Shown here: positions 1-64,000 of the stretch, piece after piece | How the letters are laid out: every line of letters starts with the position of its first letter | Position numbering within the stretch: position 1 is the stretch's first letter | Source of the DNA: Thiobacillus sp. | GTDB taxonomy: Bacteria > Pseudomonadota > Gammaproteobacteria > Burkholderiales > Thiobacillaceae | DNA: 64,000 nucleotides | Reading direction: 5' to 3' | Assembly: GCA_019459055.1 (NCBI GenBank) | Contig: JAIBEI010000050.1 | Location: 62,001 to 126,000, forward strand | Notes under the pieces: generated by a model | The model's database searches: none | What the model was told of the DNA's origin: nothing | Seen by the model: the letters and a program-made list of their open reading frames with translations, nothing else | Made by a program: the position numbers and the translations under genes

Positions 1-179
1 GAAGGAGTCTGGGTTCGGCGTACTTTGACCAGTCCTACTTCTATTTTCAAAATGGCCGGCGTTTTCCCGCCTACCGGGCACTGTTCAATGCGCTGAAAAC
101 CCACCCAGCCGCATCGTATCTGAAGTTCGGCGTGCGAATGCTGTTGCCACGCGGCAGCGTCCCGGATCAGGTTTCGTGA
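1..179 (+). CDS. C-terminal fragment of a protein, possibly a glycosyltransferase
   Basis: An open frame enters from the left edge and stops with TGA at 177-179. About 58 residues are visible. They are aromatic-rich at first (AYFDQSYFYFQNGRR) and continue with a basic, leucine-rich tail (LKFGVRMLLPRG). Tails like this are common in family 2 glycosyltransferases, but no catalytic motif lies in the window, so the assignment is only a guess from context. The next gene starts 13 bases downstream on the same strand behind a GGAGGAAG Shine-Dalgarno sequence, so the two are probably cotranscribed. Confidence 0.4.
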   Translation, partial: RSLGSAYFDQSYFYFQNGRRFPAYRALFNALKTHPAASYLKFGVRMLLPRGSVPDQVS

Positions 180-192
180 TTGGAGGAAGAAA

Positions 193-894
193 ATGAAAGG
201 GGAGTTTATTGCCACGAGGCTTGTCTCGGCAGGCCAGATTTTGCTGGGGAACCCGGGCGAATTGCGGTTCGCGCCGACATGGCTGTACTCGCTATTGCCT
301 GGACACGGGCCCGTGGCTGACCACCGTCCGTGGATGAATTTCAGGGTCATCAAGTGGCTGGAATCCACCCTGAAACCCGAGATGCGCGTTTTTGAATATG
401 GGTCGGGAGGATCAACGCTTTTTCTCGCGGAGCGTGTCGCGCACGTGGTGAGCATTGAGCACGACGAAGGTTTCCATGCGTTCATGGCGAAACGGCTCCA
501 GCAAGAGGCGGTGCCGAACTGCACTTACATCCTTAGCCCCCCCGAGCCGATGGAATCAGGTGGGGTTCCGCCCTATGGATGCAGCAGTTTTTCCTCCGAC
601 TGGCCAACGCAGAGAGCCATGCGCTTTGAAGCCTATGTCAAAACGATCGATGACTATCCGGACGGGAGCTTCGACCTCGTAACGGTCGATGGCAGGGCGA
701 GGCCCTCGTGCGCACTGCGCGCCCTGCCCAAGATCAAGGATGGCGGGTGGCTGCTGGTGGATAACATGGAAAGATCGCGCTACGCGATCATCCGGAACCT
801 TCTGGCACAACACCAATCCCTCGATTTTTTCGGTGTGGTGCCGTATGAAATTCGCCCCCAACGCACCACTGTCTGGCGGATCACCTCTCGCTAA
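193..894 (+). CDS. Class I SAM-dependent methyltransferase-like protein
   Basis: A 233-residue protein with a Rossmann methyltransferase signature. Motif I is FEYGSGGST at about residues 67-75, followed by the acidic end of strand 2 (VSIEHDEG, about 86-93). A later strand pair reads DLVTVDGRAR and GGWLLVDNMERS, the usual motif IV and post-VI layout for this fold. A strong GGAGGAAG ribosome site sits a few bases upstream of the ATG. Its place beside glycosyltransferases suggests it modifies a sugar or lipid intermediate of surface polysaccharide, but the substrate cannot be read from the sequence. It converges with the TPR gene on the other strand. Confidence 0.7.
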   Translation: MKGEFIATRLVSAGQILLGNPGELRFAPTWLYSLLPGHGPVADHRPWMNFRVIKWLESTLKPEMRVFEYGSGGSTLFLAERVAHVVSIEHDEGFHAFMAKRLQQEAVPNCTYILSPPEPMESGGVPPYGCSSFSSDWPTQRAMRFEAYVKTIDDYPDGSFDLVTVDGRARPSCALRALPKIKDGGWLLVDNMERSRYAIIRNLLAQHQSLDFFGVVPYEIRPQRTTVWRITSR

Positions 895-1013
895 TGGATG
901 CGCGCTCTTCGCTGTGCTTTGCGCCTTCCAATGCGCATCTGGTAGCCTGCACGCTGGCTGATCCCGTCAAAGTCTTTCATGCCCGACTCTTGCGCGTGAA
1001 CTGCATTTCCAGT

Positions 1014-1790
1014 TCAGTCCGGGCAGAATCGGCAGTACGGATTGGTCGGTGAGCCGATTGGGGGTTCGGCGATGGTCTCTACCGGTGCAGGCGGAACGGT
1101 GGTTGGACTTGCTGCAGACTCAACCGAACTCGGGGTGGGGGTAGGCGGCTCTTCCGGTTTTGCAGCCTCGGCTTCGGCGGCCGGCGTTGGTTCGATGGAC
1201 TCTGGATACGGCAGCTTGCCGCCCAATTCCGTGTAGCGACGCTGCAGGCTCTTTGTGTCTGGATTGTGCCGCAAGCCATCCGTGATGATTTCAAGCGCTT
1301 TGGCAGGCTGTTTAATCCCGGAATAAAAATCAGCCAACATACTGTATGCCCTGGGTTGGCGTGGATTAAGCTCGATCGCCTTGTTCAAATGTGTGATTGC
1401 CTGAGCTGGCTGGTTCTTTAACGAAAACACCTTCCCTAGATTTGAATGGACGTCCGGCATCAGGCTGTAAGAGGGCGCCGCATGGCTGACCATATACTCA
1501 AAATTGGTTTGTGCGTTATTGAGATTGAAACTTTTACCTTGCTTGCTTCGAGCGCGGTGGTACCGGTTTAAAAAGTTGACCCCGGCACAGTAATGATGGG
1601 TATGCCCATAATCCTTCCCCAAAGCAGACATCCAATACTTGTATTCCGGACTGCCCTCATTGAATCTGGCCTTGCAAAAAGGAGGCAAGCTCGCCATCTC
1701 TGTGTCGGTCGGCACCCAGGGTTCCAATGCGTGACTTGATATGGAGACCAATGCCAGCGCAAGGAAAAGTAGCGGTTGAGATAGCTTCAT
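1014..1790 (-). CDS. Secreted TPR-repeat protein with proline-rich linker and Cys-pair tail
   Basis: A 258-residue protein. Residues 1-21 form a signal peptide ending SSHA. The middle (about 90-185) has at least two tetratricopeptide repeats, with typical A/L/Y/P spacing (HSNLGKVFSLKNQPAQAITH, then PRAYSMLADFYSGIKQPAKA). After it comes a long Pro/Ala/Glu/Thr-rich linker (about 195-250) and a short tail, NPYCRFCPD, with two cysteines. TPR domains scaffold protein contacts, and this one presumably works in the periplasm or envelope. It is the last gene of the minus-strand sugar cluster, four bases after a glycosyltransferase. I do not recognise a specific family. Confidence 0.7.
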   Translation of the reverse strand: MKLSQPLLFLALALVSISSHALEPWVPTDTEMASLPPFCKARFNEGSPEYKYWMSALGKDYGHTHHYCAGVNFLNRYHRARSKQGKSFNLNNAQTNFEYMVSHAAPSYSLMPDVHSNLGKVFSLKNQPAQAITHLNKAIELNPRQPRAYSMLADFYSGIKQPAKALEIITDGLRHNPDTKSLQRRYTELGGKLPYPESIEPTPAAEAEAAKPEEPPTPTPSSVESAASPTTVPPAPVETIAEPPIGSPTNPYCRFCPD

Positions 1791-1794
1791 GTGA

Positions 1795-2943
1795 CTAACT
1801 CCTTGAATAAATCAACTTTTCTGTGACTTGGGAAACCTGGTTCCATGCAAACCTTTCCTGGACCCTGGCGTATGCATGGTCGGCAAGACGCCGGCACATG
1901 GCGGCATCTTCCAACAGCGCAGCCAGGCTATTGGCGATCGCATAGGCTGAATTGCCATCCACCCTGAGTCCGGTCTGCTCATGCAGCACTGCCGACCCGG
2001 TTCCGCCCGCCTCTCCAGCCAAGCTGGGCTTGCCACAGGCAGCCGCTTCGATGAACACCATGCCGAAGCCTTCATTGTCGCCGTTGATGTCGCGGTTGGG
2101 CATGGCAAAAACATCGCAGGCATTCATCCAGCGCGGCAGGTCGGCCTCGCTCACGGCGCCTATGCGATGGACGATGCCTTGTGCATTATGTTCCGCGACC
2201 AGGCCGTCAAGGTAGTCGGCATCTTCACCGATTCCCGCGATGACGTAGCGCAGCGGGATGCCTTCGGCGCGTAATTTCACGACGGCGCGGATCACCTGGT
2301 CGAAGCCCTTGCGGCGCGACAGGCGGCCGACCGAAAAGACCAGTTTTTCATCGGGGCGGATGCCGAGGCTTTCGCGCAGGCCCGTGGTGTCGAGGCCCGG
2401 GCGGAAAACCGACACGTCGACGCCTGGGTAGATGATGGTGATGCGTGCCGGATCGATACCCATTTCCAGCAATGTGTCGCGCGTATGCTCGCTGTTGGCG
2501 ACCACCCTGTCGGCATGACGCAGGGCGAAGCGCATGGCCTTGAATTTCCCACCGCGTCCCCACGTGGTGAGTTCCTCCCCATGAGCATAGATCGCCAGCG
2601 GACGAAACGTCAGCCGCGCCACGGCCCATGCGACCAGGCCTTCGGGCAGGGCGCGGAAGGCGTGGATGGCGTCGAAGCGGTGGGTGATCGCCAGCGCCAG
2701 CGATGTGAAGAAAAAGCGCGCGTACATCGCCAGGGATTCGGGGCGCAGCCAGGGGATGCGCTTGAGGTTGAGGCGGTGGATGGTATTGGGATGGGCCGCG
2801 TCGACTGCGGCGGCACCCGGCACGTCGGCGGTGACGATGTGGATTTCCTTGCCGCCCAGGCGCTTGTAGACCTCGGCTGCCCACACGGCGGTGCCGCCCT
2901 TGGTGGGGAGGAAGAGTTCAGTGAGGACGAGCAGGCGGTTCAT
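1795..2943 (-). CDS. Glycosyltransferase family 4 (GT-B fold)
   Basis: A 382-residue retaining glycosyltransferase of the GT-B fold. The N-terminal glycine-rich acceptor loop reads PTKGGTAVWAAE at about residues 13-24. The start of the C-terminal donor domain is FSVGRLSRRKGFDQVI (about 209-224). The nucleotide-sugar site has the E-x7-E pattern EGFGMVFIEAAACGKP (about 291-306). It would act at the cytoplasmic face of the inner membrane, adding one sugar to a lipid-linked repeat unit. It is followed closely by the TPR gene. Upstream it is separated from the GT2 gene by about 118 bases that look like a decayed intergenic repeat. Confidence 0.88.
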   Translation of the reverse strand: MNRLLVLTELFLPTKGGTAVWAAEVYKRLGGKEIHIVTADVPGAAAVDAAHPNTIHRLNLKRIPWLRPESLAMYARFFFTSLALAITHRFDAIHAFRALPEGLVAWAVARLTFRPLAIYAHGEELTTWGRGGKFKAMRFALRHADRVVANSEHTRDTLLEMGIDPARITIIYPGVDVSVFRPGLDTTGLRESLGIRPDEKLVFSVGRLSRRKGFDQVIRAVVKLRAEGIPLRYVIAGIGEDADYLDGLVAEHNAQGIVHRIGAVSEADLPRWMNACDVFAMPNRDINGDNEGFGMVFIEAAACGKPSLAGEAGGTGSAVLHEQTGLRVDGNSAYAIANSLAALLEDAAMCRRLADHAYARVQERFAWNQVSQVTEKLIYSRS

Positions 2944-3061
2944 GGTGATCGGTTTAATTATTTAGCGGAGTCGCCACGGCCCTTTGGGCCTCGCGATGAC
3001 GGGACACGAGCCGTTTCGAGCGGCGTCAAGCAACCCAAGCGGGCAAGTTGTTCATAGCACA

Positions 3062-3988
3062 TCACCCCCTGATCATCGAGAGGATGTCGCGCAAAGCTCG
3101 CCAGTTGGGGCGCTCGCGCATTGTGGGCAGCACGGCCTTGACTGCGGCGATGCGCTGGCCGTTTTTGCTCAAGGCGCAGCCGAGGTTGTAGCGGGCGCTC
3201 TGCATCCGCGCGGCCACGCCTTGCCTCACGGGGGCCGGAAAGTTGTTCGCCAGCCGGGAAAGATCGGTCAGGGTGCGCACATTCTCGCGTTGCGCCGCCA
3301 CCGGGTCGCGGCGGGTGGCGCTGCCGCCGTGAATCACGTAAACGCCGAGACTTTGGCAGACCACGCCGATGCGGCGGCTCTTCGCCACCAGCCGGGTCAG
3401 AAAGTGCACGTCCTCGCACACCTTGTAGCCGCTGGGATAGCCGCCCAGTTCGATGAAGCGTGCGCGCGGCACCGACAGCGTGTGCGTGTCGCCGAAATGG
3501 TCGGCAACGAAGGCGGCGATCTCGGCGGGGGTTTCGATCACTGTCCGTGCCGCGCCTGCCGCCTTTGCAAGCATCGTGCGGCCCGATTCGTGCTGCGCCA
3601 TCGAGGTGCCGAGCAGGGCGCCGGCTTCGTCGCGGTATTCGTAATCTCCGGTCAGGCAATCGAGCGTCGCGTCCTCAGCGATCCACCCGGCATGCAGCTT
3701 GATGCGGTCGGGGGCATACCAGTCGTCGGCGTCGAGAAACGCCAGCCAGTCGCCGGTTGCAACTGCAGCGCCGGCGTTGCGGGCGACCGAGACGCCGCTG
3801 TTTTGTTGCCGGATCAGGCGCACGCCGTCGAAGACGGCCGCGATTTCCGCGCTGGCATCGGTCGAGCCGTCGTCGACGACGATGATTTCGTGCGCCGGCC
3901 AGCTTTGCGCGCGCACCGATTCGATGGCGCGCGCCAGCGTGGCGGCGGAATTGAAGGCGGGGATGACGACCGAGAAGCGCGGGTTCAT
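3062..3988 (-). CDS. Glycosyltransferase family 2
   Basis: A 308-residue GT-A glycosyltransferase. The start was placed at the ATG beginning [14 protein letters not shown] because this is the canonical GT2 N-terminus and it overlaps the upstream stop codon by ATGA. The frame stays open further upstream but there it is only a shadow of the deacetylase gene. Motifs: [13 protein letters not shown] (about 33-45), the metal-binding DADDW of [13 protein letters not shown] (about 86-98), and a helical C-terminal region. The likely role is transfer of a sugar onto a polysaccharide repeat unit. It is coupled to the membrane-anchored deacetylase gene. Confidence 0.88.
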
Positions 3989-5178
3989 GCGCGGCCTCCC
4001 AAAAAAGCCAGCGGCAGGGCCAGGCCGCTCCATTGCGACAGGCGGCGAAAGCGCGGGATTTCGTCCAGCCGCGCGCGCCAGGCGGCGAGCCGCGGCCTGA
4101 GCCGGGTCTCGATCCAGGCCGGGTCGCGCTGCCGGATCGCGCGCGCGAGATCGATCGGGGCGGCAAAGCGCAGGTCGGGGCAGCTTGCGAGGGCTTCGCG
4201 CAAACCGGTTTCGAGGGCGGCCAGGCTGGCGCCCGGCGTCTGCAGAAAATTGAAGCGGTGGGTCTCGACCAGGCAGGCGCGCCCCTGCCGGGTGCGCGTC
4301 TGCAGGCCGTCGACCAGACGCTGCGGCGCATGCCCCAGTGCCGGCTCGAAATACACGTCGCGCACCAGCCAGGTCTGACCTGCATGGGAACGCTCGCCTG
4401 TCAGCATGGTGGCATCCACGCAGCCCGGTTGGCCGGCGCCATTGCGGCAGGTGGCGCGGCGGCCCGGGGTGATGATGACCTCGACACCGGCCTGCGCCCA
4501 GGCGGCTTCGACGGCGTCGTTCCAGATGAAGGTGGTGGCGACGGCCACCTGCGGCGCGCTGCCGAACAGGGCCTGGTAGTCGGCGGCCTCGGTGGCGATG
4601 GCTTGCTGGATTGCGGCGGACGTCAGCGTGTGCGACGGCAGGCAGGACGCATCGACCCAGCGGCTTTGCAGGGGCGAAGGCAGGTTTTCGGTGGACGCAG
4701 GGTCGGGGGCGGTAAGCCAGTCGCGCACACCGGGGTTGTCCTGCGCTGCCGCCAGCAGCGCGGACGGCCAGTAGTGGCACTGTCCATGCAGCTGCGGGGC
4801 GAACACGCCGGACCGGATGCCGGCCTGGATGGCTGCGCGCACGGCGTCGAAGCGGGGATCGGCCAGGGGCAGTGCGTGGTATTCGGTGCAGTGGGTGGCG
4901 GCGATGCGGGGGCCGTCGGGGACCTCCAGGATGACGCCGAGGGTCATGACTGCTGGCCGGCCGCTGTGGTCACGGATGCCCTGCAGGGTGCCGGTCAGGC
5001 GCGTCAGCGCGTCGGCCTGGGCCAGCGGGCCTGCGCCCCAGTCGTCACTTTCGATGATGAGGACGGGGTGGCGCAGGACGGGTTCACGCCAGCGGGCGGC
5101 GAGCGGGCCGGCAAACGCCAGCAGAACGCCCGCCCACAACACCAACACCATCGCGAGGGCAAACGCCGATACGCTCAT
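3985..5178 (-). CDS. Membrane-anchored polysaccharide deacetylase-like protein
   Basis: A 397-residue protein. I chose the ATG of [10 protein letters not shown] because it overlaps the stop of the sulfotransferase gene (TGATG) and begins an N-terminal membrane segment (about 5-28). The soluble domain carries the two metal-site signatures of the NodB/CE4 deacetylase fold: [10 protein letters not shown] (Asp-Asp, about 42-51) and LHGQCHYW (the H-x3-H type metal pair, about 130-137). It would remove N-acetyl groups from a periplasmic or nascent polysaccharide. It is larger and more divergent than the XrtA-linked deacetylase elsewhere in this locus, so the substrate probably differs. The 3' end overlaps the GT2 gene by four bases. 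Confidence 0.72.
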
Positions 5179-6095
5179 CAATACCCCATTCTCGTCGCAA
5201 CATCCGCCACCTGCGGCAGCACGCGTTCGATCTTTTCCCGGTTGCGGCCGTCTTTCCATTTGTCCAGGCGGATTTCGGAGAAGGCGTTATAGGGGATGTC
5301 GAGCACTTCGGTGCAGTGCGCCTGGAGGCGGGCGTCGAATGTGAGGCCACAGCCTTCGAACACCTGGAGGAAAGCGGCCACCGGATCGCGCAGGAAGTCC
5401 TCATAGAACACATCGACCCATTGCCCGGCGGGCACGCTTGTCTTCGCGTCGAGGATGGCCTGGTTGATGGCGGCGTACTGGAAGGCGGCGACGTCTTCGA
5501 CCGGCGCATTCACCAGCTCGCGCCAGCCGTCGGCGAGGAAGAAGCACCACTGGGTCAGGCTGCCGTTTTCCACCGCCACCGTCGCCGGCAGGTCGTTCGA
5601 CCAGGTGGCGAATTCGTCGGGTTTGCGCCAGCCCTCGATCAGCGAATTGAGGTTGTCGCCGGGGCTGCGCTTGACGAAGACGAACACGGCATCAGGAAAC
5701 AGCGTCTGCAGATAGGGCACGCACAGGCCGTTCTGGTTGTTCTTGTCGACCCAGCGATGCTGCCCGGTCCAGCTGTAGAAATAACGGCTGACGGTGTCGC
5801 GATCCGCCGGGCTGGCGTCGCCGGCATCCAGCGCATGGGTGTCCCAGCGCTTGTCGGCCGGCGGATGCAGGTCGGTCCAGTAATCGTGGGTTTCGCGTTG
5901 CAGGCTGCCGATCTCGCGCGACTCGGACAGGGTTTTGTAGACCAGGGTGGTGCCGGCGCGCGAGCACCCCACCACGATGATCGGGCGTTGCGCGGGCGGG
6001 CGCGAAAGTGACCAGCGTGCGCTGCGCAAACCGCGCTGGATGCGCCGCGCGTGATGGGAAAGTGTCTTTCCAACTTTAATCAGGAATTCATTCAA
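5178..6095 (-). CDS. Sulfotransferase family protein
   Basis: A 305-residue protein with the 5'-phosphosulfate-binding loop of PAPS-dependent sulfotransferases, VVGCSRAGTTLVYKTL (about 41-56). The 3'-phosphate-binding region follows a strand (VFVFVKRSPGDNLNSL, about 147-162), where Arg-Ser-Pro fits the usual R-x7-S pattern. It would transfer sulfate to a sugar hydroxyl of the exopolysaccharide or of a lipid. It is the first gene of a five-gene minus-strand run (sulfotransferase, deacetylase, GT2, GT4, TPR) transcribed away from the asparagine-synthetase homologue. The roughly 190-base gap between them must hold divergent promoters. Confidence 0.8.
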   Translation of the reverse strand: MNEFLIKVGKTLSHHARRIQRGLRSARWSLSRPPAQRPIIVVGCSRAGTTLVYKTLSESREIGSLQRETHDYWTDLHPPADKRWDTHALDAGDASPADRDTVSRYFYSWTGQHRWVDKNNQNGLCVPYLQTLFPDAVFVFVKRSPGDNLNSLIEGWRKPDEFATWSNDLPATVAVENGSLTQWCFFLADGWRELVNAPVEDVAAFQYAAINQAILDAKTSVPAGQWVDVFYEDFLRDPVAAFLQVFEGCGLTFDARLQAHCTEVLDIPYNAFSEIRLDKWKDGRNREKIERVLPQVADVATRMGY

Positions 6096-6220
6096 TGGCT
6101 TGGGCTTTCTGACAGTAGGGCAAAGGATGGGGCCGCATCGATCACATCACTGGATTCTTCGTCGCACTCGCAATGACCGAAAACGAATCCGTGTTTCCTG
6201 ACCCTGTTCAACATACAGGA

Positions 6221-6250
6221 TTCGTGCCAAGCCGCAGGCTCGTTTATATT
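6221..6250 (+). promoter_or_regulatory. Possible sigma-70 promoter for the asparagine-synthetase homologue
   Basis: A TTCGTG box at 6221-6226 and TATATT at 6245-6250, with an 18-base spacer, lie about 38 bases before the start codon in the divergent intergenic region. The match to the -35 consensus is weak and the call rests mainly on the -10 box and position. Confidence 0.3.
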
Positions 6251-6287
6251 GCGGACATTATCCTGCATCACTCTGGCACACGACACC

Positions 6288-8114
6288 ATGGATGGCATTT
6301 TTGGCTGGCTGGGCGACCACGGCGCGCATCAGGATTTGATCCGGCATATGGGGCAGGCGGCACGCCTGGCACCCGACACCCCACTGCATGAACACAGCAC
6401 CCCGATGACGGGGATGGCTGCCTGCTCACGTTTCGGCAAGGCCGAAATCCACGTCCAAGACGGGCTGACTGCCGCGCTGTATGGGCGCCCGCGCTTCACA
6501 GACAACGAACTCGCTGCCATCGCGCGCAACCAGGGCCCCGTGGCGGCGGTGGCGCACGGCTGGGTGCGCTTTGGCGAAAAACTGCCCACGCTGATGCAGG
6601 GCAACTTCGCCTTCGCCGTGCTGGATCCGATCCAGCAACAGGCCTTCATGGCGCTCGACCGCGTTGGCGCAGAACGCCTTTGCTACGCCCATCAAGGTGG
6701 CCACTTGGTGTTCGGCACCAGCGCGCTCAGCGTGGCGGCACACCCTGCCGTAGGCCGCAGCATCGATCCGCAGGCGATCTACGATTATCTGTATTTCCAT
6801 ACCATTCCCGCGCCGCGAAGCCTGTATCAGGGCGTGCACAAGCTGCTGCCCGGGCAAGCCCTTACCCTGAAAAACGGCCAGCTCAGTACCGGGTTTTACT
6901 GGCAGGCGGACTACACCCCGGTCGATGCGGCCTTCGACCCCCAGCGCCGCGAATTCCGCAACCTGCTGGACCAGGCGGTGCGCGATGCCGACGCCCCCGC
7001 CACGGCGGCGTTTCTTTCCGGCGGCACCGATAGCTCGACCATCGTCGGCGCCCTCACTGCCGCGCGCGGCGCGCCGGTCGATACTTTTTCCATCGGCTTC
7101 GACGCCGACGGCTTCGACGAAATGGAATACGCGCGCTGCGCCGCCGAGCGCTACGACAGCCGCAGCCACGAGTATTACCTGAAGCCGGCCGACATCGTGA
7201 CCGCGATTCCCATCATCGCGCGCGAATACGACGAGCCCTTCGGCAACGACTCGGCGGTGCCGACCTATTTCTGCGCCAAGGCTGCGCGCGAGGCGGGATT
7301 CGAAAACATGTTCGCCGGCGATGGCGGCGATGAAATATTCGGCGGCAATGCGCGCTACGCCAAGCAGCGCCTGTTCGAGACGTATGCCCACCTGCCCGCC
7401 GTGCTGCGGCGCGGGCTGATCGAGCCGGTGGCAAACGTGCCGGGGCTGTCGGACCGGTTTCCGCTGTCCAAGCTGAAAAGCTACGTCGCCCAGGCCCATG
7501 TCAGGCTGCCGCTGCGACTGGAAAGCTACAACTTCCTCCATCGCACCCCGCTCGACCAGATTTTTGCTGCGGATTTCATTCGTGCCGTCGACCCCTCCTC
7601 GACGGATGCCGCCCTCAACGAAGTCTACGACCGCACCAGCTCCGACCATTACATCAACCGCCTGATGCACCTGGACCTGAAGTTCACTCTGGCCGACAAC
7701 GACCTGCGCAAGGTGGGCACGATGACCGAGGCGGCGGGGATCGAAGTGCACTACCCGCTGCTCGACGACCGCCTGGTGGCTTTTGCCAATCATCTTCCTG
7801 TGGATTACAAGGTGCGCGGGCAGAAGCTGCGCTGGTTCTTCAAGAAGGCCCTGGACGACCTGCTGCCGGAAAAGATCATCAACAAGACCAAGCACGGCTT
7901 CGGCCTGCCGTTCGGCGTGTGGAGCACGCAATACGCTCCGCTCGGCGACACCGTCGGCGACAGCCTGTCGGACTTCAAAAAGCGCGGCTTGATCCAGCCG
8001 GCGTATCTGGACCACATGCTGGCCATGCAGCGCGGCCAGCACGCCAGTTATTACGGCGTGATGATCTGGGTGGTGATGATGCTGGAGCAGTGGCTGCAGG
8101 CCAACGAGCATTAA
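6288..8114 (+). CDS. Asparagine synthetase B-like protein lacking the N-terminal nucleophilic Cys
   Basis: A 608-residue two-domain protein of the asparagine-synthetase/XrtA-amidotransferase family. The N-terminal half (about 1-200) is the glutaminase fold. It starts MDGIFGW where active family members start MCGI, so the catalytic Cys2 is replaced by Asp; no in-frame MCGI exists upstream. The C-terminal half has the ATP-pyrophosphatase P-loop SGGTDSS (244-250) and the FAGDGGDEIFGGNARY motif, both intact. It should therefore still adenylate a carboxylate but not hydrolyse glutamine; it would need free ammonia or another amine. It is the only plus-strand gene inside the EPS locus. Its stop overlaps that of the facing lyase-like gene in TTAA. 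Confidence 0.85.
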   Translation: MDGIFGWLGDHGAHQDLIRHMGQAARLAPDTPLHEHSTPMTGMAACSRFGKAEIHVQDGLTAALYGRPRFTDNELAAIARNQGPVAAVAHGWVRFGEKLPTLMQGNFAFAVLDPIQQQAFMALDRVGAERLCYAHQGGHLVFGTSALSVAAHPAVGRSIDPQAIYDYLYFHTIPAPRSLYQGVHKLLPGQALTLKNGQLSTGFYWQADYTPVDAAFDPQRREFRNLLDQAVRDADAPATAAFLSGGTDSSTIVGALTAARGAPVDTFSIGFDADGFDEMEYARCAAERYDSRSHEYYLKPADIVTAIPIIAREYDEPFGNDSAVPTYFCAKAAREAGFENMFAGDGGDEIFGGNARYAKQRLFETYAHLPAVLRRGLIEPVANVPGLSDRFPLSKLKSYVAQAHVRLPLRLESYNFLHRTPLDQIFAADFIRAVDPSSTDAALNEVYDRTSSDHYINRLMHLDLKFTLADNDLRKVGTMTEAAGIEVHYPLLDDRLVAFANHLPVDYKVRGQKLRWFFKKALDDLLPEKIINKTKHGFGLPFGVWSTQYAPLGDTVGDSLSDFKKRGLIQPAYLDHMLAMQRGQHASYYGVMIWVVMMLEQWLQANEH

Positions 8115-11100
8115 GGCAGCTTGACCTTGACCACGTTGGACAGGCGGCTCAGGTTCCTGTCCGCGTCCCAGGAGCAGATGGCCACGTAGTAGGTGCCCGC
8201 CGACAGGATCTCCAGCCCGGGCTGCCGGGGGGCGCCGAACCAGTTGTGCGGGCGCAGCTCGCGGACGGTGAAGGTTTCGGGTTTGCCGGCCGGCGCCGGC
8301 ACCGGCTCGCCCGCCACATGCTCGGCCATCCAGAAGGCGTCGACCTGGTGCCAGTCCGGGTGGGCGCGCTCTATGTTCTTCGCCTCGGTGCCCGCCTCGC
8401 CGGAGCGGATGTTGTTTTTCGGGCGCTTGCCCCTGGAGCGGGACAGGACCAGTTCCTCGGCCTTCTGCACGATACGCGCCTTGTCCTCGTCGCGCGCGGG
8501 ATGGTCGGTCGGGGCGAACTCGACGATGGGCTTGGTGCTGTACTTCACGAAATAGCGCTCAGCCCGGCCCGTGGGGCCGTCGTCGCGTGGGCTGGTCCAG
8601 GTCAGGGCGATCCCGGAACGGTCGGCGCGGGTGACGCGCAGATCGGCGATGGGGTCCGGCGGCCGGGACGAGCGCTTGGCGACGTTCTGCTGTTCCCAAT
8701 AGACCGTTTGCAGAAACCTGTCCTGGGTCCAGGTTTCCTTGCGCGCGCGCTCGAAATTACGGTAGCGCTCGGCGACGTCCGGCCAGCCGCTGTAATGGTA
8801 GAGAACGGGCCACGCCTGGATCATCCAGTCGTGGCGCTGCGGGGTCACCGTGGCGTCCCTGCCCTCGCCGTAGCCCAGCGGCTTGTTGGGCATGCCGGTG
8901 CGGTTGTTGATCATGCCCAGCCGCGGGTAGTCGAGCACGTGGTGGCTGAAATAGTCGGCCTGCCCCCACAACCCGTCCAGGATGCGCTCGTCGTCGTAGG
9001 TCTTGTATGCCTCGTGCAGCGCGATGGTGCCCATCGCCTCCATCCAGCTCTGCGATTCGGACGTCTGCACCGCCGGCTCGCGCCCGAAAATGCGGCTTAC
9101 AACACTGGCCGCGCTAACGTTCCAGCTGGTCAACTGGCCGTGGCGGTGACGCAGCAGGGCGAGTGCCCGGCGGACCTGCCAGCGGGCAAATTCGTCGTAC
9201 ACCGGGCTGCCGGTGGCGTGGTAGCCGGTGAGGTTGGTGAACAGCATCCAGGCATAGACCCGGCTGTAGTGACCGCGCCGCAACGCGTCCGGGTCGCGCT
9301 CGAACAGGTCGGTGACGGCAAGCGGCTGCATCCTGCCCTGGAACAGGTGGCGGTGCTGGAAATTGATGTCCCAGTTGACGAAGCCGTGGATGGCGTCCAG
9401 CGCGCGCATGTCGCCGGTGAGGGAGTAGTACTCGAACAGGCGGAACAAGGCGTAGTGCTCCATGTCCGGCAGCACCTTGTAGCCGTTCAGGTAGCTGCGG
9501 CCGCCCTTGTACCTCAGCACCTCGCCCTTGGGCGTTTTTTCGGTATAGGTCTGGTCGCTGCGCCACAAATAGAAATCCTTGGGTCCGAAAGCGGTCAGCC
9601 GGTTCCACGCCTCCAGCGCACGGTCGACGGCACGGTAGCGCTCCGCCCCGTTGCCGAAGCGGATGACATTGTCCCGATAGGCCCAGCCGGGGTTGTGGGC
9701 GATGCTCCAGCGGCTGATCGCGAGGTTGCGCTCCAGGTCCGCGAGCAAGCCCGTCCGCAGGAAGCTCAGCCAGCCTGAACTCAGGCTGTCGTGGTGGCCG
9801 CCGGAATTGTAGCTGCGGCTTTCCCCGTGCCTGCCGACACCAATGCTTGGCGGCATCCAGTGCTGGTCGGAGTCGGCGCCACGTGCGGGCTTGCCAGGCC
9901 CCCGGGCGATTTCGAAGTACCAGTTGCCGACATCGGAATACCAGGCAGGTGGCGCACGCGCGAACAGCGGATATTCGAAGGCTTCGGCCACGTCCGCGAC
10001 CCGGGCCTCGCGCGCATCGCCCGTATGAAAGTAATACAGGATGTCGTGCAGGCTGCGCTCACCTAAATCGAGATCGTACGCCGGGCGATCCGCATCGGCG
10101 CGATGGCCGGGACGGTCGGCCTGCACCACCGCCCGGAGCCGCTTCGGCGAGAGACTGATGGCGCGCGGCGCCTGCTCCCACAGGTAGCGCATGGCAACCG
10201 CGACGCCCTTTTCGCCATCGGATATGTCAAGAAAACGCCCCCGCATTCCCGCAGCCCGGGGGCTGTCGATCTTTCCTGCGGCACCCGGTCCGATCTGATA
10301 ACCCCCCTCGTGAACCACCGGACGGCCATATTTCGTCTCGCTGCGGCCGGCGCCCTGGACCAGCCAGCCCTCCTGCAGCGCCGTGACTGGAAAGGACGCC
10401 GCGGCCGGGCTCCCCTGCTTTGCCCTCAGCCCGCCGCCCGTGACGACGGCACGGGCGCCCAGGGTCAGGGTGTGGTCCAGGCTGGCCTCGCGGAACAGGT
10501 GACTCCACTGCGGCTGGGTGCGATCGGCATTTTCGATTGCGTACTCGACCTTGACGTAGCTCTGGCCGCGGTAGAAATGCAGGCGCACCGCATAGTCGTA
10601 CAGCCCGTCCCTGAGGATGCCGCGCCCCCCCTCGGACGGCAGATGGCGCCCGCGTATCACGATCACGCTGCGCAGCGGCGCGGCCATTTCCACCGCCACC
10701 TCCCGCGGCGGGCCGCCGCGGTAAAGGGTTTCTGCAATATTGATTTTTTCCAGGCTGCGCGACTTTTCCCATCCGTGGGTGTTCCATGAAGGGCCACGGA
10801 AGCGCTCCATTTGACGCATTTCCCCTGAGCGCAGCGCCGGGCCGTCGCTGTCGCCGGCCTTCAACACCTGCTTGCCACCGACGCTGACCGATTGCAGCAG
10901 GCTGCCATCGCGCCTGGAAATCGTGGCAACCACCCCGCCGCTATCCACGGTGATGGCCTCGCGGGTTTCCGTGATGCGGATCGGCGCGGAAACCGCCTGG
11001 GCGGGGCGGTCATTGCGCAATTGCAACGTCACCTCGCCATTGGCCGGCACATCCAGCTGGAAATCCAGCAGGACCCAGCGCAGCGAGTTGTCGCGCGCCC

Positions 11101-11374
11101 CGTAGCGGCTGAGGACGGTGAACTGGGCCGGGATCTCGCGCCCCGCCGCGTCGGTCAGGCGCAATTGCCCGACGTCCCGCACCACCCCGACAGGCAGCGG
11201 CACACCCGTGGTGACGGGCCAGTCGCGGCGCACCACGCCGGAATTGTCGCGGATCTGCAGCGGCACGCTGAAGATGCCGTCGCGCCAGCTGTAGGCGCTG
11301 CCGCCATCCAGTGCGGCCGTGGCCGGGGCCACGAAAAACAGGGTCAGGAAAAGCAACAGGATGCGTTGGATCAT
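8111..11374 (-). CDS. Secreted RIFT-barrel (exo-rhamnogalacturonan lyase/YetA-like) protein with C-terminal Fn3-like domain
   Basis: A 1087-residue protein with a signal peptide (about 1-21, ending PATAA). The N-terminal region (about 30-130) resembles the RIFT-barrel domain of the PcRGLX/YetA family of polysaccharide lyases. It contains GVPLPVGVVRD, LRLTDAAGREIPAQF and LRWVLLDFQLDVP. The centre (about 480-850) looks like an alpha/alpha-toroid with many Trp, Tyr and His. The C-terminus (about 905-1087) begins with an Fn3-like PPDPIADLRVTRADRSGIAL and a strand ending TYYVAICSWD. The likely role is cleavage or modification of uronic-acid polysaccharide outside the cell; the bond cut is unknown. 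Its start overlaps the preceding propeller gene by ATGA. Confidence 0.65.
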   Translation of the reverse strand: MIQRILLLFLTLFFVAPATAALDGGSAYSWRDGIFSVPLQIRDNSGVVRRDWPVTTGVPLPVGVVRDVGQLRLTDAAGREIPAQFTVLSRYGARDNSLRWVLLDFQLDVPANGEVTLQLRNDRPAQAVSAPIRITETREAITVDSGGVVATISRRDGSLLQSVSVGGKQVLKAGDSDGPALRSGEMRQMERFRGPSWNTHGWEKSRSLEKINIAETLYRGGPPREVAVEMAAPLRSVIVIRGRHLPSEGGRGILRDGLYDYAVRLHFYRGQSYVKVEYAIENADRTQPQWSHLFREASLDHTLTLGARAVVTGGGLRAKQGSPAAASFPVTALQEGWLVQGAGRSETKYGRPVVHEGGYQIGPGAAGKIDSPRAAGMRGRFLDISDGEKGVAVAMRYLWEQAPRAISLSPKRLRAVVQADRPGHRADADRPAYDLDLGERSLHDILYYFHTGDAREARVADVAEAFEYPLFARAPPAWYSDVGNWYFEIARGPGKPARGADSDQHWMPPSIGVGRHGESRSYNSGGHHDSLSSGWLSFLRTGLLADLERNLAISRWSIAHNPGWAYRDNVIRFGNGAERYRAVDRALEAWNRLTAFGPKDFYLWRSDQTYTEKTPKGEVLRYKGGRSYLNGYKVLPDMEHYALFRLFEYYSLTGDMRALDAIHGFVNWDINFQHRHLFQGRMQPLAVTDLFERDPDALRRGHYSRVYAWMLFTNLTGYHATGSPVYDEFARWQVRRALALLRHRHGQLTSWNVSAASVVSRIFGREPAVQTSESQSWMEAMGTIALHEAYKTYDDERILDGLWGQADYFSHHVLDYPRLGMINNRTGMPNKPLGYGEGRDATVTPQRHDWMIQAWPVLYHYSGWPDVAERYRNFERARKETWTQDRFLQTVYWEQQNVAKRSSRPPDPIADLRVTRADRSGIALTWTSPRDDGPTGRAERYFVKYSTKPIVEFAPTDHPARDEDKARIVQKAEELVLSRSRGKRPKNNIRSGEAGTEAKNIERAHPDWHQVDAFWMAEHVAGEPVPAPAGKPETFTVRELRPHNWFGAPRQPGLEILSAGTYYVAICSWDADRNLSRLSNVVKVKLP

Positions 11375-12660
11375 CCTTCTGCTTTCAGTATTTTTGCCCA
11401 GATCTGGCGCCGGCCGGCTGCGTCCTCCTGCTCGAAGGCGAGCAGGAAATGACTGCTTCCGCCCGCCAACGCAGGCTTGGCAATGCGGTGCGGGGAATCA
11501 TGAAGAATGGTCCAGGCAGGGGTCTTGTCGATGCGTACCCCGGCTCTCGTCAGGCGCGATCCCAGCAGTCGGTTGCGGTCGTTTGGCTTGCCGGAATAGG
11601 CCTGGCGTGCCGCTACCAGGTACATGCCCTGGCCAAAGGCGGCGGCGACCGGCCCGTCCACCGGGACCCCGAGGTTGTAGAGCGTGATCATGCGCTCGGT
11701 ATTCCACTCGGACCACCCCCTGGGTTGTTCCGGGTTGGGGTTCTTCAGTGGGCCCGCCCGCCCAGCATCAAACAATGCCGCGGCAGCGATTCTATTGCCG
11801 CTCCCCGCCCTGCCCCAGCCGGCATAGAGGGCGGAGGACGCGCCGTCGCTGGCAAACCGTCCGCCGCTGCGCCCCAAATGGACGGCGGGCGAGCGCTGTA
11901 CGTCCAGCACAGCCGGCATGCCGTTGTGGACAGCCAGGCGGGCGAAATGCCGGGTAATCATGGTGGCCGCCCCGCCGGACAGGGACCAAGCCTTTTCATC
12001 GGCCCACGACAAGAGCCAGCCGTCGCCGACCCGGGCCAGCGCGTGTTCGCCGCCCCACAGGGCCTTGCCGCGGAATTGCAGCGCTTGGCCCGGCCGTGCG
12101 CGGCCAGCCGCCGGGACCGTCGATGCCTGGAGCCGGTAATGCCGGTCATGGTGCTGCCACACCACCAGGAAGCCGTCGTCCGCTGGCGCCAGGACCGGGC
12201 TGGCCTGGTTCCGTGCCCCGCCGGCGACGAGAAAGCCGTCGGGTTCCCGCACCTTGCCGTCCGGATTCACCCGGGCAGCGTAGACGTCCCAGTCGCGGCC
12301 GTTCCTGAGATCGTGCCAGACCACCAGGAACGTCCCCCCCGAAAATGCGACCTGCGGCTGCTCCTGGCTGGCCTCGACGTTGCAGACGACGATGGGCTGG
12401 CGATCCAGCACGCGGCCGCGGGAATCGATGCGAACGGCGAGGATGTCCGCGCTCTGGCTTTGATGATAAAACCGGCCCTGCTGCCACACCACCAGATACG
12501 TGCCCTTGCCGTCGTGGGCGACGGCCGGGTTCAGCTGGGAGCGCGCGTCGGCCGACATCGGCATGACGGCGACGGCTTCGCCTGCGACAAGCGCCGGCGC
12601 GGCGATGGCGGCCGCGGGCGGCAGGGCAAGAAACGCCGCCAGCAGCGCACGGGCAATCAC
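11371..12660 (-). CDS. Secreted beta-propeller-like repeat protein, function unknown
   Basis: About 429 residues. I chose a GTG start because it overlaps the upstream TGA in a GTGA and is followed at once by a signal peptide (VIARALLAAFLALPPAAAIA). The frame is open further upstream but only as a shadow. The mature part contains several copies of a blade-like unit: P-x-V/L-A followed by (Y/F)LVVW. Examples are GKGTYLVVWQQG, SGGTFLVVWHDLRNG and ADDGFLVVWQHHDRH, spaced roughly 50-60 residues, as in sialidase-type or integrin-type propellers. Blades of this sort often bind sugars or act as extracellular adaptors. It is translationally coupled on both sides, to the NHL gene and the lyase-like gene. 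Confidence 0.6.
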   Translation of the reverse strand: MIARALLAAFLALPPAAAIAAPALVAGEAVAVMPMSADARSQLNPAVAHDGKGTYLVVWQQGRFYHQSQSADILAVRIDSRGRVLDRQPIVVCNVEASQEQPQVAFSGGTFLVVWHDLRNGRDWDVYAARVNPDGKVREPDGFLVAGGARNQASPVLAPADDGFLVVWQHHDRHYRLQASTVPAAGRARPGQALQFRGKALWGGEHALARVGDGWLLSWADEKAWSLSGGAATMITRHFARLAVHNGMPAVLDVQRSPAVHLGRSGGRFASDGASSALYAGWGRAGSGNRIAAAALFDAGRAGPLKNPNPEQPRGWSEWNTERMITLYNLGVPVDGPVAAAFGQGMYLVAARQAYSGKPNDRNRLLGSRLTRAGVRIDKTPAWTILHDSPHRIAKPALAGGSSHFLLAFEQEDAAGRRQIWAKILKAEG

Positions 12661-13958
12661 GGGCCGCCTCCCGGCACGCTGCGCTGCAGACGGAACACCC
12701 GGGTGCCCAGCAAGCCTTCCCCCTCGACAACCTGGGTCATGCCGGACCAGCGGTTCAGCATGCCGTAGAGATTGCCCTGCGCATCGCGCCCGAGCAGGTG
12801 GCTCACCACAAGGATCGTGAGATCGCCATCCGGCTTGAGCTTGCCCTTTGCCGCCGGCTTGACCACGGCAGGACCGCGGCTCTTGTTGGGATGCACCGAC
12901 GCCCGGTACCACTGCCCATTCTGCATCAGGGTCGCGGTCTCTCCGGCGCCGTCCCCCGGTATGCGCCGAATGTTGTATTCGTCTCCCCCGCAAACATAAA
13001 TGGCGGAACCGTCCGATTCCACGGCGACGCTATCCGGGGTGTTAAAAAAAGCCTGCAGAGGCGGGCCATCCCCGGCGAGTTTCTGCGCTTTGTCCCGGGT
13101 TATGAGCCCCGCAACATGCTGCACCTTCCCCGCCGGCGTGATCTTGATGACGGCATCGGGGGTGCGCGAAACGAAATACACATTACCCGCACGGTCGGCG
13201 TCGCCCATCATCACGTTGAGGCTCCCGGACTTGACATCGCTGTACAAAGCAGATGCCGGCCACCTTGCCAGGTAGCGGATTTCCCGCCCGTCTGCCGTCA
13301 TGCGGTAGGCGCCGTAGTCGTCGGCAAGTGTGACCTCGCCTTGCGGCGTCACCGCGACGGCCAGGGTTCCATTGAATGCGACCGTATTCGGGGGTGCCGA
13401 CTCGCCGGGGCCGAGCCGCCGCTTGCCGCCACCCGCCCAGGTATCGACCCGCCACTGGCCATTCGCCTGGTGGATGCGCCGGATGCGTCGGTTGCCACCA
13501 TCGGCGACATAAACCGCGCCGTCCGGGCCACAGGCCAGGTTGTGGACGCGATATTTGACAACCAGCCCGAGACGGAATTCGGCCTGGTGGGCGGCGCCGT
13601 CGCGAAAGCCGGGTTCTCCGGTGCCCGCAAGATGGCTGCGCATGCCGTCCGGGGTGACGATGTCGATGAACTGGCCATAGGCGAGATACAGGTTACCGGC
13701 CTGATCGCCGCACAGCATGGTGGGGGTCCCGCCGGCCTGCTCCACCGGCCCGCCGTCGGGGCCACCCCCAAGAACACCGGTGAAATCGGCCACCCCCCAG
13801 CGTTCCGCCTGCCAGCCGCTTGCCGATACGGCGGCCGATAGGGCAATCAGCAACAGCGTCAAGGCAAGGCGGATGGACAACGGATCAGGCAAAGCGGCGT
13901 CGCGAAAGACGGGCATGGGGTAACGGCAAGACATGCTAGCAGCATAGACAAAATGCAT
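12657..13958 (-). CDS. Secreted NHL-repeat beta-propeller protein
   Basis: Up to 433 residues; starts at 13958, 13934 or 13916 are all possible and none has a clear ribosome site. A hydrophobic stretch (LALTLLLIALSAAVSASG) is the signal peptide. The rest is made of NHL-type blades that pair hydrophobic strands with Gly/Asp turns. Examples are GDQAGNLYLAYGQFI, GPDGAVYVADGGNRRIRRI, TPQGEVTLADDYGAY, ADRAGNVYFVSR and ESDGSAIYVCGGDEYNIRRI. The GNRRIRRI form is diagnostic. NHL propellers usually bind ligands or other proteins. It sits between a kelch-like gene and a second propeller gene, which suggests a common extracellular task. The end overlaps the next gene by GTGA. Confidence 0.72.
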   Translation of the reverse strand: MHFVYAASMSCRYPMPVFRDAALPDPLSIRLALTLLLIALSAAVSASGWQAERWGVADFTGVLGGGPDGGPVEQAGGTPTMLCGDQAGNLYLAYGQFIDIVTPDGMRSHLAGTGEPGFRDGAAHQAEFRLGLVVKYRVHNLACGPDGAVYVADGGNRRIRRIHQANGQWRVDTWAGGGKRRLGPGESAPPNTVAFNGTLAVAVTPQGEVTLADDYGAYRMTADGREIRYLARWPASALYSDVKSGSLNVMMGDADRAGNVYFVSRTPDAVIKITPAGKVQHVAGLITRDKAQKLAGDGPPLQAFFNTPDSVAVESDGSAIYVCGGDEYNIRRIPGDGAGETATLMQNGQWYRASVHPNKSRGPAVVKPAAKGKLKPDGDLTILVVSHLLGRDAQGNLYGMLNRWSGMTQVVEGEGLLGTRVFRLQRSVPGGGP

Positions 13959-13991
13959 GCCGCCGCGCGGGGCGATGCGGTGACGCCCCTC

Positions 13992-15203
13992 TTACAACGG
14001 CCCATCCAGCCTGAGCGCCCACACGGCAGCGGGCTTGCCATGGTCTCCAGTGACCAGAAGAAAGACCTTGTGGAAGCGGTCGTAGACCATCATGTAATTC
14101 ATGCCCAGCGGCTGCAGGTCGGCGTCGGTGAGACGGGTGCAGCGGTTTTGCCCGAGGTCGTAGACGAAGGTACTGCTGGATGGGGCGCGCCCCATCCGTT
14201 TGCGCCGCCCCTTTTTATCCTCGGCAGCATAGGGAATGTTGTCTACCACCAGCAGGAAGACGCCGTGCTCGCTGTCGTAGGCGACGGGGAAATGCTGGCC
14301 GGGGGGGCAGGATGCGTCTTGTGGCGTCTTCTTTTCCCACTTTCCCTTGTCGCCCGCGCGTGCCCCTGGCGCATAGGTCCATACCGTATTGGTGTTGTAA
14401 TAGTCGCCGAAGACCACGAACTTTTTGTGTTTGGTATCGTAGTCCATGGTGTAGTGAATTTGGTGGTGGCTTTCCCGCGTGACGCGCTTCCACTCTTCGC
14501 GCTCCGGCCCGATTTCCCACATCCCCCACTTGTAGGCTGCAATGACGTCCCTGTCGGGATCGTAGGCGGAAGCGGCGGCGAATAATTTCGGGTACGGCTT
14601 GCTGTTGTTTTCGAATATCCGCCACTGGCGGGTTCTCAGATCGTAGATCCAGGTGGGATGGATTTTTGCTTCGGGCAGTTTTTTCCGGATCGGATTGTGC
14701 TCAGGCAGGGCACTGACCACGATGGCGTCGAGCGCGGGATCGTAGACGAGGTTGTCGTAGGTGTGCATGGCCCAGGGCAGCAGGCGGCCAGTGCCGGCGA
14801 TGGCGCGCCCGGCTGCATCCGCCCGGTAGCTTTCCTTCGGCGCGCGGGGGTAATGGGTCTCCCAGCGCCCGGTCACGGGGTCGAATTCGTGGACTTCGTT
14901 GTCCCAGTCGAGGCCGTGGGTATTGGAGCCGAACACCAGGAGAGTGCCGCGCTTCGAGTCGTAGGCGATTCCGGCATGGGCCTGGCGCCGCCAGCTGGCT
15001 TGTGCAGGCTGCGCAAGCAGGCTCCACGTGTTGGGTTTGAGCGCGATCAGACGCGGATTTAACAGTCGTCCCTGCGACGCCGTTCCCGTTGAACGGGCCA
15101 TCCCTGCCGCCCACGCGGCCTGTCCCGAAAACATCAGCAGTCCAGCGACAGCCAGCGCAGGCAGAAGGGCCCGCAGCACATGTCCCTTTCGGGTACGTCT
15201 CAT
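13992..15203 (-). CDS. Secreted kelch-like beta-propeller protein
   Basis: About 403 residues from the ATG of MRRTRKGHVLRALL, which starts a good signal peptide ending QAAWA; a longer start at 15239 is possible. Kelch-type blades repeat the pattern of a Tyr-Asp-(hydrophobic) turn followed by a strand and a Trp. Examples are GIAYDSKRGTLLVFGSNTHG, HEFDPVTGRWETHYP, NLVYDPALDAIVVSAL, IYDLRTRQWRIFEN and MDYDTKHKKFVVFGDYYN. I see at least six blades. Galactose-oxidase-like enzymes share this fold, but no copper-ligand pattern is obvious. It lies directly after the polymerase gene, so its role is probably at the cell surface with the finished polymer. Confidence 0.68.
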   Translation of the reverse strand: MRRTRKGHVLRALLPALAVAGLLMFSGQAAWAAGMARSTGTASQGRLLNPRLIALKPNTWSLLAQPAQASWRRQAHAGIAYDSKRGTLLVFGSNTHGLDWDNEVHEFDPVTGRWETHYPRAPKESYRADAAGRAIAGTGRLLPWAMHTYDNLVYDPALDAIVVSALPEHNPIRKKLPEAKIHPTWIYDLRTRQWRIFENNSKPYPKLFAAASAYDPDRDVIAAYKWGMWEIGPEREEWKRVTRESHHQIHYTMDYDTKHKKFVVFGDYYNTNTVWTYAPGARAGDKGKWEKKTPQDASCPPGQHFPVAYDSEHGVFLLVVDNIPYAAEDKKGRRKRMGRAPSSSTFVYDLGQNRCTRLTDADLQPLGMNYMMVYDRFHKVFLLVTGDHGKPAAVWALRLDGPL

Positions 15204-15251
15204 CGAGCGGCCCGGGGGATCAAGAGGGGATCGTTCCACCTTACCGCCCGG

Positions 15252-16553
15252 CTACTTGTTCCAACGCGCGGCAGGATGGATCTGCGGCCTGGCAGACCCT
15301 TGCCTCGAATCCTGCGGCACCCGGTCCAAAACGCCAGAGAACTTGGCCACCATCACAAGAATAATCATCAGGTGATACGTCAGGTCGAAATAGGCCAGCC
15401 CCAGGAATACCCCCCCCACCCCGTATCCGACCAGGCTGACCTGGATCATCGCGGCCAGGTCGGCCGCCCATTTTCGTTCGGGGTCATTTTTGCACGCACG
15501 GATGACCTGATTGGCGCGCAACCAGGCGAACACCGCCAGCAGGATGAACATGCCGAACCCGATAAAGCCGTGCTCGCCCATCACCTCGAAGTAGATGCTG
15601 TGCACGTCGTGCACCCTGAAGGGCTCGGGAGCGTACTGGCGGAAGGTCGGCGCCCTGAACATTTCAAACCCGCCGCCGGTGATCTTGTCCTTCGCCACAT
15701 TGAATGCGGTATGCCAGGCATTGATGCGCCCCAAGGCTGAAGTGTCTTCCTCGTAGGTCTTGATCGTATTCATGCGGTCATACCATTCCTGCGGCATCAC
15801 CGATGCCATGATCGCGACCGCGATCACCATGTAGATCGTCATGACGAACTTGTGGCGGCTCTTGAACCACAGAAACAAGCCCATGGCAGCCATTGCCACC
15901 AGCCCGCCACGTGATTGACTGCCGATCGCAGCGACCCCGGATAACACCATGGCGGACGCCAAGCCAAAACGCACCCATTGCTGCGTAGCCTGCAAATGCA
16001 AATAGCGGATAAGGGGGATGAGCATCGCCAGCACCAGCGCCATTTCGTTGTTGCCGGAGAAGAAGGTTCCACTCGGCCCCTGCACCCTGAACTGGCCGCC
16101 GTGAAGGATGGTGAAAATGCCGCCCTTGACCCCGTAGTACCCCAATGACAGCGCAATGACCCAGATCATCCAGTGCAGATGCTGGCGTTCCTTGATGACC
16201 ATGATGGTGAGAAACACCATGAGCTGGATTTTCCAGACCTTGTCCCACTGGAGCCAGGCTGCATCAGGGTAGAACGAAAAAAATGTGGTGATGAACATCC
16301 AGCCAATGAACATCAGCAGCAAAATCGTCTCGCGCGTCCAGATCATTTCCTTCTTCTCTTTCGAGAACATGAAGGCCGTGATGGTGACGATGCCCGTGAT
16401 GAAGGCAAACGGCATATCGTAGGCAAAGCCCCAGGCCTGCCGGTGCGGGTTCATGTAGCCGAGCCAGCACCACAGCAGGATGCCGATCCAGGGTCGCTTG
16501 AAGATGAAGGGCAGCACCCCGAACACAACTGCGGTAACAAAGATGTCTCTCAT
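15252..16553 (-). CDS. O-antigen-ligase-like protein, exosortase A system-associated (putative O-glycosylation ligase)
   Basis: A 433-residue polytopic inner-membrane protein with about ten to twelve hydrophobic segments. It matches what I recall of the XrtA-associated O-ligase family. The start is MRDIFVTAVVFGVLPFIFKRPWIG-like. A WCWLGYMNPHRQAWGFAYD loop follows the first segments, and a polar segment GPSGTFFSGNNEMALVLAM lies near residue 175. The large periplasmic loop before the last segments carries MFRAPTFRQYAPEPFRVHD. Family members polymerise repeat units or transfer glycan from a lipid carrier. It is downstream of the CapK-like gene, separated by a REP-like repeat, and upstream of the propeller genes. 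Confidence 0.85.
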   Translation of the reverse strand: MRDIFVTAVVFGVLPFIFKRPWIGILLWCWLGYMNPHRQAWGFAYDMPFAFITGIVTITAFMFSKEKKEMIWTRETILLLMFIGWMFITTFFSFYPDAAWLQWDKVWKIQLMVFLTIMVIKERQHLHWMIWVIALSLGYYGVKGGIFTILHGGQFRVQGPSGTFFSGNNEMALVLAMLIPLIRYLHLQATQQWVRFGLASAMVLSGVAAIGSQSRGGLVAMAAMGLFLWFKSRHKFVMTIYMVIAVAIMASVMPQEWYDRMNTIKTYEEDTSALGRINAWHTAFNVAKDKITGGGFEMFRAPTFRQYAPEPFRVHDVHSIYFEVMGEHGFIGFGMFILLAVFAWLRANQVIRACKNDPERKWAADLAAMIQVSLVGYGVGGVFLGLAYFDLTYHLMIILVMVAKFSGVLDRVPQDSRQGSARPQIHPAARWNK

Positions 16554-16618
16554 GCGGACTCAACTTTCTTGGCCATGGACGGTTTCCTGCCGTGGGCATT
16601 CAGGGAACGGCCCACAAT

Positions 16619-16688
16619 TGTCACTCCGGGCTTGACCCGGAACCCAAGTGCCTGGCTTGACTGGATTCCGGTTTCCTCAGCAATGACG
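16619..16688. repeat. REP-like palindromic intergenic repeat
   Basis: The arms around GTCACTCCGGGCTTGACCCG and CTGGATTCCGG ... CAATGACGA form an imperfect inverted repeat: the outer GTCA(C/T)T and inner CCGGAA(C/T)CCA match their partners. The left arm also folds alone (CCGGG/CCCGG). It fills most of the 160-base gap between the CapK-like and O-ligase genes. It resembles the short repeats scattered between genes in many betaproteobacteria. Confidence 0.6.
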
Positions 16689-16713
16689 AACCCAGAATGA
16701 ATAGAAGTGATTT

Positions 16714-18090
16714 TCATACAACAGCCTGCGCCAGTCCGTTCTGCAGCGGAACATGGCTGACGACATATCGATGCTTGCCCGATGCTTCGGGGGCAATGGC
16801 ATCCAGCAGTTTCAGTTCGACAGCCACCGTTGCGCCCAGACGCGCATGCAGGCCCTGACTGACCGCTTCGCGCGCGGCGTCGTTCCAGCGCGCGTCCGGC
16901 ACCACCTGCACTTCCATCCGGTCGACCGTGTGCTGGATCAGCTTGAACTGGCCGACGCCGGGGATCGCACGCAGCACATAAATCACCGCCAGCGCATGCA
17001 TGATGCGGCCGTCGGCGGCGACGATGAAATCGGTCTGCCGCCCAACGACGGCATCCAGCACGTCGAGGCCACGCCCGCCGGGATCGGCCTTGCCCGCACG
17101 CCGGACGACGTCGCCGGTGCGGTAGCGGATGAAGGGCTGCGCCTCGGATACCAGGCTGGTGATCACCGCCTCACCCTCCTCCACCGGATTGCCGGCGTCG
17201 TCGAGCACTTCGATGATGTGCGTTTCGCTCATTTGCAGCAGGGTGCCATCCGGCGATTGCAGCGCCATCAGGCCGGCATCGCGCGCGCCGTACTCGACCG
17301 AGACCGGCACGCCGAACACCCGTTCGATCAGTTCGCGCTGGTGCGGAAACAGCGGCTCGCCGGTGGTGCTCACCACGCGCAATGCTGGCATCCTGGGGCG
17401 GATGCCGCATGATTCGGCATGCGCCGCAAGCAGCGCCAGACTGCTGGCATAGCCGTAGATCGCCTTCGGGTTCCAGGCCTGCATCGCCTTTAGATACTCG
17501 TCCATGCGCGCGGGCGACATTTCAAACGCATTCAGAAGCAGCTGATTCACCAGGCGGTCGCGCAGGGCCTTGATGCGGTCGGTCTTGTTCAGTTCCACTG
17601 GCGCGCCCCACAGGTACACCTCACGCTCGCCCGGCTGCACGCCCCACCAGCGGCGCGCACGCAGGCGCCCCGCGGCATCGGCGGCCTGCCGGGCACGGCC
17701 GAAATGGAAGATCAGCGGCTCGCCGCTGGAACCGCCGGTGGTGTACTTGAACACCCCGCCCGGCGCTTCGCGCCACACCAGCTGCTCGACGTTGTCGCGG
17801 GCGTCGCGCTTGTTCATGGTGGGCAAGCGGGCCAGATCAGCCAGCGTCGCACGGCCCGCATGCACAGCCGCATCCAGCGATGCTGCCCGCAGGCGGGTGG
17901 CGTGCCAGGGGCTGTGCGCCAGTGCACTTTGCAGCAGTGCGTTGAGGCGGTCTGTCTGATAGCCGCGCATTGCATCGTGCGACAGCCATTGGGTTCGCTC
18001 AAGTTCAGCGAGCATCGCGAAGGTGGGGCGGTGCATGGCCGCTTCCTGCGCGCGGAAAACGTTGCGCGCGAACCAGGCCGGGATGTTCAT
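16714..18090 (-). CDS. Phenylacetate-CoA ligase / CapK-like adenylating enzyme
   Basis: A 458-residue member of the CapK/PaaK-like branch of the AMP-binding superfamily. The phosphate-binding loop is FKYTTGGSSGEPLIF (about 113-127). The A5-type motif is SVEYGARDAGLMAL (about 236-249) and the ribose-binding Asp lies in FIRYRTGDVVRR (about 293-304). Such proteins in capsule and EPS loci probably activate a carboxylic acid for attachment to a sugar, though the acid is unknown. The gene overlaps the preceding sulfotransferase gene by ATGA, so the two modifications may be coordinated. Confidence 0.85.
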   Translation of the reverse strand: MNIPAWFARNVFRAQEAAMHRPTFAMLAELERTQWLSHDAMRGYQTDRLNALLQSALAHSPWHATRLRAASLDAAVHAGRATLADLARLPTMNKRDARDNVEQLVWREAPGGVFKYTTGGSSGEPLIFHFGRARQAADAAGRLRARRWWGVQPGEREVYLWGAPVELNKTDRIKALRDRLVNQLLLNAFEMSPARMDEYLKAMQAWNPKAIYGYASSLALLAAHAESCGIRPRMPALRVVSTTGEPLFPHQRELIERVFGVPVSVEYGARDAGLMALQSPDGTLLQMSETHIIEVLDDAGNPVEEGEAVITSLVSEAQPFIRYRTGDVVRRAGKADPGGRGLDVLDAVVGRQTDFIVAADGRIMHALAVIYVLRAIPGVGQFKLIQHTVDRMEVQVVPDARWNDAAREAVSQGLHARLGATVAVELKLLDAIAPEASGKHRYVVSHVPLQNGLAQAVV

Positions 18091-18932
18091 GACAGTCCCT
18101 GGCGGGCCAGCGCCCGAAAACGCGCCAGCAGTTCATCGCACAAAACCACCACGGCAGGCGCGATGTCCGGCGGGCTGCGATGCTTGACCGAGCGCGCATG
18201 AATGCGTCCGGCAACCCGCTGATTGAAGCCCTGCAAGCCGAGGAAATCGTAGACCGCCGCCACTTCACGCAGGGGATGCCGCACCAGGTCTTCGTAAAAC
18301 ATCACGCGCACGCGCGGATCGGCGGCCAGCTGCTGCTCGAAAAACAGCGCATTGCGATAAAACCACATCATGGCTGCACCCTCGGCCTCGCTGGCGTCCG
18401 GGTGGTACAGCGCAGCGAGCAATTCGCGGGTGGCATCCGACATGCCGCGTCCGCGCCAGTCGCTCGAATCCCCGTGCGCCAGCCGCTTCCATTGCGGCAC
18501 GAAGTTGCCGAAGGACTTGATCGCCGAATGGACGCTGTCGCGCCAGTCGCGCACGACCCACAGCGTTTTCGCGGGCGCAAAGGTATTCATCAAGCGCTTG
18601 ATGCGGTCAAGCTCGCACAGCGCCTTGATCACGAACACCGGTGCCGGACATTGCTGCGCAAGCTGCCGGATTACGGCCAGATCGCGCATTTCGTAACGTT
18701 CGAAGGCGCGGGGGTCGGTTTCGTGGAACACCTGGGTATCCGCACTGGCATCCAGCACCTCCATCAAGAGGTTTGTTCCTGAACGCTGCATGCCGGCAAC
18801 GAACACATGCTGGGCGACAGGTCGCGGCAGGATGCGCTGGCGCAAGACCTTGCCGTGGCGCCAGATTGCATGGCGAATGCGCGTTGGCAGGCCGCGTGCA
18901 TCGTGTCCGGTGGCGGGTTTGGCTTGGCTCAT
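18087..18932 (-). CDS. Sulfotransferase family protein
   Basis: A 281-residue PAPS-dependent sulfotransferase homologue. The 5'-phosphosulfate loop is VAGMQRSGTNLLMEVL (about 45-60). The 3'-phosphate-binding strand-helix is LWVVRDWRDSVHSAIKSF (about 123-140), with Arg and Ser correctly placed. A later FYEDLVRHPLREVAAVYDFL segment is typical of the family C-terminus. It probably sulfates the exopolysaccharide or a repeat-unit sugar. It is the second sulfotransferase of this locus and only weakly like the one near 5-6 kb, so the two may have different positions or substrates. ATGA overlaps occur on both sides. Confidence 0.85.
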   Translation of the reverse strand: MSQAKPATGHDARGLPTRIRHAIWRHGKVLRQRILPRPVAQHVFVAGMQRSGTNLLMEVLDASADTQVFHETDPRAFERYEMRDLAVIRQLAQQCPAPVFVIKALCELDRIKRLMNTFAPAKTLWVVRDWRDSVHSAIKSFGNFVPQWKRLAHGDSSDWRGRGMSDATRELLAALYHPDASEAEGAAMMWFYRNALFFEQQLAADPRVRVMFYEDLVRHPLREVAAVYDFLGLQGFNQRVAGRIHARSVKHRSPPDIAPAVVVLCDELLARFRALARQGLS

Positions 18933-20185
18933 CGTTTGGCGGCTGCCGGAGCAGACTGTTCGGGACGGGAGGCGATGGCGAGCAAGGGCTCATAGGCCCG
19001 CAGCAATTGCGCCACGCGTTTGTCCCAATGGTTGTCGCGGGCGTACTCGAGGATTGCGGTGCGGTCCCAATCCTTGTCGAGCGCGGCATCCAGCGCCTGC
19101 TGCAAGGCGGCGCTGTCGCCGAACGGCACGATGCTGCCGAGTTCCTCGCGGCACACCACTTCGGCGTTGCCGCCGACATCGGTTGAAATCACCGGCAGGC
19201 CGCAGGCCATGGCTTCGAGAAAGACGTTGGCCCAGCCTTCGTTGCGGGTGGCGAGCACGAAGACGTCGGCAGCCGACAACGGCCATTTGAGTTCGTCCGA
19301 CGGCAGCGTGCCGAGGAAATGCACGCGATCGGCCAGCCCCAGCCGCGCCACCTGGGCGGTGAGCTCGGTGCGGTTGTCGCCTTCCGGGCTGGCGCCGCCG
19401 ACGATGAGGTAGTGCAGATCAGGGTGATGTGTGCGCAGCGCCGGCAGGACCTCGATGACGCGGTGCATCCCCTTGCGCTCGACCAGTCCGCCCACCGAGA
19501 TCAGCACCTTCGCGCGGTCCGGCAGGCCGAAGCGGGCGCGGGCGGCGGCGCGGGCCACCGGCTGAAAGCGCTCGGTGTCGATGCCGTTGCCGACGACTTC
19601 GGTTTTCTCAACGGTAGCACCCAGTTCGATCGCCAGCCGGCGCAGGGAATCGGAGACGGCGAACACCCGGGCAGCGGATTTCAGGGTGCGCGACAGCCGT
19701 GGGCGCAGCACGGGGTTCCTGCTGTGCGGCACTTCGGTGCCGCGCAGGGTGATCGTCGCCGGCAGGCCCAGCCAGCGTCCCAGCCGGGTGGCGGCTTCGC
19801 CGTCGGGGTAGGTGAAATGGGCGTCGATCAATTGCGCGCCCTGGCGCTTCAGTTTGCGCATCAGGCCGACGCTCGCCAGCGCCATCGACCAGCCGTCGAA
19901 CTGGCGCAACAGGCCGGGAACCGACAGATAGCGCGGATGGTAGACGCGGATGCCCTGCTGGATTTCCAGTGCCGGGGCCTGCGGGCGGTAGCCGGGGCGC
20001 AGCAGGCGGAGCAGCGACTGCCCGGGAAACCACGGTTGCGGCGAGACAACGGCGAGCGGCCGATGCTGGGCGACGCGGAACATGCGCTCGCGGATGAACA
20101 GGCCGGCGCCGGGGCGCGCCGCGCTGGGGAAGAGCGCGCTGAACACGACCAGGTCGATGCGGGCGGATGGGCGATCTTCAGCCAA
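18929..20185 (-). CDS. Glycosyltransferase family 4
   Basis: A 418-residue GT-B glycosyltransferase. The start is TTG: an excellent GGAGG lies six bases upstream, no ATG is available nearby, and the N-terminus reads as a proper first strand (RIDLVVFSALFPSAARPGAG). Key motifs are LISVGGLVERKGMHRVIEVL (about 225-244), FLGTLPSDELKWPLSAADVFV (about 291-311) and the E-x7-E site NEGWANVFLEAMACGLPVI (about 317-335). It should transfer one sugar to a lipid-linked intermediate at the inner membrane. It overlaps both neighbours, the Daro_2409-type glycosyltransferase upstream and the sulfotransferase downstream. Confidence 0.88.
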   Translation of the reverse strand: MAEDRPSARIDLVVFSALFPSAARPGAGLFIRERMFRVAQHRPLAVVSPQPWFPGQSLLRLLRPGYRPQAPALEIQQGIRVYHPRYLSVPGLLRQFDGWSMALASVGLMRKLKRQGAQLIDAHFTYPDGEAATRLGRWLGLPATITLRGTEVPHSRNPVLRPRLSRTLKSAARVFAVSDSLRRLAIELGATVEKTEVVGNGIDTERFQPVARAAARARFGLPDRAKVLISVGGLVERKGMHRVIEVLPALRTHHPDLHYLIVGGASPEGDNRTELTAQVARLGLADRVHFLGTLPSDELKWPLSAADVFVLATRNEGWANVFLEAMACGLPVISTDVGGNAEVVCREELGSIVPFGDSAALQQALDAALDKDWDRTAILEYARDNHWDKRVAQLLRAYEPLLAIASRPEQSAPAAAKR

Positions 20186-21404
20186 GCGCGGCCTCCATCC
20201 CGGGTTTGACGAGGCTGCCGTACACGCCGCGGTAGCGCGCCACGCTGGCAGCCCAGGTGCGCTCGGCTTCGACGAACTGGCGGGCGTTTTTCTTCATGCT
20301 GTCCCAGCCCTGCTCATATTGCAGCAGGCCCACCACCTTGCTGGCGAGGTCGCCCGCGTCGCCGGCGCGGAACAGGACGCCGGTCTTGCCGTCCTGGATC
20401 AGCTCCTTGTGGCCGCCGACGTCGGACGCCACCATCAGCCGCCCTTGCGCCATGGCTTCCAGCGGCTTCAGCGGGGTGACCAGCTCGGTCAGCCGCATCG
20501 GGTGGCGCGCGTAGACCAGCACGTCGACCAGGTCGTAATAGCGGTTGACGTCGGCGTGCGGCACGCGCCCGGTGAACACCACGCGGTCCTTCAGGTCGAG
20601 CGCCATCACCTGCTGCTTGAGCGCCGCATCCTGCGGCCCGCCGCCGACCAGCAGCAGCTTGACGTCGGGCATCTGCTTCGCGATCGCCGGCAGCGCGGCG
20701 ATCAGCAGGTCGAGTCCCTCGTAGGCGTAGAACGAGCCGATGAAGCCGAGCACGCGGCTGCTGCCGAGGCCGAGTTTCATTTTCAGTTCGGCATCGGGCT
20801 TGCCGCCGACGGCGAACTGGTCGACGTCGACTGCGTTGGGGATGACGGTGATCTTGCCGGGCGGGATGCCGCGCGCGACGAGATCGCGTCGCAGGCCTTC
20901 GCAGATGACGGTGACGGCGTCGGCATTCTTCACCGCCCAGGTTTCCAGCGCGCGGGTGAGCTTGTAGCGCAGGCTGCCTTCCTGGGTGCTGCCATGGTCG
21001 ACCGCGGCGTCTTCCCAGAAGGCACGGATTTCATAGACCACGGGGATACCGAGTTTGCGACCGACGCGGATTGCCGGCACCGCGTCGAGCACCGGCGAAT
21101 GCGCGTGGATGATGTCGGGTTGCAGTTCCTTCGCCAGGCCCAGCAGGCGTTTTTCGATTGCGCGCATCACCGCGAAGGGGTCGCCTCCAGGCAGCCGGGC
21201 GAGCAGGCCGGTGGGGCTGGGGGTGCGGTAGAAATGCAGGCCGTCGGCGTCTTCTTCCAGCGCGTTGCAGTGGAGTTGCTTGGGACCGGACAGGTGGTAG
21301 GTATCCCAGCCCATTTTCCGCTGGTTGCGCAGGATGGCGGCGCTGCGGAAGGTGTAGCCGGAGTGCAGCGGCAGGGTGTGGTCGAAGACGTGGAGGATTT
21401 TCAT
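20178..21404 (-). CDS. Exosortase A-associated glycosyltransferase (Daro_2409-like family)
   Basis: A 408-residue GT-B glycosyltransferase. The start is the ATG of MKILHVFDHTLPLHSGYTFR, since this N-terminus is characteristic of the XrtA-associated family and gives an ATGA overlap with the amidotransferase gene; the open frame further upstream is not coding. Motifs: DIIHAHSPVLDAVPA (about 97-111), VLGFIGSFYAYEGLDLLI (about 216-233), VLVYARHPMRLTELVTPLKPLEAMAQG-type donor site with LTELVTPLKPLEAMA (about 301-315). It adds a sugar during EPS repeat-unit assembly. Neighbours on both sides are also XrtA-system genes. Confidence 0.9.
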   Translation of the reverse strand: MKILHVFDHTLPLHSGYTFRSAAILRNQRKMGWDTYHLSGPKQLHCNALEEDADGLHFYRTPSPTGLLARLPGGDPFAVMRAIEKRLLGLAKELQPDIIHAHSPVLDAVPAIRVGRKLGIPVVYEIRAFWEDAAVDHGSTQEGSLRYKLTRALETWAVKNADAVTVICEGLRRDLVARGIPPGKITVIPNAVDVDQFAVGGKPDAELKMKLGLGSSRVLGFIGSFYAYEGLDLLIAALPAIAKQMPDVKLLLVGGGPQDAALKQQVMALDLKDRVVFTGRVPHADVNRYYDLVDVLVYARHPMRLTELVTPLKPLEAMAQGRLMVASDVGGHKELIQDGKTGVLFRAGDAGDLASKVVGLLQYEQGWDSMKKNARQFVEAERTWAASVARYRGVYGSLVKPGMEAALG

Positions 21405-23320
21405 GCGGCCTGCCGCTCCGTTTCGTCCATGCCCAGCACCTGCCCGAGGAAGGCGTCGAACATCAGCACGGTCCACAGGATCACCGAATAATCGCGGCGG
21501 CCGGACTGGTGGGTCTCGACAACTTCGCGCAGGAAATCCTGGTTGAACATTCCGGTGGACGCCAGCCGTTCGCCCAGCACGACGCTGCGGATGATGACGG
21601 CGAGCGGCCCGCGGAACCACGCGGCCAGCGGCACCGAAAAACCCATTTTCTTGCGGTACAGCACGTCGTTCGGCAGATAGGGTTCCATCGCCTTTTTCAG
21701 CAGGTACTTGCCCTCGGTGCCGCGCAGCTTGAAATCGACCGGCAGGCCGGAGACCCAGCCCATCAGCTCATGGTCGAGCAGCGGCTCACGCACTTCGAGC
21801 GCGTGCGCCATGCTGGCGCGGTCGACCTTGGTGAGGATGTCGCCGACCAGGTAGGTTTTAATGTCGAGATACTGCACCAGCGACAGCGGGTCTTCGGTGG
21901 GCGCCACGGCGGCATGGCGGCGCAGCACTTCCACCGCCTGGTAGCCCTGCAGTTCGCGCGTAAAGGCCGGCGAGAACAGCTGGCGGCGCTGCGCGTCGGA
22001 CAGCAGCGAGACGCCATGAAAATACCCTTCGACCGTGTCGCGCGCCAGCGCCTCGAAGGTGGTCTTGGCGCGGAATACCTTGGGCGCCCAGTCGGCCTTG
22101 GGGTACAGCTTGCCGAGCGCGCCGAACAGCGGACGGCGCAACGCCAGCGGCATCACCGCGCGCATCCGTTCCTCGTAGCGGAACCAGCGATAGCGCCGGT
22201 AGCCAGCGAAATGCTCGTCGCCGCCGTCACCCGACAGCGCAACCTTGACGTGCTTGCGCGCCAGTTCGCACACCCGGTAGGTCGGCAGCGCGGATGAATC
22301 GGCGTAGGGCTCGTCGTACACGCCGGCGAGCTTGTCGACCAGGCTGAAGTCGTTGGCGGCGACGGTCTCGACGTGGTGATTCGTCTTGTAGCGGTCGGCG
22401 ACCTGCTGGGCGAATTCGATTTCGTTGAAGGCCGGGTCGTCGAAGCCGATCGAGCAGGTGTTCACCGGCGTGGCCGACTGCGTTGCCATCATCGCCACCA
22501 CCGCGCTGGAATCGACGCCGCCCGACAGGAACGCCCCCAGCGGCACGTCGGCAATCATGCGCAGGCGGATCGATTCCTGCATGCGCTCGACCAGCTCGTC
22601 CATCGCGCCGGCCTCGTCCGTAACCTTCACCGGGGTGAACGGCATGTCCCAGTACTGCTTCGGCAGAGCGCGCGCCTCGCCGCGCTTGAGGGTGAGCGTG
22701 AAGCCCGGCGGCAGCTTGCAGGCGCGCTTGAAAATGGTGCGCGGCTCGGGCACGTAGCCATAGGCAAAATACTCCTCGACCGCCAGCGGATCGATGTCGC
22801 GCGTCAGGGTGGGATGCACCATCAGCGACTTCAGCTCGGAACCGAAAATGAATTCGCCGCTGTCGAGGAAGGCGTAATACAGCGGCTTGACGCCGAAGCG
22901 GTCGCGCACCACGAACAGGGTTTCCTGCTTGCGGTCCCACAGCGCAAACGCGAACATGCCGCGAAAGCGCGCGACGCAGGCTTCGCCCCAGGATTCCCAG
23001 GCATGGACGATGACTTCGGTGTCGGAGTGGGTGCGGAAGGTGTGGCCGAGTGCCTCGAGCTCGGGCACCAGTTCCTGGAAATTGTAGATCTCGCCGTTGA
23101 ACACGACGACGACGCTGCCGTCCTCGTTGAACAGCGGCTGCTGGCCGCTGGACAGGTCGATGATCGACAGCCGCCGGTGCCCCAGGCCCACGCCCGGCTC
23201 CAGATGCAGGCCACCCTCGTCGGGACCGCGATGGAACTGGCTCTCATTCATGCGATGCAGCAGTTCGCGTGAAATATCGTCCACGCCGCGGGTATCGAAA
23301 ATGCCGGTTATGCCGCACAT
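21401..23320 (-). CDS. XrtA/PEP-CTERM system glutamine-dependent amidotransferase (asparagine synthase family)
   Basis: A 639-residue asparagine-synthetase-type enzyme. The glutaminase domain begins MCGITGIFDTRG with Cys2 intact, followed by the usual RGPDEGG and GHRRLSIIDLSSG motifs. The synthetase domain carries the ATP-pyrophosphatase loop SGGVDSSA (about 265) and ALSGDGGDEHFAGYRRY (about 360). It makes an amide from a carboxylate, presumably on a uronic-acid sugar or a peptide in the EPS pathway. This intact copy is a useful contrast to the second homologue near 6.3-8.1 kb, where Cys2 is missing. It is followed by an ATGA-coupled glycosyltransferase. Confidence 0.92.
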   Translation of the reverse strand: MCGITGIFDTRGVDDISRELLHRMNESQFHRGPDEGGLHLEPGVGLGHRRLSIIDLSSGQQPLFNEDGSVVVVFNGEIYNFQELVPELEALGHTFRTHSDTEVIVHAWESWGEACVARFRGMFAFALWDRKQETLFVVRDRFGVKPLYYAFLDSGEFIFGSELKSLMVHPTLTRDIDPLAVEEYFAYGYVPEPRTIFKRACKLPPGFTLTLKRGEARALPKQYWDMPFTPVKVTDEAGAMDELVERMQESIRLRMIADVPLGAFLSGGVDSSAVVAMMATQSATPVNTCSIGFDDPAFNEIEFAQQVADRYKTNHHVETVAANDFSLVDKLAGVYDEPYADSSALPTYRVCELARKHVKVALSGDGGDEHFAGYRRYRWFRYEERMRAVMPLALRRPLFGALGKLYPKADWAPKVFRAKTTFEALARDTVEGYFHGVSLLSDAQRRQLFSPAFTRELQGYQAVEVLRRHAAVAPTEDPLSLVQYLDIKTYLVGDILTKVDRASMAHALEVREPLLDHELMGWVSGLPVDFKLRGTEGKYLLKKAMEPYLPNDVLYRKKMGFSVPLAAWFRGPLAVIIRSVVLGERLASTGMFNQDFLREVVETHQSGRRDYSVILWTVLMFDAFLGQVLGMDETERQAA

Positions 23321-23462
23321 AGGATTCGGTTTGGGTGGGGTTGTAGACGCACCGCCCTCGGGCCGATTGCGGGCGGCAGCGCGATGCGGGCGATCGCGTC
23401 GGGGGCATCCCGCCTACCGGATCTGGTCATGTCGACATGGCGGTTCAATTGTCGGTGTCCCA
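23321..23462. other. GC-rich intergenic spacer with palindrome
   Basis: A 142-base gap inside the otherwise tightly packed operon. It contains a perfect 12-base palindrome, CATGTCGACATG (23428-23439), and GC-rich repeat-like sequence. No open frame or convincing promoter was found; a TTGAAC box on the minus strand has no good -10 partner. Confidence 0.4.
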
Positions 23463-24587
23463 TCAATGTTTTCTACCCAATGTCAGTTCATAGACCAGGC
23501 TGTAGGCCGCTGCCATGACCGGAATACCGAAGCGCTGCACGGCGTGTTGCCGCGCATGCGCCCCGTGCTCGGCAATGCGTGCCGGCGCGTCCAGATAAGC
23601 GAGCAAGGCCTGTGCCATGCCATCCACATCGCCCGGCTGAACCAGCATGCCGTTGACGCCCTCTTCCACCAGTTCGAGGTTGCCGCCCACCGCGGTGGCA
23701 ATCACCGGCAGGCCGCTCGCCAGCGCTTCCAAAATGGTATTGGAAATCCCCTCGTTTTTGGACGGCAACACGAACACGTCGAGTCCCTGCATGATGTCCG
23801 CGATGTCGTCGCGCGCGCCCGGCAGCCAGGCCAGGTGCGCCAGATCGGCGGCCTGCAGCAGGTCGAGGCAGGTCTTGCGGGCCGGGCCCTCGCCGACGAT
23901 GACCAGGCGCGCGCGCGCGGCACGTTCGGGCTGCTGGCGCACCAGCTGAATGAAGGCCCGCGTGAGCGTGGGGTAATCCTTGACCGCGACCATGCGCCCC
24001 ACCGAGCCGAACACGATGCTGTCGGGAGGGGCGAACGCCGGCCGCGCGCCTTCGCGCGGATGGAATTTTTCGCTGTCGACGCCATTGTAGATCTGGTGCA
24101 ACTTGCGCTGCGGCACGCGAATGGCCAGGCGCAGCCAGGTTTCGAGGTCCCGGCTCACGGCAATGTAGTTCGATACAAAGGGCTGGGCGGCGCGGCGCAG
24201 CAGGTTGTATTTCCAGTTCTGGCCATACAGATCGAACACGTCGCGCCCATGCTCGCCGTGCACGGTGGCGCGAATGCCAGCGGCCGCAGCGACGAACTGC
24301 GCCTCCAGCGCCGCCAGGTTGCGGGTGTGCACCAGATCGGGCTTGAGGCTTCGCAGCAGTTTCCATAAGCGCACCATCCAGCCGAGGCCATGCCCGGGGG
24401 CGCGGTGCAGCGCATGGAATTCGACCGGCTGCGCGGTAATTCGCCGGCGGAAATCGCCGTAGTCGGTGAGCGCAACCACGGTGTGCCGGTAACGGTCCGG
24501 CGGCAGGGTGTTGAACAGGTTGACCATGCCGTTTTCCATACCCCCGGTATCGAAGCGATGGACGATATGCACGATGTGTGCGGTCAC
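23463..24587 (-). CDS. XrtA/EpsH-associated sugar transferase (stp2-like), GT4
   Basis: A 374-residue GT-B glycosyltransferase of the PEP-CTERM/EpsH-associated type. It starts with GTG, which overlaps the exosortase stop codon in GTGA. The N-terminus reads HIVHIVHRFDTGGMENGMVN, a signature of this group. Donor-domain motifs are FGSVGRMVAVKDYPTLTRAF (about 193-212) and NEGISNTILEALASGLPVIA (about 279-298) with the E-x7-E pair. It acts in the cytoplasm on lipid-linked EPS intermediates. Its place immediately after exosortase A is the usual order in XrtA loci. Confidence 0.9.
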   Translation of the reverse strand: MTAHIVHIVHRFDTGGMENGMVNLFNTLPPDRYRHTVVALTDYGDFRRRITAQPVEFHALHRAPGHGLGWMVRLWKLLRSLKPDLVHTRNLAALEAQFVAAAAGIRATVHGEHGRDVFDLYGQNWKYNLLRRAAQPFVSNYIAVSRDLETWLRLAIRVPQRKLHQIYNGVDSEKFHPREGARPAFAPPDSIVFGSVGRMVAVKDYPTLTRAFIQLVRQQPERAARARLVIVGEGPARKTCLDLLQAADLAHLAWLPGARDDIADIMQGLDVFVLPSKNEGISNTILEALASGLPVIATAVGGNLELVEEGVNGMLVQPGDVDGMAQALLAYLDAPARIAEHGAHARQHAVQRFGIPVMAAAYSLVYELTLGRKH

Positions 24588-26146
24588 TTCCCGTCGACCT
24601 GATCAAGCGCGCGCCCGATCGCCGGGGCCATATCGGCGGCAAAGCGCGCCAGGGTGGCGACCGCAGTCGCGTGCTCCGCTTCGTCATACGGGGTGGCGAT
24701 CAGCACCGACAGGCCGTCGTCGCGCTGCAGCCGCACCCGGTCGAGCGCCAGGTTCAGTTTGGCGGCATGGTCATTGACGGTGGGGTGCTGGTTGATCAGG
24801 TTCCACTGCCATACCAGCAGACGCTGGCCATTTCTGCCGCGCAGCTTGGCCTGGCGTACCTGGCGCGATTCGCCGCCGATCTGCACTGCGGTGAGGGTTT
24901 CGCCGACGTTCGACCAGGCCGGATCCTTCTGCCGGATCATGAAATTCTGCGAGTTGATGAGTTCGGCATCCTGCCGCTGGGTGACGTAGTAATTGAGCTC
25001 CAGCAGCACGTTGCGTCCGGCCTGGGCATACGACTGGCGCAGTTGGCGGTCGGCGCCGATCCAGTGCGGCGTCCATCTGGTGAAGGTCGCGGCCGGCTGC
25101 CAGCCGCCCTGCGACTCGATCTGCAATTCCGGCATGGCCGGCAACGGGCGCGCGGTGAGCCAGCTGGCGTAGGCCGGCCACAGGCCTGCCACCAGCAGGG
25201 CCGCGATCGCCACCGGCAGGCGCGGCCACGCGGGCCGGTCCGCGGGCACGGCAACGGGCGATGCGACACCCGATTGAGGCTGGCCGGACTCGGGCTGGTC
25301 GTCCTCGCGCCAGAAGCTGCCGATCCAGAACAGCAACAGCATGACCAGGCCGAAGAACACCCAGCCGTAGATGTAATGATCGACGCCGAGTGCCAGTTTC
25401 ATGTCGGACAGGTGGGCGATCATCACGATCATGTAGGCGCGTCCGCTGTTGGCGAAGATCGGCACGATGATGGCCGCGATCGAAAACAGCACCCGCCGGT
25501 TCCACGAGCGGTAGGTGAGGTAGGCGTACAGCACGCCGAGCGTGACCGAGGCGATCAGATAGCGCAGCCCGGAGCAGCCTTCGACCACCGACCAGTTGCC
25601 GCTGGGGATGCTGAAGAACATGCCTTCGCGGTACACCGGGATGCCCGTTAGCCGCAGCATCGCCACGGTGAAATCGGCCGTCACCCCCATCAGCGGCTGG
25701 ATCAGGAACTCGCCCACCGGCACCGCGAAGAACAGGAACATCAGGGGAAAAAATGCGGCCCACACGAAGCGCCAGCCGAGCAGCGTCCACACTGCGGCAA
25801 TCAGCATGGTAATGAACGCGTATTGCGCGACGACGCTGACGCTGCCGGCGTCGGCCAGCAGCCAGCCGGCGCCGGCAGCCGCCAGCAGGATCAGTCCGCG
25901 CAGGTCGGGCCGCGGCTGCACCTGGGCCAGCTCATGGCGCTGGCGCCAGAGGAGCCAGGCGCTGATGGGGAAAATGAGGTAACCGTGGGTGAAGGTCTCC
26001 GAGCGCTCCCATATTTCGACCATCGAGTAAAACGTCGGCCAGAACACGCCGGTCAGGATCAGCAGGACGCCGAAGGTCAGCGCACCCGGCAGCAGCCAGA
26101 TGCTGCGCGGGGGAACGGCGGGGAGGGCGTCGGGCAAAATACTCAT
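24584..26146 (-). CDS. xrtA: Exosortase A fused to EpsI-type domain
   Basis: A 520-residue protein. The start at MSILPDALPA gives an ATGA overlap with the preceding gene. Residues 1-280 are the polytopic exosortase domain with about eight membrane segments. The catalytic triad is visible: Cys191 in VVEGCSGLRYLIAS, Arg236 in FANSGRAYMIVM and His257 in GVDHYIYGW. Residues about 300-520 form a periplasmic EpsI (DUF3485) domain after one more membrane segment, with motifs such as WTPHWIGADRQLRQSYAQAG. The enzyme is thought to cleave PEP-CTERM proteins at the inner membrane and anchor or release them alongside EPS export. A likely substrate is encoded about 14 kb away at 39.85-40.9 kb. Confidence 0.95.
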   Translation of the reverse strand: MSILPDALPAVPPRSIWLLPGALTFGVLLILTGVFWPTFYSMVEIWERSETFTHGYLIFPISAWLLWRQRHELAQVQPRPDLRGLILLAAAGAGWLLADAGSVSVVAQYAFITMLIAAVWTLLGWRFVWAAFFPLMFLFFAVPVGEFLIQPLMGVTADFTVAMLRLTGIPVYREGMFFSIPSGNWSVVEGCSGLRYLIASVTLGVLYAYLTYRSWNRRVLFSIAAIIVPIFANSGRAYMIVMIAHLSDMKLALGVDHYIYGWVFFGLVMLLLFWIGSFWREDDQPESGQPQSGVASPVAVPADRPAWPRLPVAIAALLVAGLWPAYASWLTARPLPAMPELQIESQGGWQPAATFTRWTPHWIGADRQLRQSYAQAGRNVLLELNYYVTQRQDAELINSQNFMIRQKDPAWSNVGETLTAVQIGGESRQVRQAKLRGRNGQRLLVWQWNLINQHPTVNDHAAKLNLALDRVRLQRDDGLSVLIATPYDEAEHATAVATLARFAADMAPAIGRALDQVDGK

Positions 26147-27363
26147 GCGGGGCAAGTCTCCAGAACGGGGGCCGCGGCGGCCGCCGCTTCAAACAGCGGA
26201 TCGATTGTGCTCAGATTGCGCACCCAGTCGTAGTGGGCGAGGATGCAGTCGCGCGCGGGCGCGGCGGAAGCGGGAGTCTGCAATTGGGCCACGACGGCGT
26301 GGGCGAATTCGGCCTCCCCCTGCGCCAGGACGAAATCGCGCCCGGCCTCGGCGCGGATGCCTTCGGCGGCCTGGGCGCTGGCGACGACGGGACGCGCCAT
26401 CGCCATCGCCTCGAGCACCTTGTTCTGCACCCCGCGTGCGATGCGCAGCGGCGCGACCGCGCAGGCGGCATGGGCCAGCCAGGGCCGCACGTCGGGCACA
26501 CTGCCGGTGACGACAACGCCGGGCTGGCGCGCCAGCTCCAGGACGGCTTCCGCGGGATGACTGCCGACGACGGTGAACTGCGCGCCCGGCACCGCCGCGC
26601 GGACGGCGGGAAAAATCCGTTCGGCAAACCAGCCGACGGCATCGACGTTGGGCCAGTAATCCATCGCGCCGGTGAACACCACGCCCTGCACGCCGGCCGG
26701 ATACGGATTGGGATAATCGCGCGCCGGGGAGAAATAATCGGCATCGACGCCGTTTTCGAACGCGCCGATCTTGTGTTGGGCGGCCGGCGCGCGCTGTTGC
26801 AGCAGCGCCGCCTCGGCGTTCGACACCAGCAGGGTGGCGTCGAAATCCTGTGCCACTCGCGCCTCCCATGCCGCCAGCTTGCGGCCTTCGCGGGCATACA
26901 CCCACGACAGCGGCCAGCGCTGGGTCGGCGCGTATTGCGCCCACTTGTCGGAATCGACATCGACCATGTCGAGTACGCGGCGCGCGAGGCCGGCCGGCAT
27001 GAACTGCGCCATTGCCGAAGAGAACGCCAGTCCGCGCGTCACCGTGCCGGAGGCAGCAAGTTCATGCGCCCAGCGGGCAAGTTCGCGGTTGCGGTAATAC
27101 GGCAGGGTCAGTGCCTCGCCGGTCAGCAGGCCGATCAAGCTGGCCAGTTTGGCACGGCGCGGATGCAGCGGCAGCAGCTTGATCGATGCGCAATACGGTT
27201 TCAGCGCGTCCCGGTACTGCCAGTCGTCGGGATCGTCGACGAAAGCGCCGAGGTGAATCGCATAGCGCGTGGAGAGATGCCGCAGCAAGTGGAACGAGCG
27301 GATCTTGTCGCCCTTATTGGGCGGAAACGGAATGCGATGGACGAGAAACAGCAGGCCTTCCAT
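26143..27363 (-). CDS. XrtA/EpsH-associated sugar transferase (stp1-like)
   Basis: A 406-residue glycosyltransferase recognised by the family-typical start LLFLVHRIPFPPNKGDKIRS and the following HLLRHLSTRYAIHLGAFVDD. The donor half has VVFTGAMDYWPNVDAVGWF (about 228-246) and the nucleotide-sugar region APLRIARGVQNKVLEAMAMA (about 317-336), where the acidic residue sits in KVLEAMA. It adds a sugar to an EPS intermediate at the inner membrane. It overlaps the exosortase gene by ATGA and follows the FemAB-like gene after three bases, the standard neighbours in this system. Confidence 0.9.
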   Translation of the reverse strand: MEGLLFLVHRIPFPPNKGDKIRSFHLLRHLSTRYAIHLGAFVDDPDDWQYRDALKPYCASIKLLPLHPRRAKLASLIGLLTGEALTLPYYRNRELARWAHELAASGTVTRGLAFSSAMAQFMPAGLARRVLDMVDVDSDKWAQYAPTQRWPLSWVYAREGRKLAAWEARVAQDFDATLLVSNAEAALLQQRAPAAQHKIGAFENGVDADYFSPARDYPNPYPAGVQGVVFTGAMDYWPNVDAVGWFAERIFPAVRAAVPGAQFTVVGSHPAEAVLELARQPGVVVTGSVPDVRPWLAHAACAVAPLRIARGVQNKVLEAMAMARPVVASAQAAEGIRAEAGRDFVLAQGEAEFAHAVVAQLQTPASAAPARDCILAHYDWVRNLSTIDPLFEAAAAAAPVLETCPA

Positions 27364-27366
27364 GGG

Positions 27367-28434
27367 TCAGCCCAGATTCTTGACGATATGCGGCCCGATC
27401 GCGTTGGCGAGCGCCAGCGGCATTTTTTTCCAGGCCAGAATGAACAGGCGGTATTTCGGATTGAGCGGATTGATTTCCGGGACCTCCGTGTCGGTCACCA
27501 GAAAATACTCGTAATACAGCGGCGTCGGTTCGAAGCCCCAGTTCTTCTTGAAGTCGAACGAGCCGGTGCCGCGCTTGCTGCGACCGAAGTCGAACACACG
27601 CAGTCCGCGCTCGCAGGCGCGCCGCATCAGGTCCCAGTACATGAAGTCGTTGCCGGCCACCGCGCGCGCGGCATCCACCCCGCCACCGTAATACGGCAGC
27701 ACCTCATCGCGGAAATAGAACGACATCACGCTGGAGATCACCTTGCCACCAAGCGTGATGGTCAGCACTTCGCAGTCGTCGCCGAACTCGTCCTTCAGCA
27801 GACGAAAAAACCGGCGCGAGAAAACGGGTGTGCCCAGCCGATGCACGCTTGCCGAATAGGCCTGGAAAAAGCGCGTGGTGTCGGTGTCGATTTCGCCAGT
27901 CAGGCCGGCCTTGATGCCCTTCCTCACCATCGCCCGCTGCTTGCGCGGAATGGCGTTCATGTTGGCCTCGATTTCAGGTTCGATGGCCTTTCTGAAGGTG
28001 ACGTATAGATCCTTGGTCGACCAGTGCGCGTGCTGCGCGGCCTGGTTGCGGTATTCGAGCGCGCCGACTCCGAGCTTTTTGGCGAGCGCCTGGGCCGCTT
28101 CGTCGAGCGCGCGATACGCCGCGTCATGGTCGGCGAGGATGCCGCCGTAGGCACAGAACGGCAGCGAGCCGAGGCTGTGGCCGAACAGACGGCTTTTGAT
28201 TTCGGCCAACGGCAGTACGCCCACCACTTCGCCGCCGCGCTCGGCCAGCAGAAAATGCGTGCGGTGGCCGAACGCCTCCTCGATCACCCGCTTCCAGCCG
28301 GCGCGGTGAAAGAAGGTCGCGTCCGGATGTAGATGAACGTAGGCGTCCCAGCGTTCGCAGTCTTTCGTTTCCAGCGCCCGAACCGTGACGTCGGCTGTCA
28401 TGGCATCGGGCGCAGCAAAGGACTCGGTCGGCAT
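27367..28434 (-). CDS. FemAB-like PEP-CTERM system-associated protein (GNAT fold)
   Basis: A 355-residue protein of the FemAB/GNAT-like acyltransferase group. The ATG of MPTESFAAPDAM was chosen because it lies two bases after the previous stop. A longer frame would overlap the deacetylase gene. Motifs: YVHLHPDATFFHRAGWKRVI (about 32-51), SLPFCAYGGILADHD (about 99-113), YYGGGVDAARAVAGNDFMYW (about 245-264) and FDFGRSKRGTGSFDFKKNWG (about 278-297). The last two are typical of the family. FemAB proteins transfer aminoacyl groups from tRNA; here the acceptor may be an EPS sugar or a sorted protein. Confidence 0.88.
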   Translation of the reverse strand: MPTESFAAPDAMTADVTVRALETKDCERWDAYVHLHPDATFFHRAGWKRVIEEAFGHRTHFLLAERGGEVVGVLPLAEIKSRLFGHSLGSLPFCAYGGILADHDAAYRALDEAAQALAKKLGVGALEYRNQAAQHAHWSTKDLYVTFRKAIEPEIEANMNAIPRKQRAMVRKGIKAGLTGEIDTDTTRFFQAYSASVHRLGTPVFSRRFFRLLKDEFGDDCEVLTITLGGKVISSVMSFYFRDEVLPYYGGGVDAARAVAGNDFMYWDLMRRACERGLRVFDFGRSKRGTGSFDFKKNWGFEPTPLYYEYFLVTDTEVPEINPLNPKYRLFILAWKKMPLALANAIGPHIVKNLG

Positions 28435-28436
28435 AT

Positions 28437-29279
28437 TCAATGGTCGGAGAGGAACACGCGGTCGACGCGGTCCCATTCAAAGTCGTTCAGCAATTGGCGC
28501 AGTCTGCCCGGCATGCGTTGCAGATTGACGTAATGGCGAAAGCGCGTCCTGGCGGAAATGCCGTGCTGGCGCGGCTGCCCGGCGTCGAGCTCCCAGGGAT
28601 GGAAATAAAACATGCACGGTGCCTGGTCCTGCGTATTCACGCGCCGCAGCATCCAGCGCGACACCTCGTACGGCAGCAGGCGGAACCAGCCGCCGCCGGC
28701 AGCGGGCAGGTTGCGGCCCATCAACGGCAGCGTGGTCGGCGGCAGTTCGAGGATGCCGGCCTCGCCATTGGGCCGGTGCGGAAAGCGCGGCGCGTCGGGC
28801 ATGCCGTAGTGATCGTGTTTGACCGGATAGATGCTGGAGCTGTACACGTACCCGGCGTTTTCCAGTTCCTCGACCGCCCACCAGTTGTTCTGGTTGATGG
28901 AAAAACTCGGCGCGCGGTAGCCGCGGATGGCGACGCCGCCGAGGTCTTCGAGGAGGCGCTTGGCGTGGGTGATGTCGTCGCGGAATTCGGCCGGCGTGAG
29001 GTCGGACACGCGCTGGTGGCCATAGCCGTGGCTGGCGAGTTCGTGGCCGCCGTCGACGATGCGCCGCACCACCTGCGGGTAGCGCTCGGCAATCCAGCCG
29101 AGGGTGAAGAAGGTGGCACGAACATCGGCCTCGTCGAGCAGGCCGAGGATCGCGTCGACGTTGCGCTCGACCCGGCATGGGAGGCTGTCCCAGTCTTCGC
29201 GGCGGATGTGCGGGGCGAACGCCGAGACCTGGAAATAGTCCTCGACGTCGACCGACATGGCGTTTTTGATGCCCGCCAT
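28437..29279 (-). CDS. XrtA system polysaccharide deacetylase
   Basis: A 280-residue CE4-type deacetylase. Motif 1 is MSVDVEDYFQVSAF (about 8-21), where Asp-Val-Glu-Asp replaces the usual TFDD, as is normal in this subgroup. Motif 2 with the metal-binding histidines is HELASHGYGHQRV (about 78-90). Motif 3 is IRGYRAPSFSI (about 118-128). The C-terminal part holds FYFHPWELD. It removes N-acetyl groups from EPS hexosamines. It stands between wecB, which supplies ManNAc, and the FemAB-like gene. The start abuts the wecB stop. Confidence 0.92.
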   Translation of the reverse strand: MAGIKNAMSVDVEDYFQVSAFAPHIRREDWDSLPCRVERNVDAILGLLDEADVRATFFTLGWIAERYPQVVRRIVDGGHELASHGYGHQRVSDLTPAEFRDDITHAKRLLEDLGGVAIRGYRAPSFSINQNNWWAVEELENAGYVYSSSIYPVKHDHYGMPDAPRFPHRPNGEAGILELPPTTLPLMGRNLPAAGGGWFRLLPYEVSRWMLRRVNTQDQAPCMFYFHPWELDAGQPRQHGISARTRFRHYVNLQRMPGRLRQLLNDFEWDRVDRVFLSDH

Positions 29280-30401
29280 TTACGCCGCCTTGATGTCCGA
29301 AATGGCGCTGGCGCCTTTCCGCTGCGGCAGCCAGCCTTTCAGCGTATAGGCAATGCGCATCGCCGCGCGACCGTCCCAGTATTCGGGAATGCGCCCAGCC
29401 TTGCCGCCGTGGGTCATGACGTCGTTGAACGCCGCCCGGATCGCAGCGGGATCGGCGCCGACCAGGGTGTTGGTGCCCTCGTCGAGGGTGATCGGACGTT
29501 CGGTGTTCTCGCGCAGGGTGAGGCAGGGCACGCCCAGCGCGGTGGTCTCTTCCTGGATCCCGCCGGAATCGGTAAGCACCAGTTTGGCTTCGCGCATCAG
29601 GCCGAGCATTTCGAGATATCCCACCGGCGGCAGGATGTGCAGGCCATCGAGCCGGGCGGTGAGCCCGAACTTCTCGATGTTGCCGCGGGTGCGCGGATGC
29701 AGCGGCAGCACCACCGGCAGGCTGCGGTTGATTTCGCCGATCGCGTCGAGCAGGCCGGCAAGCGTGGCGGGATCGTCGACGTTGGACGGCCGATGCAGCG
29801 TCAGCACCGCATACTGCGGCAGCTTCGTGCCGAGGGTTCGGCTGGCCGGCACTGCATGTTCAAGATTGCGATACAGGGTGTCGATCATCACGTTGCCGAC
29901 GAACTCGACGCGTACCGGATCGATGCCTTCGCGCACGAGGTTGGCCAGCGCGCTCTTTTCGGTGATGAACAGCAGGTCGGAAATCTGGTCGGTGAGCACA
30001 CGGTTGATTTCTTCCGGCATGCCGCGGTCGTAGCTCCTGAGGCCGGCTTCGACATGGATCACCCGCACCCCGCGCTTGGCCGCCACCAGGGCGCAGGCGA
30101 GGGTGGAATTGACATCGCCCACCACCAGGATCGCCCGCGGCTGCACGTTTTCGAGCACCGGCTCGAAGCGCTTCATCACTTCGGCGGTCTGCACCGCGTG
30201 GCTGCCGGAGCCGACTTCCAGGTGGTGGTCGGGGCGCGGGATGCCGAGATCGACAAAGAAGCTGTCGCTCATCGCCGCGTCGTAATGCTGGCCGGTGTGC
30301 AGCAGCTGGGCGGCGATTCCCGTCTCGGCCAGCGCGGCCATCACCGGGGCGATTTTCATGAAATTCGGGCGCGCGCCCGCGACGCATAAGACCTGGGTCA
30401 T
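29280..30401 (-). CDS. wecB: UDP-N-acetylglucosamine 2-epimerase (non-hydrolysing)
   Basis: A 373-residue cytosolic enzyme that interconverts UDP-GlcNAc and UDP-ManNAc, feeding ManNAc units to EPS synthesis. Diagnostic motifs are VAGARPNFMKIAPVMAAL (about 6-23), LLHTGQHYDAAMSDSFF (about 35-51), VHVEAGLRSYDRGMPEEINR (about 94-113), LHRPSNVDDP (about 199-208) and TDSGGIQEETTALGVPCLTLR (near 280). Length is normal for the family. It lies three bases after the AAA ATPase gene and directly before the deacetylase gene, so substrate supply and modification are encoded together. Confidence 0.95.
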   Translation of the reverse strand: MTQVLCVAGARPNFMKIAPVMAALAETGIAAQLLHTGQHYDAAMSDSFFVDLGIPRPDHHLEVGSGSHAVQTAEVMKRFEPVLENVQPRAILVVGDVNSTLACALVAAKRGVRVIHVEAGLRSYDRGMPEEINRVLTDQISDLLFITEKSALANLVREGIDPVRVEFVGNVMIDTLYRNLEHAVPASRTLGTKLPQYAVLTLHRPSNVDDPATLAGLLDAIGEINRSLPVVLPLHPRTRGNIEKFGLTARLDGLHILPPVGYLEMLGLMREAKLVLTDSGGIQEETTALGVPCLTLRENTERPITLDEGTNTLVGADPAAIRAAFNDVMTHGGKAGRIPEYWDGRAAMRIAYTLKGWLPQRKGASAISDIKAA

Positions 30402-30404
30402 GGC

Positions 30405-31436
30405 TTAGTGTGTGCTGTCTTGGTTGCCTGGCGGCGCAGCTTCATCCGCCGCGTTGCGCTCGCTCACGGTGTACAGAATCTTGCGCACGATGGGCAGGAT
30501 GCGGTTGACCGAGCGCTCCATCTGCTCGACCCGCTGGGTCAAAAGCGCGCCATCTTCGTTATGCAGCATGCCGCCGCCGGGCGCACCGCCGTTGATGCCG
30601 GTGGCGCCATGGAAATCCTGGTGCGCGACCTCGTTCTTCAGGTCGGCGATGACCTCGTGGACCTCGGCCTCGCCGAAATGGGTCTTCTCTTCGAGAAAGC
30701 CGAACAGCAGCAGGCGGTCGCAGGTGGTGTTGATGCGGCGCGGGATACCGCCGGTAAAAAGGTGCAGCGCGGCAAAGGCTTCCGCATCGAAGCTGGGGCT
30801 GCCCTGCCAGCCGACGGTGCGCAGGCGGTGTTCGATGTAGCCGCGGGTCTCGTCCGCATCGATCGGCCCCAGGTGATAGGAGGCCACCACGCGCTGGCGC
30901 AGTTGCTGCATGTCGGGGCTTTGCAGGATGCCGCGGAACTCGGGCTGCCCCAGCAAAAAGGTCTGGATCAGCGAGCGCTCGTTGTTCTGGTAGTTGGACA
31001 GCATGCGCAGTTCCTCAACCGCGCGCGAGGTCAGGTTCTGCGCCTCGTCCACCACCAGCAGGGCGCGTTTGCCCTGCCGGGTGGCCGCGATCAGAAAGTC
31101 TTCCAGGTTTTTCAGCAGCGCCGACTTGGTCAGGCCCTCGTGCTCCAGCCCGAACGAGGCGGCGACGCTGCGCAGCGTGTCCTCGGCATCCAGCTGGGTC
31201 GACACCAGCTGCGCGGCGATCAGGTTGTGGGCCTCGAGCTGGCGAAACAGGTTGCGCACCAGCGTGGTCTTGCCGGCACCGACTTCGCCGGTGATGACGA
31301 TGAAGCCCTCGCCAAGCGACAGGCCGTAATCGAGATACGCCATCGCCCGCTTGTGCCCCTTGGAACCGTAGAAAAAACGCGGGTCGGGGTTGAGCTGAAA
31401 GGGTTTGGCGCTGAAGCGGTAATAATCTTCGTACAT
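30405..31436 (-). CDS. XrtA-associated AAA ATPase (ExeA/GspA-like)
   Basis: A 343-residue ATPase. The start MYEDYYRFSAKPFQLNPDPR is characteristic of the ExeA-like PEP-CTERM ATPase family; an earlier in-frame ATG (31463) is less likely. Walker A is VITGEVGAGKTTLVRN (about 46-61), Walker B is RALLVVDEAQNLT (about 121-133), and an arginine-rich winged-helix part contains FTGGIPRRINTTCDRLLLFG. The C-terminal 70 residues carry a poorly conserved coiled-coil-like segment. The role is probably energy-dependent assembly or gating of the EPS secretion complex. It is separated from the outer-membrane-protein gene by a hairpin-bearing spacer. Confidence 0.92.
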   Translation of the reverse strand: MYEDYYRFSAKPFQLNPDPRFFYGSKGHKRAMAYLDYGLSLGEGFIVITGEVGAGKTTLVRNLFRQLEAHNLIAAQLVSTQLDAEDTLRSVAASFGLEHEGLTKSALLKNLEDFLIAATRQGKRALLVVDEAQNLTSRAVEELRMLSNYQNNERSLIQTFLLGQPEFRGILQSPDMQQLRQRVVASYHLGPIDADETRGYIEHRLRTVGWQGSPSFDAEAFAALHLFTGGIPRRINTTCDRLLLFGFLEEKTHFGEAEVHEVIADLKNEVAHQDFHGATGINGGAPGGGMLHNEDGALLTQRVEQMERSVNRILPIVRKILYTVSERNAADEAAPPGNQDSTH

Positions 31437-31457
31437 GAACGGTCCGTTTTCTGAGGG

Positions 31458-31503
31458 TGGCACAGCCCGTGTGCACGCAGGATGCGAAGCAACGGCTGTG
31501 CCA
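31458..31503 (-). other. Hairpin in the operon spacer between outer-membrane-protein and ATPase genes
   Basis: A perfect 10-base inverted repeat, TGGCACAGCC (31458-31467) and GGCTGTGCCA (31494-31503), encloses 26 bases that include GTGTGCAC. There is no U-tract, so it is more likely an mRNA-processing or stability element, or a partial attenuator, than a classical terminator. Confidence 0.5.
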
Positions 31504-31517
31504 TGCCGGAAGACTGG

Positions 31518-33029
31518 TCAGAAGCGCATGTTGACCGAGGCGATGAGGCGGTTTTCTTCGTAGTCGGCATCCGCCACGTTCGAATCCCGCTGGATGTGGC
31601 GGAAGGTCAATGCGCCGCTCAAATCGGTGGCGAATTGATGATTGATGCCAAGCGAAAGGGTGAGCAGGTCGTCCTCCCGATCGGTGGTGCCGGAGAGGGC
31701 GGCAGGCACTTCGTTGCGGGTCAGGCCGACGCTGCCGATGACGTTGGTCTTGGGGGCGTAGCGGTAATTCACCGCGCCGATGACGCCGCGGCTGCGATCC
31801 TCTCTGTCGAGCAGCTGGTAGTCGCGGCGGGTGTCGAACGTACTCAGCGAATAGTTGAGCTTGCCTTTCCCCCAACTCACCCCTGCGCGCAGGGTTTTGG
31901 AGACGAAGACGCCGTTGCGCAAATCGAACAGCAGACCGGGCTTTGCATTGAAGCTCACGCAGTTCGTCGGGGCAGGCGGAAAGCTGAATGGCCAATCCTC
32001 GAAGATTTGAATCTCTCCATCCACAAGACATTGATAGTCATACATCGTGCCGGTCGTTCCCAGGAACTGGCTGATGTCGCTGACATCTTCGACATAACTC
32101 AGATTCCAGTTCGAGGCGCGGGTGCGGTGACGTGCCGTCGCGCTGTAGGTACTGCCGAAGAAGCGCTCGCCGACCGAGGCTTCGAGGCTGGTGCGGCGCG
32201 TGGGTGCCCAGCCGGCGCCCACGCTCCAGGAAGAGCCATCGGTTTCGGTGGCGCTCAGGAAATCGTTCCATTCCTGCCCGACGCTGCCGAATACGCGAAA
32301 CTTGCGGTTCAGGACATAAGCCGCCGAGGCGCTCAAGCGCTCGAAGGTCGAATCGCCGACATTCTTGTCGCGGTTGTTGACCTCACGGATCGAGTAGTTC
32401 AACCCCCAGCTCAGGTCGGTGAAACGGGAGCCGCTGTTGAGCAGGGCACTGAACGCATTGCTGACCGCGTCGGACGCGACATCGTTTTCGAAAATGGCGC
32501 CGGAATGAGTGTAGCGCGCCTGTGCATTGGCGAAGGTGCCGATGCGCTGCTGGATGTAGGGACTGATGGTATAGGTGCCGACGGTGGCGCGGTTGCTGTC
32601 GTTGATCTCGGCGTCAGCCGGCGAACCCAGCAGCGAAATCAGTTCCTGCGAGATGCGGGCGCTGCCGTCGATGAACAGGAAGTCCTCGATCAATTCGGCT
32701 TTGCCCATGGCGTTGAGGTTGTGATAGAGGTCGGCGCTATCGCCCTCGCCGGAGCGTACCACCCCTGTCAGGCCATATTGCAGGGTGGCCTGCACCCGCC
32801 GCGACCCCAGGGAGCGCAGGGTGAAACTCGGGGTCACGCTGAGGATCAGCGCATTTTCCGGGTCCGTCCCGCTTTGATTGGCATTGTCGGTCATGCTGGC
32901 CGACGCACCGACGCTGCGCTCAAGGCGCCAGTCGAGGGCGTGCGCGGGCATTGCAAAAGCCATCGCCATGAAAATAAAGCCCGCGCCTGCCGCGAAAGCC
33001 GGGCTGCGCGGGCGCGGCTTATTTGCCAT
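31518..33029 (-). CDS. PEP-CTERM system-associated outer-membrane beta-barrel protein (TIGR03016-like)
   Basis: About 503 residues from MANKPRPRSPAF; alternative ATGs lie 9 and 18 bases upstream. A signal peptide ends PAHA. The remainder is alternating-strand beta-barrel sequence with many Tyr, Ser, Asn and Arg. It ends in the outer-membrane signature ...ENRLIASVNMRF, with a terminal Phe. Recurrent segments such as SVGASASMTDNANQSG and TLRSLGSRRVQATLQYGL suit a porin-like export channel. In XrtA loci this family lies between the BY-kinase and the ATPase genes, as here, and may be the outer-membrane exit. The start overlaps the kinase 3' end by about 11 bases. Confidence 0.88.
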   Translation of the reverse strand: MANKPRPRSPAFAAGAGFIFMAMAFAMPAHALDWRLERSVGASASMTDNANQSGTDPENALILSVTPSFTLRSLGSRRVQATLQYGLTGVVRSGEGDSADLYHNLNAMGKAELIEDFLFIDGSARISQELISLLGSPADAEINDSNRATVGTYTISPYIQQRIGTFANAQARYTHSGAIFENDVASDAVSNAFSALLNSGSRFTDLSWGLNYSIREVNNRDKNVGDSTFERLSASAAYVLNRKFRVFGSVGQEWNDFLSATETDGSSWSVGAGWAPTRRTSLEASVGERFFGSTYSATARHRTRASNWNLSYVEDVSDISQFLGTTGTMYDYQCLVDGEIQIFEDWPFSFPPAPTNCVSFNAKPGLLFDLRNGVFVSKTLRAGVSWGKGKLNYSLSTFDTRRDYQLLDREDRSRGVIGAVNYRYAPKTNVIGSVGLTRNEVPAALSGTTDREDDLLTLSLGINHQFATDLSGALTFRHIQRDSNVADADYEENRLIASVNMRF

Positions 33030-33963
33030 AACTGCCATAGTAACCATAGTAATAATCTGCGCCCGGGGTCGGTGTGGTCTTGTTCAGCAACATGCCCACC
33101 ACTTCGCATGACTGGATGTGGCTCAAGGCTTCGCGAACGGCCTCCTGCGAGGTTTTTTCGGCTTCCACCACCATGACGATCTGTCCCATGTGGGTGGCCA
33201 GCACGCTCGACTCGCTGGTCGCCAGCAGCGGTGGCGAATCGAAAAGAATGATGCGGTCCGGGTAGCGGTTGCCGATATCCTCGATCAGGCGGGTCATGGC
33301 GGCGCTCGCCAGCAGCTCGGTGGCGCGCTTGTAGGTGCGGCCAGCGGGCAGCACGGTCAGCTTGGCGATGTCGGTGCGGATCAGCACGTCGGACAGCTTC
33401 AGGTCCTTGTCCTGCAGCACGTCGAGCAAGCCTCTGTCGGCGTGGATGCCGAGATACTCGGGAATGCGCGGCTTGGCGACGTCGGCGTCGATCAGCAGCA
33501 CGGTGCGATCCATTTCCATCGCCATCGAAATGGCCAGGTTGATGGCGCAGAAGCTCTTGCCTTCCCCCGGCAGCGAACTGGTGATCATGATGAGGTTGCC
33601 GTTCTTGACCCGCGCGGCGCCCTGACCGAAAGCATTGGCGATGAGCGGACGCTTGATGATGCGGAACTCTTCGGCGATCTGGCTTTTCTCGGCGTCCGGC
33701 GACACCACGCCCATGCGGTGCAGGCGCGCCAGGTTGATCGACTGCACCTGGCTGTTTCCCTCCAGCACCGCGTCGGCATCCGACGCATTGAACATCGGCT
33801 CGACCGGGGTGGCGACAAAAGGGACGGCATGGCCGCTGCGCTGCTTGTTGAGTGCATTCTCGATCAGACTGGCGTCGCGGCCGGAATCGCTGTTGCCGCC
33901 CTCGGACGCCGGACGGGATGCACCCGCGCCAATCTTGCTGGCTGCTTTTTCAATAATGCTCAT
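33019..33963 (-). CDS. XrtA-associated BY-type tyrosine autokinase
   Basis: A 314-residue cytoplasmic bacterial tyrosine kinase. Walker A is TSSLPGEGKSF (128-138) and Walker A' is VLLIDADVAKP (155-165). Walker B lies in RIILFDSPPLLATSE (about 234-248). The C-terminus ends in a tyrosine cluster, DYYYGYYGSYGK, with six tyrosines as autophosphorylation sites. It should control polymer length and export through the chain-length protein, which is encoded as a separate gene eight bases upstream. That split is the usual proteobacterial XrtA arrangement and differs from fused Wzc proteins. Confidence 0.93.
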   Translation of the reverse strand: MSIIEKAASKIGAGASRPASEGGNSDSGRDASLIENALNKQRSGHAVPFVATPVEPMFNASDADAVLEGNSQVQSINLARLHRMGVVSPDAEKSQIAEEFRIIKRPLIANAFGQGAARVKNGNLIMITSSLPGEGKSFCAINLAISMAMEMDRTVLLIDADVAKPRIPEYLGIHADRGLLDVLQDKDLKLSDVLIRTDIAKLTVLPAGRTYKRATELLASAAMTRLIEDIGNRYPDRIILFDSPPLLATSESSVLATHMGQIVMVVEAEKTSQEAVREALSHIQSCEVVGMLLNKTTPTPGADYYYGYYGSYGK

Positions 33964-33971
33964 GGTTTCTC

Positions 33972-35504
33972 CTAGCCTGCACGCGACACAAGCAGCTGCA
34001 GGATCATCACGGCGCCATACGCACCGATCAGACTGCCCAATGCGGCCAGATAAGCCAGCAAGCCCTTGCGCCTGCGGCCGCGGGACTCGTCGGTTTCCAC
34101 CCGTGATACTGCGCCGAGCAGCGGCAACCCGGTCAGCTCGCGCAGGGCGCGGCGGTCGGTCACGGTGCGGCGAAGCTGGCTCAGCAGGAAGGCCACCGCG
34201 ATACCGGCGACGAGCCCGCCCAGCGTCACCAGCGACAGCAGCAGCGGACGATCCGGCCCTGCCGGCTGACTCGGCACGAAGGGCGGGTCGATCACGCGAA
34301 AGTCGACGGTGTCGGTCTTGCTCTCGACCTCGCCCGACATGGTGACCGATTCGCGGCGCTTCAGCAGCGCATCGTAGTTTTGCCGGTAGACGTCGTAGTC
34401 ACGCATCAGCTGGGTGTAATCCTGCTCCACCTGCGGAATCATGTTGGACGCATTGCGCAGGTTGCTATAGCGGCGCTGATATTCAGCCACCCGGGCGCCC
34501 AGCGAAGACACCGTGGCATCCGCCTCGGCGATGGCGATGGTCAGCTGCTGATAGACCGGATTCTGGATTCGGCTACCAACCGGATCGGCCTTGCGCCCGG
34601 CCAGATCGATCTTCTTCTGTTCTTCCAGCCTTTCAATCAGGCGCTTGGTCGACTGGATATCGGGATGCAGGTCGGTGTATTGCATGCGCAGCTGGTCTAT
34701 CTGCTGTTGCAGCGCCTGAATGCGGCCGTCGATCTCGCTGTTGCCCGATGCCATCGCTGCAGCGGTGAGCTCGGGCTCTTCGTCTTCCAGTTGGCGCTTG
34801 AGCTGGTTGCGGCGGTTGACGGCTTCCTGCTGGTCCAGCTGCGCCTGGCGCAGCAGCGCCGTGGCTTCGGCCAGCTTGGCGTAGTAGTCACCGCCCTGCC
34901 CCGGCATCATGCCGATGTGTGTCCGCTTGAATTCCGTGAGTGCAGTTTCGGCGTCGGTGAGCTTCTGCTGGTATTGCTGCAGCTGGTCCTCGATGAAGCG
35001 CTGCGAGCTGGAAATGTCCTGGCGGGTCTTGCCGAGGCTGGTTTCCACAAAAATGGTCAGCAGCGACTGCACGACCTTCTTGGCCAGATCGCCATCGGGA
35101 TCCTGATAGCTGATGGTGTAGAGGTTTTCGCGGCCGGCGTCGGCAATGGCAATCCTGCTCGCCAGACCGTCCAGCAATGCCTCGGTCTGTTCGGGCGTTT
35201 TGGCCCTCACGTCGAGGTCGGTCATGCGCGCAACCTTTTCCAGGGTCGGCCGGCTGACCAGCTGGCGCGTCATCATCTTGATCTGCTGCTGCACATTGGG
35301 TTCAGCCGCCAGCCCCGCCAACAGCGGCTTCAACAAAGTTTGGGTATCCACATAGACGCGCGCCGACGCCTCATAACGGTCGGGGATCGTCATCACCCAG
35401 GTCCAGCCGACGATGCACACCAGCCAGGCCACCGCCACGCCCCACCAGCGGCGGCGCCAGGTAGCCTTGGCATAACCCAGAATTTGTTGAAGTATTTGAT
35501 CCAT
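33972..35504 (-). CDS. XrtA system polysaccharide chain-length determinant protein (PCP family)
   Basis: A 510-residue inner-membrane protein with a Wzz-type N-terminal membrane segment (WGVAVAWLVCIVGWTWVMTI, about 21-40). The periplasmic part starts DRYEASARVYVDTQTLLKPL. Long coiled-coil helices follow (about 170-400; for example QRFIEDQLQQYQQKLTDAE and QIDQLRMQYTDLHPDIQSTK). A second membrane segment lies near 420-440, preceded by the Pro-rich PPFVPSQPAGPDRPLL typical of PCP proteins. A third hydrophobic helix is at the extreme C-terminus. It sets EPS length in concert with the BY-kinase encoded next. Confidence 0.93.
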   Translation of the reverse strand: MDQILQQILGYAKATWRRRWWGVAVAWLVCIVGWTWVMTIPDRYEASARVYVDTQTLLKPLLAGLAAEPNVQQQIKMMTRQLVSRPTLEKVARMTDLDVRAKTPEQTEALLDGLASRIAIADAGRENLYTISYQDPDGDLAKKVVQSLLTIFVETSLGKTRQDISSSQRFIEDQLQQYQQKLTDAETALTEFKRTHIGMMPGQGGDYYAKLAEATALLRQAQLDQQEAVNRRNQLKRQLEDEEPELTAAAMASGNSEIDGRIQALQQQIDQLRMQYTDLHPDIQSTKRLIERLEEQKKIDLAGRKADPVGSRIQNPVYQQLTIAIAEADATVSSLGARVAEYQRRYSNLRNASNMIPQVEQDYTQLMRDYDVYRQNYDALLKRRESVTMSGEVESKTDTVDFRVIDPPFVPSQPAGPDRPLLLSLVTLGGLVAGIAVAFLLSQLRRTVTDRRALRELTGLPLLGAVSRVETDESRGRRRKGLLAYLAALGSLIGAYGAVMILQLLVSRAG

Positions 35505-35550
35505 AAGGACGTTCCATCAAGAAGCGCCGCAAAATGCGGCGCAGACAACT

Positions 35551-36174
35551 TTAGAACAGGCTTTCAGGAACCACCAGCACATCACCCGGGCGCATGTCGA
35601 CGTTGGCGGAAATGTCGCCGCCTCGCAGCAGGTCTTCCAGACGCACGCCGAGACGTTCCTGCTTGCCGTTTTCGGTACGCAGAATGTAGGCCTTGTTGCC
35701 CGCGGCAAAATCGGTCAGGCCGCCGACCGCGATCATCAGGTCGATCAGGCTCATCTTTTCACGATAGTTGAGCGCCTGCGGCTTGGCCGCCTCGCCGACC
35801 ACGCGGAGCTGCTGGTCGAACGGACCGACGCCGCCGCCGACGATGACGGTGACGATGGGTTCCTGGATGTATTTGGCCAGCGCTTTTTCAATGTCGCGTG
35901 CCAACTGGGTGGGGGTCTTGCCGGAGGCCTGCAGGTCCTCGATCAGGTTCATGGTCATCTTGCCGTCGGGACGCACCGGGAAGCTGCCGGACACCTCGGG
36001 ATTGCGCCAGACAAACACATTGACCGAGTCGCCCGGGCCGACCAGGTAATTCCAGTCGAACTGTCCGGTGCGTTCGGGCGCAGGCGAATAGGTCGGCGTT
36101 CCAGCGCATCCCGCCATGGCAGCAACGGCCAGCACCACGCCGGCGCGCGCGATATGCTTATTGATCGAAAACAT
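35551..36174 (-). CDS. XrtA system polysaccharide export lipoprotein (Wza-like)
   Basis: A 207-residue outer-membrane lipoprotein. The ATG of MFSINKHIARAG was chosen because AAGGGAG lies seven bases upstream; a GTG two codons earlier would sit on that site. The signal peptide ends in the lipobox VAAMAGC. The poly-saccharide export domain reads YLVGPGDSVNVFVWRNPEVSG (about 43-63) and is followed by a SLBB-type domain with QLRVVGEAAKPQALNY. The C-terminus VRPGD-like motif is NVDMRPGDVLVVPESLF. It forms the outer-membrane gate for EPS. It is the first gene of the long minus-strand operon, downstream of the candidate sigma-54 promoter. Confidence 0.93.
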   Translation of the reverse strand: MFSINKHIARAGVVLAVAAMAGCAGTPTYSPAPERTGQFDWNYLVGPGDSVNVFVWRNPEVSGSFPVRPDGKMTMNLIEDLQASGKTPTQLARDIEKALAKYIQEPIVTVIVGGGVGPFDQQLRVVGEAAKPQALNYREKMSLIDLMIAVGGLTDFAAGNKAYILRTENGKQERLGVRLEDLLRGGDISANVDMRPGDVLVVPESLF

Positions 36175-36252
36175 GTCCACACTCCCTTTAATATGCAGTT
36201 AAATCCGCTGGCATTATGCCTGAGCGAGTTACACCCACCGCCGAGACTATAA

Positions 36253-36267
36253 GCAAGCCTCAAGCCA
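36253..36267 (-). promoter_or_regulatory. Candidate sigma-54 (-24/-12) promoter of the EPS/XrtA operon
   Basis: Read on the minus strand the sequence is TGGCTTGAGGCTTGC followed by T. The GG and GC dinucleotides are separated by exactly ten bases and the TTGCT end is consensus. The predicted transcript start is about 67 bases before the first gene. Two 8-base direct repeats (TATAGTCT on the minus strand, 36244-36251 and 36267-36274) flank the element. Dependence on RpoN fits what is known of XrtA systems, which often use a PrsK/PrsR pair, but those regulators are not in this window. Confidence 0.6.
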
Positions 36268-36331
36268 GACTATAGACGCTCCTGCCGGCTTGTTAAGCAA
36301 GGGCCGAACGCCAGCCAGGACGTCGGCAACC

Positions 36332-36345
36332 CGACACGGGTGTCG
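36332..36345. promoter_or_regulatory. Palindrome upstream of the sigma-54 site, possible enhancer-binding site
   Basis: CGACAC-GG-GTGTCG is a perfect 6+6 inverted repeat about 65 bases upstream of the -24 element of the EPS operon, a normal distance for a bacterial enhancer-binding protein. A similar GTGTCGG half-site occurs about 100 bases before the candidate sigma-54 site of the PEP-CTERM gene. Confidence 0.4.
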
Positions 36346-36380
36346 TAAGCCCGCCGCCTGTCGCGGTATCATGCCGCTCC

Positions 36381-36749
36381 ATGAGCCCTCACGAAATCGA
36401 CAGCCTCGACACCCTGCGTCTGCGCATCCGCGAATTCGCCCGCGCGCGCGCATGGGAAAGCTACCATACGCCCAAGAACCTGGTCATGGCGCTCTCCGTG
36501 GAAGCGGCGGAACTGCTGGAACCCTTCCAGTGGCTGACCCCGGAGCAAAGCCAGCACCTGAACGCCGAGCAGCACGAGGCGGTGCGCCAGGAAATCGCCG
36601 ATGTGCTGATCTACCTGACCCGGCTGGCCGATCTGCTAAACATCGACCTGCTGGAGGCCGCCGCCGACAAGCTGGCGCTCAATGCGCGAAAATACCCGGT
36701 CGAAAAAGCGCACGGCAATGCCCTTAAATATTCGGAATTCGAGAAATGA
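36381..36749 (+). CDS. MazG-like nucleotide pyrophosphohydrolase
   Basis: A 122-residue all-alpha NTP pyrophosphohydrolase of the short MazG/dCTPase type. The metal-binding acidic pattern is ALSVEAAELLEPFQWL (about 37-52) with EIADVLIYLTRLAD (about 73-86). These enzymes hydrolyse non-canonical or excess (d)NTPs to monophosphates in the cytoplasm. It is the first gene of a plus-strand run and its stop overlaps the start of the ferredoxin gene (ATGA). The promoter must lie in the same 200-base region that carries the divergent EPS promoter. Confidence 0.85.
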   Translation: MSPHEIDSLDTLRLRIREFARARAWESYHTPKNLVMALSVEAAELLEPFQWLTPEQSQHLNAEQHEAVRQEIADVLIYLTRLADLLNIDLLEAAADKLALNARKYPVEKAHGNALKYSEFEK

Positions 36750-37063
36750 CTGACCTGTATTACAAGCACCACGTCTTTTTCTGCACCAACCTGCGCGAGG
36801 ACGGCGCCAAATGCTGCGGCGCCTCGGGTGGCCAGCACATGCGTGACTACCTGAAGAAGAAGGTCAAGCAGGCAGACCTCAACGGCGAGGGCAAATTCCG
36901 CATCAACAGCGCCGGCTGCCTCGACCGCTGCGACGAGGGCCCGCTACTGGTGGTGTATCCGGAAGGCGTCTGGTACACCTATGTGGACGAGTCCGACATC
37001 GACGAGATCTTCGAGGTCCACCTCAAGCAGGGGCGTATCGTCGAGCGTCTGCAACTGAAGTGA
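36746..37063 (+). CDS. Thioredoxin-like (2Fe-2S) ferredoxin
   Basis: A 105-residue protein of the thioredoxin-fold ferredoxin family. Four cysteines are placed as cluster ligands: Cys13 (FFCTN), Cys23 or Cys24 (KCCG), Cys58 and Cys62 ([11 protein letters not shown]). The C-terminal half, [20 protein letters not shown], is standard for the family. It should carry electrons in the cytoplasm, but its partner is not known. It is coupled to both neighbours by ATGA and GTGA overlaps. Confidence 0.9.
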
Positions 37064-37689
37064 AGCGGACGGGCGAAGCGGCCAAAATAAAACGCTACAA
37101 GCTGCGCATTCCGGTTTCAGTCGGCAAGCTGGAAACCGTGATCGACGACCCCGAGACCGATCGCCGCGGCCTGCTGCTGGTGGCCCATCCGCATCCGCTG
37201 CACGGCGGCAGCCTCGACAACAAGGTCGTCACCACCCTGGCCCGCGCTGCCAACGAGGCCGGCTGGGTCAGCGTACGGCCGAACTTTCGCGGCGTCGGCA
37301 TGAGCGACGGCGCATTCGATGCAGGGATGGGCGAAACCGACGACCTGCTGGCGGTCGCCCGCTTCGTCGAAGCGAGCTACCCCGGCCTGCCGTGGACACT
37401 GGCCGGATTTTCCTTCGGCGCCTTCGTGCAGCACCGCCTGCGCCAGGAACTGCACGCCAAGCGCCTGATCCTGGTCGCCCCGGCGGTCACCATGTACGAG
37501 TTCGACCCGGTGCCGGCGGACACCGTGGTGATTTTCGGCGACGCCGACGAACTCATCCCGCCCGCCGCGATCCGCCTGTGGGCCGAGCAGCAAAAATTGA
37601 CCGTGAAATCGATCCCCGATGCCGGCCATTTTTTCCACGGCAAGCTGAAGGAGCTGAAGCAGGCGTTTCTGGAGGCATGCCCGTGCTGA
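37060..37689 (+). CDS. Alpha/beta hydrolase family protein
   Basis: A 209-residue cytosolic hydrolase. The GTG start overlaps the ferredoxin stop (GTGA). Motifs are [19 protein letters not shown] (about 40-58), [18 protein letters not shown] (about 72-89), the nucleophile elbow [10 protein letters not shown] with Ser (about 114-123), a DADE loop (about 166-175) and the C-terminal catalytic His in DAGHFFHG (about 188-195). It belongs to the small COG2945-like group with unknown substrates. The 3' end overlaps the ABC ATPase gene by 13 bases. Confidence 0.88.
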
Positions 37690-38588
37690 AGGTGCGCGGC
37701 CTGACGAAAAGATACGGCGACACCGAGGTGGTGCGCGGCCTCGACCTCGACGTGCGGCGCGGCGAATGTTTCGGTCTTTTGGGCCCCAACGGCGCCGGCA
37801 AGACCACCACGCTGAGGTTGCTGCTGGGGCTGATCGAACCCGACGCCGGCAGCATCGAACTGGCCGGCATCGCGGTGCCGCAGCATGCGCGCGAGGCGCG
37901 CATGAAGGTCGGCGTGGTGCCGCAGATGGACAACCTCGACCCGGATTTCTCGGTGCGCGAAAACCTGCTCGCCTACGGCCGCTATTTCGGCATGGACAAG
38001 GCCGCCATTGCCGCGCGATTGCCCGAACTGCTGGAATTCGCCGGGCTCGCCAACAAGGCCGACGCGCAGATCGCCCAGCTGTCGGGCGGCATGAAGCGAC
38101 GGCTGACGCTGGCGCGCGCGCTGGTGCACGACCCCGACATCCTGTTTCTCGACGAGCCCACCACCGGCCTCGACCCGCAGGCGCGCCACCTCATCTGGCA
38201 GGGCCTGCGGCGGCTGATCGCGGACGGCAAGACCATCGTGCTGACCACGCATTTCATGGAGGAAGCCGAACGCCTCACCGACCGGCTGGCCATCCTCGAC
38301 CATGGCCGTCTGGTGGCCGAAGGCGCGCCGCGTGCGCTGATCGAATCGCACATCGAGCCGGCCGTGGTCGAGGTCTACGGCGAGGGGCTGGACGCCTGGA
38401 GGCGAGATCACGCCGGCGGGGTCTGCCAGCGCTCCGAGACCGTCGGCGAAACCCTGTTCTGCTACACCTGTAATGCCGAGCAGGTGATCGACGCGCTGAA
38501 GCGGGCGCCCACGCTGCGCTACCTGCACCGGCCGTCGAACCTGGAGGACGTGTTCCTCAAGCTCACCGGACGGGATCTGCGGGATTAA
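37677..38588 (+). CDS. NodI-like ABC transporter ATP-binding protein
   Basis: A 303-residue ATPase. The start is the ATG of [15 protein letters not shown], just inside the hydrolase gene; the frame is open further upstream but non-coding. Walker A is [14 protein letters not shown] (about 34-47), the Q-loop [14 protein letters not shown], the signature LSGGMKRR (about 137-144) and Walker [13 protein letters not shown] (about 155-166). The C-terminal 70 residues follow the NodI pattern with [16 protein letters not shown]. With the permease downstream it should form an ABC-2 exporter for a lipo-oligosaccharide or similar glycolipid. Confidence 0.9.
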
Positions 38589-38600
38589 ATGATGAAAACC

Positions 38601-38745
38601 TTTTTTTCGTCCGCAAAGGACGCGAAAAAACGCAAAGAAAACCTTGAACTGCACGCGTTCAAGACAGCGCATGATCTGGCGGCATGCCCACGCCTTATCG
38701 ATACCCACTTCGCGTCCCTTCGCGTCCTTCGCGGATAAACAAAAA
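38601..38745. repeat. MITE-like inverted-repeat element between nodI- and nodJ-type genes
   Basis: Two arms of about 37 bases, 38601-38637 and 38709-38745, form an imperfect inverted repeat. The core TCCGCAAAGGACGCGAA in the left arm pairs with TCCGCGAAGGACGCGAA read from the right arm, and the T-rich ends match too. The left arm also folds into its own hairpin. The element ends at the permease ATG, leaving no clear Shine-Dalgarno sequence. No transposase is encoded. Confidence 0.65.
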
Positions 38746-39530
38746 TGCGTTCCAACCTGCGGCTCCCCCGCCTGTCCTGGCGCTTCATCCCGGTGTGGCA
38801 GCGCAACTACCTGGTGTGGAAGAAGCTCGCCATTCCGTCCATCCTCGGCAACCTGGCCGACCCGATGCTCTACATGCTGGGCCTGGGCTATGGCCTCGGC
38901 AGCCTCTTGCCCGACGTCGGCGGCATGCCCTACCTCACCTTCCTCGCCGCCGGCACGGTGGCCTACAGCACGATGAACGCCGCCACCTTCGAGGTGCTGT
39001 ATTCGAGCTTCTCGCGCATGCACGTGCAACGCACCTGGGACGCCATCATGAACGCGCCGCTCACGCTCGACGACGTCATGCTGGGCGAACTCACCTGGGC
39101 GGTGGCGAAAAGCCTGCTGTCCGGGGTGGCGATTCTGGCGGTGATCTGGGGGCTAGGCCTCTACGGCAACTTCTGGATGACGCTGTGGATCATCCCGGTG
39201 GTGGCGCTGGTCGGCTTCTGCTTCGGCGGCCTGGGACTGGTGATGAACGCGGTGTCGCCCAGCTACGACTTCTTCCTCTACTACTTCAGCCTGGTGATCA
39301 CGCCAATGGTGCTGCTGTGCGGCGTGTTTTTCCCGGTGTCGCAACTGCCGCTGCCGGTGCAGGCGGTGTCGGCCTGGCTGCCGCTCACCCACGCCATCGA
39401 CCTGGCGCGCCCGCTGGTCGTCGGCATCGTGCCCGGCAACATCGCGCTCCACGTCGTCGCACTGCTGATTTACGGCAGCCTGGGCTACGTCATCGCGCTG
39501 GCACTGACGCGACGGCGACTGCTGAAGTAA
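38745..39530 (+). CDS. NodJ-like ABC-2 transporter permease
   Basis: A 261-residue inner-membrane protein with six hydrophobic segments and the NodJ-type N-terminus RFIPVWQRNYLVWKKLAIPS followed by NLADPMLYMLGLGYGLG (about 37-53). The middle carries MHVQRTWDAIMNAPLTLDD and GELTWAVAKSLLSGV; the C-terminal part has GVFFPVSQLPLPVQ. It would pair with the NodI-like ATPase encoded 156 bases upstream to export a glycolipid or polysaccharide. The gap between the two normally adjacent genes is filled by a small inverted-repeat element that reaches the start codon. Confidence 0.9.
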   Translation: MRSNLRLPRLSWRFIPVWQRNYLVWKKLAIPSILGNLADPMLYMLGLGYGLGSLLPDVGGMPYLTFLAAGTVAYSTMNAATFEVLYSSFSRMHVQRTWDAIMNAPLTLDDVMLGELTWAVAKSLLSGVAILAVIWGLGLYGNFWMTLWIIPVVALVGFCFGGLGLVMNAVSPSYDFFLYYFSLVITPMVLLCGVFFPVSQLPLPVQAVSAWLPLTHAIDLARPLVVGIVPGNIALHVVALLIYGSLGYVIALALTRRRLLK

Positions 39531-39851
39531 GCATCGGGTCGGCAGCCCGGTTGCTTTGATGCCACCCAGAATGGGAGGGCAGAAACCGATGCGGATATGG
39601 AAAATGGAGAACGGCCAATCCACATCCGATGTGTCGGAAAATTTTACACTTCCCAAATCGACGGCATACCTGATTCGTCGAAATGAATGCAAAATCCATA
39701 CAAATCAATTCGTTGAATACAGATCCTCATTTCTGGAACAGATTGTGCTTTTATCAAGACATTGCTTGGCAATGAATCTCATCCAGATTCCAAGCTCGGT
39801 TCTTAAGCGCAGCCTGCGCGCATGAACAATAACAAATGGAGGCATCTGATC
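39531..39851. other. AT-richer regulatory spacer before the PEP-CTERM gene
   Basis: About 320 bases without a supported gene. Base composition is clearly more AT-rich than the surroundings. It contains a possible weak stem just after the permease stop, the candidate half-site GTGTCGG at 39631-39637, an AAAATTTT core, and the candidate sigma-54 promoter at 39734. An 89-codon open frame exists here but lacks a ribosome site and recognisable content. Confidence 0.55.
39734..39749 (+). promoter_or_regulatory. Candidate sigma-54 promoter of the PEP-CTERM gene
   Basis: TGGAACAGATTGTGC followed by T keeps GG and GC exactly ten bases apart and differs from the TGGCACR-N4-TTGC consensus at two positions. 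The expected transcript start is about 90 bases before the chosen ATG at 39852. This is the second such site in the window; the first precedes the EPS operon. Confidence 0.5.
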
Positions 39852-40913
39852 ATGACGACACCACCCACCCACCCAAGCGCACGACGTCTCGGCGTGCTGG
39901 GCGTTGCGGTTTATACCTTGCTCAGCCCGTCCGGAAAAATCATCTCCGGCGCAGCTGCGGCCATCTTGCTGGCAGGCGGACTCATGACGCAACTGCGTCC
40001 AGCTTCCCCGCCCGCCGCCCAAGCCCCCGCACCAACCCCTGTCGCCCCCACCCGCCTGGCCCACAGCGCGTCCTCTGCGCCCGTTTTCACCTACATCGAA
40101 CTCGATGGACAAATGCTACCCGTGGTGCTGACCGAAAGCTCGACGAGTAACAGCCCTGTCGGACGCGGATCCGCGTCTGTCTCGCCTTCCGACTACCCAT
40201 CGAGCAGCGGTGGACGCGGATCGGCGTCTGTCTCGTCTTCTGTCTACCCATCTAACGGCGGCGGGCGCGGACCGGGAGCGGGTTCGCCACCTTCCGGCCC
40301 TCGCCTAGGCTCGCCGAGCCCTCCCGGCGGGCTCCCGCCCGAAGCTTCGCAGCCGGACGGTACCCCAACGCCTCCGACCACGACCGGCCGTATACCACCG
40401 ACACACCTCGCCAGTTCCGGTGATCCTACCGGTAACGAGCCGAACGACGCGGGCTCGCCCCCGCCGCAGGGCGAACCGGGAAACGGGTCGCGTGAATCGC
40501 CTGACAACGTCCCCGGGGTTCTGGCCGAAGCACCGGAATCTCAGTTCACACCGGGAAATGATGCTGGCGCGCCAACGGCACCGCTGCAGGACGAACCCCG
40601 CCACGAACTGCTCGAGCCGCCCTTCTTTGGCAGCGTGCCGAGTCCCTTCGAAGCACCAGAATCGCAACTCCCAATGGGAATGGACGATCTACTCAACCCA
40701 GGAATGGACGATCCACTCAACCCACTCAACCCGTTGGTCCCACTTTCCGAGCAGCCCGAGCCGCTTCTGCTCACGTCGCCATACGACGGCCAGTCGCTGC
40801 CGCAAATCGCGGCTGCCGTGCCGGAGCCTTCGGTGATCGCTTTGATGCTGCTGGGGTTGACCGCATTGGGCTGGGCGGGGCGCCGTCGGCCATCCGCCAC
40901 GCAACGCACCTAG
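39852..40913 (+). CDS. PEP-CTERM sorting-domain protein, low complexity, Pro/Ser/Gly-rich
   Basis: A 353-residue exported protein. I chose the ATG at 39852, which has GGAGG nine bases upstream; an ATG at 39822 lacks a site. The N-terminus is Thr/Pro-rich and then hydrophobic ([19 protein letters not shown]), a signal or anchor segment. The body is disordered-looking: two tandem copies of a 17-residue unit ([17 protein letters not shown] and a variant), Pro/Gly-rich sequence, then acidic DDLLNP-type repeats. The C-terminus is a textbook sorting signal: [19 protein letters not shown] followed by AGRRR. It should be processed by XrtA. The stop overlaps that of lipA (CTAG). Confidence 0.9.
40161..40262 (+). 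repeat. Two tandem 51-base repeats inside the PEP-CTERM gene
   Basis: Units at 40161-40211 and 40212-40262 both begin GGACGCGGATC(C/G)GCGTCTG and encode the 17-residue Gly/Ser-rich unit. A third, degenerate start (GGGCGCGG) follows. The high similarity of the copies points to recent duplication. Confidence 0.75.
40677..40724 (+). repeat. Two tandem 24-base repeats inside the PEP-CTERM gene
   Basis: GGAATGGACGATC followed by (T/C)ACTCAACCCA occurs twice, at 40677-40700 and 40701-40724, encoding GMDDLLNP and GMDDPLNP. A partial third copy follows. Confidence 0.7.
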
Positions 40914-41842
40914 CCTTCGATACCCGCCGCCTGCTGGTCGGCGTGGTAACTTGACCGCACCATCGGGCCGCAGGCGGCATGCCTGAAACCCATCGCCAGC
41001 GCTTCCTGCTCGAACTGCGCAAAGCGCTCGGGCGTGACGAATCGCAGCACCGGCAGATGGTGCTGCGAAGGCTGCAGATACTGCCCCAAAGTGAGCATGT
41101 CGACGCCGTGCGCACGCAGGTCGCGCATCACCTCCAGGATCTCGTCGTCCTCTTCGCCCAGCCCCAGCATCAGGCCCGACTTGGTCGGGATGGCGGGATG
41201 GCGTGCCTTGAAGTCCTGCAGCAGCTTCAGCGAGTGCGCATAGTCGGCGCCGGGGCGCGCCGCCTTGTACAGGCGCGGCACAGTTTCCAGGTTGTGGTTC
41301 ATCACGTCGGGCGGCGCACGATCGAGCATGGCGAGCGCCTTGTCGAGCCGGCCGCGGAAATCCGGGGTGAGGATTTCGATGCGGGTGGCCGGCGAGGCTT
41401 CGCGCACCGCCGCGATGCACAGCGCAAAATGCTCGGCCCCGCCATCGCGCAGGTCGTCGCGGTCGACGCTGGTGATCACCACGTATTTCAGCGCCATCAG
41501 GGCGATGGTCTCGGCCAGATGGCGTGGCTCGTCCACGTCCGGCGGCAGCGGGGTGCCGTGGCCGACGTCGCAGAACGGGCAGCGCCGCGTGCACAGGTCG
41601 CCGAGGATCATGAAGGTGGCGATGCCGTGGCCGAAGCATTCGCCCAGATTGGGGCATGAGGCTTCCTCGCACACGGTATGCAGCTTCGCCTCGCGCAGGA
41701 TGTCCTTCAGGCGTCCGACATTGGGTACGTTGGACGATTTGGCACGAATCCACGACGGCAACCTCATCCGAGGTTGCGGCACGATCTTGATCGGGATGCG
41801 TGCGGTCTTCGCCGCGCCTTTGTGCTGGATAGGATCTGCCAT
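40910..41842 (-). CDS. lipA: Lipoyl synthase
   Basis: A 310-residue radical-SAM enzyme that inserts two sulfurs into protein-bound octanoyl groups. The auxiliary cluster motif is [12 protein letters not shown] (about 58-69), and the radical-SAM motif is [10 protein letters not shown] (about 84-93). Typical segments follow: [31 protein letters not shown] and [15 protein letters not shown]. Length is normal. It lies a few kilobases from lipB, with a hypothetical gene and a thioredoxin-like gene between. Divergent from the hypothetical gene at 41881, it converges with the PEP-CTERM gene. Confidence 0.97.
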
Positions 41843-41880
41843 AATCTGCTCGGAACAACGTTGAATTCGAATTTTATCCT

Positions 41881-42444
41881 ATGCGACGACTGCCCCTGAC
41901 CCTGCTGGCCGTGTGGAGTGCTGCATCTCTTGCCGGCACCGAGCCCAGCATGGATGCCGAAACCGGGCTCGCCACCTGGCAAACCGAAACCGCCGGCATC
42001 CAGGTGCGCCTGACCCAGATCAGTCCGGACCAGGCACGCGGTTTTTATCAGGCGCGCGGATTCTCGCCCGAGGCGGCGGAACGCTACGCCGCCGAGTGCG
42101 TCTTCATGACCGTGGTGCGCAATGTCGGTGATGCGCCGATCCACCACCGGCTGGCCGACTGGCGCTATGAACCGGCCGGGAAGCCGCCGCGCGCCATTCG
42201 CAGCAAGGCCCAGTGGGAACGCATCTGGAAGCGGCAGGGCGTTCCGGAAGCGGCGCGCATCGCCTTCGCCTGGGCGCAGATCCCCGACACGCAAACGTAT
42301 GCGCCGGGCGACTGGAACCAGGGCATGACGAGCTACAGCGTGCCGCGCGGCGGCGCGTTCACGCTGCGCTTCGTCTGGCGCGCCGGCGGCAAACAGCATT
42401 CAGGAAAACTCGAACAGGTGAGGTGTGCGGATGAAAATGCGTAA
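41881..42444 (+). CDS. Hypothetical exported protein
   Basis: A 187-residue protein with a short signal peptide (LTLLAVWSAASLAG). The mature part is probably an all-beta periplasmic domain: TAGIQVRLTQISPDQARGFY, CVFMTVVRNVGDAPIHHRL and a C-terminal strand AFTLRFVWRAGG. One Cys in the middle and one near the end may form a disulfide. I do not recognise a family. The 3' end overlaps the thioredoxin-like gene by about 14 bases, so the two are coupled and may act together in periplasmic redox or copper-related chemistry; that is inference only. Confidence 0.7.
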   Translation: MRRLPLTLLAVWSAASLAGTEPSMDAETGLATWQTETAGIQVRLTQISPDQARGFYQARGFSPEAAERYAAECVFMTVVRNVGDAPIHHRLADWRYEPAGKPPRAIRSKAQWERIWKRQGVPEAARIAFAWAQIPDTQTYAPGDWNQGMTSYSVPRGGAFTLRFVWRAGGKQHSGKLEQVRCADENA

Positions 42445-42979
42445 TCGATTGGCGAGCCTGGCGTTTGCCGCGCTTTGTTTGCCGGGCGTGCCGGTGGCGA
42501 GCGCCATTGCGGCCGACCTGCCGCGCCTCTCCCACAGCCTGACCCGGCAGGCGCCCAAGCCCGCCCCGACGCTCAAGCTCAAAGACCTCGACGGCCAGCC
42601 GTACGACCTCGCGCAACTCAAAGGCAAGGTCGTTCTGATCAATTTCTGGGCCACCTGGTGTCCGCCGTGCCGGCGCGAAATGCCGTCGATGGAACGCCTG
42701 TCGCAGACGCTCAAGGGCGAGGCCTTCAGCGTGCTGGCGGTGGATGTCGGCGAAAATGCCGACACCATCGAGACCTTCACCGGCCAGCTCGACACCACCC
42801 TGACCTTCCCCATCCTGCTCGATACCCGCAGCCGCACCATGCAGGCGTGGAAAGTGGCGGGACTGCCGACCACCTTCCTGGTCGACCAGCAGGGGCGCAT
42901 CGTCGCCAGCGCCATCGGTGGGCGCGAATTCGATCACCCGGAAATGATCCGGGCGATCCGGGAGTTGCTGGGGAAGTAG
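42431..42979 (+). CDS. TlpA/ResA-like periplasmic thioredoxin
   Basis: A 182-residue exported thiol-disulfide protein. The ATG of MKMRNRLASL has AGGTGAGG seven bases upstream. The signal peptide ends ASAIAA. The thioredoxin fold shows LKGKVVLINFWATWCPPCRREM with the active site WCPPC near residue 75 and the cis-proline loop VAGLPTTFLVDQQG (about 141-154). It reduces or isomerises disulfides in the periplasm. It overlaps the hypothetical exported protein gene upstream. Repeat-like sequence follows before the convergent lipB gene. Confidence 0.9.
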   Translation: MKMRNRLASLAFAALCLPGVPVASAIAADLPRLSHSLTRQAPKPAPTLKLKDLDGQPYDLAQLKGKVVLINFWATWCPPCRREMPSMERLSQTLKGEAFSVLAVDVGENADTIETFTGQLDTTLTFPILLDTRSRTMQAWKVAGLPTTFLVDQQGRIVASAIGGREFDHPEMIRAIRELLGK

Positions 42980-43044
42980 GGGTCAGGGGTCAGGGAAGAC
43001 TACAGGGGCATCCCAATCGGGAACGCCTTTAGTTGACGCCCGAA

Positions 43045-43067
43045 GGTGCACGAAGTGCACCCTACCC
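43045..43067. repeat. Short palindromic repeat, copy 1
   Basis: GGTGCAC-GAA-GTGCACC is a perfect 7-base stem with a three-base loop followed by CTACCC. A near-identical unit in the opposite orientation occurs at 60296-60316. It lies between the convergent tlpA-like and lipB genes, where it could also act as a transcript-end hairpin. Confidence 0.6.
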
Positions 43068-43086
43068 CGCCTCTCCGGAAAATCCG

Positions 43087-43725
43087 TCAGGAATAAATCG
43101 TGTCGAGCAAGGCTTGGGCGAGCGCCTGCCCGGCCTGCGGCGGGGACAGCTTCACGCCGAGATCGCGGCATTGCGTCACCAGCATCCCGGCGTAGCCGCA
43201 CGGGTTGATGGCGGCGAACGGCGCCAGATCCATGTCGACGTTGAATGCCATCCCGTGATAGGTGCAGCCTTGCTTGACGCGCAGACCGAGCGCGGCGACC
43301 TTGGCGCCGTCGACATAGATGCCGGGGGCGCCGGCCAGCCGTGCGGCAGTCACGCCCTGCCCCGCCAGCACGTTGATCACCGCCTGCTCCATGCGCGTCA
43401 CCAGTTCGCGGATGCCGTAGCCGCGCTGCCGCAGGTCGACCAGCACATAGACCACCACCTGACCCGGCCCGTGGTAGGTGATCTGGCCGCCGCGGTCGAT
43501 CGGCACCACGGGAATGTCGGTTGCAGCGATCAGATGCTCCGGCTTACCGGCCTGCCCCTGGGTATAGACCGGCGGATGCTCCAGCAGCCACAGCTCGTCC
43601 GGGGTGTCGGCCGTGCGCCGCGCGGTGAAATCCTGCATCGCCCGCCAGGTCGGCTCGTACTCGACCCGCCCCAATTCCCTAATCAGCGCCCGCTCCCCGC
43701 CCTCCGCTCTCGGCTCTCCGATCAC
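43087..43725 (-). CDS. lipB: Octanoyl-[acyl-carrier-protein]:protein transferase (lipoyl(octanoyl) transferase)
   Basis: About 212 residues. The GTG start overlaps the ybeD stop (GTGA), so I prefer it to the slightly longer ATG start at 43743. It transfers octanoate from ACP to lipoyl domains before LipA acts. Motifs: LLEHPPVYTQGQAG (about 47-60), PIDRGGQITYHGPGQVVVYV (about 75-94), the catalytic Lys in KVAALGLRVKQG and Cys in NPCGYAGM near the C-terminus. The first 15-20 residues (GEPRAEGGER) look like read-through of a short repeat. Confidence 0.95.
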   Translation of the reverse strand: MIGEPRAEGGERALIRELGRVEYEPTWRAMQDFTARRTADTPDELWLLEHPPVYTQGQAGKPEHLIAATDIPVVPIDRGGQITYHGPGQVVVYVLVDLRQRGYGIRELVTRMEQAVINVLAGQGVTAARLAGAPGIYVDGAKVAALGLRVKQGCTYHGMAFNVDMDLAPFAAINPCGYAGMLVTQCRDLGVKLSPPQAGQALAQALLDTIYS

Positions 43726-43988
43726 AACGCCATCTTCACCCACGGATGCGCGGTGATCTCGCGATACAACGCATCGAGCTGCGCCTTCGAGGTGGCGCGC
43801 ACCACACAGGTCACCGACAGATAGTTGCCGCTGCTGGACACCCGGATCTCGATGGTTTCGGCCCTGAAATCGGGGGCGTGGCGCAGCACCAATTCGACCA
43901 TGGTCTGCGCGAAGTCGTCGCGCCGCTCGCCCATGATCTTGACCGGGAAATCGGTGGGGAATTTCAGCAGCGTCTCTTCTTCGCTCAT
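43722..43988 (-). CDS. ybeD: DUF493 (YbeD) family protein
   Basis: An 88-residue small cytosolic protein of the YbeD/DUF493 family with a ferredoxin-like fold. Characteristic segments are LLKFPTDFPVKIMGERRDDF near the start and SSSGNYLSVTCVVRATSKAQ in the middle, ending VKMAL. The start MSEEETLL overlaps the aminotransferase stop (ATGA). The family sits between dac/dat and lipB in most gamma- and betaproteobacteria, but its function is not established. Confidence 0.93.
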   Translation of the reverse strand: MSEEETLLKFPTDFPVKIMGERRDDFAQTMVELVLRHAPDFRAETIEIRVSSSGNYLSVTCVVRATSKAQLDALYREITAHPWVKMAL

Positions 43989-44848
43989 GCGCGCATGACC
44001 TGCTGCTTGAAAGTTTGATACAAGCCGTCCATCCGCTGCGCCAGCGGTCCCGGCACGCCAGCGCCGACCGGCACGCCGTCGAGTTTCACGATGGCCATGA
44101 TTTCCTTCGTGGACGAGGTCATCCACAGTTCGTCGGCACTGCGCACCTCGGCCTCGGAAATCGCCCGTGCCTCATGCGGAATGCCGTGCGCGGCGGCGAG
44201 CTCCAGCACCACGTCGTAGGTGACGCCGGTCAACATCAGGCTGGACGGCGGCGGTGCCCGCAGCACGCCGTCCTTCACCACGAAGATGTTGCTTGCCGCG
44301 CCTTCGGTCAGGTAGCCGTCGCGCAGCATCACGGTTTCGGCACAGTCGGCGTCGACCGCCTGCTGCCGCAGCAGGAGGTTGGCCAGCAGTGAGATCGCCT
44401 TGATGTTGCAGCGCAGCCAGCGGTTGTCGACGGCGCTGACGGCGCACACCCCGGCGGCCTTTTGTGCGGGCGTGGACGTCACCAGCCGCTGTGAAAACAT
44501 GAAGACGGTCGGCGCCGCGCCCTGCGGAAAGGCATGATCGCGCGGCGGCTGTCCTTCTGTAGGCGTGCCGCGCGTGACCTGTATGTAAAGCGACTGGTCG
44601 GCGAAGTCCTGCAGTTCGACCAGCCGCAGGATCAACTCGCGCCAAACCCCGGTTTCATGCGGGTTGGCCAGGCGGATGCCGTCGAGGCTGCCCTGCAGGC
44701 GGCGCAGGTGTTCGTCGAGCCGGAACGGCTTCTTCGAGTACACCGGAATCAGTTCGTAGACGCCGTCGCCGAAGACGAAGCCGCGGTCGAGCGCCGAAAC
44801 CTTCGCGTCGGCAAGCGGCAGGAACCGGCCGTTCAGATAAGCGTTCAT
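43985..44848 (-). CDS. dat: D-amino acid aminotransferase (PLP fold IV)
   Basis: A 287-residue PLP-dependent fold-IV aminotransferase. The N-terminus NGRFLPLADAKVSALDRGFV and FGDGVYELIPVYSKKPFRLD are typical of D-amino acid transaminases. The PLP-binding Lys lies in RCNIKAISLLANLLLRQQA near residue 148. The later LTEGAASNIFVVKDG and PPSSLMLTGVTYD complete the pattern. It interconverts D-alanine and D-glutamate and so feeds peptidoglycan. It overlaps the PBP5-like gene upstream (ATGA) and ybeD downstream. Confidence 0.92.
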   Translation of the reverse strand: MNAYLNGRFLPLADAKVSALDRGFVFGDGVYELIPVYSKKPFRLDEHLRRLQGSLDGIRLANPHETGVWRELILRLVELQDFADQSLYIQVTRGTPTEGQPPRDHAFPQGAAPTVFMFSQRLVTSTPAQKAAGVCAVSAVDNRWLRCNIKAISLLANLLLRQQAVDADCAETVMLRDGYLTEGAASNIFVVKDGVLRAPPPSSLMLTGVTYDVVLELAAAHGIPHEARAISEAEVRSADELWMTSSTKEIMAIVKLDGVPVGAGVPGPLAQRMDGLYQTFKQQVMRA

Positions 44849-45960
44849 TTGCCGAAGAAGAGCCGGATCGAATCCCAGCCGCGGCCGAAGATGCCGGCCA
44901 CGGTGACATCGTGCAACGCGACCAGGGGATAGTCGCCGACCGGCTTGCCGTCAAGCACCAGCCGCAGCGTCCCGATACGCTGGCCTCTACGCACCGGCGC
45001 CACGATCGGCTGCTGGGTAATGACTTCAGCCTTGACGCGAACGGCGCTGCCCGTGGGAACCAGCAAATAAAAATCCTGCGCAAACCCCATGCTCACCATC
45101 GAGCGAGCGCCGCGGTAGAGGGGCGCCACCTTGACCGACTGCTGCGCACGGTAAAGCCGAATGCTTTCAAAATTCTCAAAGCCGTAATTGAGCAAGCGCA
45201 GGGCATCCTGAGTGCGCTGGGCGTCGGACCGCCCGCCCAGCACCACGGCGATGCGGTGCTGGTCGCCGCGCTGGGCCGACGCCGCCATGCAAAAACCGGC
45301 CTGGACAGTGCGCCCGACCTTGAGTCCGGTCACCGTGCTGTCGCGCCACAACAGGCGATTGCCGTTGTAGTGCGTGATGCCCTTGAAGGCCAGTTCCTTT
45401 TGCGTGAATAAATCCTTCTGCTCGGGAAAATCGCGCAACAGCGCGCGCGACAGCAAGGCGAGGTCGCGGGCGCTCGATTCGTGCCCCGGCTCGGTCAATC
45501 CGGTGGCGTTCATGAAGCGGGTTTTGGTCATGCCGAGCCGCTTGGCTTCGCGGTTCATGCGCTCGACAAATGCCGCCTCGCTGCCGTCGGTCGCAATCAC
45601 CAGCACAAGCGTGGCATCGCTGGCCGACTGCACCAGCATCGCCTGCAGCAGGATGTCGACGCTCACCTGCTCGCCCGTCTTGAGAAACACGCGTGCGCCG
45701 TCGGTCTCGGTGGCGGATTCCGGCACCGTCAGCGCCTCGCCCAGGCTCAGCTTGTTCTTGCGGATATCGCCCAACAGCACGTAGGCCGTCATCAGCTGCG
45801 TCAGCGAGGCCGGCGCCAGCGGCAGATCGGCCTGATACGAAGCCAGCTCGCGTCCGCTGGTCTGGTCGATCACCACCCAGGCGCGCGCCATGATGCCGGC
45901 AGGCGCCGCCCAGGCCGATGTGGAAAGCAGGAGCGCCAGCCCCAGCCAAAAAATCTTCAT
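44845..45960 (-). CDS. PBP5/DacA-like protein with degenerate catalytic motifs
   Basis: A 371-residue exported protein with the full two-domain layout of D-alanyl-D-alanine carboxypeptidases. It has a signal peptide (ending SAWAA), a transpeptidase-fold domain, and the C-terminal beta domain with amphipathic anchor (GRGWDSIRLFFGK). All three active-site motifs are altered. SxxK reads S52-L-T-Q55, so the general-base Lys is Gln (CAG at 45796-45798). The SGN motif reads S112-A-S114. KTG reads K214-V-G216. The protein is thus expected to bind but not hydrolyse pentapeptide. The reading frame is intact over full length, so it is not an obvious pseudogene. It is embedded between dat and rlpA, the usual dacA/dacC place. 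Confidence 0.9.
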   Translation of the reverse strand: MKIFWLGLALLLSTSAWAAPAGIMARAWVVIDQTSGRELASYQADLPLAPASLTQLMTAYVLLGDIRKNKLSLGEALTVPESATETDGARVFLKTGEQVSVDILLQAMLVQSASDATLVLVIATDGSEAAFVERMNREAKRLGMTKTRFMNATGLTEPGHESSARDLALLSRALLRDFPEQKDLFTQKELAFKGITHYNGNRLLWRDSTVTGLKVGRTVQAGFCMAASAQRGDQHRIAVVLGGRSDAQRTQDALRLLNYGFENFESIRLYRAQQSVKVAPLYRGARSMVSMGFAQDFYLLVPTGSAVRVKAEVITQQPIVAPVRRGQRIGTLRLVLDGKPVGDYPLVALHDVTVAGIFGRGWDSIRLFFGK

Positions 45961-45974
45961 GCCTGACCCTTAAT

Positions 45975-46808
45975 TCAATTGCGTCTGAGCAAGACAGCAT
46001 TCAGGTCGAGACGTTCCCGCAGTCGCGCGCGATCCGCCTGCGCCGCGTCGTCACCGGGATAAGGCCCGAGCTGCACGCGGTGCAAGGCGCCATTGAGCAC
46101 CACGCGGCTGCGACCGGCGTCAAGGTCGAGCGCGCGCGTCAGGCGGGTAAGCAATTGCTGCGCATGATTGGCGCGCGAAAACGCGCCCACCTGCAGATAG
46201 ACCCCTTCTTGCAACGCCTCGCCCTGCGTGTCATAGGCGGCCGGGTCGAGGCTTTCCACGCGCACCCGGGTGCTGCCGCGCTTCAGGTAACCGAGCTTGT
46301 GGGCGGCGGTGTACGACAGGTCGATGACGCGCTTGCTGTGAAACGGGCCACGGTCGTTGATGCGCACCACCACGGACTTGCCGTTGCCGAGCGCAGTGAC
46401 CCGCGCGTAACTCGGAATCGGCAGGGTGGGATGCGCGGCGGTCATGGCATACATGTCGTAGACCTCGCCCGATGCGGTTTTTTTGCCGTGGAAGCGGCGG
46501 CCGTACCATGAGGCCAGACCTTCCTCGCTGTGCGCGCGGCGTTCGGCCTGCGGCGTGTAGGTGTTGCCCAGCACAGCATAGGTGCGATTGGCGAAGCGGT
46601 GCAGCGGTTCGTCGCGAGGCACCGCGTCGGGAACGGCATCCAGATTGGCCGGCGCTTGGGCCCCGGGACCGTCGTCGAGGTAATAACCGCCGCTTTTGGC
46701 CGTCGTGGCGGGCGCGGGCTTGGCTGAGACGGATGGGCCGCTGCCGCAACCGGCGAGCGCCAGCACGGCGGCGAGCATGCCCAGAATCGGGATCGATATC
46801 TTGTTCAT
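45975..46808 (-). CDS. rlpA: RlpA septal-ring lytic transglycosylase (lipoprotein)
   Basis: A 277-residue outer-membrane lipoprotein with lipobox ALAGC. The double-psi beta-barrel domain shows EEGLASWYGRRFHGKKTASG (about 92-111) and VVVRINDRGPFHSKRVIDLS (about 139-158), with the catalytic Asp in NDRGPF. The C-terminal SPOR domain (about 195-277) binds denuded glycan strands at the septum. Family members cleave stemless glycans during division. It lies between the PBP5-like gene and rodA, as in most proteobacteria. Confidence 0.93.
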   Translation of the reverse strand: MNKISIPILGMLAAVLALAGCGSGPSVSAKPAPATTAKSGGYYLDDGPGAQAPANLDAVPDAVPRDEPLHRFANRTYAVLGNTYTPQAERRAHSEEGLASWYGRRFHGKKTASGEVYDMYAMTAAHPTLPIPSYARVTALGNGKSVVVRINDRGPFHSKRVIDLSYTAAHKLGYLKRGSTRVRVESLDPAAYDTQGEALQEGVYLQVGAFSRANHAQQLLTRLTRALDLDAGRSRVVLNGALHRVQLGPYPGDDAAQADRARLRERLDLNAVLLRRN

Positions 46809-46825
46809 GGCTGTATTTTATCGCG

Positions 46826-47926
46826 TCACGATTTGTTGAGCTGGCGATGCGTCGCCACGCTCATCAGGATGCCCACCCCCAGCAGCAGCGTGATGAGCGC
46901 GGTGCCGCCGTAGCTCATCAGCGGCAACGGCACGCCGACCACCGGCAGAATGCCCGATACCATGCCCATGTTGACGAATGCGTAGGTGAACAGATTGAGG
47001 CTCAGCGTGGCCGCCATCAGCCGGCCGAACAGCGTCGGCGCCCGCGCCGCGATGACCAGGCCGCGCGCGACAATGGCCAGATACAGCCCCACCAGGAAAA
47101 TCGCCCCGACGTAGCCGAATTCCTCGCCGAACACGGCAAACACAAAATCGGTTGTCCGCTCCGGAATGAAATCGAGCTGGCTTTGCGAGCCCTGCATCCA
47201 GCCCTTGCCGAACATCCCGCCCGAGCCGATCGCGATGGTGGACTGGATAATGTGGTAGCCGGCGCCCAGCGGGTCGGACGTGGGATCGAGCAGGGTCAGC
47301 ACGCGGCGCTGCTGGTACTCGTGCATCAAGCCCCACACCACGGGCAAGCTGGCTGCGCCGAGTACCCCACCGCCGAGGATCACCTTCCATGGCAGGCCGG
47401 CGAAGAACAGCAGATAGAAGCCCGAGGCGCCGATCATCAGCGCCGTACCGAGATCGGGCTGGCGCAGGATCAGCAGGAACGGCACCAGCAGCAGTACGCC
47501 GGCGACCAGGAAGTGCTTCGCGCGCAGCACCGCCTCGTTGCGCTGGAAATACCAGGCCAGCGTCAAGGGTAGTGCCAGCTTCAGCAGTTCCGACGGCTGG
47601 AACGCCATGAATCCAAGGTTCAGCCAGCGCCGCGAGCCGTTGCGGACCTCGCCGAACAGCGCCACGCCGATCAGCAGCACCACGCCCGCGACAAACAAGG
47701 GCGGCCCCACCCTGGACAGCAGATGCGGCGGCACATTGGCCATCACCACCATCACCCCCAGCGCCAGCCCGATGTTGATCAGGTGGCCGCTGATGCGCGC
47801 CGGGCTCTGCCCCGATGCGCTCGTCACCACCGCCAGGCTGATGCTCAGCAACACGAGCACAAGGGTCAGCAGAATGCCGTCCAGATGGCTCAATCTGCGC
47901 ACGATCCAGTGGCTAGTCCGCGGCAT
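46826..47926 (-). CDS. rodA: RodA peptidoglycan glycosyltransferase (SEDS family)
   Basis: A 366-residue polytopic SEDS protein that polymerises lipid II for cell elongation with PBP2. Diagnostic parts are NGSRRWLNLGFMAFQPSELLK (near residue 95-115; 20-residue core GSRRWLNLGFMAFQPSEL), LRQPDLGTALMIGASGFYLL (about 153-172), the loop around QSQLDFIPERTTDFVFAVFG with the catalytic-type Asp (about 245-264), and MSYGGTALITLL near the C-terminus. It overlaps mrdA by 14 bases. Confidence 0.96.
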   Translation of the reverse strand: MPRTSHWIVRRLSHLDGILLTLVLVLLSISLAVVTSASGQSPARISGHLINIGLALGVMVVMANVPPHLLSRVGPPLFVAGVVLLIGVALFGEVRNGSRRWLNLGFMAFQPSELLKLALPLTLAWYFQRNEAVLRAKHFLVAGVLLLVPFLLILRQPDLGTALMIGASGFYLLFFAGLPWKVILGGGVLGAASLPVVWGLMHEYQQRRVLTLLDPTSDPLGAGYHIIQSTIAIGSGGMFGKGWMQGSQSQLDFIPERTTDFVFAVFGEEFGYVGAIFLVGLYLAIVARGLVIAARAPTLFGRLMAATLSLNLFTYAFVNMGMVSGILPVVGVPLPLMSYGGTALITLLLGVGILMSVATHRQLNKS

Positions 47927-49805
47927 TTTCTGCCTCCAGTTTCATGTCGCCGGGTCGCTTCCCGGTCAGGTAATAATCGAGGACTGCGCGCGCGATCGGC
48001 GCCGCGGTGCCGCTACCCGAGCCGCCGTTTTCCACCATCACCGCCACCGCGATGGTGGGGTTCTCGGTCGGGGCATAGGCAATGAACAGCGCATGGTCGA
48101 GATGCTTCCGGGTCAGCCGGTCGGCGTCGTAGCGCGCGCCCTGCTTGATGCCGACCACCTGCGCGGTGCCGGTCTTGCCGGCGACGGTGTACGAGGCGCC
48201 GGCCGCCGATCTGGCCGCGGTGCCGCCCGGGCGCATCACGTCCATCATGCCTTCGCGTACGACCTCCAGGTGTTTCGGAGTGATCGCCAGTTGGGCGCGC
48301 GCGCCACCCGGCTGCGGCCGCCAGGTATGGGTAAGCGGGTCGCGCACCGCCTGCACCAGGCGCGGCTCGATCCGCACGCCGCCGTTGGCAAGCATGGCCG
48401 CCGCCACCGCCAGTTGCAGCGGGGTGGTCAGGTGATATCCCTGACCGATGCCGGCAATCACCGTCTCGCCGGGATACCAGGGCTGCTTGAAGCGGCGCTG
48501 CTTCCAGTCGCGCGAGGGGAGCAGCCCGGATGACTCGCCGTCCAGATCGATGCCGGTTTTTTCGCCCAGGCCGAACTGCGCCAGGTAGTCGTGCATGCGA
48601 TCGACCCCCATGTCCACCGCCAGCTTGTAGTAATAGACATCGCACGACTGGGAGATGGATCGGCGCAGATCGACGACCCCATGCCCGCCGCGTTTCCAGT
48701 CACGGAACTGATGGCTGCTGTTGGGCAGGCTGAAAAAGCCGGGATCGCTGATGCTGTCCGACGGCTTGCGCAACCCCAGTTCGAGGCCGGCCAGCGCCAT
48801 CAGCGGCTTGATCGTCGAACCGGGAGGATAGATTCCCCGCAGGGCGCGGTTCACCATCGGCCGGTCCGCCGATTCGTTGAGCGACTTCCAGGTTTCCGGG
48901 TCGATGCCGTCGACGAACAGGTTGGGGTCGAATCCCGGCCGGGAGACCAGCGCCAGCACCCCGCCGGTATTGGGGTCGAGCGCCACCAGCCCGCCGAGGT
49001 AATCGCCGAACGCATGTTCGGCCACCGCCTGCAGTTCCGCATCGAGATGCAGGCGCAGATCCTTGCCCGGTACCGGCGGAATCCGCGACAGCATGCGCAC
49101 CGCCCGGCCGCTGGCGTCTGTCTCCATCTGGTCGAAGCCGGTGCGGCCGTGCAGCAGGGTTTCGTAGCTCTGCTCCAGCCCGGTCTTGCCGATATGGGCG
49201 CTGCCCTTGTAGTTCTGCTCGCGGCCGTCGTCGCGCAGCTGCTGCAGGTCGCGATCGTTGATGCGGCCGACAAACCCAAGCACGTGCGCCATGCCTGGCC
49301 CGGCCTGGTAGTTGCGGAATAGCCGCGCCTTCACTTCCACCCCCGGCAGGCGATAGCGGTTGGCGGCGATGATCGCCACCTCCTCGTCGGTCAGCTTGCT
49401 TTTCAGCGGCACGGTTTCGAACTCGTGCGACTCGCTCAGCAAACGACGAAAACGCCGCAGCTGCCCCGGTGTGATCTCGATCAGCGTACCCACCTCGGCC
49501 AGCGTGGCCTCCAGGTTGTCGGTCCGCGCCCGCGTCAGCTCCAGCGTGTAGGCCGAATAGTTTTCCGCCAGGATGCGATCGTTACGATCGAGGATCAGCC
49601 CGCGGTTGGGCGCAGTGGGCACCCGCGAAATACGGTTGCTTTCGGCGCGCTGGATATAGTGCTCATGCTGTACGACCTGCAAATAAAACCCGCGCGCCAG
49701 CAGCGCGGCAGCCAGCAGCGCGACAAAGGCCGCGCCCACTTTCAGCCGCCCATGAAAGCGGGCCAGCTCACGATCCAGGTTTTTCAGTTGCGTGGCGAAA
49801 CCCAT
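47913..49805 (-). CDS. mrdA: Penicillin-binding protein 2
   Basis: A 630-residue class B transpeptidase for lateral-wall synthesis. There is one N-terminal membrane segment (about 22-42), then the pedestal domain starting APNRGLILDRNDRILAENYS. The transpeptidase domain has the nucleophile motif S330-T-I-K333 (PPGSTIKPLMAL), the second motif S387-C-D389 (SQSCDVYYYK) and the K544-T-G-T motif (VAGKTGTAQVV). All are intact, unlike those of the PBP5-like neighbour. It acts with RodA and MreBCD. Confidence 0.96.
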   Translation of the reverse strand: MGFATQLKNLDRELARFHGRLKVGAAFVALLAAALLARGFYLQVVQHEHYIQRAESNRISRVPTAPNRGLILDRNDRILAENYSAYTLELTRARTDNLEATLAEVGTLIEITPGQLRRFRRLLSESHEFETVPLKSKLTDEEVAIIAANRYRLPGVEVKARLFRNYQAGPGMAHVLGFVGRINDRDLQQLRDDGREQNYKGSAHIGKTGLEQSYETLLHGRTGFDQMETDASGRAVRMLSRIPPVPGKDLRLHLDAELQAVAEHAFGDYLGGLVALDPNTGGVLALVSRPGFDPNLFVDGIDPETWKSLNESADRPMVNRALRGIYPPGSTIKPLMALAGLELGLRKPSDSISDPGFFSLPNSSHQFRDWKRGGHGVVDLRRSISQSCDVYYYKLAVDMGVDRMHDYLAQFGLGEKTGIDLDGESSGLLPSRDWKQRRFKQPWYPGETVIAGIGQGYHLTTPLQLAVAAAMLANGGVRIEPRLVQAVRDPLTHTWRPQPGGARAQLAITPKHLEVVREGMMDVMRPGGTAARSAAGASYTVAGKTGTAQVVGIKQGARYDADRLTRKHLDHALFIAYAPTENPTIAVAVMVENGGSGSGTAAPIARAVLDYYLTGKRPGDMKLEAENAAD

Positions 49806-49811
49806 TCGGAA

Positions 49812-50312
49812 TCAGGCCCGATCCTGCATCCCCTTGCCGTGCCACAGACGCACAAACAGGGCAATCAGATACCACAGCACAGCGCTGCTCAACACCGGCA
49901 GCAGCATGGCAAGGCCGGTCGGCGGATTGACCGCCAGCCAGCCGATCAGAAGCACCAGCAGCTGCACCCCCAGCAGAATGGGGAACAGCTGCGCGGCCTG
50001 GCGGAGCGGATCGAACTGCAGCAGCCGCAGACGTAGAAACAGCACCAGATAGACGCCGACCACATACGCGATGGCGTGCTGTCCGAACACCGCGCCATCC
50101 TGGAAATCGGCCAGCAGGCCAAGAAAAAACGCCGCGCCGAAACTGATGCGCGCAGGCTGATGCAAGGTCCAGAACAGCACGCCGACCAGCACGAAGTCCG
50201 GCCGCAGAGCCAGTGCCAGGCCCGACCACGGCAGCTGCTCCAGCAGCACCGCCAGGGTCAGGGTGCCGAGTATGCGGCGCCAGCTGCCTACCGTATGCGT
50301 AGCCACGTTCAT
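49812..50312 (-). CDS. mreD: Rod shape-determining protein MreD
   Basis: A 166-residue inner-membrane protein with about five hydrophobic segments. The start is the ATG of MNVATHTVGSWRR, which overlaps the mreC stop (ATGA). The segment QLPWSGLALALRPDFVLVGV followed by LFWTLHQPARISFGAAFFLG and GLLADFQDGAVFGQHAIAYV is the standard MreD pattern. It is part of the elongasome with MreB and MreC. Confidence 0.93.
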   Translation of the reverse strand: MNVATHTVGSWRRILGTLTLAVLLEQLPWSGLALALRPDFVLVGVLFWTLHQPARISFGAAFFLGLLADFQDGAVFGQHAIAYVVGVYLVLFLRLRLLQFDPLRQAAQLFPILLGVQLLVLLIGWLAVNPPTGLAMLLPVLSSAVLWYLIALFVRLWHGKGMQDRA

Positions 50313-51154
50313 GGCTGAGTCACCTGCGGATCGGCGATCAGCACCAGCACGGCACGGGCGCGGTCGAGGCCCGCCAGCGGCAGGCATTCCACCCGCAAAT
50401 AGGGGCTGGATTGCGAACGGGAAACCCGGCTCACGCGCGCCACCGGAATGCCGGCTGGATACAGCCGGTCAATGCCCGACGTCAGCAGGCGGTCGCCAGG
50501 CCGGATATCGGTCTGCGCCGGCATGTAACGCAGATCCATCTGGCTGCGCCCGTTGCCGGCGGCCAGTCCACGCTGACCGGTGCGCTCGACCAGCACCGGG
50601 GTCAACTGCCCCGAACTGCTCACCAGCATGACTTCGCTCGATCCCGGATACACCCGGCTCACCTGCCCCACCAGACCGCTGGCATCGACCACCGGCAGAC
50701 CCCGGCGCAGCCCTGCGCCGCCGCCCTGGTCGAGGGTGATGCGCTGGGCAAACCAGTCATGCCCCCGATACAGCAAGGCAGCGTGGACCACTCTTTGGCC
50801 GGGACGCGATTGCAGTTGCAGCAGGGTACGCAATTCGGCATTTTCGCGAACCAGTTCTTGCGCAGTGTTCACATCGACCAGAAGCCGCGCACGTTCGGTC
50901 ATCAGGGCATCGCGTTCTTTTTGCAGAAGGCGGTGGCGGACGAAGAAACCGCCGAGTTCGGCAGCGATGTCGAAGGGGGTACGCATGATCGCGCGGGCGG
51001 GCTGCAGCACCAGCGAAAATCCGCTGCGCAAGCCATCGAGCGCGTGATAACGGGTATCGATCGCCACACAGGATGCGCCGACCAGGAGCCAGATCAACAG
51101 GCGTGCCATCGGCCCCAGCCGGCGGGCGAACATGAGCTGGCCTGGCATCGCCAT
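50309..51154 (-). CDS. mreC: Rod shape-determining protein MreC
   Basis: A 281-residue bitopic protein. A membrane segment (about 17-32) is followed by a coiled coil (RHRLLQKERDALMTERARLL, about 74-93) and two small beta-barrels with GHDWFAQRITLDQGGGAGLR, GLPVVDASGLVGQVSRV and VERTGQRGLAAGNGRSQMDL. The exact start is uncertain because ATGs exist at residues 1, 3 and 8. It scaffolds PBP2/RodA to MreB filaments. Confidence 0.94.
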   Translation of the reverse strand: MAMPGQLMFARRLGPMARLLIWLLVGASCVAIDTRYHALDGLRSGFSLVLQPARAIMRTPFDIAAELGGFFVRHRLLQKERDALMTERARLLVDVNTAQELVRENAELRTLLQLQSRPGQRVVHAALLYRGHDWFAQRITLDQGGGAGLRRGLPVVDASGLVGQVSRVYPGSSEVMLVSSSGQLTPVLVERTGQRGLAAGNGRSQMDLRYMPAQTDIRPGDRLLTSGIDRLYPAGIPVARVSRVSRSQSSPYLRVECLPLAGLDRARAVLVLIADPQVTQP

Positions 51155-51191
51155 CAGTCGTTCCGGTCAGCCGTGCCGCGTGGAGCTACAT

Positions 51192-52286
<1,095 letters not shown>

Positions 52287-52334
52287 CTATGATACCCTAA
52301 CGCGCTCCGTTCCCGTAAGTCAGCAGGTGTTTCC

Positions 52335-52622
52335 ATGTCCCTCACCCCGGACGACGTCAAGCGCATCGCCCGCCTTGCCCGCATCGAAATCGACGATGCG
52401 CAGGCGCAGGCCACGCAAGCCCAGCTCAACACCATTTTCGACCTGATCGCCACCATGCAGGCGGTGGATACGGCCAGCATCGCCCCGATGGCGCACGCGC
52501 AGGAAGTGTATCAGCGACTGCGCGACGACGTGGTGACCGAAACCGACCGCCATGCCGCCTTCCAGGCCGTCGCCCCCGCGGTCGAGAACGGCCTCTACCT
52601 CGTCCCTAAGGTCATCGAATAA
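52335..52622 (+). CDS. gatC: Asp/Glu-tRNA amidotransferase subunit C
   Basis: A 95-residue subunit that wraps and stabilises GatA in the GatCAB complex. It has the classic [20 protein letters not shown] start and [20 protein letters not shown] centre, ending [18 protein letters not shown] -10-like box lies at 52288-52293 on the plus strand. Three bases separate it from gatA. Confidence 0.95.
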
Positions 52623-52625
52623 ACC

Positions 52626-54107
52626 ATGCCAGACGCCAGCCTTTCCGCGCTCGCCGCGCAGCTCGCCGCAAAACAGGTTTCCAGCCGCGAACTTGCCCGG
52701 CAGTACCTCGACCGCATCGCCGCGTTGAATCCGGCCATCAACGCCTTCATCACGGTGGACGCCGAGAAGACCCTGCTCGAAGCCGCCGCCGCCGACGCGC
52801 GCATCGCCGCGGGCCAGGCCGGCCCGCTCACCGGCGTGCCGATCGCGCACAAGGATATCTTCTGCACCGACGGCTGGCGCACCACCTGCGGCTCGAAGAT
52901 GCTGCACAACTTCGTCGCGCCGTACGACGCGCACGTGATCCAGCGCTTCAAAGCCGCCGGCATGCCGAGCCTGGGCAAAACCAACATGGACGAGTTCGCC
53001 ATGGGCTCCTCCAACGAGACTAGCTATTTCGGCGCGGTGAAAAACCCCTGGAATACGGCCTGCGTGCCCGGCGGCTCCTCGGGTGGCGCAGCGGCCTGCG
53101 TCGCCGCGCGCATGGCGCCCGCCGCCACCGGCACCGACACCGGCGGCTCGATCCGCCAGCCCGCCGCGCTGTGCGGCATCACCGGCTTGAAGCCCACCTA
53201 CGGCCTGGTGTCGCGCTACGGCATGATCGCGTTCGCCTCCAGCCTCGATCAGGCCGGGCCGATGGCGCCGTCGGCCGAGGACTGCGCGCTGCTCCTGAAC
53301 GTGATGACCGGCTTCGACCCCAACGACTCGACCAGCCTGGAGCGTGAAAAAGAGGACTACGCGCGCGACCTCGACCAGCCGCTCACAGGCCTGCGCGTCG
53401 GCCTGCCGCGCGAGTTCTTCGCCGAGGGCCTCAACAGCGAAGTCGCTGCCGCCGTCGAAGCCGCGGTCACCGAGCTGAAGAAACTCGGCGCCACGACCGT
53501 CGAGATCTCGCTCGCCAACTCGAAACTCGCGATCCCGGTGTACTACGTGCTGGCGCCCGCCGAGGCGTCCAGCAATCTGTCGCGCTTCGACGGCGTGCGC
53601 TACGGCTACCGCGCGCCGGACTACGCCAGCCTCGACGACATGTACTGCAAGACCCGCGCCCAGGGCTTCGGCGCCGAGGTGAAGCGCCGCATCCTGATCG
53701 GCGCCTATGTGCTCTCGCACGGCTACTACGACGCCTATTACCTGCAGGCGCAGAAGATCCGCCGCCTGATCGCCGACGACTTCAACCAGGCCTTCAAGGC
53801 CTGCGATGTCATCCTCGGCCCCACCGCACCCGGCACCGCATTCAAGCTCGGCGAAAAATCCGACGACCCGGTCGAGATGTATCTGAACGACCTCTACACC
53901 ATTCCCGCCAACCTCGCGGGACTGCCCGGCATGAGTTTGCCCTGCGGCTTCGACGGCAAGGGCCTGCCGATCGGCCTGCAGCTGGTCGGCAACTATTTTT
54001 CCGAGGCGAAAATGCTCAACGTCGCCCACCAGTACCAGCGCGCCACCGACTGGCACATGCGGCTGCCACCGCAGGGTGAGGCGTCAGGTGTAAGGCGTGA
54101 GGGATGA
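52626..54107 (+). CDS. gatA: Asp/Glu-tRNA amidotransferase subunit A
   Basis: A 493-residue amidase-signature enzyme that releases ammonia from glutamine. The catalytic triad residues are visible: Lys in [11 protein letters not shown] (near 78), cis-Ser in [15 protein letters not shown] (near 175) and the nucleophile Ser region [14 protein letters not shown] (near 150). The enzyme transamidates misacylated Glu-tRNA(Gln) and/or Asp-tRNA(Asn). The last ten or so residues ([10 protein letters not shown]) are encoded by repeat sequence after the normal family end DWHMRLPP. Confidence 0.96.
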
Positions 54108-54159
54108 TCGCCATGTCCTGCGCCATGTTCCTCACCTCTGCCCCCTCACCCCTCACGAG
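54074..54159. repeat. Degenerate inverted repeat between gatA and gatB
   Basis: GTGAGG-type units (for example GGTGAGGCGTCAGGTG and GGCGTGAGGG at 54074-54103) face their complements CCTCACCTCTG and CCCTCACCCCTCACG at 54130-54159. The left half overlaps the 3' end of gatA and supplies its last codons. Confidence 0.5.
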
Positions 54160-54168
54160 GTTTTTCCT

Positions 54169-55594
<1,426 letters not shown>

Positions 55595-55596
<2 letters not shown>

Positions 55597-55628
55597 AAAA
55601 CGGACGGGCCGAATGACCGGCCCGTCCG
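55595..55628 (-). terminator. Rho-independent terminator (minus strand; stem shared with gatB end)
   Basis: A perfect 11-base stem, CGGACGGGCCG (55601-55611) and CGGCCCGTCCG (55618-55628), has a six-base loop. On the minus strand it is followed by six T, so it terminates the pyrE-DUF4124 transcript. On the plus strand the stem follows the gatB stop but has no U-tract there. Confidence 0.85.
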
Positions 55629-55684
55629 CTTCAACCCCACTCCAGAATTCAAGGCGCTGCCCCTGCAGCGAGGCTTGGCGCGAT

Positions 55685-56332
55685 CTAAGGCTTGCCCGTC
55701 AGCTCGCGGAAGCGCGCCTTGTCGGCTGCATATTTCTCGCCCACCTGCACCATCGCCTCTTCGTTGTTGAGGATGGTGCGCTTCAAATCCAGGCTTTCCC
55801 GGGTGGTCTGATCCAGCTGTTCCTTCAGATTGGGCGAAACCGGGCGGCCCGCCTTTTTGGTAGTGGCGATGCGCGCCTTCAGCTCAGCCAGGTTCGCTTC
55901 CACCGTCCGGCTCCGGATTTCAGCCCCCTTGATCGCCAGTTTGTGATGCGCCAGCGCACGGTCGCGCGCCAGATCGATTTCCGCTTCGGTGGTGTAAGTC
56001 TGGGTCAGCGCGCGATCGAGCTGTGCCTGCTTGCCCTGTACCACCTCGATGCGCTTTTGCTCGGTCCGACGCTCGGCCTCGGCCTGACGCTCGGCCTCGG
56101 ATTGCGTCCGCCGGACGACGTTGCCCTGTTTGCTCAACTCGGCGCCGCCGCTTTTCTGAAAGGTCGTCGGCGGCGTATCGCTGTAATGCACGCGGCCGTT
56201 ACCGTCCACCCAGCGGTACATGGTCGCCTGCGCCGCGCCCGCGGCCAGAAGCAGAGCGGCTGCCAGCGCGCTATACGCCATACCTCGCACGGTAGCCTGC
56301 CACGGCCTGCAATTCTTGTTGTCTGTCTGCAT
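55685..56332 (-). CDS. DUF4124-domain exported protein with coiled coil
   Basis: About 215 residues from the ATG of MQTDNKNCRP; an ATG at 56281 just before the hydrophobic stretch is also possible. A signal peptide (AYSALAAALLLAAGAAQA) leads to the DUF4124 domain YRWVDGNGRVHYSDTPP. The rest is a long charged coiled coil (SEAERQAEAERRTEQKRIEV, about 85-105, continuing to the end). Periplasmic location is likely; function unknown. It overlaps the end of pyrE and ends before a strong terminator. Confidence 0.85.
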   Translation of the reverse strand: MQTDNKNCRPWQATVRGMAYSALAAALLLAAGAAQATMYRWVDGNGRVHYSDTPPTTFQKSGGAELSKQGNVVRRTQSEAERQAEAERRTEQKRIEVVQGKQAQLDRALTQTYTTEAEIDLARDRALAHHKLAIKGAEIRSRTVEANLAELKARIATTKKAGRPVSPNLKEQLDQTTRESLDLKRTILNNEEAMVQVGEKYAADKARFRELTGKP

Positions 56333-56909
56333 CGCGTTCCAAAAACTCCACCAGATTGTCCAGCGTGACCACAGCCACCACCGGAATGTCATATTGCTCA
56401 CGCACTTCCTGCACCGCCGACTTGTCGCCGCTGCCGCGCTCCATGCGGTCCAGCGCGATCACCACCCCGGCCGGCTCGGCGCCCGCGTGGCGGATCAGGT
56501 CCACCGACTCGCGCACCGAAGTCCCCGCCGAAATCACATCGTCGACGATCAGCACCCGGCCCTGCAGTTTCGCACCGACCACCGTGCCGCCCTCGCCGTG
56601 ATCCTTGGCCTCCTTGCGGTTGTACGCAAACGGCACGCTCCTGCCCATACCCGCCAGCGCGATCGCGATACTCGCCACCAGCGGAATGCCCTTGTAAGCC
56701 GGGCCGAACAGCACGTCGAACGCGATGCCCGAGTCGACAATGGCTTTCGCGTAAAATTCGCCCAGCCGACGCAGCTTGTCGCCGTCGTTGAACAGCCCCG
56801 CGTTGAAGAAATAGGGGCTCATGCGCCCCGCCTTGGTCTTGAACTCACCAAAACACAACACATTCGAGGCAATGGCGAATTCCACAAACTCGGCTTTGTA
56901 ATCGGACAT
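56271..56909 (-). CDS. pyrE: Orotate phosphoribosyltransferase
   Basis: A 212-residue type I PRTase of pyrimidine synthesis that makes orotidine 5'-phosphate from orotate and PRPP. The start MSDYKAEFVEFAI is the family norm; an ATG seven codons earlier is less likely. The flexible loop is YNRKEAKDHGEGGTVVG (about 95-111) and the PRPP motif is VLIVDDVISAGTSVRES (about 118-134). It is divergent from xthA by only 26 bases. Confidence 0.95.
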   Translation of the reverse strand: MSDYKAEFVEFAIASNVLCFGEFKTKAGRMSPYFFNAGLFNDGDKLRRLGEFYAKAIVDSGIAFDVLFGPAYKGIPLVASIAIALAGMGRSVPFAYNRKEAKDHGEGGTVVGAKLQGRVLIVDDVISAGTSVRESVDLIRHAGAEPAGVVIALDRMERGSGDKSAVQEVREQYDIPVVAVVTLDNLVEFLERDADRQQELQAVAGYRARYGV

Positions 56910-56935
56910 TTTGTTAATTTCTTGAATCAATCTTG

Positions 56936-57715
56936 ATGCGAATTATATCGGCCAACCTCAACGGCATCCGCTCCGCCGCCACCAAGGGCTTCTTCGACTG
57001 GCTGCCCACCCAGCACGCCGACGTCGTCTGCGTGCAGGAGCTCAAGGCGCAGGCCGCCGACCTCAAGCCCGAGTTCATCCAGTGCGACGGCCTCGCCGGC
57101 GCCTTCCACTACGCCGAGAAAAAAGGCTACAGCGGCGTCGGCGTCTACACCCGCACACAGCCGCAGAAAATAATCGAAGGCCTCGGCGTGCCCGAGTTCG
57201 ATGCCGAAGGCCGCTATATCGAGGCCGACTACGGAAATCTGGCCGTCATCTCGCTCTACCAGCCCTCCGGCTCCAGCAGCGAAGAACGCCAGCAGGCCAA
57301 GTTTCGCTTCCTCGATGCCTTCTTCCCGCGCCTTGAAGCCCTGATCAAGTGCGGCCGCGAGATCGTCATCTGCGGCGACTGGAACATCGCCCACCGCGAG
57401 GTCGACCTGAAGAACTGGAAATCCAACCAGAAAAACTCCGGCTTCCTGCCCGAGGAGCGCGCCTGGATGACGCGCCTGTTTGATGAACTCGGCTGGGTCG
57501 ACGTCTACCGCAGCCTCTACCCCGAGCATACCGGCGAGGCCTACACCTGGTGGAGCAACCGCGGCCAGGCGTATGCCAAGAACGTCGGCTGGCGCATCGA
57601 CTACCAGATCGCCTCGCCGGGTATCGCGAAAGCCGCCCGATCCGCCAGCGTCTACAAGGACCAGCGCTTTTCCGACCATGCCCCGCTCATCGTCGATTAC
57701 GATTACGCTCCATGA
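56936..57715 (+). CDS. xthA: Exodeoxyribonuclease III
   Basis: A 259-residue AP endonuclease/3'-5' exonuclease of base-excision repair. Motifs: RIISANLNGIRSAATKGFFD (2-21), VCVQELKAQ (about 31-39) with the metal-binding Glu, ICGDWNIAHREVDLKNW (about 143-159), WWSNRGQAYAKNVGWRIDYQ (about 202-221) and the C-terminal SDHAPLIVDYDY with the catalytic Asp-His. The ATG at 56936 is preferred over a TTG three bases upstream. It overlaps the transporter gene by ATGA. Confidence 0.96.
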   Translation: MRIISANLNGIRSAATKGFFDWLPTQHADVVCVQELKAQAADLKPEFIQCDGLAGAFHYAEKKGYSGVGVYTRTQPQKIIEGLGVPEFDAEGRYIEADYGNLAVISLYQPSGSSSEERQQAKFRFLDAFFPRLEALIKCGREIVICGDWNIAHREVDLKNWKSNQKNSGFLPEERAWMTRLFDELGWVDVYRSLYPEHTGEAYTWWSNRGQAYAKNVGWRIDYQIASPGIAKAARSASVYKDQRFSDHAPLIVDYDYAP

Positions 57716-59106
57716 CTCTACGCGCCCACCCCTGGTTTGCCGCCCTTGCGGTCTACGCCCACCCACGCGTCGTCGGCATGCTGTTCCTCGGCTTTTCTGC
57801 CGGGCTGCCGCTGCTCCTGGTGCTGGGCACGCTGTCGTTCTGGCTGTCGGAGGCGGGCATTGCGCGCGCGACGATCGGGCATCTCTCCTGGGTGGGGCTG
57901 GCGTATGGCTTCAAGTTTTTGTGGTCGCCACTGGTCGACCGACTGCCGCTGCCGTTTCTGACGGCGCGGCTGGGCAAGCGGCGGGCGTGGCTGCTGCTCT
58001 CGCAGGTCTGCATCGCCGCCGCGCTCTTGGGGATGGCGAACACCGACCCGGCACAGAACCTGACGCACATGGTGTACCTGGCGCTGGCGGTGGCGTTCGC
58101 CTCGGCGACGCAGGACATCGCGCTCGACGCCTACCGCATCGAGGCGGTGGAAATCGAGAAACAGGGCGCGATGGCGGCGACCTATCAGGCGGGCTATCGC
58201 ATCGCGATGATCACCGCCGGCGCGGGCGCGCTGTGGATCGCGGCGGCGTTCGACCCAAGCGAAGCGACCTACGACTTCCGCCCCTGGCAGGTGGCATACA
58301 CGGTGATGGCGGCGCTGATGGCAGTCGGCATGCTCACCACGCTGACCATCCGCGAGCCGGAAAAGAAGATTTCCTTCACCACCACCGAGCGCGAAGCACA
58401 CACGCGGGAGCGCTTCGCCGCCGCCGGATTGCACGGCTGGCTGCTGACCGCCACGGCGTGGTTCCACAGCGCGGTGCTGGCACCCTTCATCGACTTCATC
58501 CAGCGCTACAAATGGCAGGCCGTGCTGATGCTGGCGCTGATCGCCGTCTACCGCATCTCGGATGTGGTGATGGGGGTGATGAGCAATCCCTTTTACCAGG
58601 AAATGGGCTTCACCAAGGACGAGGTGGCGACCGTTTCCAAAGTGTACGGCGTGATCATGACCATCGCCGGCGCCGGTCTCGGTGGCCTGCTGGTGATGCG
58701 CATGGGCGTGATGCGCACGCTGTTTCTCGGCGCGGTGCTGTCGGCGGCGACGAACCTGCTGTTCGTCTGGCTGGTCGGGCGTGGCCACGACGTCGGCGCG
58801 CTGGTGTTCACCATATCTGCCGACAATCTCTCCGCCGGCATCGCCTCCAGCGCCTTCGTCGCCTACCTCTCGAGCCTGGTCAACCAGGCCTATTCGGCCA
58901 CGCAGTACGCGCTGTTCACCTCGGTGATGCTGCTGCTGCCCAAGTTCATCGCCGGCTTTTCCGGCGAGTTCGTCGATGCGTATGGCTGGGCGAGCTTTTT
59001 CACCGGCACGGCGCTGATCGGGGTGCCGGTTTTGCTGCTGGTCTGGCTGGTGGGGCGACAGGCAGACCAGCTTGTACGAAGAGGGGAAGCGGACGAGCGA
59101 GTTTAA
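57712..59106 (+). CDS. AmpG-like MFS transporter
   Basis: A 464-residue inner-membrane protein with about 12-14 segments. The AmpG-type signature is the start FLGFSAGLPLLLVLGTLSFW (about 22-41), then LSWVGLAYGFKFLWSPLVDR (about 57-76) and FASATQDIALDAYRIEAVE (about 124-142), where Asp-Ala-Tyr-Arg is family-typical. AmpG imports GlcNAc-anhydroMurNAc muropeptides for recycling; here this fits the cell-wall genes nearby. The start overlaps xthA in ATGA. Confidence 0.88.
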   Translation: MTLRAHPWFAALAVYAHPRVVGMLFLGFSAGLPLLLVLGTLSFWLSEAGIARATIGHLSWVGLAYGFKFLWSPLVDRLPLPFLTARLGKRRAWLLLSQVCIAAALLGMANTDPAQNLTHMVYLALAVAFASATQDIALDAYRIEAVEIEKQGAMAATYQAGYRIAMITAGAGALWIAAAFDPSEATYDFRPWQVAYTVMAALMAVGMLTTLTIREPEKKISFTTTEREAHTRERFAAAGLHGWLLTATAWFHSAVLAPFIDFIQRYKWQAVLMLALIAVYRISDVVMGVMSNPFYQEMGFTKDEVATVSKVYGVIMTIAGAGLGGLLVMRMGVMRTLFLGAVLSAATNLLFVWLVGRGHDVGALVFTISADNLSAGIASSAFVAYLSSLVNQAYSATQYALFTSVMLLLPKFIAGFSGEFVDAYGWASFFTGTALIGVPVLLLVWLVGRQADQLVRRGEADERV

Positions 59107-59144
59107 GGTCTTTGCCTTTACTCCCGTCCTCCTTGTAAACAACC

Positions 59145-59810
59145 ATGATCGAATTTTCCCTGCTCGCCGCCCTGCTCGCCGGCCTCCTCGGCGGGGTGCA
59201 TTGCGTCGGCATGTGCGGCGGCATTGTCGCGGCGTTTTCCTTCCGCGCCGATGGCAGCACGCCGCCGTTCCGCCTGCACCTGGCCTACAACCTGGGGCGG
59301 GTGTCGTCGTATGCGATGTTCGGCGCGCTGGCCGGCGCGCTCGGCGCCTCGCTCAAGCTGGCGGACTTCGCGCCGGTGCAGATGCTGTTGTATGTTCTGG
59401 CGCAGGCCGTGATGATCCTGCTCGGCCTATATCTGGCCGGGTTCAACCAATGGGTGCTGATTTTCGAGCGCGCCGGCGGCGCCGTGTGGCGCCGGGTGAA
59501 GCCGTTGTTCCAGAAGCTGCTGCCGGTGAAGTCGCTGCCGCAGGCCGTGCTGGCAGGGATGGCCTGGGGATGGCTGCCCTGCGGGCTGGTGTATTCGGTG
59601 CTGGTGTCGGCGCTGGCGGCAGGCAGCCCGGCCTCCGGCGCGGCGCTGATGCTGGCATTCGGCCTCGGCACCTTGCCGAATCTGTTGGGAATGGGTTTGT
59701 TCGCCCGGCAGATCCAGCCCTTCATGCAGCAGTTGTGGGTGCGCCGCGCGGCGGGGCTGACGGTGGCCGGTTTCGGCGCGTGGGGCCTGCTGAGGTTGGT
59801 TTACTTGTAG
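59145..59810 (+). CDS. TauE/SafE-like family membrane protein (COG2836-type)
   Basis: A 221-residue polytopic protein with about six segments. The N-terminal motif LGGVHCVGMCGGIVAAFSF (about 15-33), with Cys-x3-Cys before a glycine pair, is diagnostic. A related half later reads GMAWGWLPCGLVYSVLVSAL (about 140-159). Members of this branch are linked to metal (copper or nickel) handling and cytochrome oxidase assembly rather than sulfite export. The stop overlaps the 3' end of the DUF4426 gene by about ten bases. Confidence 0.85.
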   Translation: MIEFSLLAALLAGLLGGVHCVGMCGGIVAAFSFRADGSTPPFRLHLAYNLGRVSSYAMFGALAGALGASLKLADFAPVQMLLYVLAQAVMILLGLYLAGFNQWVLIFERAGGAVWRRVKPLFQKLLPVKSLPQAVLAGMAWGWLPCGLVYSVLVSALAAGSPASGAALMLAFGLGTLPNLLGMGLFARQIQPFMQQLWVRRAAGLTVAGFGAWGLLRLVYL

Positions 59811-60229
59811 AATTTCTGGGTGAACGTCATCTCGCGCTTCGGCTCGCCTTCCACTTCGACCGTGGCGGTGAATTTCAGGGTGTCGGGCGGGGTGACGCGG
59901 AATTCGCCCAGGTAGTAAATCGCGCTGCCTTCCCTGACTTCGCGCAGGGGGATGCTGGCCAACTGCTGGGTGGGATTGGTGGCGTAGACGGTGATCCGGG
60001 CCGGTACCGGCAACGGCACGCCGACCTGGTTCTGCTTCAGTACCGATATCGTGACCAGTCCGCGCGTCTTGCTGCGCTCGATCTTGTAGGCGCGTGCGAC
60101 CTCGGGCAGCAGCTCGTCGGTGATCAGGGCGTTGTAGTGAATTTCGAGCGGGCCGAATTTTTGCGAGATTTCGGCGTGAGCAACCGCCGTGACTGCACAT
60201 AGGAACACGGTGGCAAGCAGGCGCTTCAT
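59801..60229 (-). CDS. DUF4426-domain exported protein
   Basis: A 142-residue protein. The start MKRLLATVFLCAVTAVAHAE is a signal peptide with AAGGAGAGA just upstream; a longer frame upstream is non-coding. The mature part matches the DUF4426 family: KFGPLEIHYNALITDELLPE, ARAYKIERSKTRGLVTISVL and GEFRVTPPDTLKFTATVEV. It is a periplasmic beta-sandwich of unknown function. A repeat-bearing gap separates it from the lipoprotein gene upstream. Confidence 0.88.
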   Translation of the reverse strand: MKRLLATVFLCAVTAVAHAEISQKFGPLEIHYNALITDELLPEVARAYKIERSKTRGLVTISVLKQNQVGVPLPVPARITVYATNPTQQLASIPLREVREGSAIYYLGEFRVTPPDTLKFTATVEVEGEPKREMTFTQKFYK

Positions 60230-60295
60230 GGTCTCTCTCCTTGTTGCGGACGAAGTTGTTGTACTCCCGGATGGCTCATTCGGGCGAGATGCTTT

Positions 60296-60316
60296 GGGTA
60301 GGGCACTCCGTGCACC
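60296..60316. repeat. Short palindromic repeat, copy 2
   Basis: GGGTAGGGCACTCCGTGCACC matches the complement of the repeat at 43045-43067 apart from a two-base gap and one change. It lies in the 129-base gap between the DUF4426 and lipoprotein genes. Confidence 0.55.
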
Positions 60317-60358
60317 GACACCCTCATCCAAAGAACCATCTGAGTTAATTGTAGGCAT

Positions 60359-60961
60359 TTATTGCAGCGTGGCGAGCCAGGCGCTCAGTTCGTCGAGTGC
60401 GCGACTGACCGCCAGATTGGCCGCCTGCGCGGCACCGGCCGCATCATAGGTCGTCAACGGCACCTGCTGTTCGAACACGCGACGCCCCAGCAGAGCACGC
60501 TGCTTCAGGTCGACCAGCTCGGCGCGCAGCACCAGGCGCATCTGCCCCGGCTCGCTGGCAGCGTCGTGATAGAACTCGACCAGTTCGGTGTCCAGCAGCA
60601 TGTCGCCGCGCACATAGCCGCCGGCGGCACTGACATTCCAGGCACCCTGACGGTCGAGCCGGGTGCGCATGAGATCGGCGAAGCGCTTGCCGGGACGCTC
60701 GGTCCAGCGCGCGAACTGGTATTGGCCGCGGGTTCCGGCGCTGCGGCTGAAGACGAGCTGGTCAGTGTCGTAAAAGCTGCCGGTGGTGGTGTCGAGCACC
60801 AGCAAGGTTTGAGCATCGGCGCGCAGCGGGGCGGGATCGGTGGCGGACACGGGGTCGTTCAGCACGTAATACACCACGGTGGGGATTTTGGTCTTTTCGC
60901 CAAAATTGACGCAGCCGGTCAGCAACAGGCTCAGCGCGGCAAGGACAAGGGCGGATTTCAT
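60359..60961 (-). CDS. ABC-type transport auxiliary lipoprotein (PqiC-like)
   Basis: A 200-residue outer-membrane-facing lipoprotein with lipobox LLTGC. The family pattern is VVYYVLNDP near the start, then TLLVLDTTTGSFYDTDQLVF, GQYQFARWTERPGKRFADLM and a C-terminal SRALDELSAWLATLQ. PqiC-like lipoproteins form rings that connect MCE channels to the outer membrane. It overlaps the MCE gene by four bases, as the last gene of the lipid-transport operon. Confidence 0.9.
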   Translation of the reverse strand: MKSALVLAALSLLLTGCVNFGEKTKIPTVVYYVLNDPVSATDPAPLRADAQTLLVLDTTTGSFYDTDQLVFSRSAGTRGQYQFARWTERPGKRFADLMRTRLDRQGAWNVSAAGGYVRGDMLLDTELVEFYHDAASEPGQMRLVLRAELVDLKQRALLGRRVFEQQVPLTTYDAAGAAQAANLAVSRALDELSAWLATLQ

Positions 60962-61905
60962 GGCATTTTTTCTCCAGGGCCGAGCCGCTGCTGACCCGGA
61001 CCGAACAGGATGTCGCGCGGATTGGACAGGCGCTGTCCGGCGGTGTTGAGGGTTTCGGCGCTGGTGCGCACGTCGCGGCTGATGTTGGTCAATTCCAGCG
61101 TGCTGGTTTCGGTGAGTTGCAGAATTTGCCCGGAAATCAGGCTGGCTTCGTGCTGCAGCTTTTCCATCGCGACGGTCGCTTCCTTCAGCGCGATGTCGGC
61201 GTTCTCACCGATGCTGGTAATGCTGCCCTCGGCACGGGTGGCCGCCTGGCTGATGCTGGCGCCGGCAAAGCGGAATTCGTCGGAGGCATCGCGGATGCCC
61301 TGCACCACGGCGTCGAGGCTCTGCTTGTTGGCGGCCAGATGGGCGGACAATTCGTCGAGGTTGGCGAGCGTCTGGCTGATGGCGCGCTGGTTTTCGTCCG
61401 ACAGCAGCGTGTTCATGCGTTCCAGCACCTGGGCACCGTTTTCCGCCATCCGGGACACCGCAGTGGCGACCTTGTCGATGTCGGAGCTGCCCTCGGCGAT
61501 CACCGGGTAGCGCTCGCCCTCGGGCACCACGTCCAGCAAAGGCGCGTCGCTCGGGCCGTTGTTGATTTCAACCGACGCGATGCCGGTCACCAGGTTGCGC
61601 TTGATGTAGGCCTCGGCGCCGACATGCACCGGCACGCCCTCGTCGATGCGGGCGGTGACGCTGACGGCTTCATCGTTGCCCGTGGCGAAACGGTAGCTGT
61701 CGACCACGCCAACCTTGATGCCGCGGATCTTCACCGGACTGCCGACCGCCAAGCCGTCGAGCGACTGCTGCTTGAAGTAAAGCGTGTATTTCTGATAGTC
61801 GACGCGATCGGCCGCGCCCGACAGCCATATGACCACCACGGTCAACAGCGCAATCACCGCCAGCACCAGGGTGCCCACCAGGGTATAACGACCTTCAGTT
61901 TCCAT
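60958..61905 (-). CDS. MlaD/MCE-domain protein
   Basis: A 315-residue protein with one N-terminal membrane segment (LVGTLVLAVIALLTVVVIWL, about 8-27). One MCE domain follows with YKYTLYFKQQSLDGLAVGSPVKIRG-type sequence (core LAVGSPVKIRGIKVGVVDSY, about 53-72) and the GIASVEINNG strand. A long helical region (about 150-300) rich in Ala, Gln and Leu should form the tunnel or coiled coil. It carries phospholipids across the periplasm with the ABC subunits encoded upstream. Confidence 0.92.
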   Translation of the reverse strand: METEGRYTLVGTLVLAVIALLTVVVIWLSGAADRVDYQKYTLYFKQQSLDGLAVGSPVKIRGIKVGVVDSYRFATGNDEAVSVTARIDEGVPVHVGAEAYIKRNLVTGIASVEINNGPSDAPLLDVVPEGERYPVIAEGSSDIDKVATAVSRMAENGAQVLERMNTLLSDENQRAISQTLANLDELSAHLAANKQSLDAVVQGIRDASDEFRFAGASISQAATRAEGSITSIGENADIALKEATVAMEKLQHEASLISGQILQLTETSTLELTNISRDVRTSAETLNTAGQRLSNPRDILFGPGQQRLGPGEKMP

Positions 61906-62662
61906 GCGTGGTTTCCTCTTTCGACACCCGTGCGGCGAAGTAATCGCGCAGCCACGGGTCGTCGATGGTTTTCAGTTCAGCCACCGTGCCGCTGCCCAGC
62001 ACACGGCCGTCCGACAGCACGATGATGCGGTCGATAATCGAAAACAGTGTATCCAAGTCGTGGGTAACGAGGAATACGGTGAGGCCGAGGCTGTCGGCCA
62101 GCAGCCGGATCAGCGCATCGAAGGCGCGCGCCGAAGTCGGGTCGAGACCCGAGGTCGGCTCATCCAGAAACAGCAGTTCGGGGTCGAGCGCCAGCGCGCG
62201 CGCCAGCGCCACCCGCTTGCGCATGCCGCCGGAGAGCTCGCTCGGGCGCTTTTTTGCGGCGTCCGGCGGCAGCCCGGCCAGCGCGAGCTTCAGCCGCGCC
62301 AATCGGCGGCAGGTGGCGTGCGGCAGCTCGGTGTGCTCGAACAGGGGGGTGGCGACGTTGTCCTCCACATTCATCGAGGAAAACAGCGCGCCATCCTGGA
62401 ACAGCACGCCAAAGCGCTGGCGCAGCTGGTTCATCTGCTCGGGCGTGCTGTCCAAAACCGCCTGCCCGAAAAGCTCGATGCGGCCGGCCTGCGGCTTTAG
62501 CAGGCCAATGATTTCGCGCAGCAGCACCGACTTGCCGGAACCGCTGCCACCGATCAGCGCGACCACTTCGCCGCGCGCAACGGAAAGATCCAGATCGCGA
62601 TGAATGCTGTTCCCGCCCAGCGTGGTGACGAGGCCGCGAACGTCGATGACGGTTTCTGTCAT
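61895..62662 (-). CDS. MlaF-like ABC transporter ATP-binding protein
   Basis: A 255-residue ATPase. The ATG of MTETVIDVRGLVTTLGG shares one base with the permease stop (TGATG); the frame further upstream is not coding. Walker A is LIGGSGSGKSVLLREI (about 37-52), the signature LSGGMRKRVALARAL (about 143-157) and Walker B LLFLDEPTSGLD (about 163-174). It powers lipid transport at the inner membrane with the MlaE-like permease. It overlaps the MCE gene by 11 bases. Confidence 0.94.
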   Translation of the reverse strand: MTETVIDVRGLVTTLGGNSIHRDLDLSVARGEVVALIGGSGSGKSVLLREIIGLLKPQAGRIELFGQAVLDSTPEQMNQLRQRFGVLFQDGALFSSMNVEDNVATPLFEHTELPHATCRRLARLKLALAGLPPDAAKKRPSELSGGMRKRVALARALALDPELLFLDEPTSGLDPTSARAFDALIRLLADSLGLTVFLVTHDLDTLFSIIDRIIVLSDGRVLGSGTVAELKTIDDPWLRDYFAARVSKEETTHGN

Positions 62663-63756
62663 CAGATCCCCAGCTTCACGAACATGATGGCAAACATGGC
62701 ATTGAGGATGATGATGGCGACCAGGCTCTGCACCACGGTGGACGTGGTGTTGGCGCCGACGCTGCGCGCGTCGCGGCTGACCGAAAGCCCCATGCGGCAG
62801 GCGATGAGCGCGATGAAGATGGCGAACACCGGCGCCTTGCCCAGGCCCACCAGCAGGGTTTTCAGGTCCAACACGTCCGCCACCCGGTCCATGAACATGG
62901 AATAGGAGATATCCAGCTGCTGCTGCGTCACCAGCATGCCGCCGGCCATTCCGGCGATGTCGCCGATGAAGACCAGCAGCGGCAGGGCTAGCAGCAAGGC
63001 CAGGATGCGCGGGATCACCAGCACCGCCAGCGGCGACAGGCCGAGCGTGGCGATGGCGTCGATTTCCTCGGTCACCTTCATGGTGCCGATCTGCGCGGTG
63101 ATGGCGGCGCCGCTGCGCCCGGCCACCAGGACGGCGACAATGATCGGCGAGACTTCGCGCAGGATCGCCAGCAGCAGGCCGTCGACGACGAAAATGTTGG
63201 CGCCGTATTGCTGCGCCTGATCCCCCAGCAGGTAGGCGAACACCACGCCGAGCAGGAACAGCATGCCGATCACGATGGGAATCGCGCCGACGAACACCGT
63301 GCGCACCTGGGCGCCGAATTCGCGCCAGCGCCAGCGCCCCGGGCGCGGCAGCAACGCCATCAATTCGATGGACAGGCGACCGATGAAGTCGAGCAGGCCG
63401 ACCACATGGCCCCACACGGCGATGCTGCCGCGCCCGGTGAGGGCGAGCACGCCTTCGCTGCGCGGGTCGGGCTGGGCGGCGGTGGCCGCGCTGTGCGGCG
63501 CCACCAGCTTGAACATCGCCAGATGCTGCGGCTGGAAGCCGCGCAGTTCGGGCATCGGGTCGCCAGCCTGCGGGCGCGCCGCGGCCAGCAGCAGCCACGC
63601 GCCGTTGGTATCAAGCCGGGTGACGCCGGCGCCGTCAAGGATGCGCACGGACTTGCCGGCCAGCTTCGGCAGCGCGGACGCGGCATCGGCTTGCCAGGCG
63701 CCGCTGGCGATCAGCGCGCCCTGCGCTTCGTCGAAGTGCGCGCTTGCCGCCGTCAT
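62662..63756 (-). CDS. MlaE-family permease with N-terminal STAS-like domain
   Basis: A 364-residue protein, about 100 residues longer than a bare MlaE. The extra N-terminus (about 1-95) looks like a STAS domain (LIASGAWQADAASALPKLAG, then VRILDGAGVTRLDTNGAWLL). The membrane part shows GAQVRTVFVGAIPIVIGMLF, REVSPIIVAVLVAGRSGAAI and TEEIDAIATLGLSPLAVLVI, all MlaE hallmarks. In the separate Mla system the STAS protein is MlaB, so this is a natural MlaB-MlaE fusion. It overlaps the preceding gene by ATGA. Confidence 0.92.
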   Translation of the reverse strand: MTAASAHFDEAQGALIASGAWQADAASALPKLAGKSVRILDGAGVTRLDTNGAWLLLAAARPQAGDPMPELRGFQPQHLAMFKLVAPHSAATAAQPDPRSEGVLALTGRGSIAVWGHVVGLLDFIGRLSIELMALLPRPGRWRWREFGAQVRTVFVGAIPIVIGMLFLLGVVFAYLLGDQAQQYGANIFVVDGLLLAILREVSPIIVAVLVAGRSGAAITAQIGTMKVTEEIDAIATLGLSPLAVLVIPRILALLLALPLLVFIGDIAGMAGGMLVTQQQLDISYSMFMDRVADVLDLKTLLVGLGKAPVFAIFIALIACRMGLSVSRDARSVGANTTSTVVQSLVAIIILNAMFAIMFVKLGI

Positions 63757-64000
63757 GCGAGATTGAGCGGGTTGCCGGGATCGACGCCCGGCATGAAGGG
63801 CAGGCCGCGCTCGCGGTGGGTGACCTGATAGACGCAGCCGATCCAGTTGCCGATCACCGCCTCGGCGGTGTCGTGCCAGGTGTTGTCGAGCAGCGGCAGC
63901 AGGAGGGATTCCGGGAAGACCAGCGTCTCGCCCGCCTGCGTGCGGCTGCCGAATTCAGCCAGCAGCGCCTGCGCCTGGCGGTCGAAGTAGCGCGCCGGGA
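63753..64000 (-). CDS. C-terminal part of a MetA-like homoserine O-acyltransferase (partial)
   Basis: About 81 residues are visible, the 5' part lying beyond the right edge. They read RYFDRQAQALLAEFG and LDNTWHDTAEAVIGNWIGC, and end PFMPGVDPGNPLNLA. The NTW-x9-NW-x3-VYQ(V/I)T layout matches the MetA homoserine succinyl/acetyltransferase C-terminus. The enzyme would start methionine synthesis. The stop overlaps the permease start in ATGA. The short visible part limits confidence. Confidence 0.55.
   Translation of the reverse strand, partial: PARYFDRQAQALLAEFGSRTQAGETLVFPESLLLPLLDNTWHDTAEAVIGNWIGCVYQVTHRERGLPFMPGVDPGNPLNLA

Follow-up and report, generated by a model that had tools for sequence, protein, structure and literature searches.

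Why should a bacterium keep, in the standard dac position, a full-length PBP5 in which all three catalytic motifs are changed? For decades work on PBP5 has treated it as an enzyme, and the way in which it contributes to cell shape has still to be settled. The window (the whole stretch of DNA analysed, 64,000 nucleotides) belongs to a draft genome of 2,932,595 bases that is 99.98% complete, and it carries such a gene in the following surroundings.

40910..41842, minus strand: lipA (NCBIfam model above cut-off)
43087..43743, minus strand: lipB (NCBIfam model above cut-off; 52% to E. coli LipB)
43722..44018, minus strand: ybeD, start uncertain (40% to E. coli YbeD)
43985..44848, minus strand: class IV aminotransferase gene, which we take to be dat; its start overlaps the dacA stop by 4 nt (ATGA)
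44845..45960, minus strand: dacA-locus gene for the putative pseudo-PBP5, ATG start, 371-aa reading frame
45975..46808, minus strand: rlpA (DPBB and SPOR)
46826..47926, minus strand: rodA/mrdB (NCBIfam rodA_shape above cut-off; 53% to E. coli MrdB)
47913..49805, minus strand: mrdA, PBP2 (NCBIfam pbp2_mrdA above cut-off; 40% to E. coli MrdA)

All the neighbours, including the more distant lipA, lie on the same strand as the dacA-locus gene, which starts 14 nt behind rlpA. Its place between dat and rlpA, the full length of its product and the altered residues Q55, S114 and V215 had been pointed out in a sequence-only reading of the window, and all of these hold. The motifs are SLTQ (residues 52-55), SAS (112-114) and KVG (214-216), and the protein matches the Pfam families Peptidase_S11 (1.7e-58) and PBP5_C (6.4e-19), both above their cut-offs, with 35% identity to E. 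coli DacA over 355 aa. The NCBIfam models for DacA, DacC and DacD gave it 240-248 bits against cut-offs of 610-765; these scores do not discriminate, since the intact second PBP5 of the same genome (see below), with 324-341 bits, also falls under these cut-offs. The nearest named records are from Thiobacillus metagenome-assembled genomes (95% and 94% protein identity), the counterpart in T. denitrificans strain RG being 90% identical, and the genus (tool label g1) was taken as Thiobacillus from the nearest named records. Besides the catalytic domain the following parts were assigned.

45907..45960, minus strand: signal peptide, residues 1-18 (MKIFWLGLALLLSTSAWA), assigned by eye from the sequence
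44902..45171, minus strand: PBP5_C stem domain, residues 264-353 (Pfam PF07943)
44851..44892, minus strand: C-terminal helix, residues 357-370, a putative amphipathic membrane anchor (helix in the AlphaFold2 model)

The AlphaFold2 model, for which the input alignment was of 33 sequences (the window and fetched ones), reached a pLDDT of 92.2, with 86, 79 and 47 over the last three blocks at the C-terminal end. Its best Foldseek matches among solved structures were PBP5 and PBP6 structures (TM 0.85 to 4k91; TM 0.89 to 1nzo at 1.6 A), so that the PBP5 fold is retained in the model; viral structures gave only distant S11 and other matches. Residues R360, W362, D363 and L367 of the C-terminal helix are unchanged across 30 sequences. 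By homology to PBP5 this helix would be the membrane anchor, and the protein would be exported and anchored.

In order to place these changes, the protein was compared with its orthologues, residue positions being numbered as in E. coli PBP5. Of the 117 genomes of the family that were searched, 53 gave a match at E 1e-120 or better, every one of them in the genus (56 genomes). The three genus genomes lacking a match at this level are G008, where the gene is in two pieces (L049/L146, not included in any count of 53), and the drafts G025 and G121, which are 81% and 84% complete. One protein per genome was compared, which gave 53 distinct full-length sequences of 370-373 aa, all starting with ATG and free of internal stops, with a minimum pairwise identity of 62%. 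The positions concerned, with their state in these 53 orthologues, are as follows.

45796..45807, minus strand: SLTQ replacing SxxK (PBP5 Lys47 to Gln); position 47 is Q in 52 and H in 1
45619..45627, minus strand: SAS replacing SGN (Gly111 to Ala, Asn112 to Ser); position 111 is A in 53/53, and position 112 is S in 36, G in 11, V in 3, T in 2 and A in 1 (Asn 0/53)
45361..45363, minus strand: Gly200 replacing PBP5 Arg198 (NGN for NRN); position 198 is G in 37, A in 12, S in 2 and D in 2 (Arg 0/53)
45313..45321, minus strand: KVG replacing KTG (Thr214 to Val); position 214 is V in 45 and A in 8 (KVG 45, KAG 8)
45310..45312, minus strand: Arg217 replacing PBP5 His216; position 216 is R in 51 and H in 2

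Lys47, Asn112, Arg198 and Thr214 are thus absent, all four together, from 53/53 orthologues, and the Ser found at position 87 of PBP5 is mostly replaced as well (A 47, S 5, P 1). Ser44, Ser110, Lys213 and Gly215, on the other hand, are retained in 53/53. The replacements of Arg198 and His216 are additional to the motifs described in the sequence-only reading, which had considered general sequence error unlikely and had proposed the conservation of Q55, S114 and V215 as a check; residue 55 is Q in 52 and H in 1, residue 114 is never Asn and residue 215 is V or A throughout. Sequencing or assembly error was rejected as the cause of the motif changes, since the same losses recur in 53/53 orthologues. 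Nor can the changes be ascribed to chance, because they are shared at identities down to 62% and the fixed positions show synonymous codon variation around them. Gln47, for example, is encoded by CAG 47 times and by CAA 5 times, which indicates that the residue and not the codon is under retention.

The S11 and PBP5_C domains of an S11 D,D-carboxypeptidase are present, while SxxK with its Lys, SxN and KTG or KSG are missing; the protein combines clear homology with a clade-fixed loss of catalytic residues, as is characteristic of a PBP5-family pseudoenzyme. In PBP5, Arg198 and Thr214 are the contacts that hold the D-Ala carboxylate. Because the base Lys47 has been lost together with these contacts, both D,D-carboxypeptidase activity and penicillin binding are unlikely, and judging from the residues the protein very probably has no D,D-carboxypeptidase activity. 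It could be argued that a residual carboxypeptidase or a slow penicillin binder is left, with Lys213 or another group serving as base in place of Lys47, given that the nucleophile and Lys213 are kept and that a PBP5 with Asn112Ser reportedly retained activity in a mutagenesis paper of 1994. We consider this quite improbable in view of the joint loss of Lys47, Arg198 and Thr214 in 53/53 orthologues, and of His216 in 51, and of the presence of an intact PBP5 in the genome.

This intact protein is one of four S11 proteins in the source genome, the dacA-locus protein included. The second PBP5 (C25) has SLTK, SGN and KTG and the complete PBP5 layout; the third protein is of 264 aa with SLTK/SDN/KTG, and the fourth has SITK/SDN/KTG and would be PBP7-like, being named by its motifs. 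A PBP5-length second match was found in 35/36 genus genomes (missing in G022, 75% complete), and the motifs were intact in 23/23 genus copies read. The best relative of the C25 type lies outside the order, at 60% identity, in a set of 274 class genomes of which few are from the order. All trees were built on chosen rows (64, 87 and 44). In the more careful tree, of 44 proteins, the dead copies are united with supports of 100/100 as a single clade inside the dacA of the order, and the C25 type is placed among proteins from outside the order. The two copies have separate origins: duplication within Thiobacillus as the source of the active second copy was rejected, a single clade giving an AU p of 4e-11. 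As the tree sets the C25 type outside the order and one clade is rejected, the second PBP5 is most simply explained as a horizontal gain from outside the order.

The resident gene has meanwhile kept its place. Among the fetched stretches of the 53 genus copies rlpA, dat and ybeD adjoin in 53/53 and rodA and lipB in 51/53, while mrdA and lipA were seen only in longer fetched stretches (15 and 4 loci, respectively). Outside the genus 51 of 61 family genomes were searched, and the best-scoring 30 of 50 places were fetched automatically; all 30 loci have SLTK, SGN and KTG, with rlpA in 24, dat in 28, ybeD in 28 and at least one neighbour at each. One further copy (L174) is also intact, which makes 31 intact copies in total. 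In these tabulations loci L050-L072, from other phyla, are absent from the motif table, and in the residue counts group D lacks L162 and L165, which are counted in H and F, with the partial L260 ungrouped.

Constraint on the gene was estimated with a GY codon model over a tree, on 16 of the 53 dead copies, 16 of the 23 second copies and 16 of the 31 family dacA genes. The values of omega are rough, since the copies are far apart: 0.103 for the dead copies, 0.079 for the active C25-type copies and 0.092 for the active family dacA. For neighbours in the same genomes omega was 0.115 (rlpA), 0.085 (dat) and 0.039 (part of rodA), in sets where the window's genome appears twice (rlpA and dat: 17 rows). 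The dead copies are under purifying selection, as would be expected of a pseudoenzyme, with the reservation that 0.103 is a rough value over 16 distant copies. This bears on the idea of a redundant gene that has been slowly decaying, free of selection, after the second PBP5 was gained. The long stem branch of the dead clade (0.80-0.86 changes per column in the 44-row and 64-row trees) and the split copy in one draft genome (G008) could be read in this manner. Nevertheless 53/56 genus genomes have a copy at E 1e-120 or better, full-length and with no internal stops, and omega is 0.10 across 16 copies, which makes decay very improbable indeed.

The sequence-only reading had suggested a structural, regulatory or peptidoglycan-binding pseudoenzyme, and had named intact close relatives and a dN/dS near 1 as evidence to the contrary and a search for another dac gene as a check. 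No intact copy exists among the 53 genus orthologues, omega is 0.10, and another dac gene, the intact C25 copy, is present in the genome. The pseudoenzyme part of that proposal is thus supported by residue loss and by omega, and its peptidoglycan-binding option is weakened by the additional loss of Arg198 and Thr214.

The picture that we favour on balance is one in which catalysis passed to the acquired PBP5 and the resident protein stayed on as a non-catalytic factor of the wall, anchored in the membrane. In the ancestor of Thiobacillus the resident PBP5 would have become a pseudoenzyme before, while or after the second PBP5 was gained, and the enzyme acquired from outside the order would supply the D,D-carboxypeptidase activity. 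Encoded with mrdA, rodA and rlpA, exported and anchored to the membrane, the resident copy would be retained for a non-catalytic function, perhaps in partnership, structural or regulatory, with the machinery for lateral-wall elongation, or as the inactive subunit in dimers of PBP5-type enzymes.

The pocket of the dead protein deserves separate consideration. When omega was divided by region, the pocket, which was defined by hand-chosen stretches around the motifs, gave 0.070, the remainder of domain I 0.101 and domain II 0.102, and the pocket of the two active groups gave 0.029 and 0.038. Two observations fit poorly with a non-catalytic factor: the invariant Ser44, Ser110 and Lys213 exceed the needs of a pure scaffold, and the pocket is still the slowest region (0.070 against 0.101). 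They can indicate that the pocket has been re-purposed for a new ligand or reaction through Ser44, Ser110 and Lys213 and the newly fixed Gln47, Ala111 and Arg216. Such a change would agree with the retention, with synonymous codon variation, of S44, S110, K213, G215 and A111 in 53/53, Q47 in 52 and R216 in 51, and with a pocket omega below that of the rest of the protein. However, the constraint on the pocket is about half that in active enzymes (0.070 versus 0.029-0.038), positions 112, 198 and 214 show between two and five different residues, and motif-dead copies elsewhere keep quite different residues, for instance lacking Lys213 or Ser44; we therefore regard a re-purposed pocket as unlikely. 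Among 116 active proteins 68 columns are fixed to at least 95%; the dead clade has lost 15 of these, of which 9 lie in pocket regions and 6 elsewhere. Key residues are among those lost, but the losses show no significant enrichment in the pocket (Fisher p 0.56 in the genus and 0.19 in the lineage g25 described below). The mean column entropy of domain II was lower in the dead clade (0.62) than in the two active groups (0.87-0.98). A shift of constraint to the stem domain is not claimed, since the omega of domain II hardly differs (0.102 against 0.106-0.113) despite this lower entropy.

Motif-dead copies of PBP5 are not confined to Thiobacillus. Across the order 137/150 genomes had a match. The 90 loci that were read comprise the 30 with the best scores and 60 whose scores were mostly low, and six of the 90 are second copies in a genome; 77 have S..K, S.N and K[TS]G and 13 do not. 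The 13 departing loci fall in families f2, f18, f19, f25, f209 and f215, and all except L366 adjoin ybeD and lipB (12/13). A genome of family f23 (G057) also has a motif-dead copy, all its readable relatives being intact by the motif test. The PBP5_C domain was retained in 10/10 motif-dead copies of other lineages that were scanned. A label of live or dead, given by motif alone, requires at least 8 changes on a quick tree of 87 rows, in which the count is unsure owing to long branches and weak supports, loss is not distinguished from gain, and no state was assigned to the departing f25 loci L222, L227 and L229. Intact and motif-dead copies coexist in families f2, f23, f25, f209 and f215, and it is this sharing of families that argues for repeated loss. 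Elsewhere in the class, beyond the order, the loci read numbered 70, namely the 30 with the best scores and 40 whose scores were mostly low; 68 are intact, L490 is odd and L491 is readable at KTG alone. The excess of departing loci in the order (13/90 against 1/69, Fisher p 0.004) is only a hint, because both samples lean to the extremes of the similarity ranking.

The remaining residues and the genomic setting differ between these lineages. In g25, a genus of another family, f25 (30 loci read from a sample of 60 genomes), Lys213 is lost and SAN present in 11/11 copies and Ser44 is lost in 4/11, while Lys47 and Asn112 stay and Arg198 (11/11) and Thr214 (10/11) are kept. These copies adjoin dat, ybeD and lipB in 11/11 and have rlpA in 0/11 within flanks of 1.5 kb, from which it follows that the tie to the elongation operon does not hold throughout. 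Replacement by a second PBP5 is not a general condition either, since most of the other motif-dead lineages gave one match: a single PBP5 match was found in each of the genomes of g25, f2, f18, f19 and f215, in G425 and in G057. Among motif-dead lineages outside the genus only f209 gave two, and the second copy is intact in both f209 genomes concerned. Other S11 proteins read in f2, f18 and f19 have SITK or SVTK, SEN and KTG; no other S11 protein was found in G613, and an S13 (PBP4-type) protein was found in 17/18 genomes asked.

This diversity also bears on the possibility that pentapeptide stems are bound uncut by the dead protein and so shielded for cross-linking. The fold kept in the model would allow it, but the D-Ala carboxylate contacts Arg198 and Thr214 are lost in 53/53, and for Thiobacillus we hold it to be improbable; it suits g25 better, because Arg198 and Thr214 are kept there in nearly all copies. 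The precedent is PBP6a, which in passages of PMC5596342 is proposed to act in this way. Returning to the non-catalytic wall factor, it is a possible, if doubtful, generalisation that PBP5 in this order serves wall growth through a selected function that is non-enzymatic and can be separated from its reaction, so that the catalytic site can be discarded repeatedly (at least 8 changes on the tree) and the protein retained, and that in Thiobacillus the emptied pocket formed by Ser44, Gln47, Ser110, Lys213 and Arg216 would be a site for a new ligand or partner.

Naturally motif-dead, conserved PBP5s separate the protein from its reaction. In Thiobacillus the reaction appears to be covered by an acquired enzyme, and in several other lineages no second PBP5 was found; a possible structural or regulatory role of PBP5 in the wall machinery thus becomes directly testable. 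Moreover motif-dead PBP5s may be annotated as carboxypeptidases from domain matches alone, as Pfam names the dacA-locus protein, and genome-based counts of penicillin targets can be wrong. Among the matches listed from the open-licence literature (titles and starts of abstracts) no naturally dead and conserved PBP5 was found, although pseudoenzymes are already known, also in wall biology, such as the degenerate LytM proteins.

The PBP5 of E. coli (DacA) and that of P. aeruginosa (4k91) share with the Thiobacillus protein, as modelled, the fold, the two domains and the C-terminal helix, and differ from it in that Lys47, Asn112, Arg198, Thr214 and His216 are replaced in Thiobacillus. The E. coli K-12 locus has the same order mrdA-mrdB-rlpA-dacA-ybeD-lipB, lacking the dat that Thiobacillus has behind dacA. 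E. coli PBP6a (DacC) has intact catalytic motifs and is a paralogue of PBP5, whereas the Thiobacillus protein is the resident dacA itself. The likeness lies in the binding of pentapeptide mimics with little hydrolysis that is proposed for PBP6a in PMC5596342. Mycobacterial homologues are described as keeping the motifs, with DacB (MSMEG_6113, Rv3627c) excepted in one passage of PMC6435803 and not in another. Degenerate LytM proteins, DipM among them, are described in PMC10336132 as wall-hydrolase homologues that are themselves inactive and regulate the active enzymes; their fold and family are unrelated, and the comparison is an analogy only.

The closest parallel is PBP5-S44G of E. coli, a full-length, anchored and inactive PBP5 beside active carboxypeptidases (extracts of PMC2909392 and PMC5596342), which is artificial and has lost the nucleophile that the Thiobacillus protein keeps. 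It leaves midcell for the lateral wall, and it fails to correct the abnormal shape of a strain poor in carboxypeptidases, so that a dead PBP5 is not simply equivalent in E. coli; the localisation of PBP5 is called open in the same text (PMC2909392). According to sections of PMC5596342, inactive PBP5 is found on the lateral wall in a dimer state different from that of the active protein, the bulging comes from its presence and not from missing activity, and co-expressed active PBP5 prevents the damage to shape. Thiobacillus would by nature possess this combination, with a live PBP5 and a dead one whose gene lies among those for elongation. We therefore favour, among non-catalytic functions, a role that is structural or regulatory and is exerted on the lateral wall or within mixed dimers, and we tentatively suggest that the dacA-locus protein may be a partner of the elongation machinery or of PBP5-type dimers.

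The draft genome G613 (family f18), which is 97% complete, has one S11 match in all, at locus L390, and this copy is motif-dead, with GLTA, GAH and MAA at the positions of SxxK, SxN and KTG. No S13 match was found in the same 97% complete draft at E 0.001. Judged by sequence, G613 has no recognisable D,D-carboxypeptidase of the S11 or S13 families.

The window's own genome carries a further S11 protein with the motifs SLTK, SDN and KTG:

L003:1399-2193, S11 protein, 264 aa

Its length leaves no room for the stem domain PBP5_C after the S11 domain. In several genomes of family f25, too, S11 is matched by reading frames that are 266-274 aa long.

Four loci of f25 from genera other than g25, a genus with motif-dead copies (L222, L227, L229 and L360), show one or two motif departures each, namely SLAK with GTG, KTS, NTG and ALTK, and these are perhaps early stages of the same motif loss. 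A motif-dead PBP5 was also seen outside Burkholderiales, with GLTK, NGN and QTS (L490, genome G226).

The only broken copy found in the window's genus lies in two pieces (L049 and L146) in G008, a 70% complete draft with a few unknown bases within this stretch; the split may be an assembly fault.

A second PBP5 type, with intact motifs, was observed in families f207, f209 and f15 (L361, L362, L363 and L365), in which NWN replaces NRN and places Trp at the position of Arg198 (E. coli PBP5 numbering).

Within the window there is also:

39822-40913, + strand, proline-/serine-rich protein, 363 aa, secreted-looking

Close to its end lies a 24-residue segment that resembles a PEP-CTERM sorting signal.
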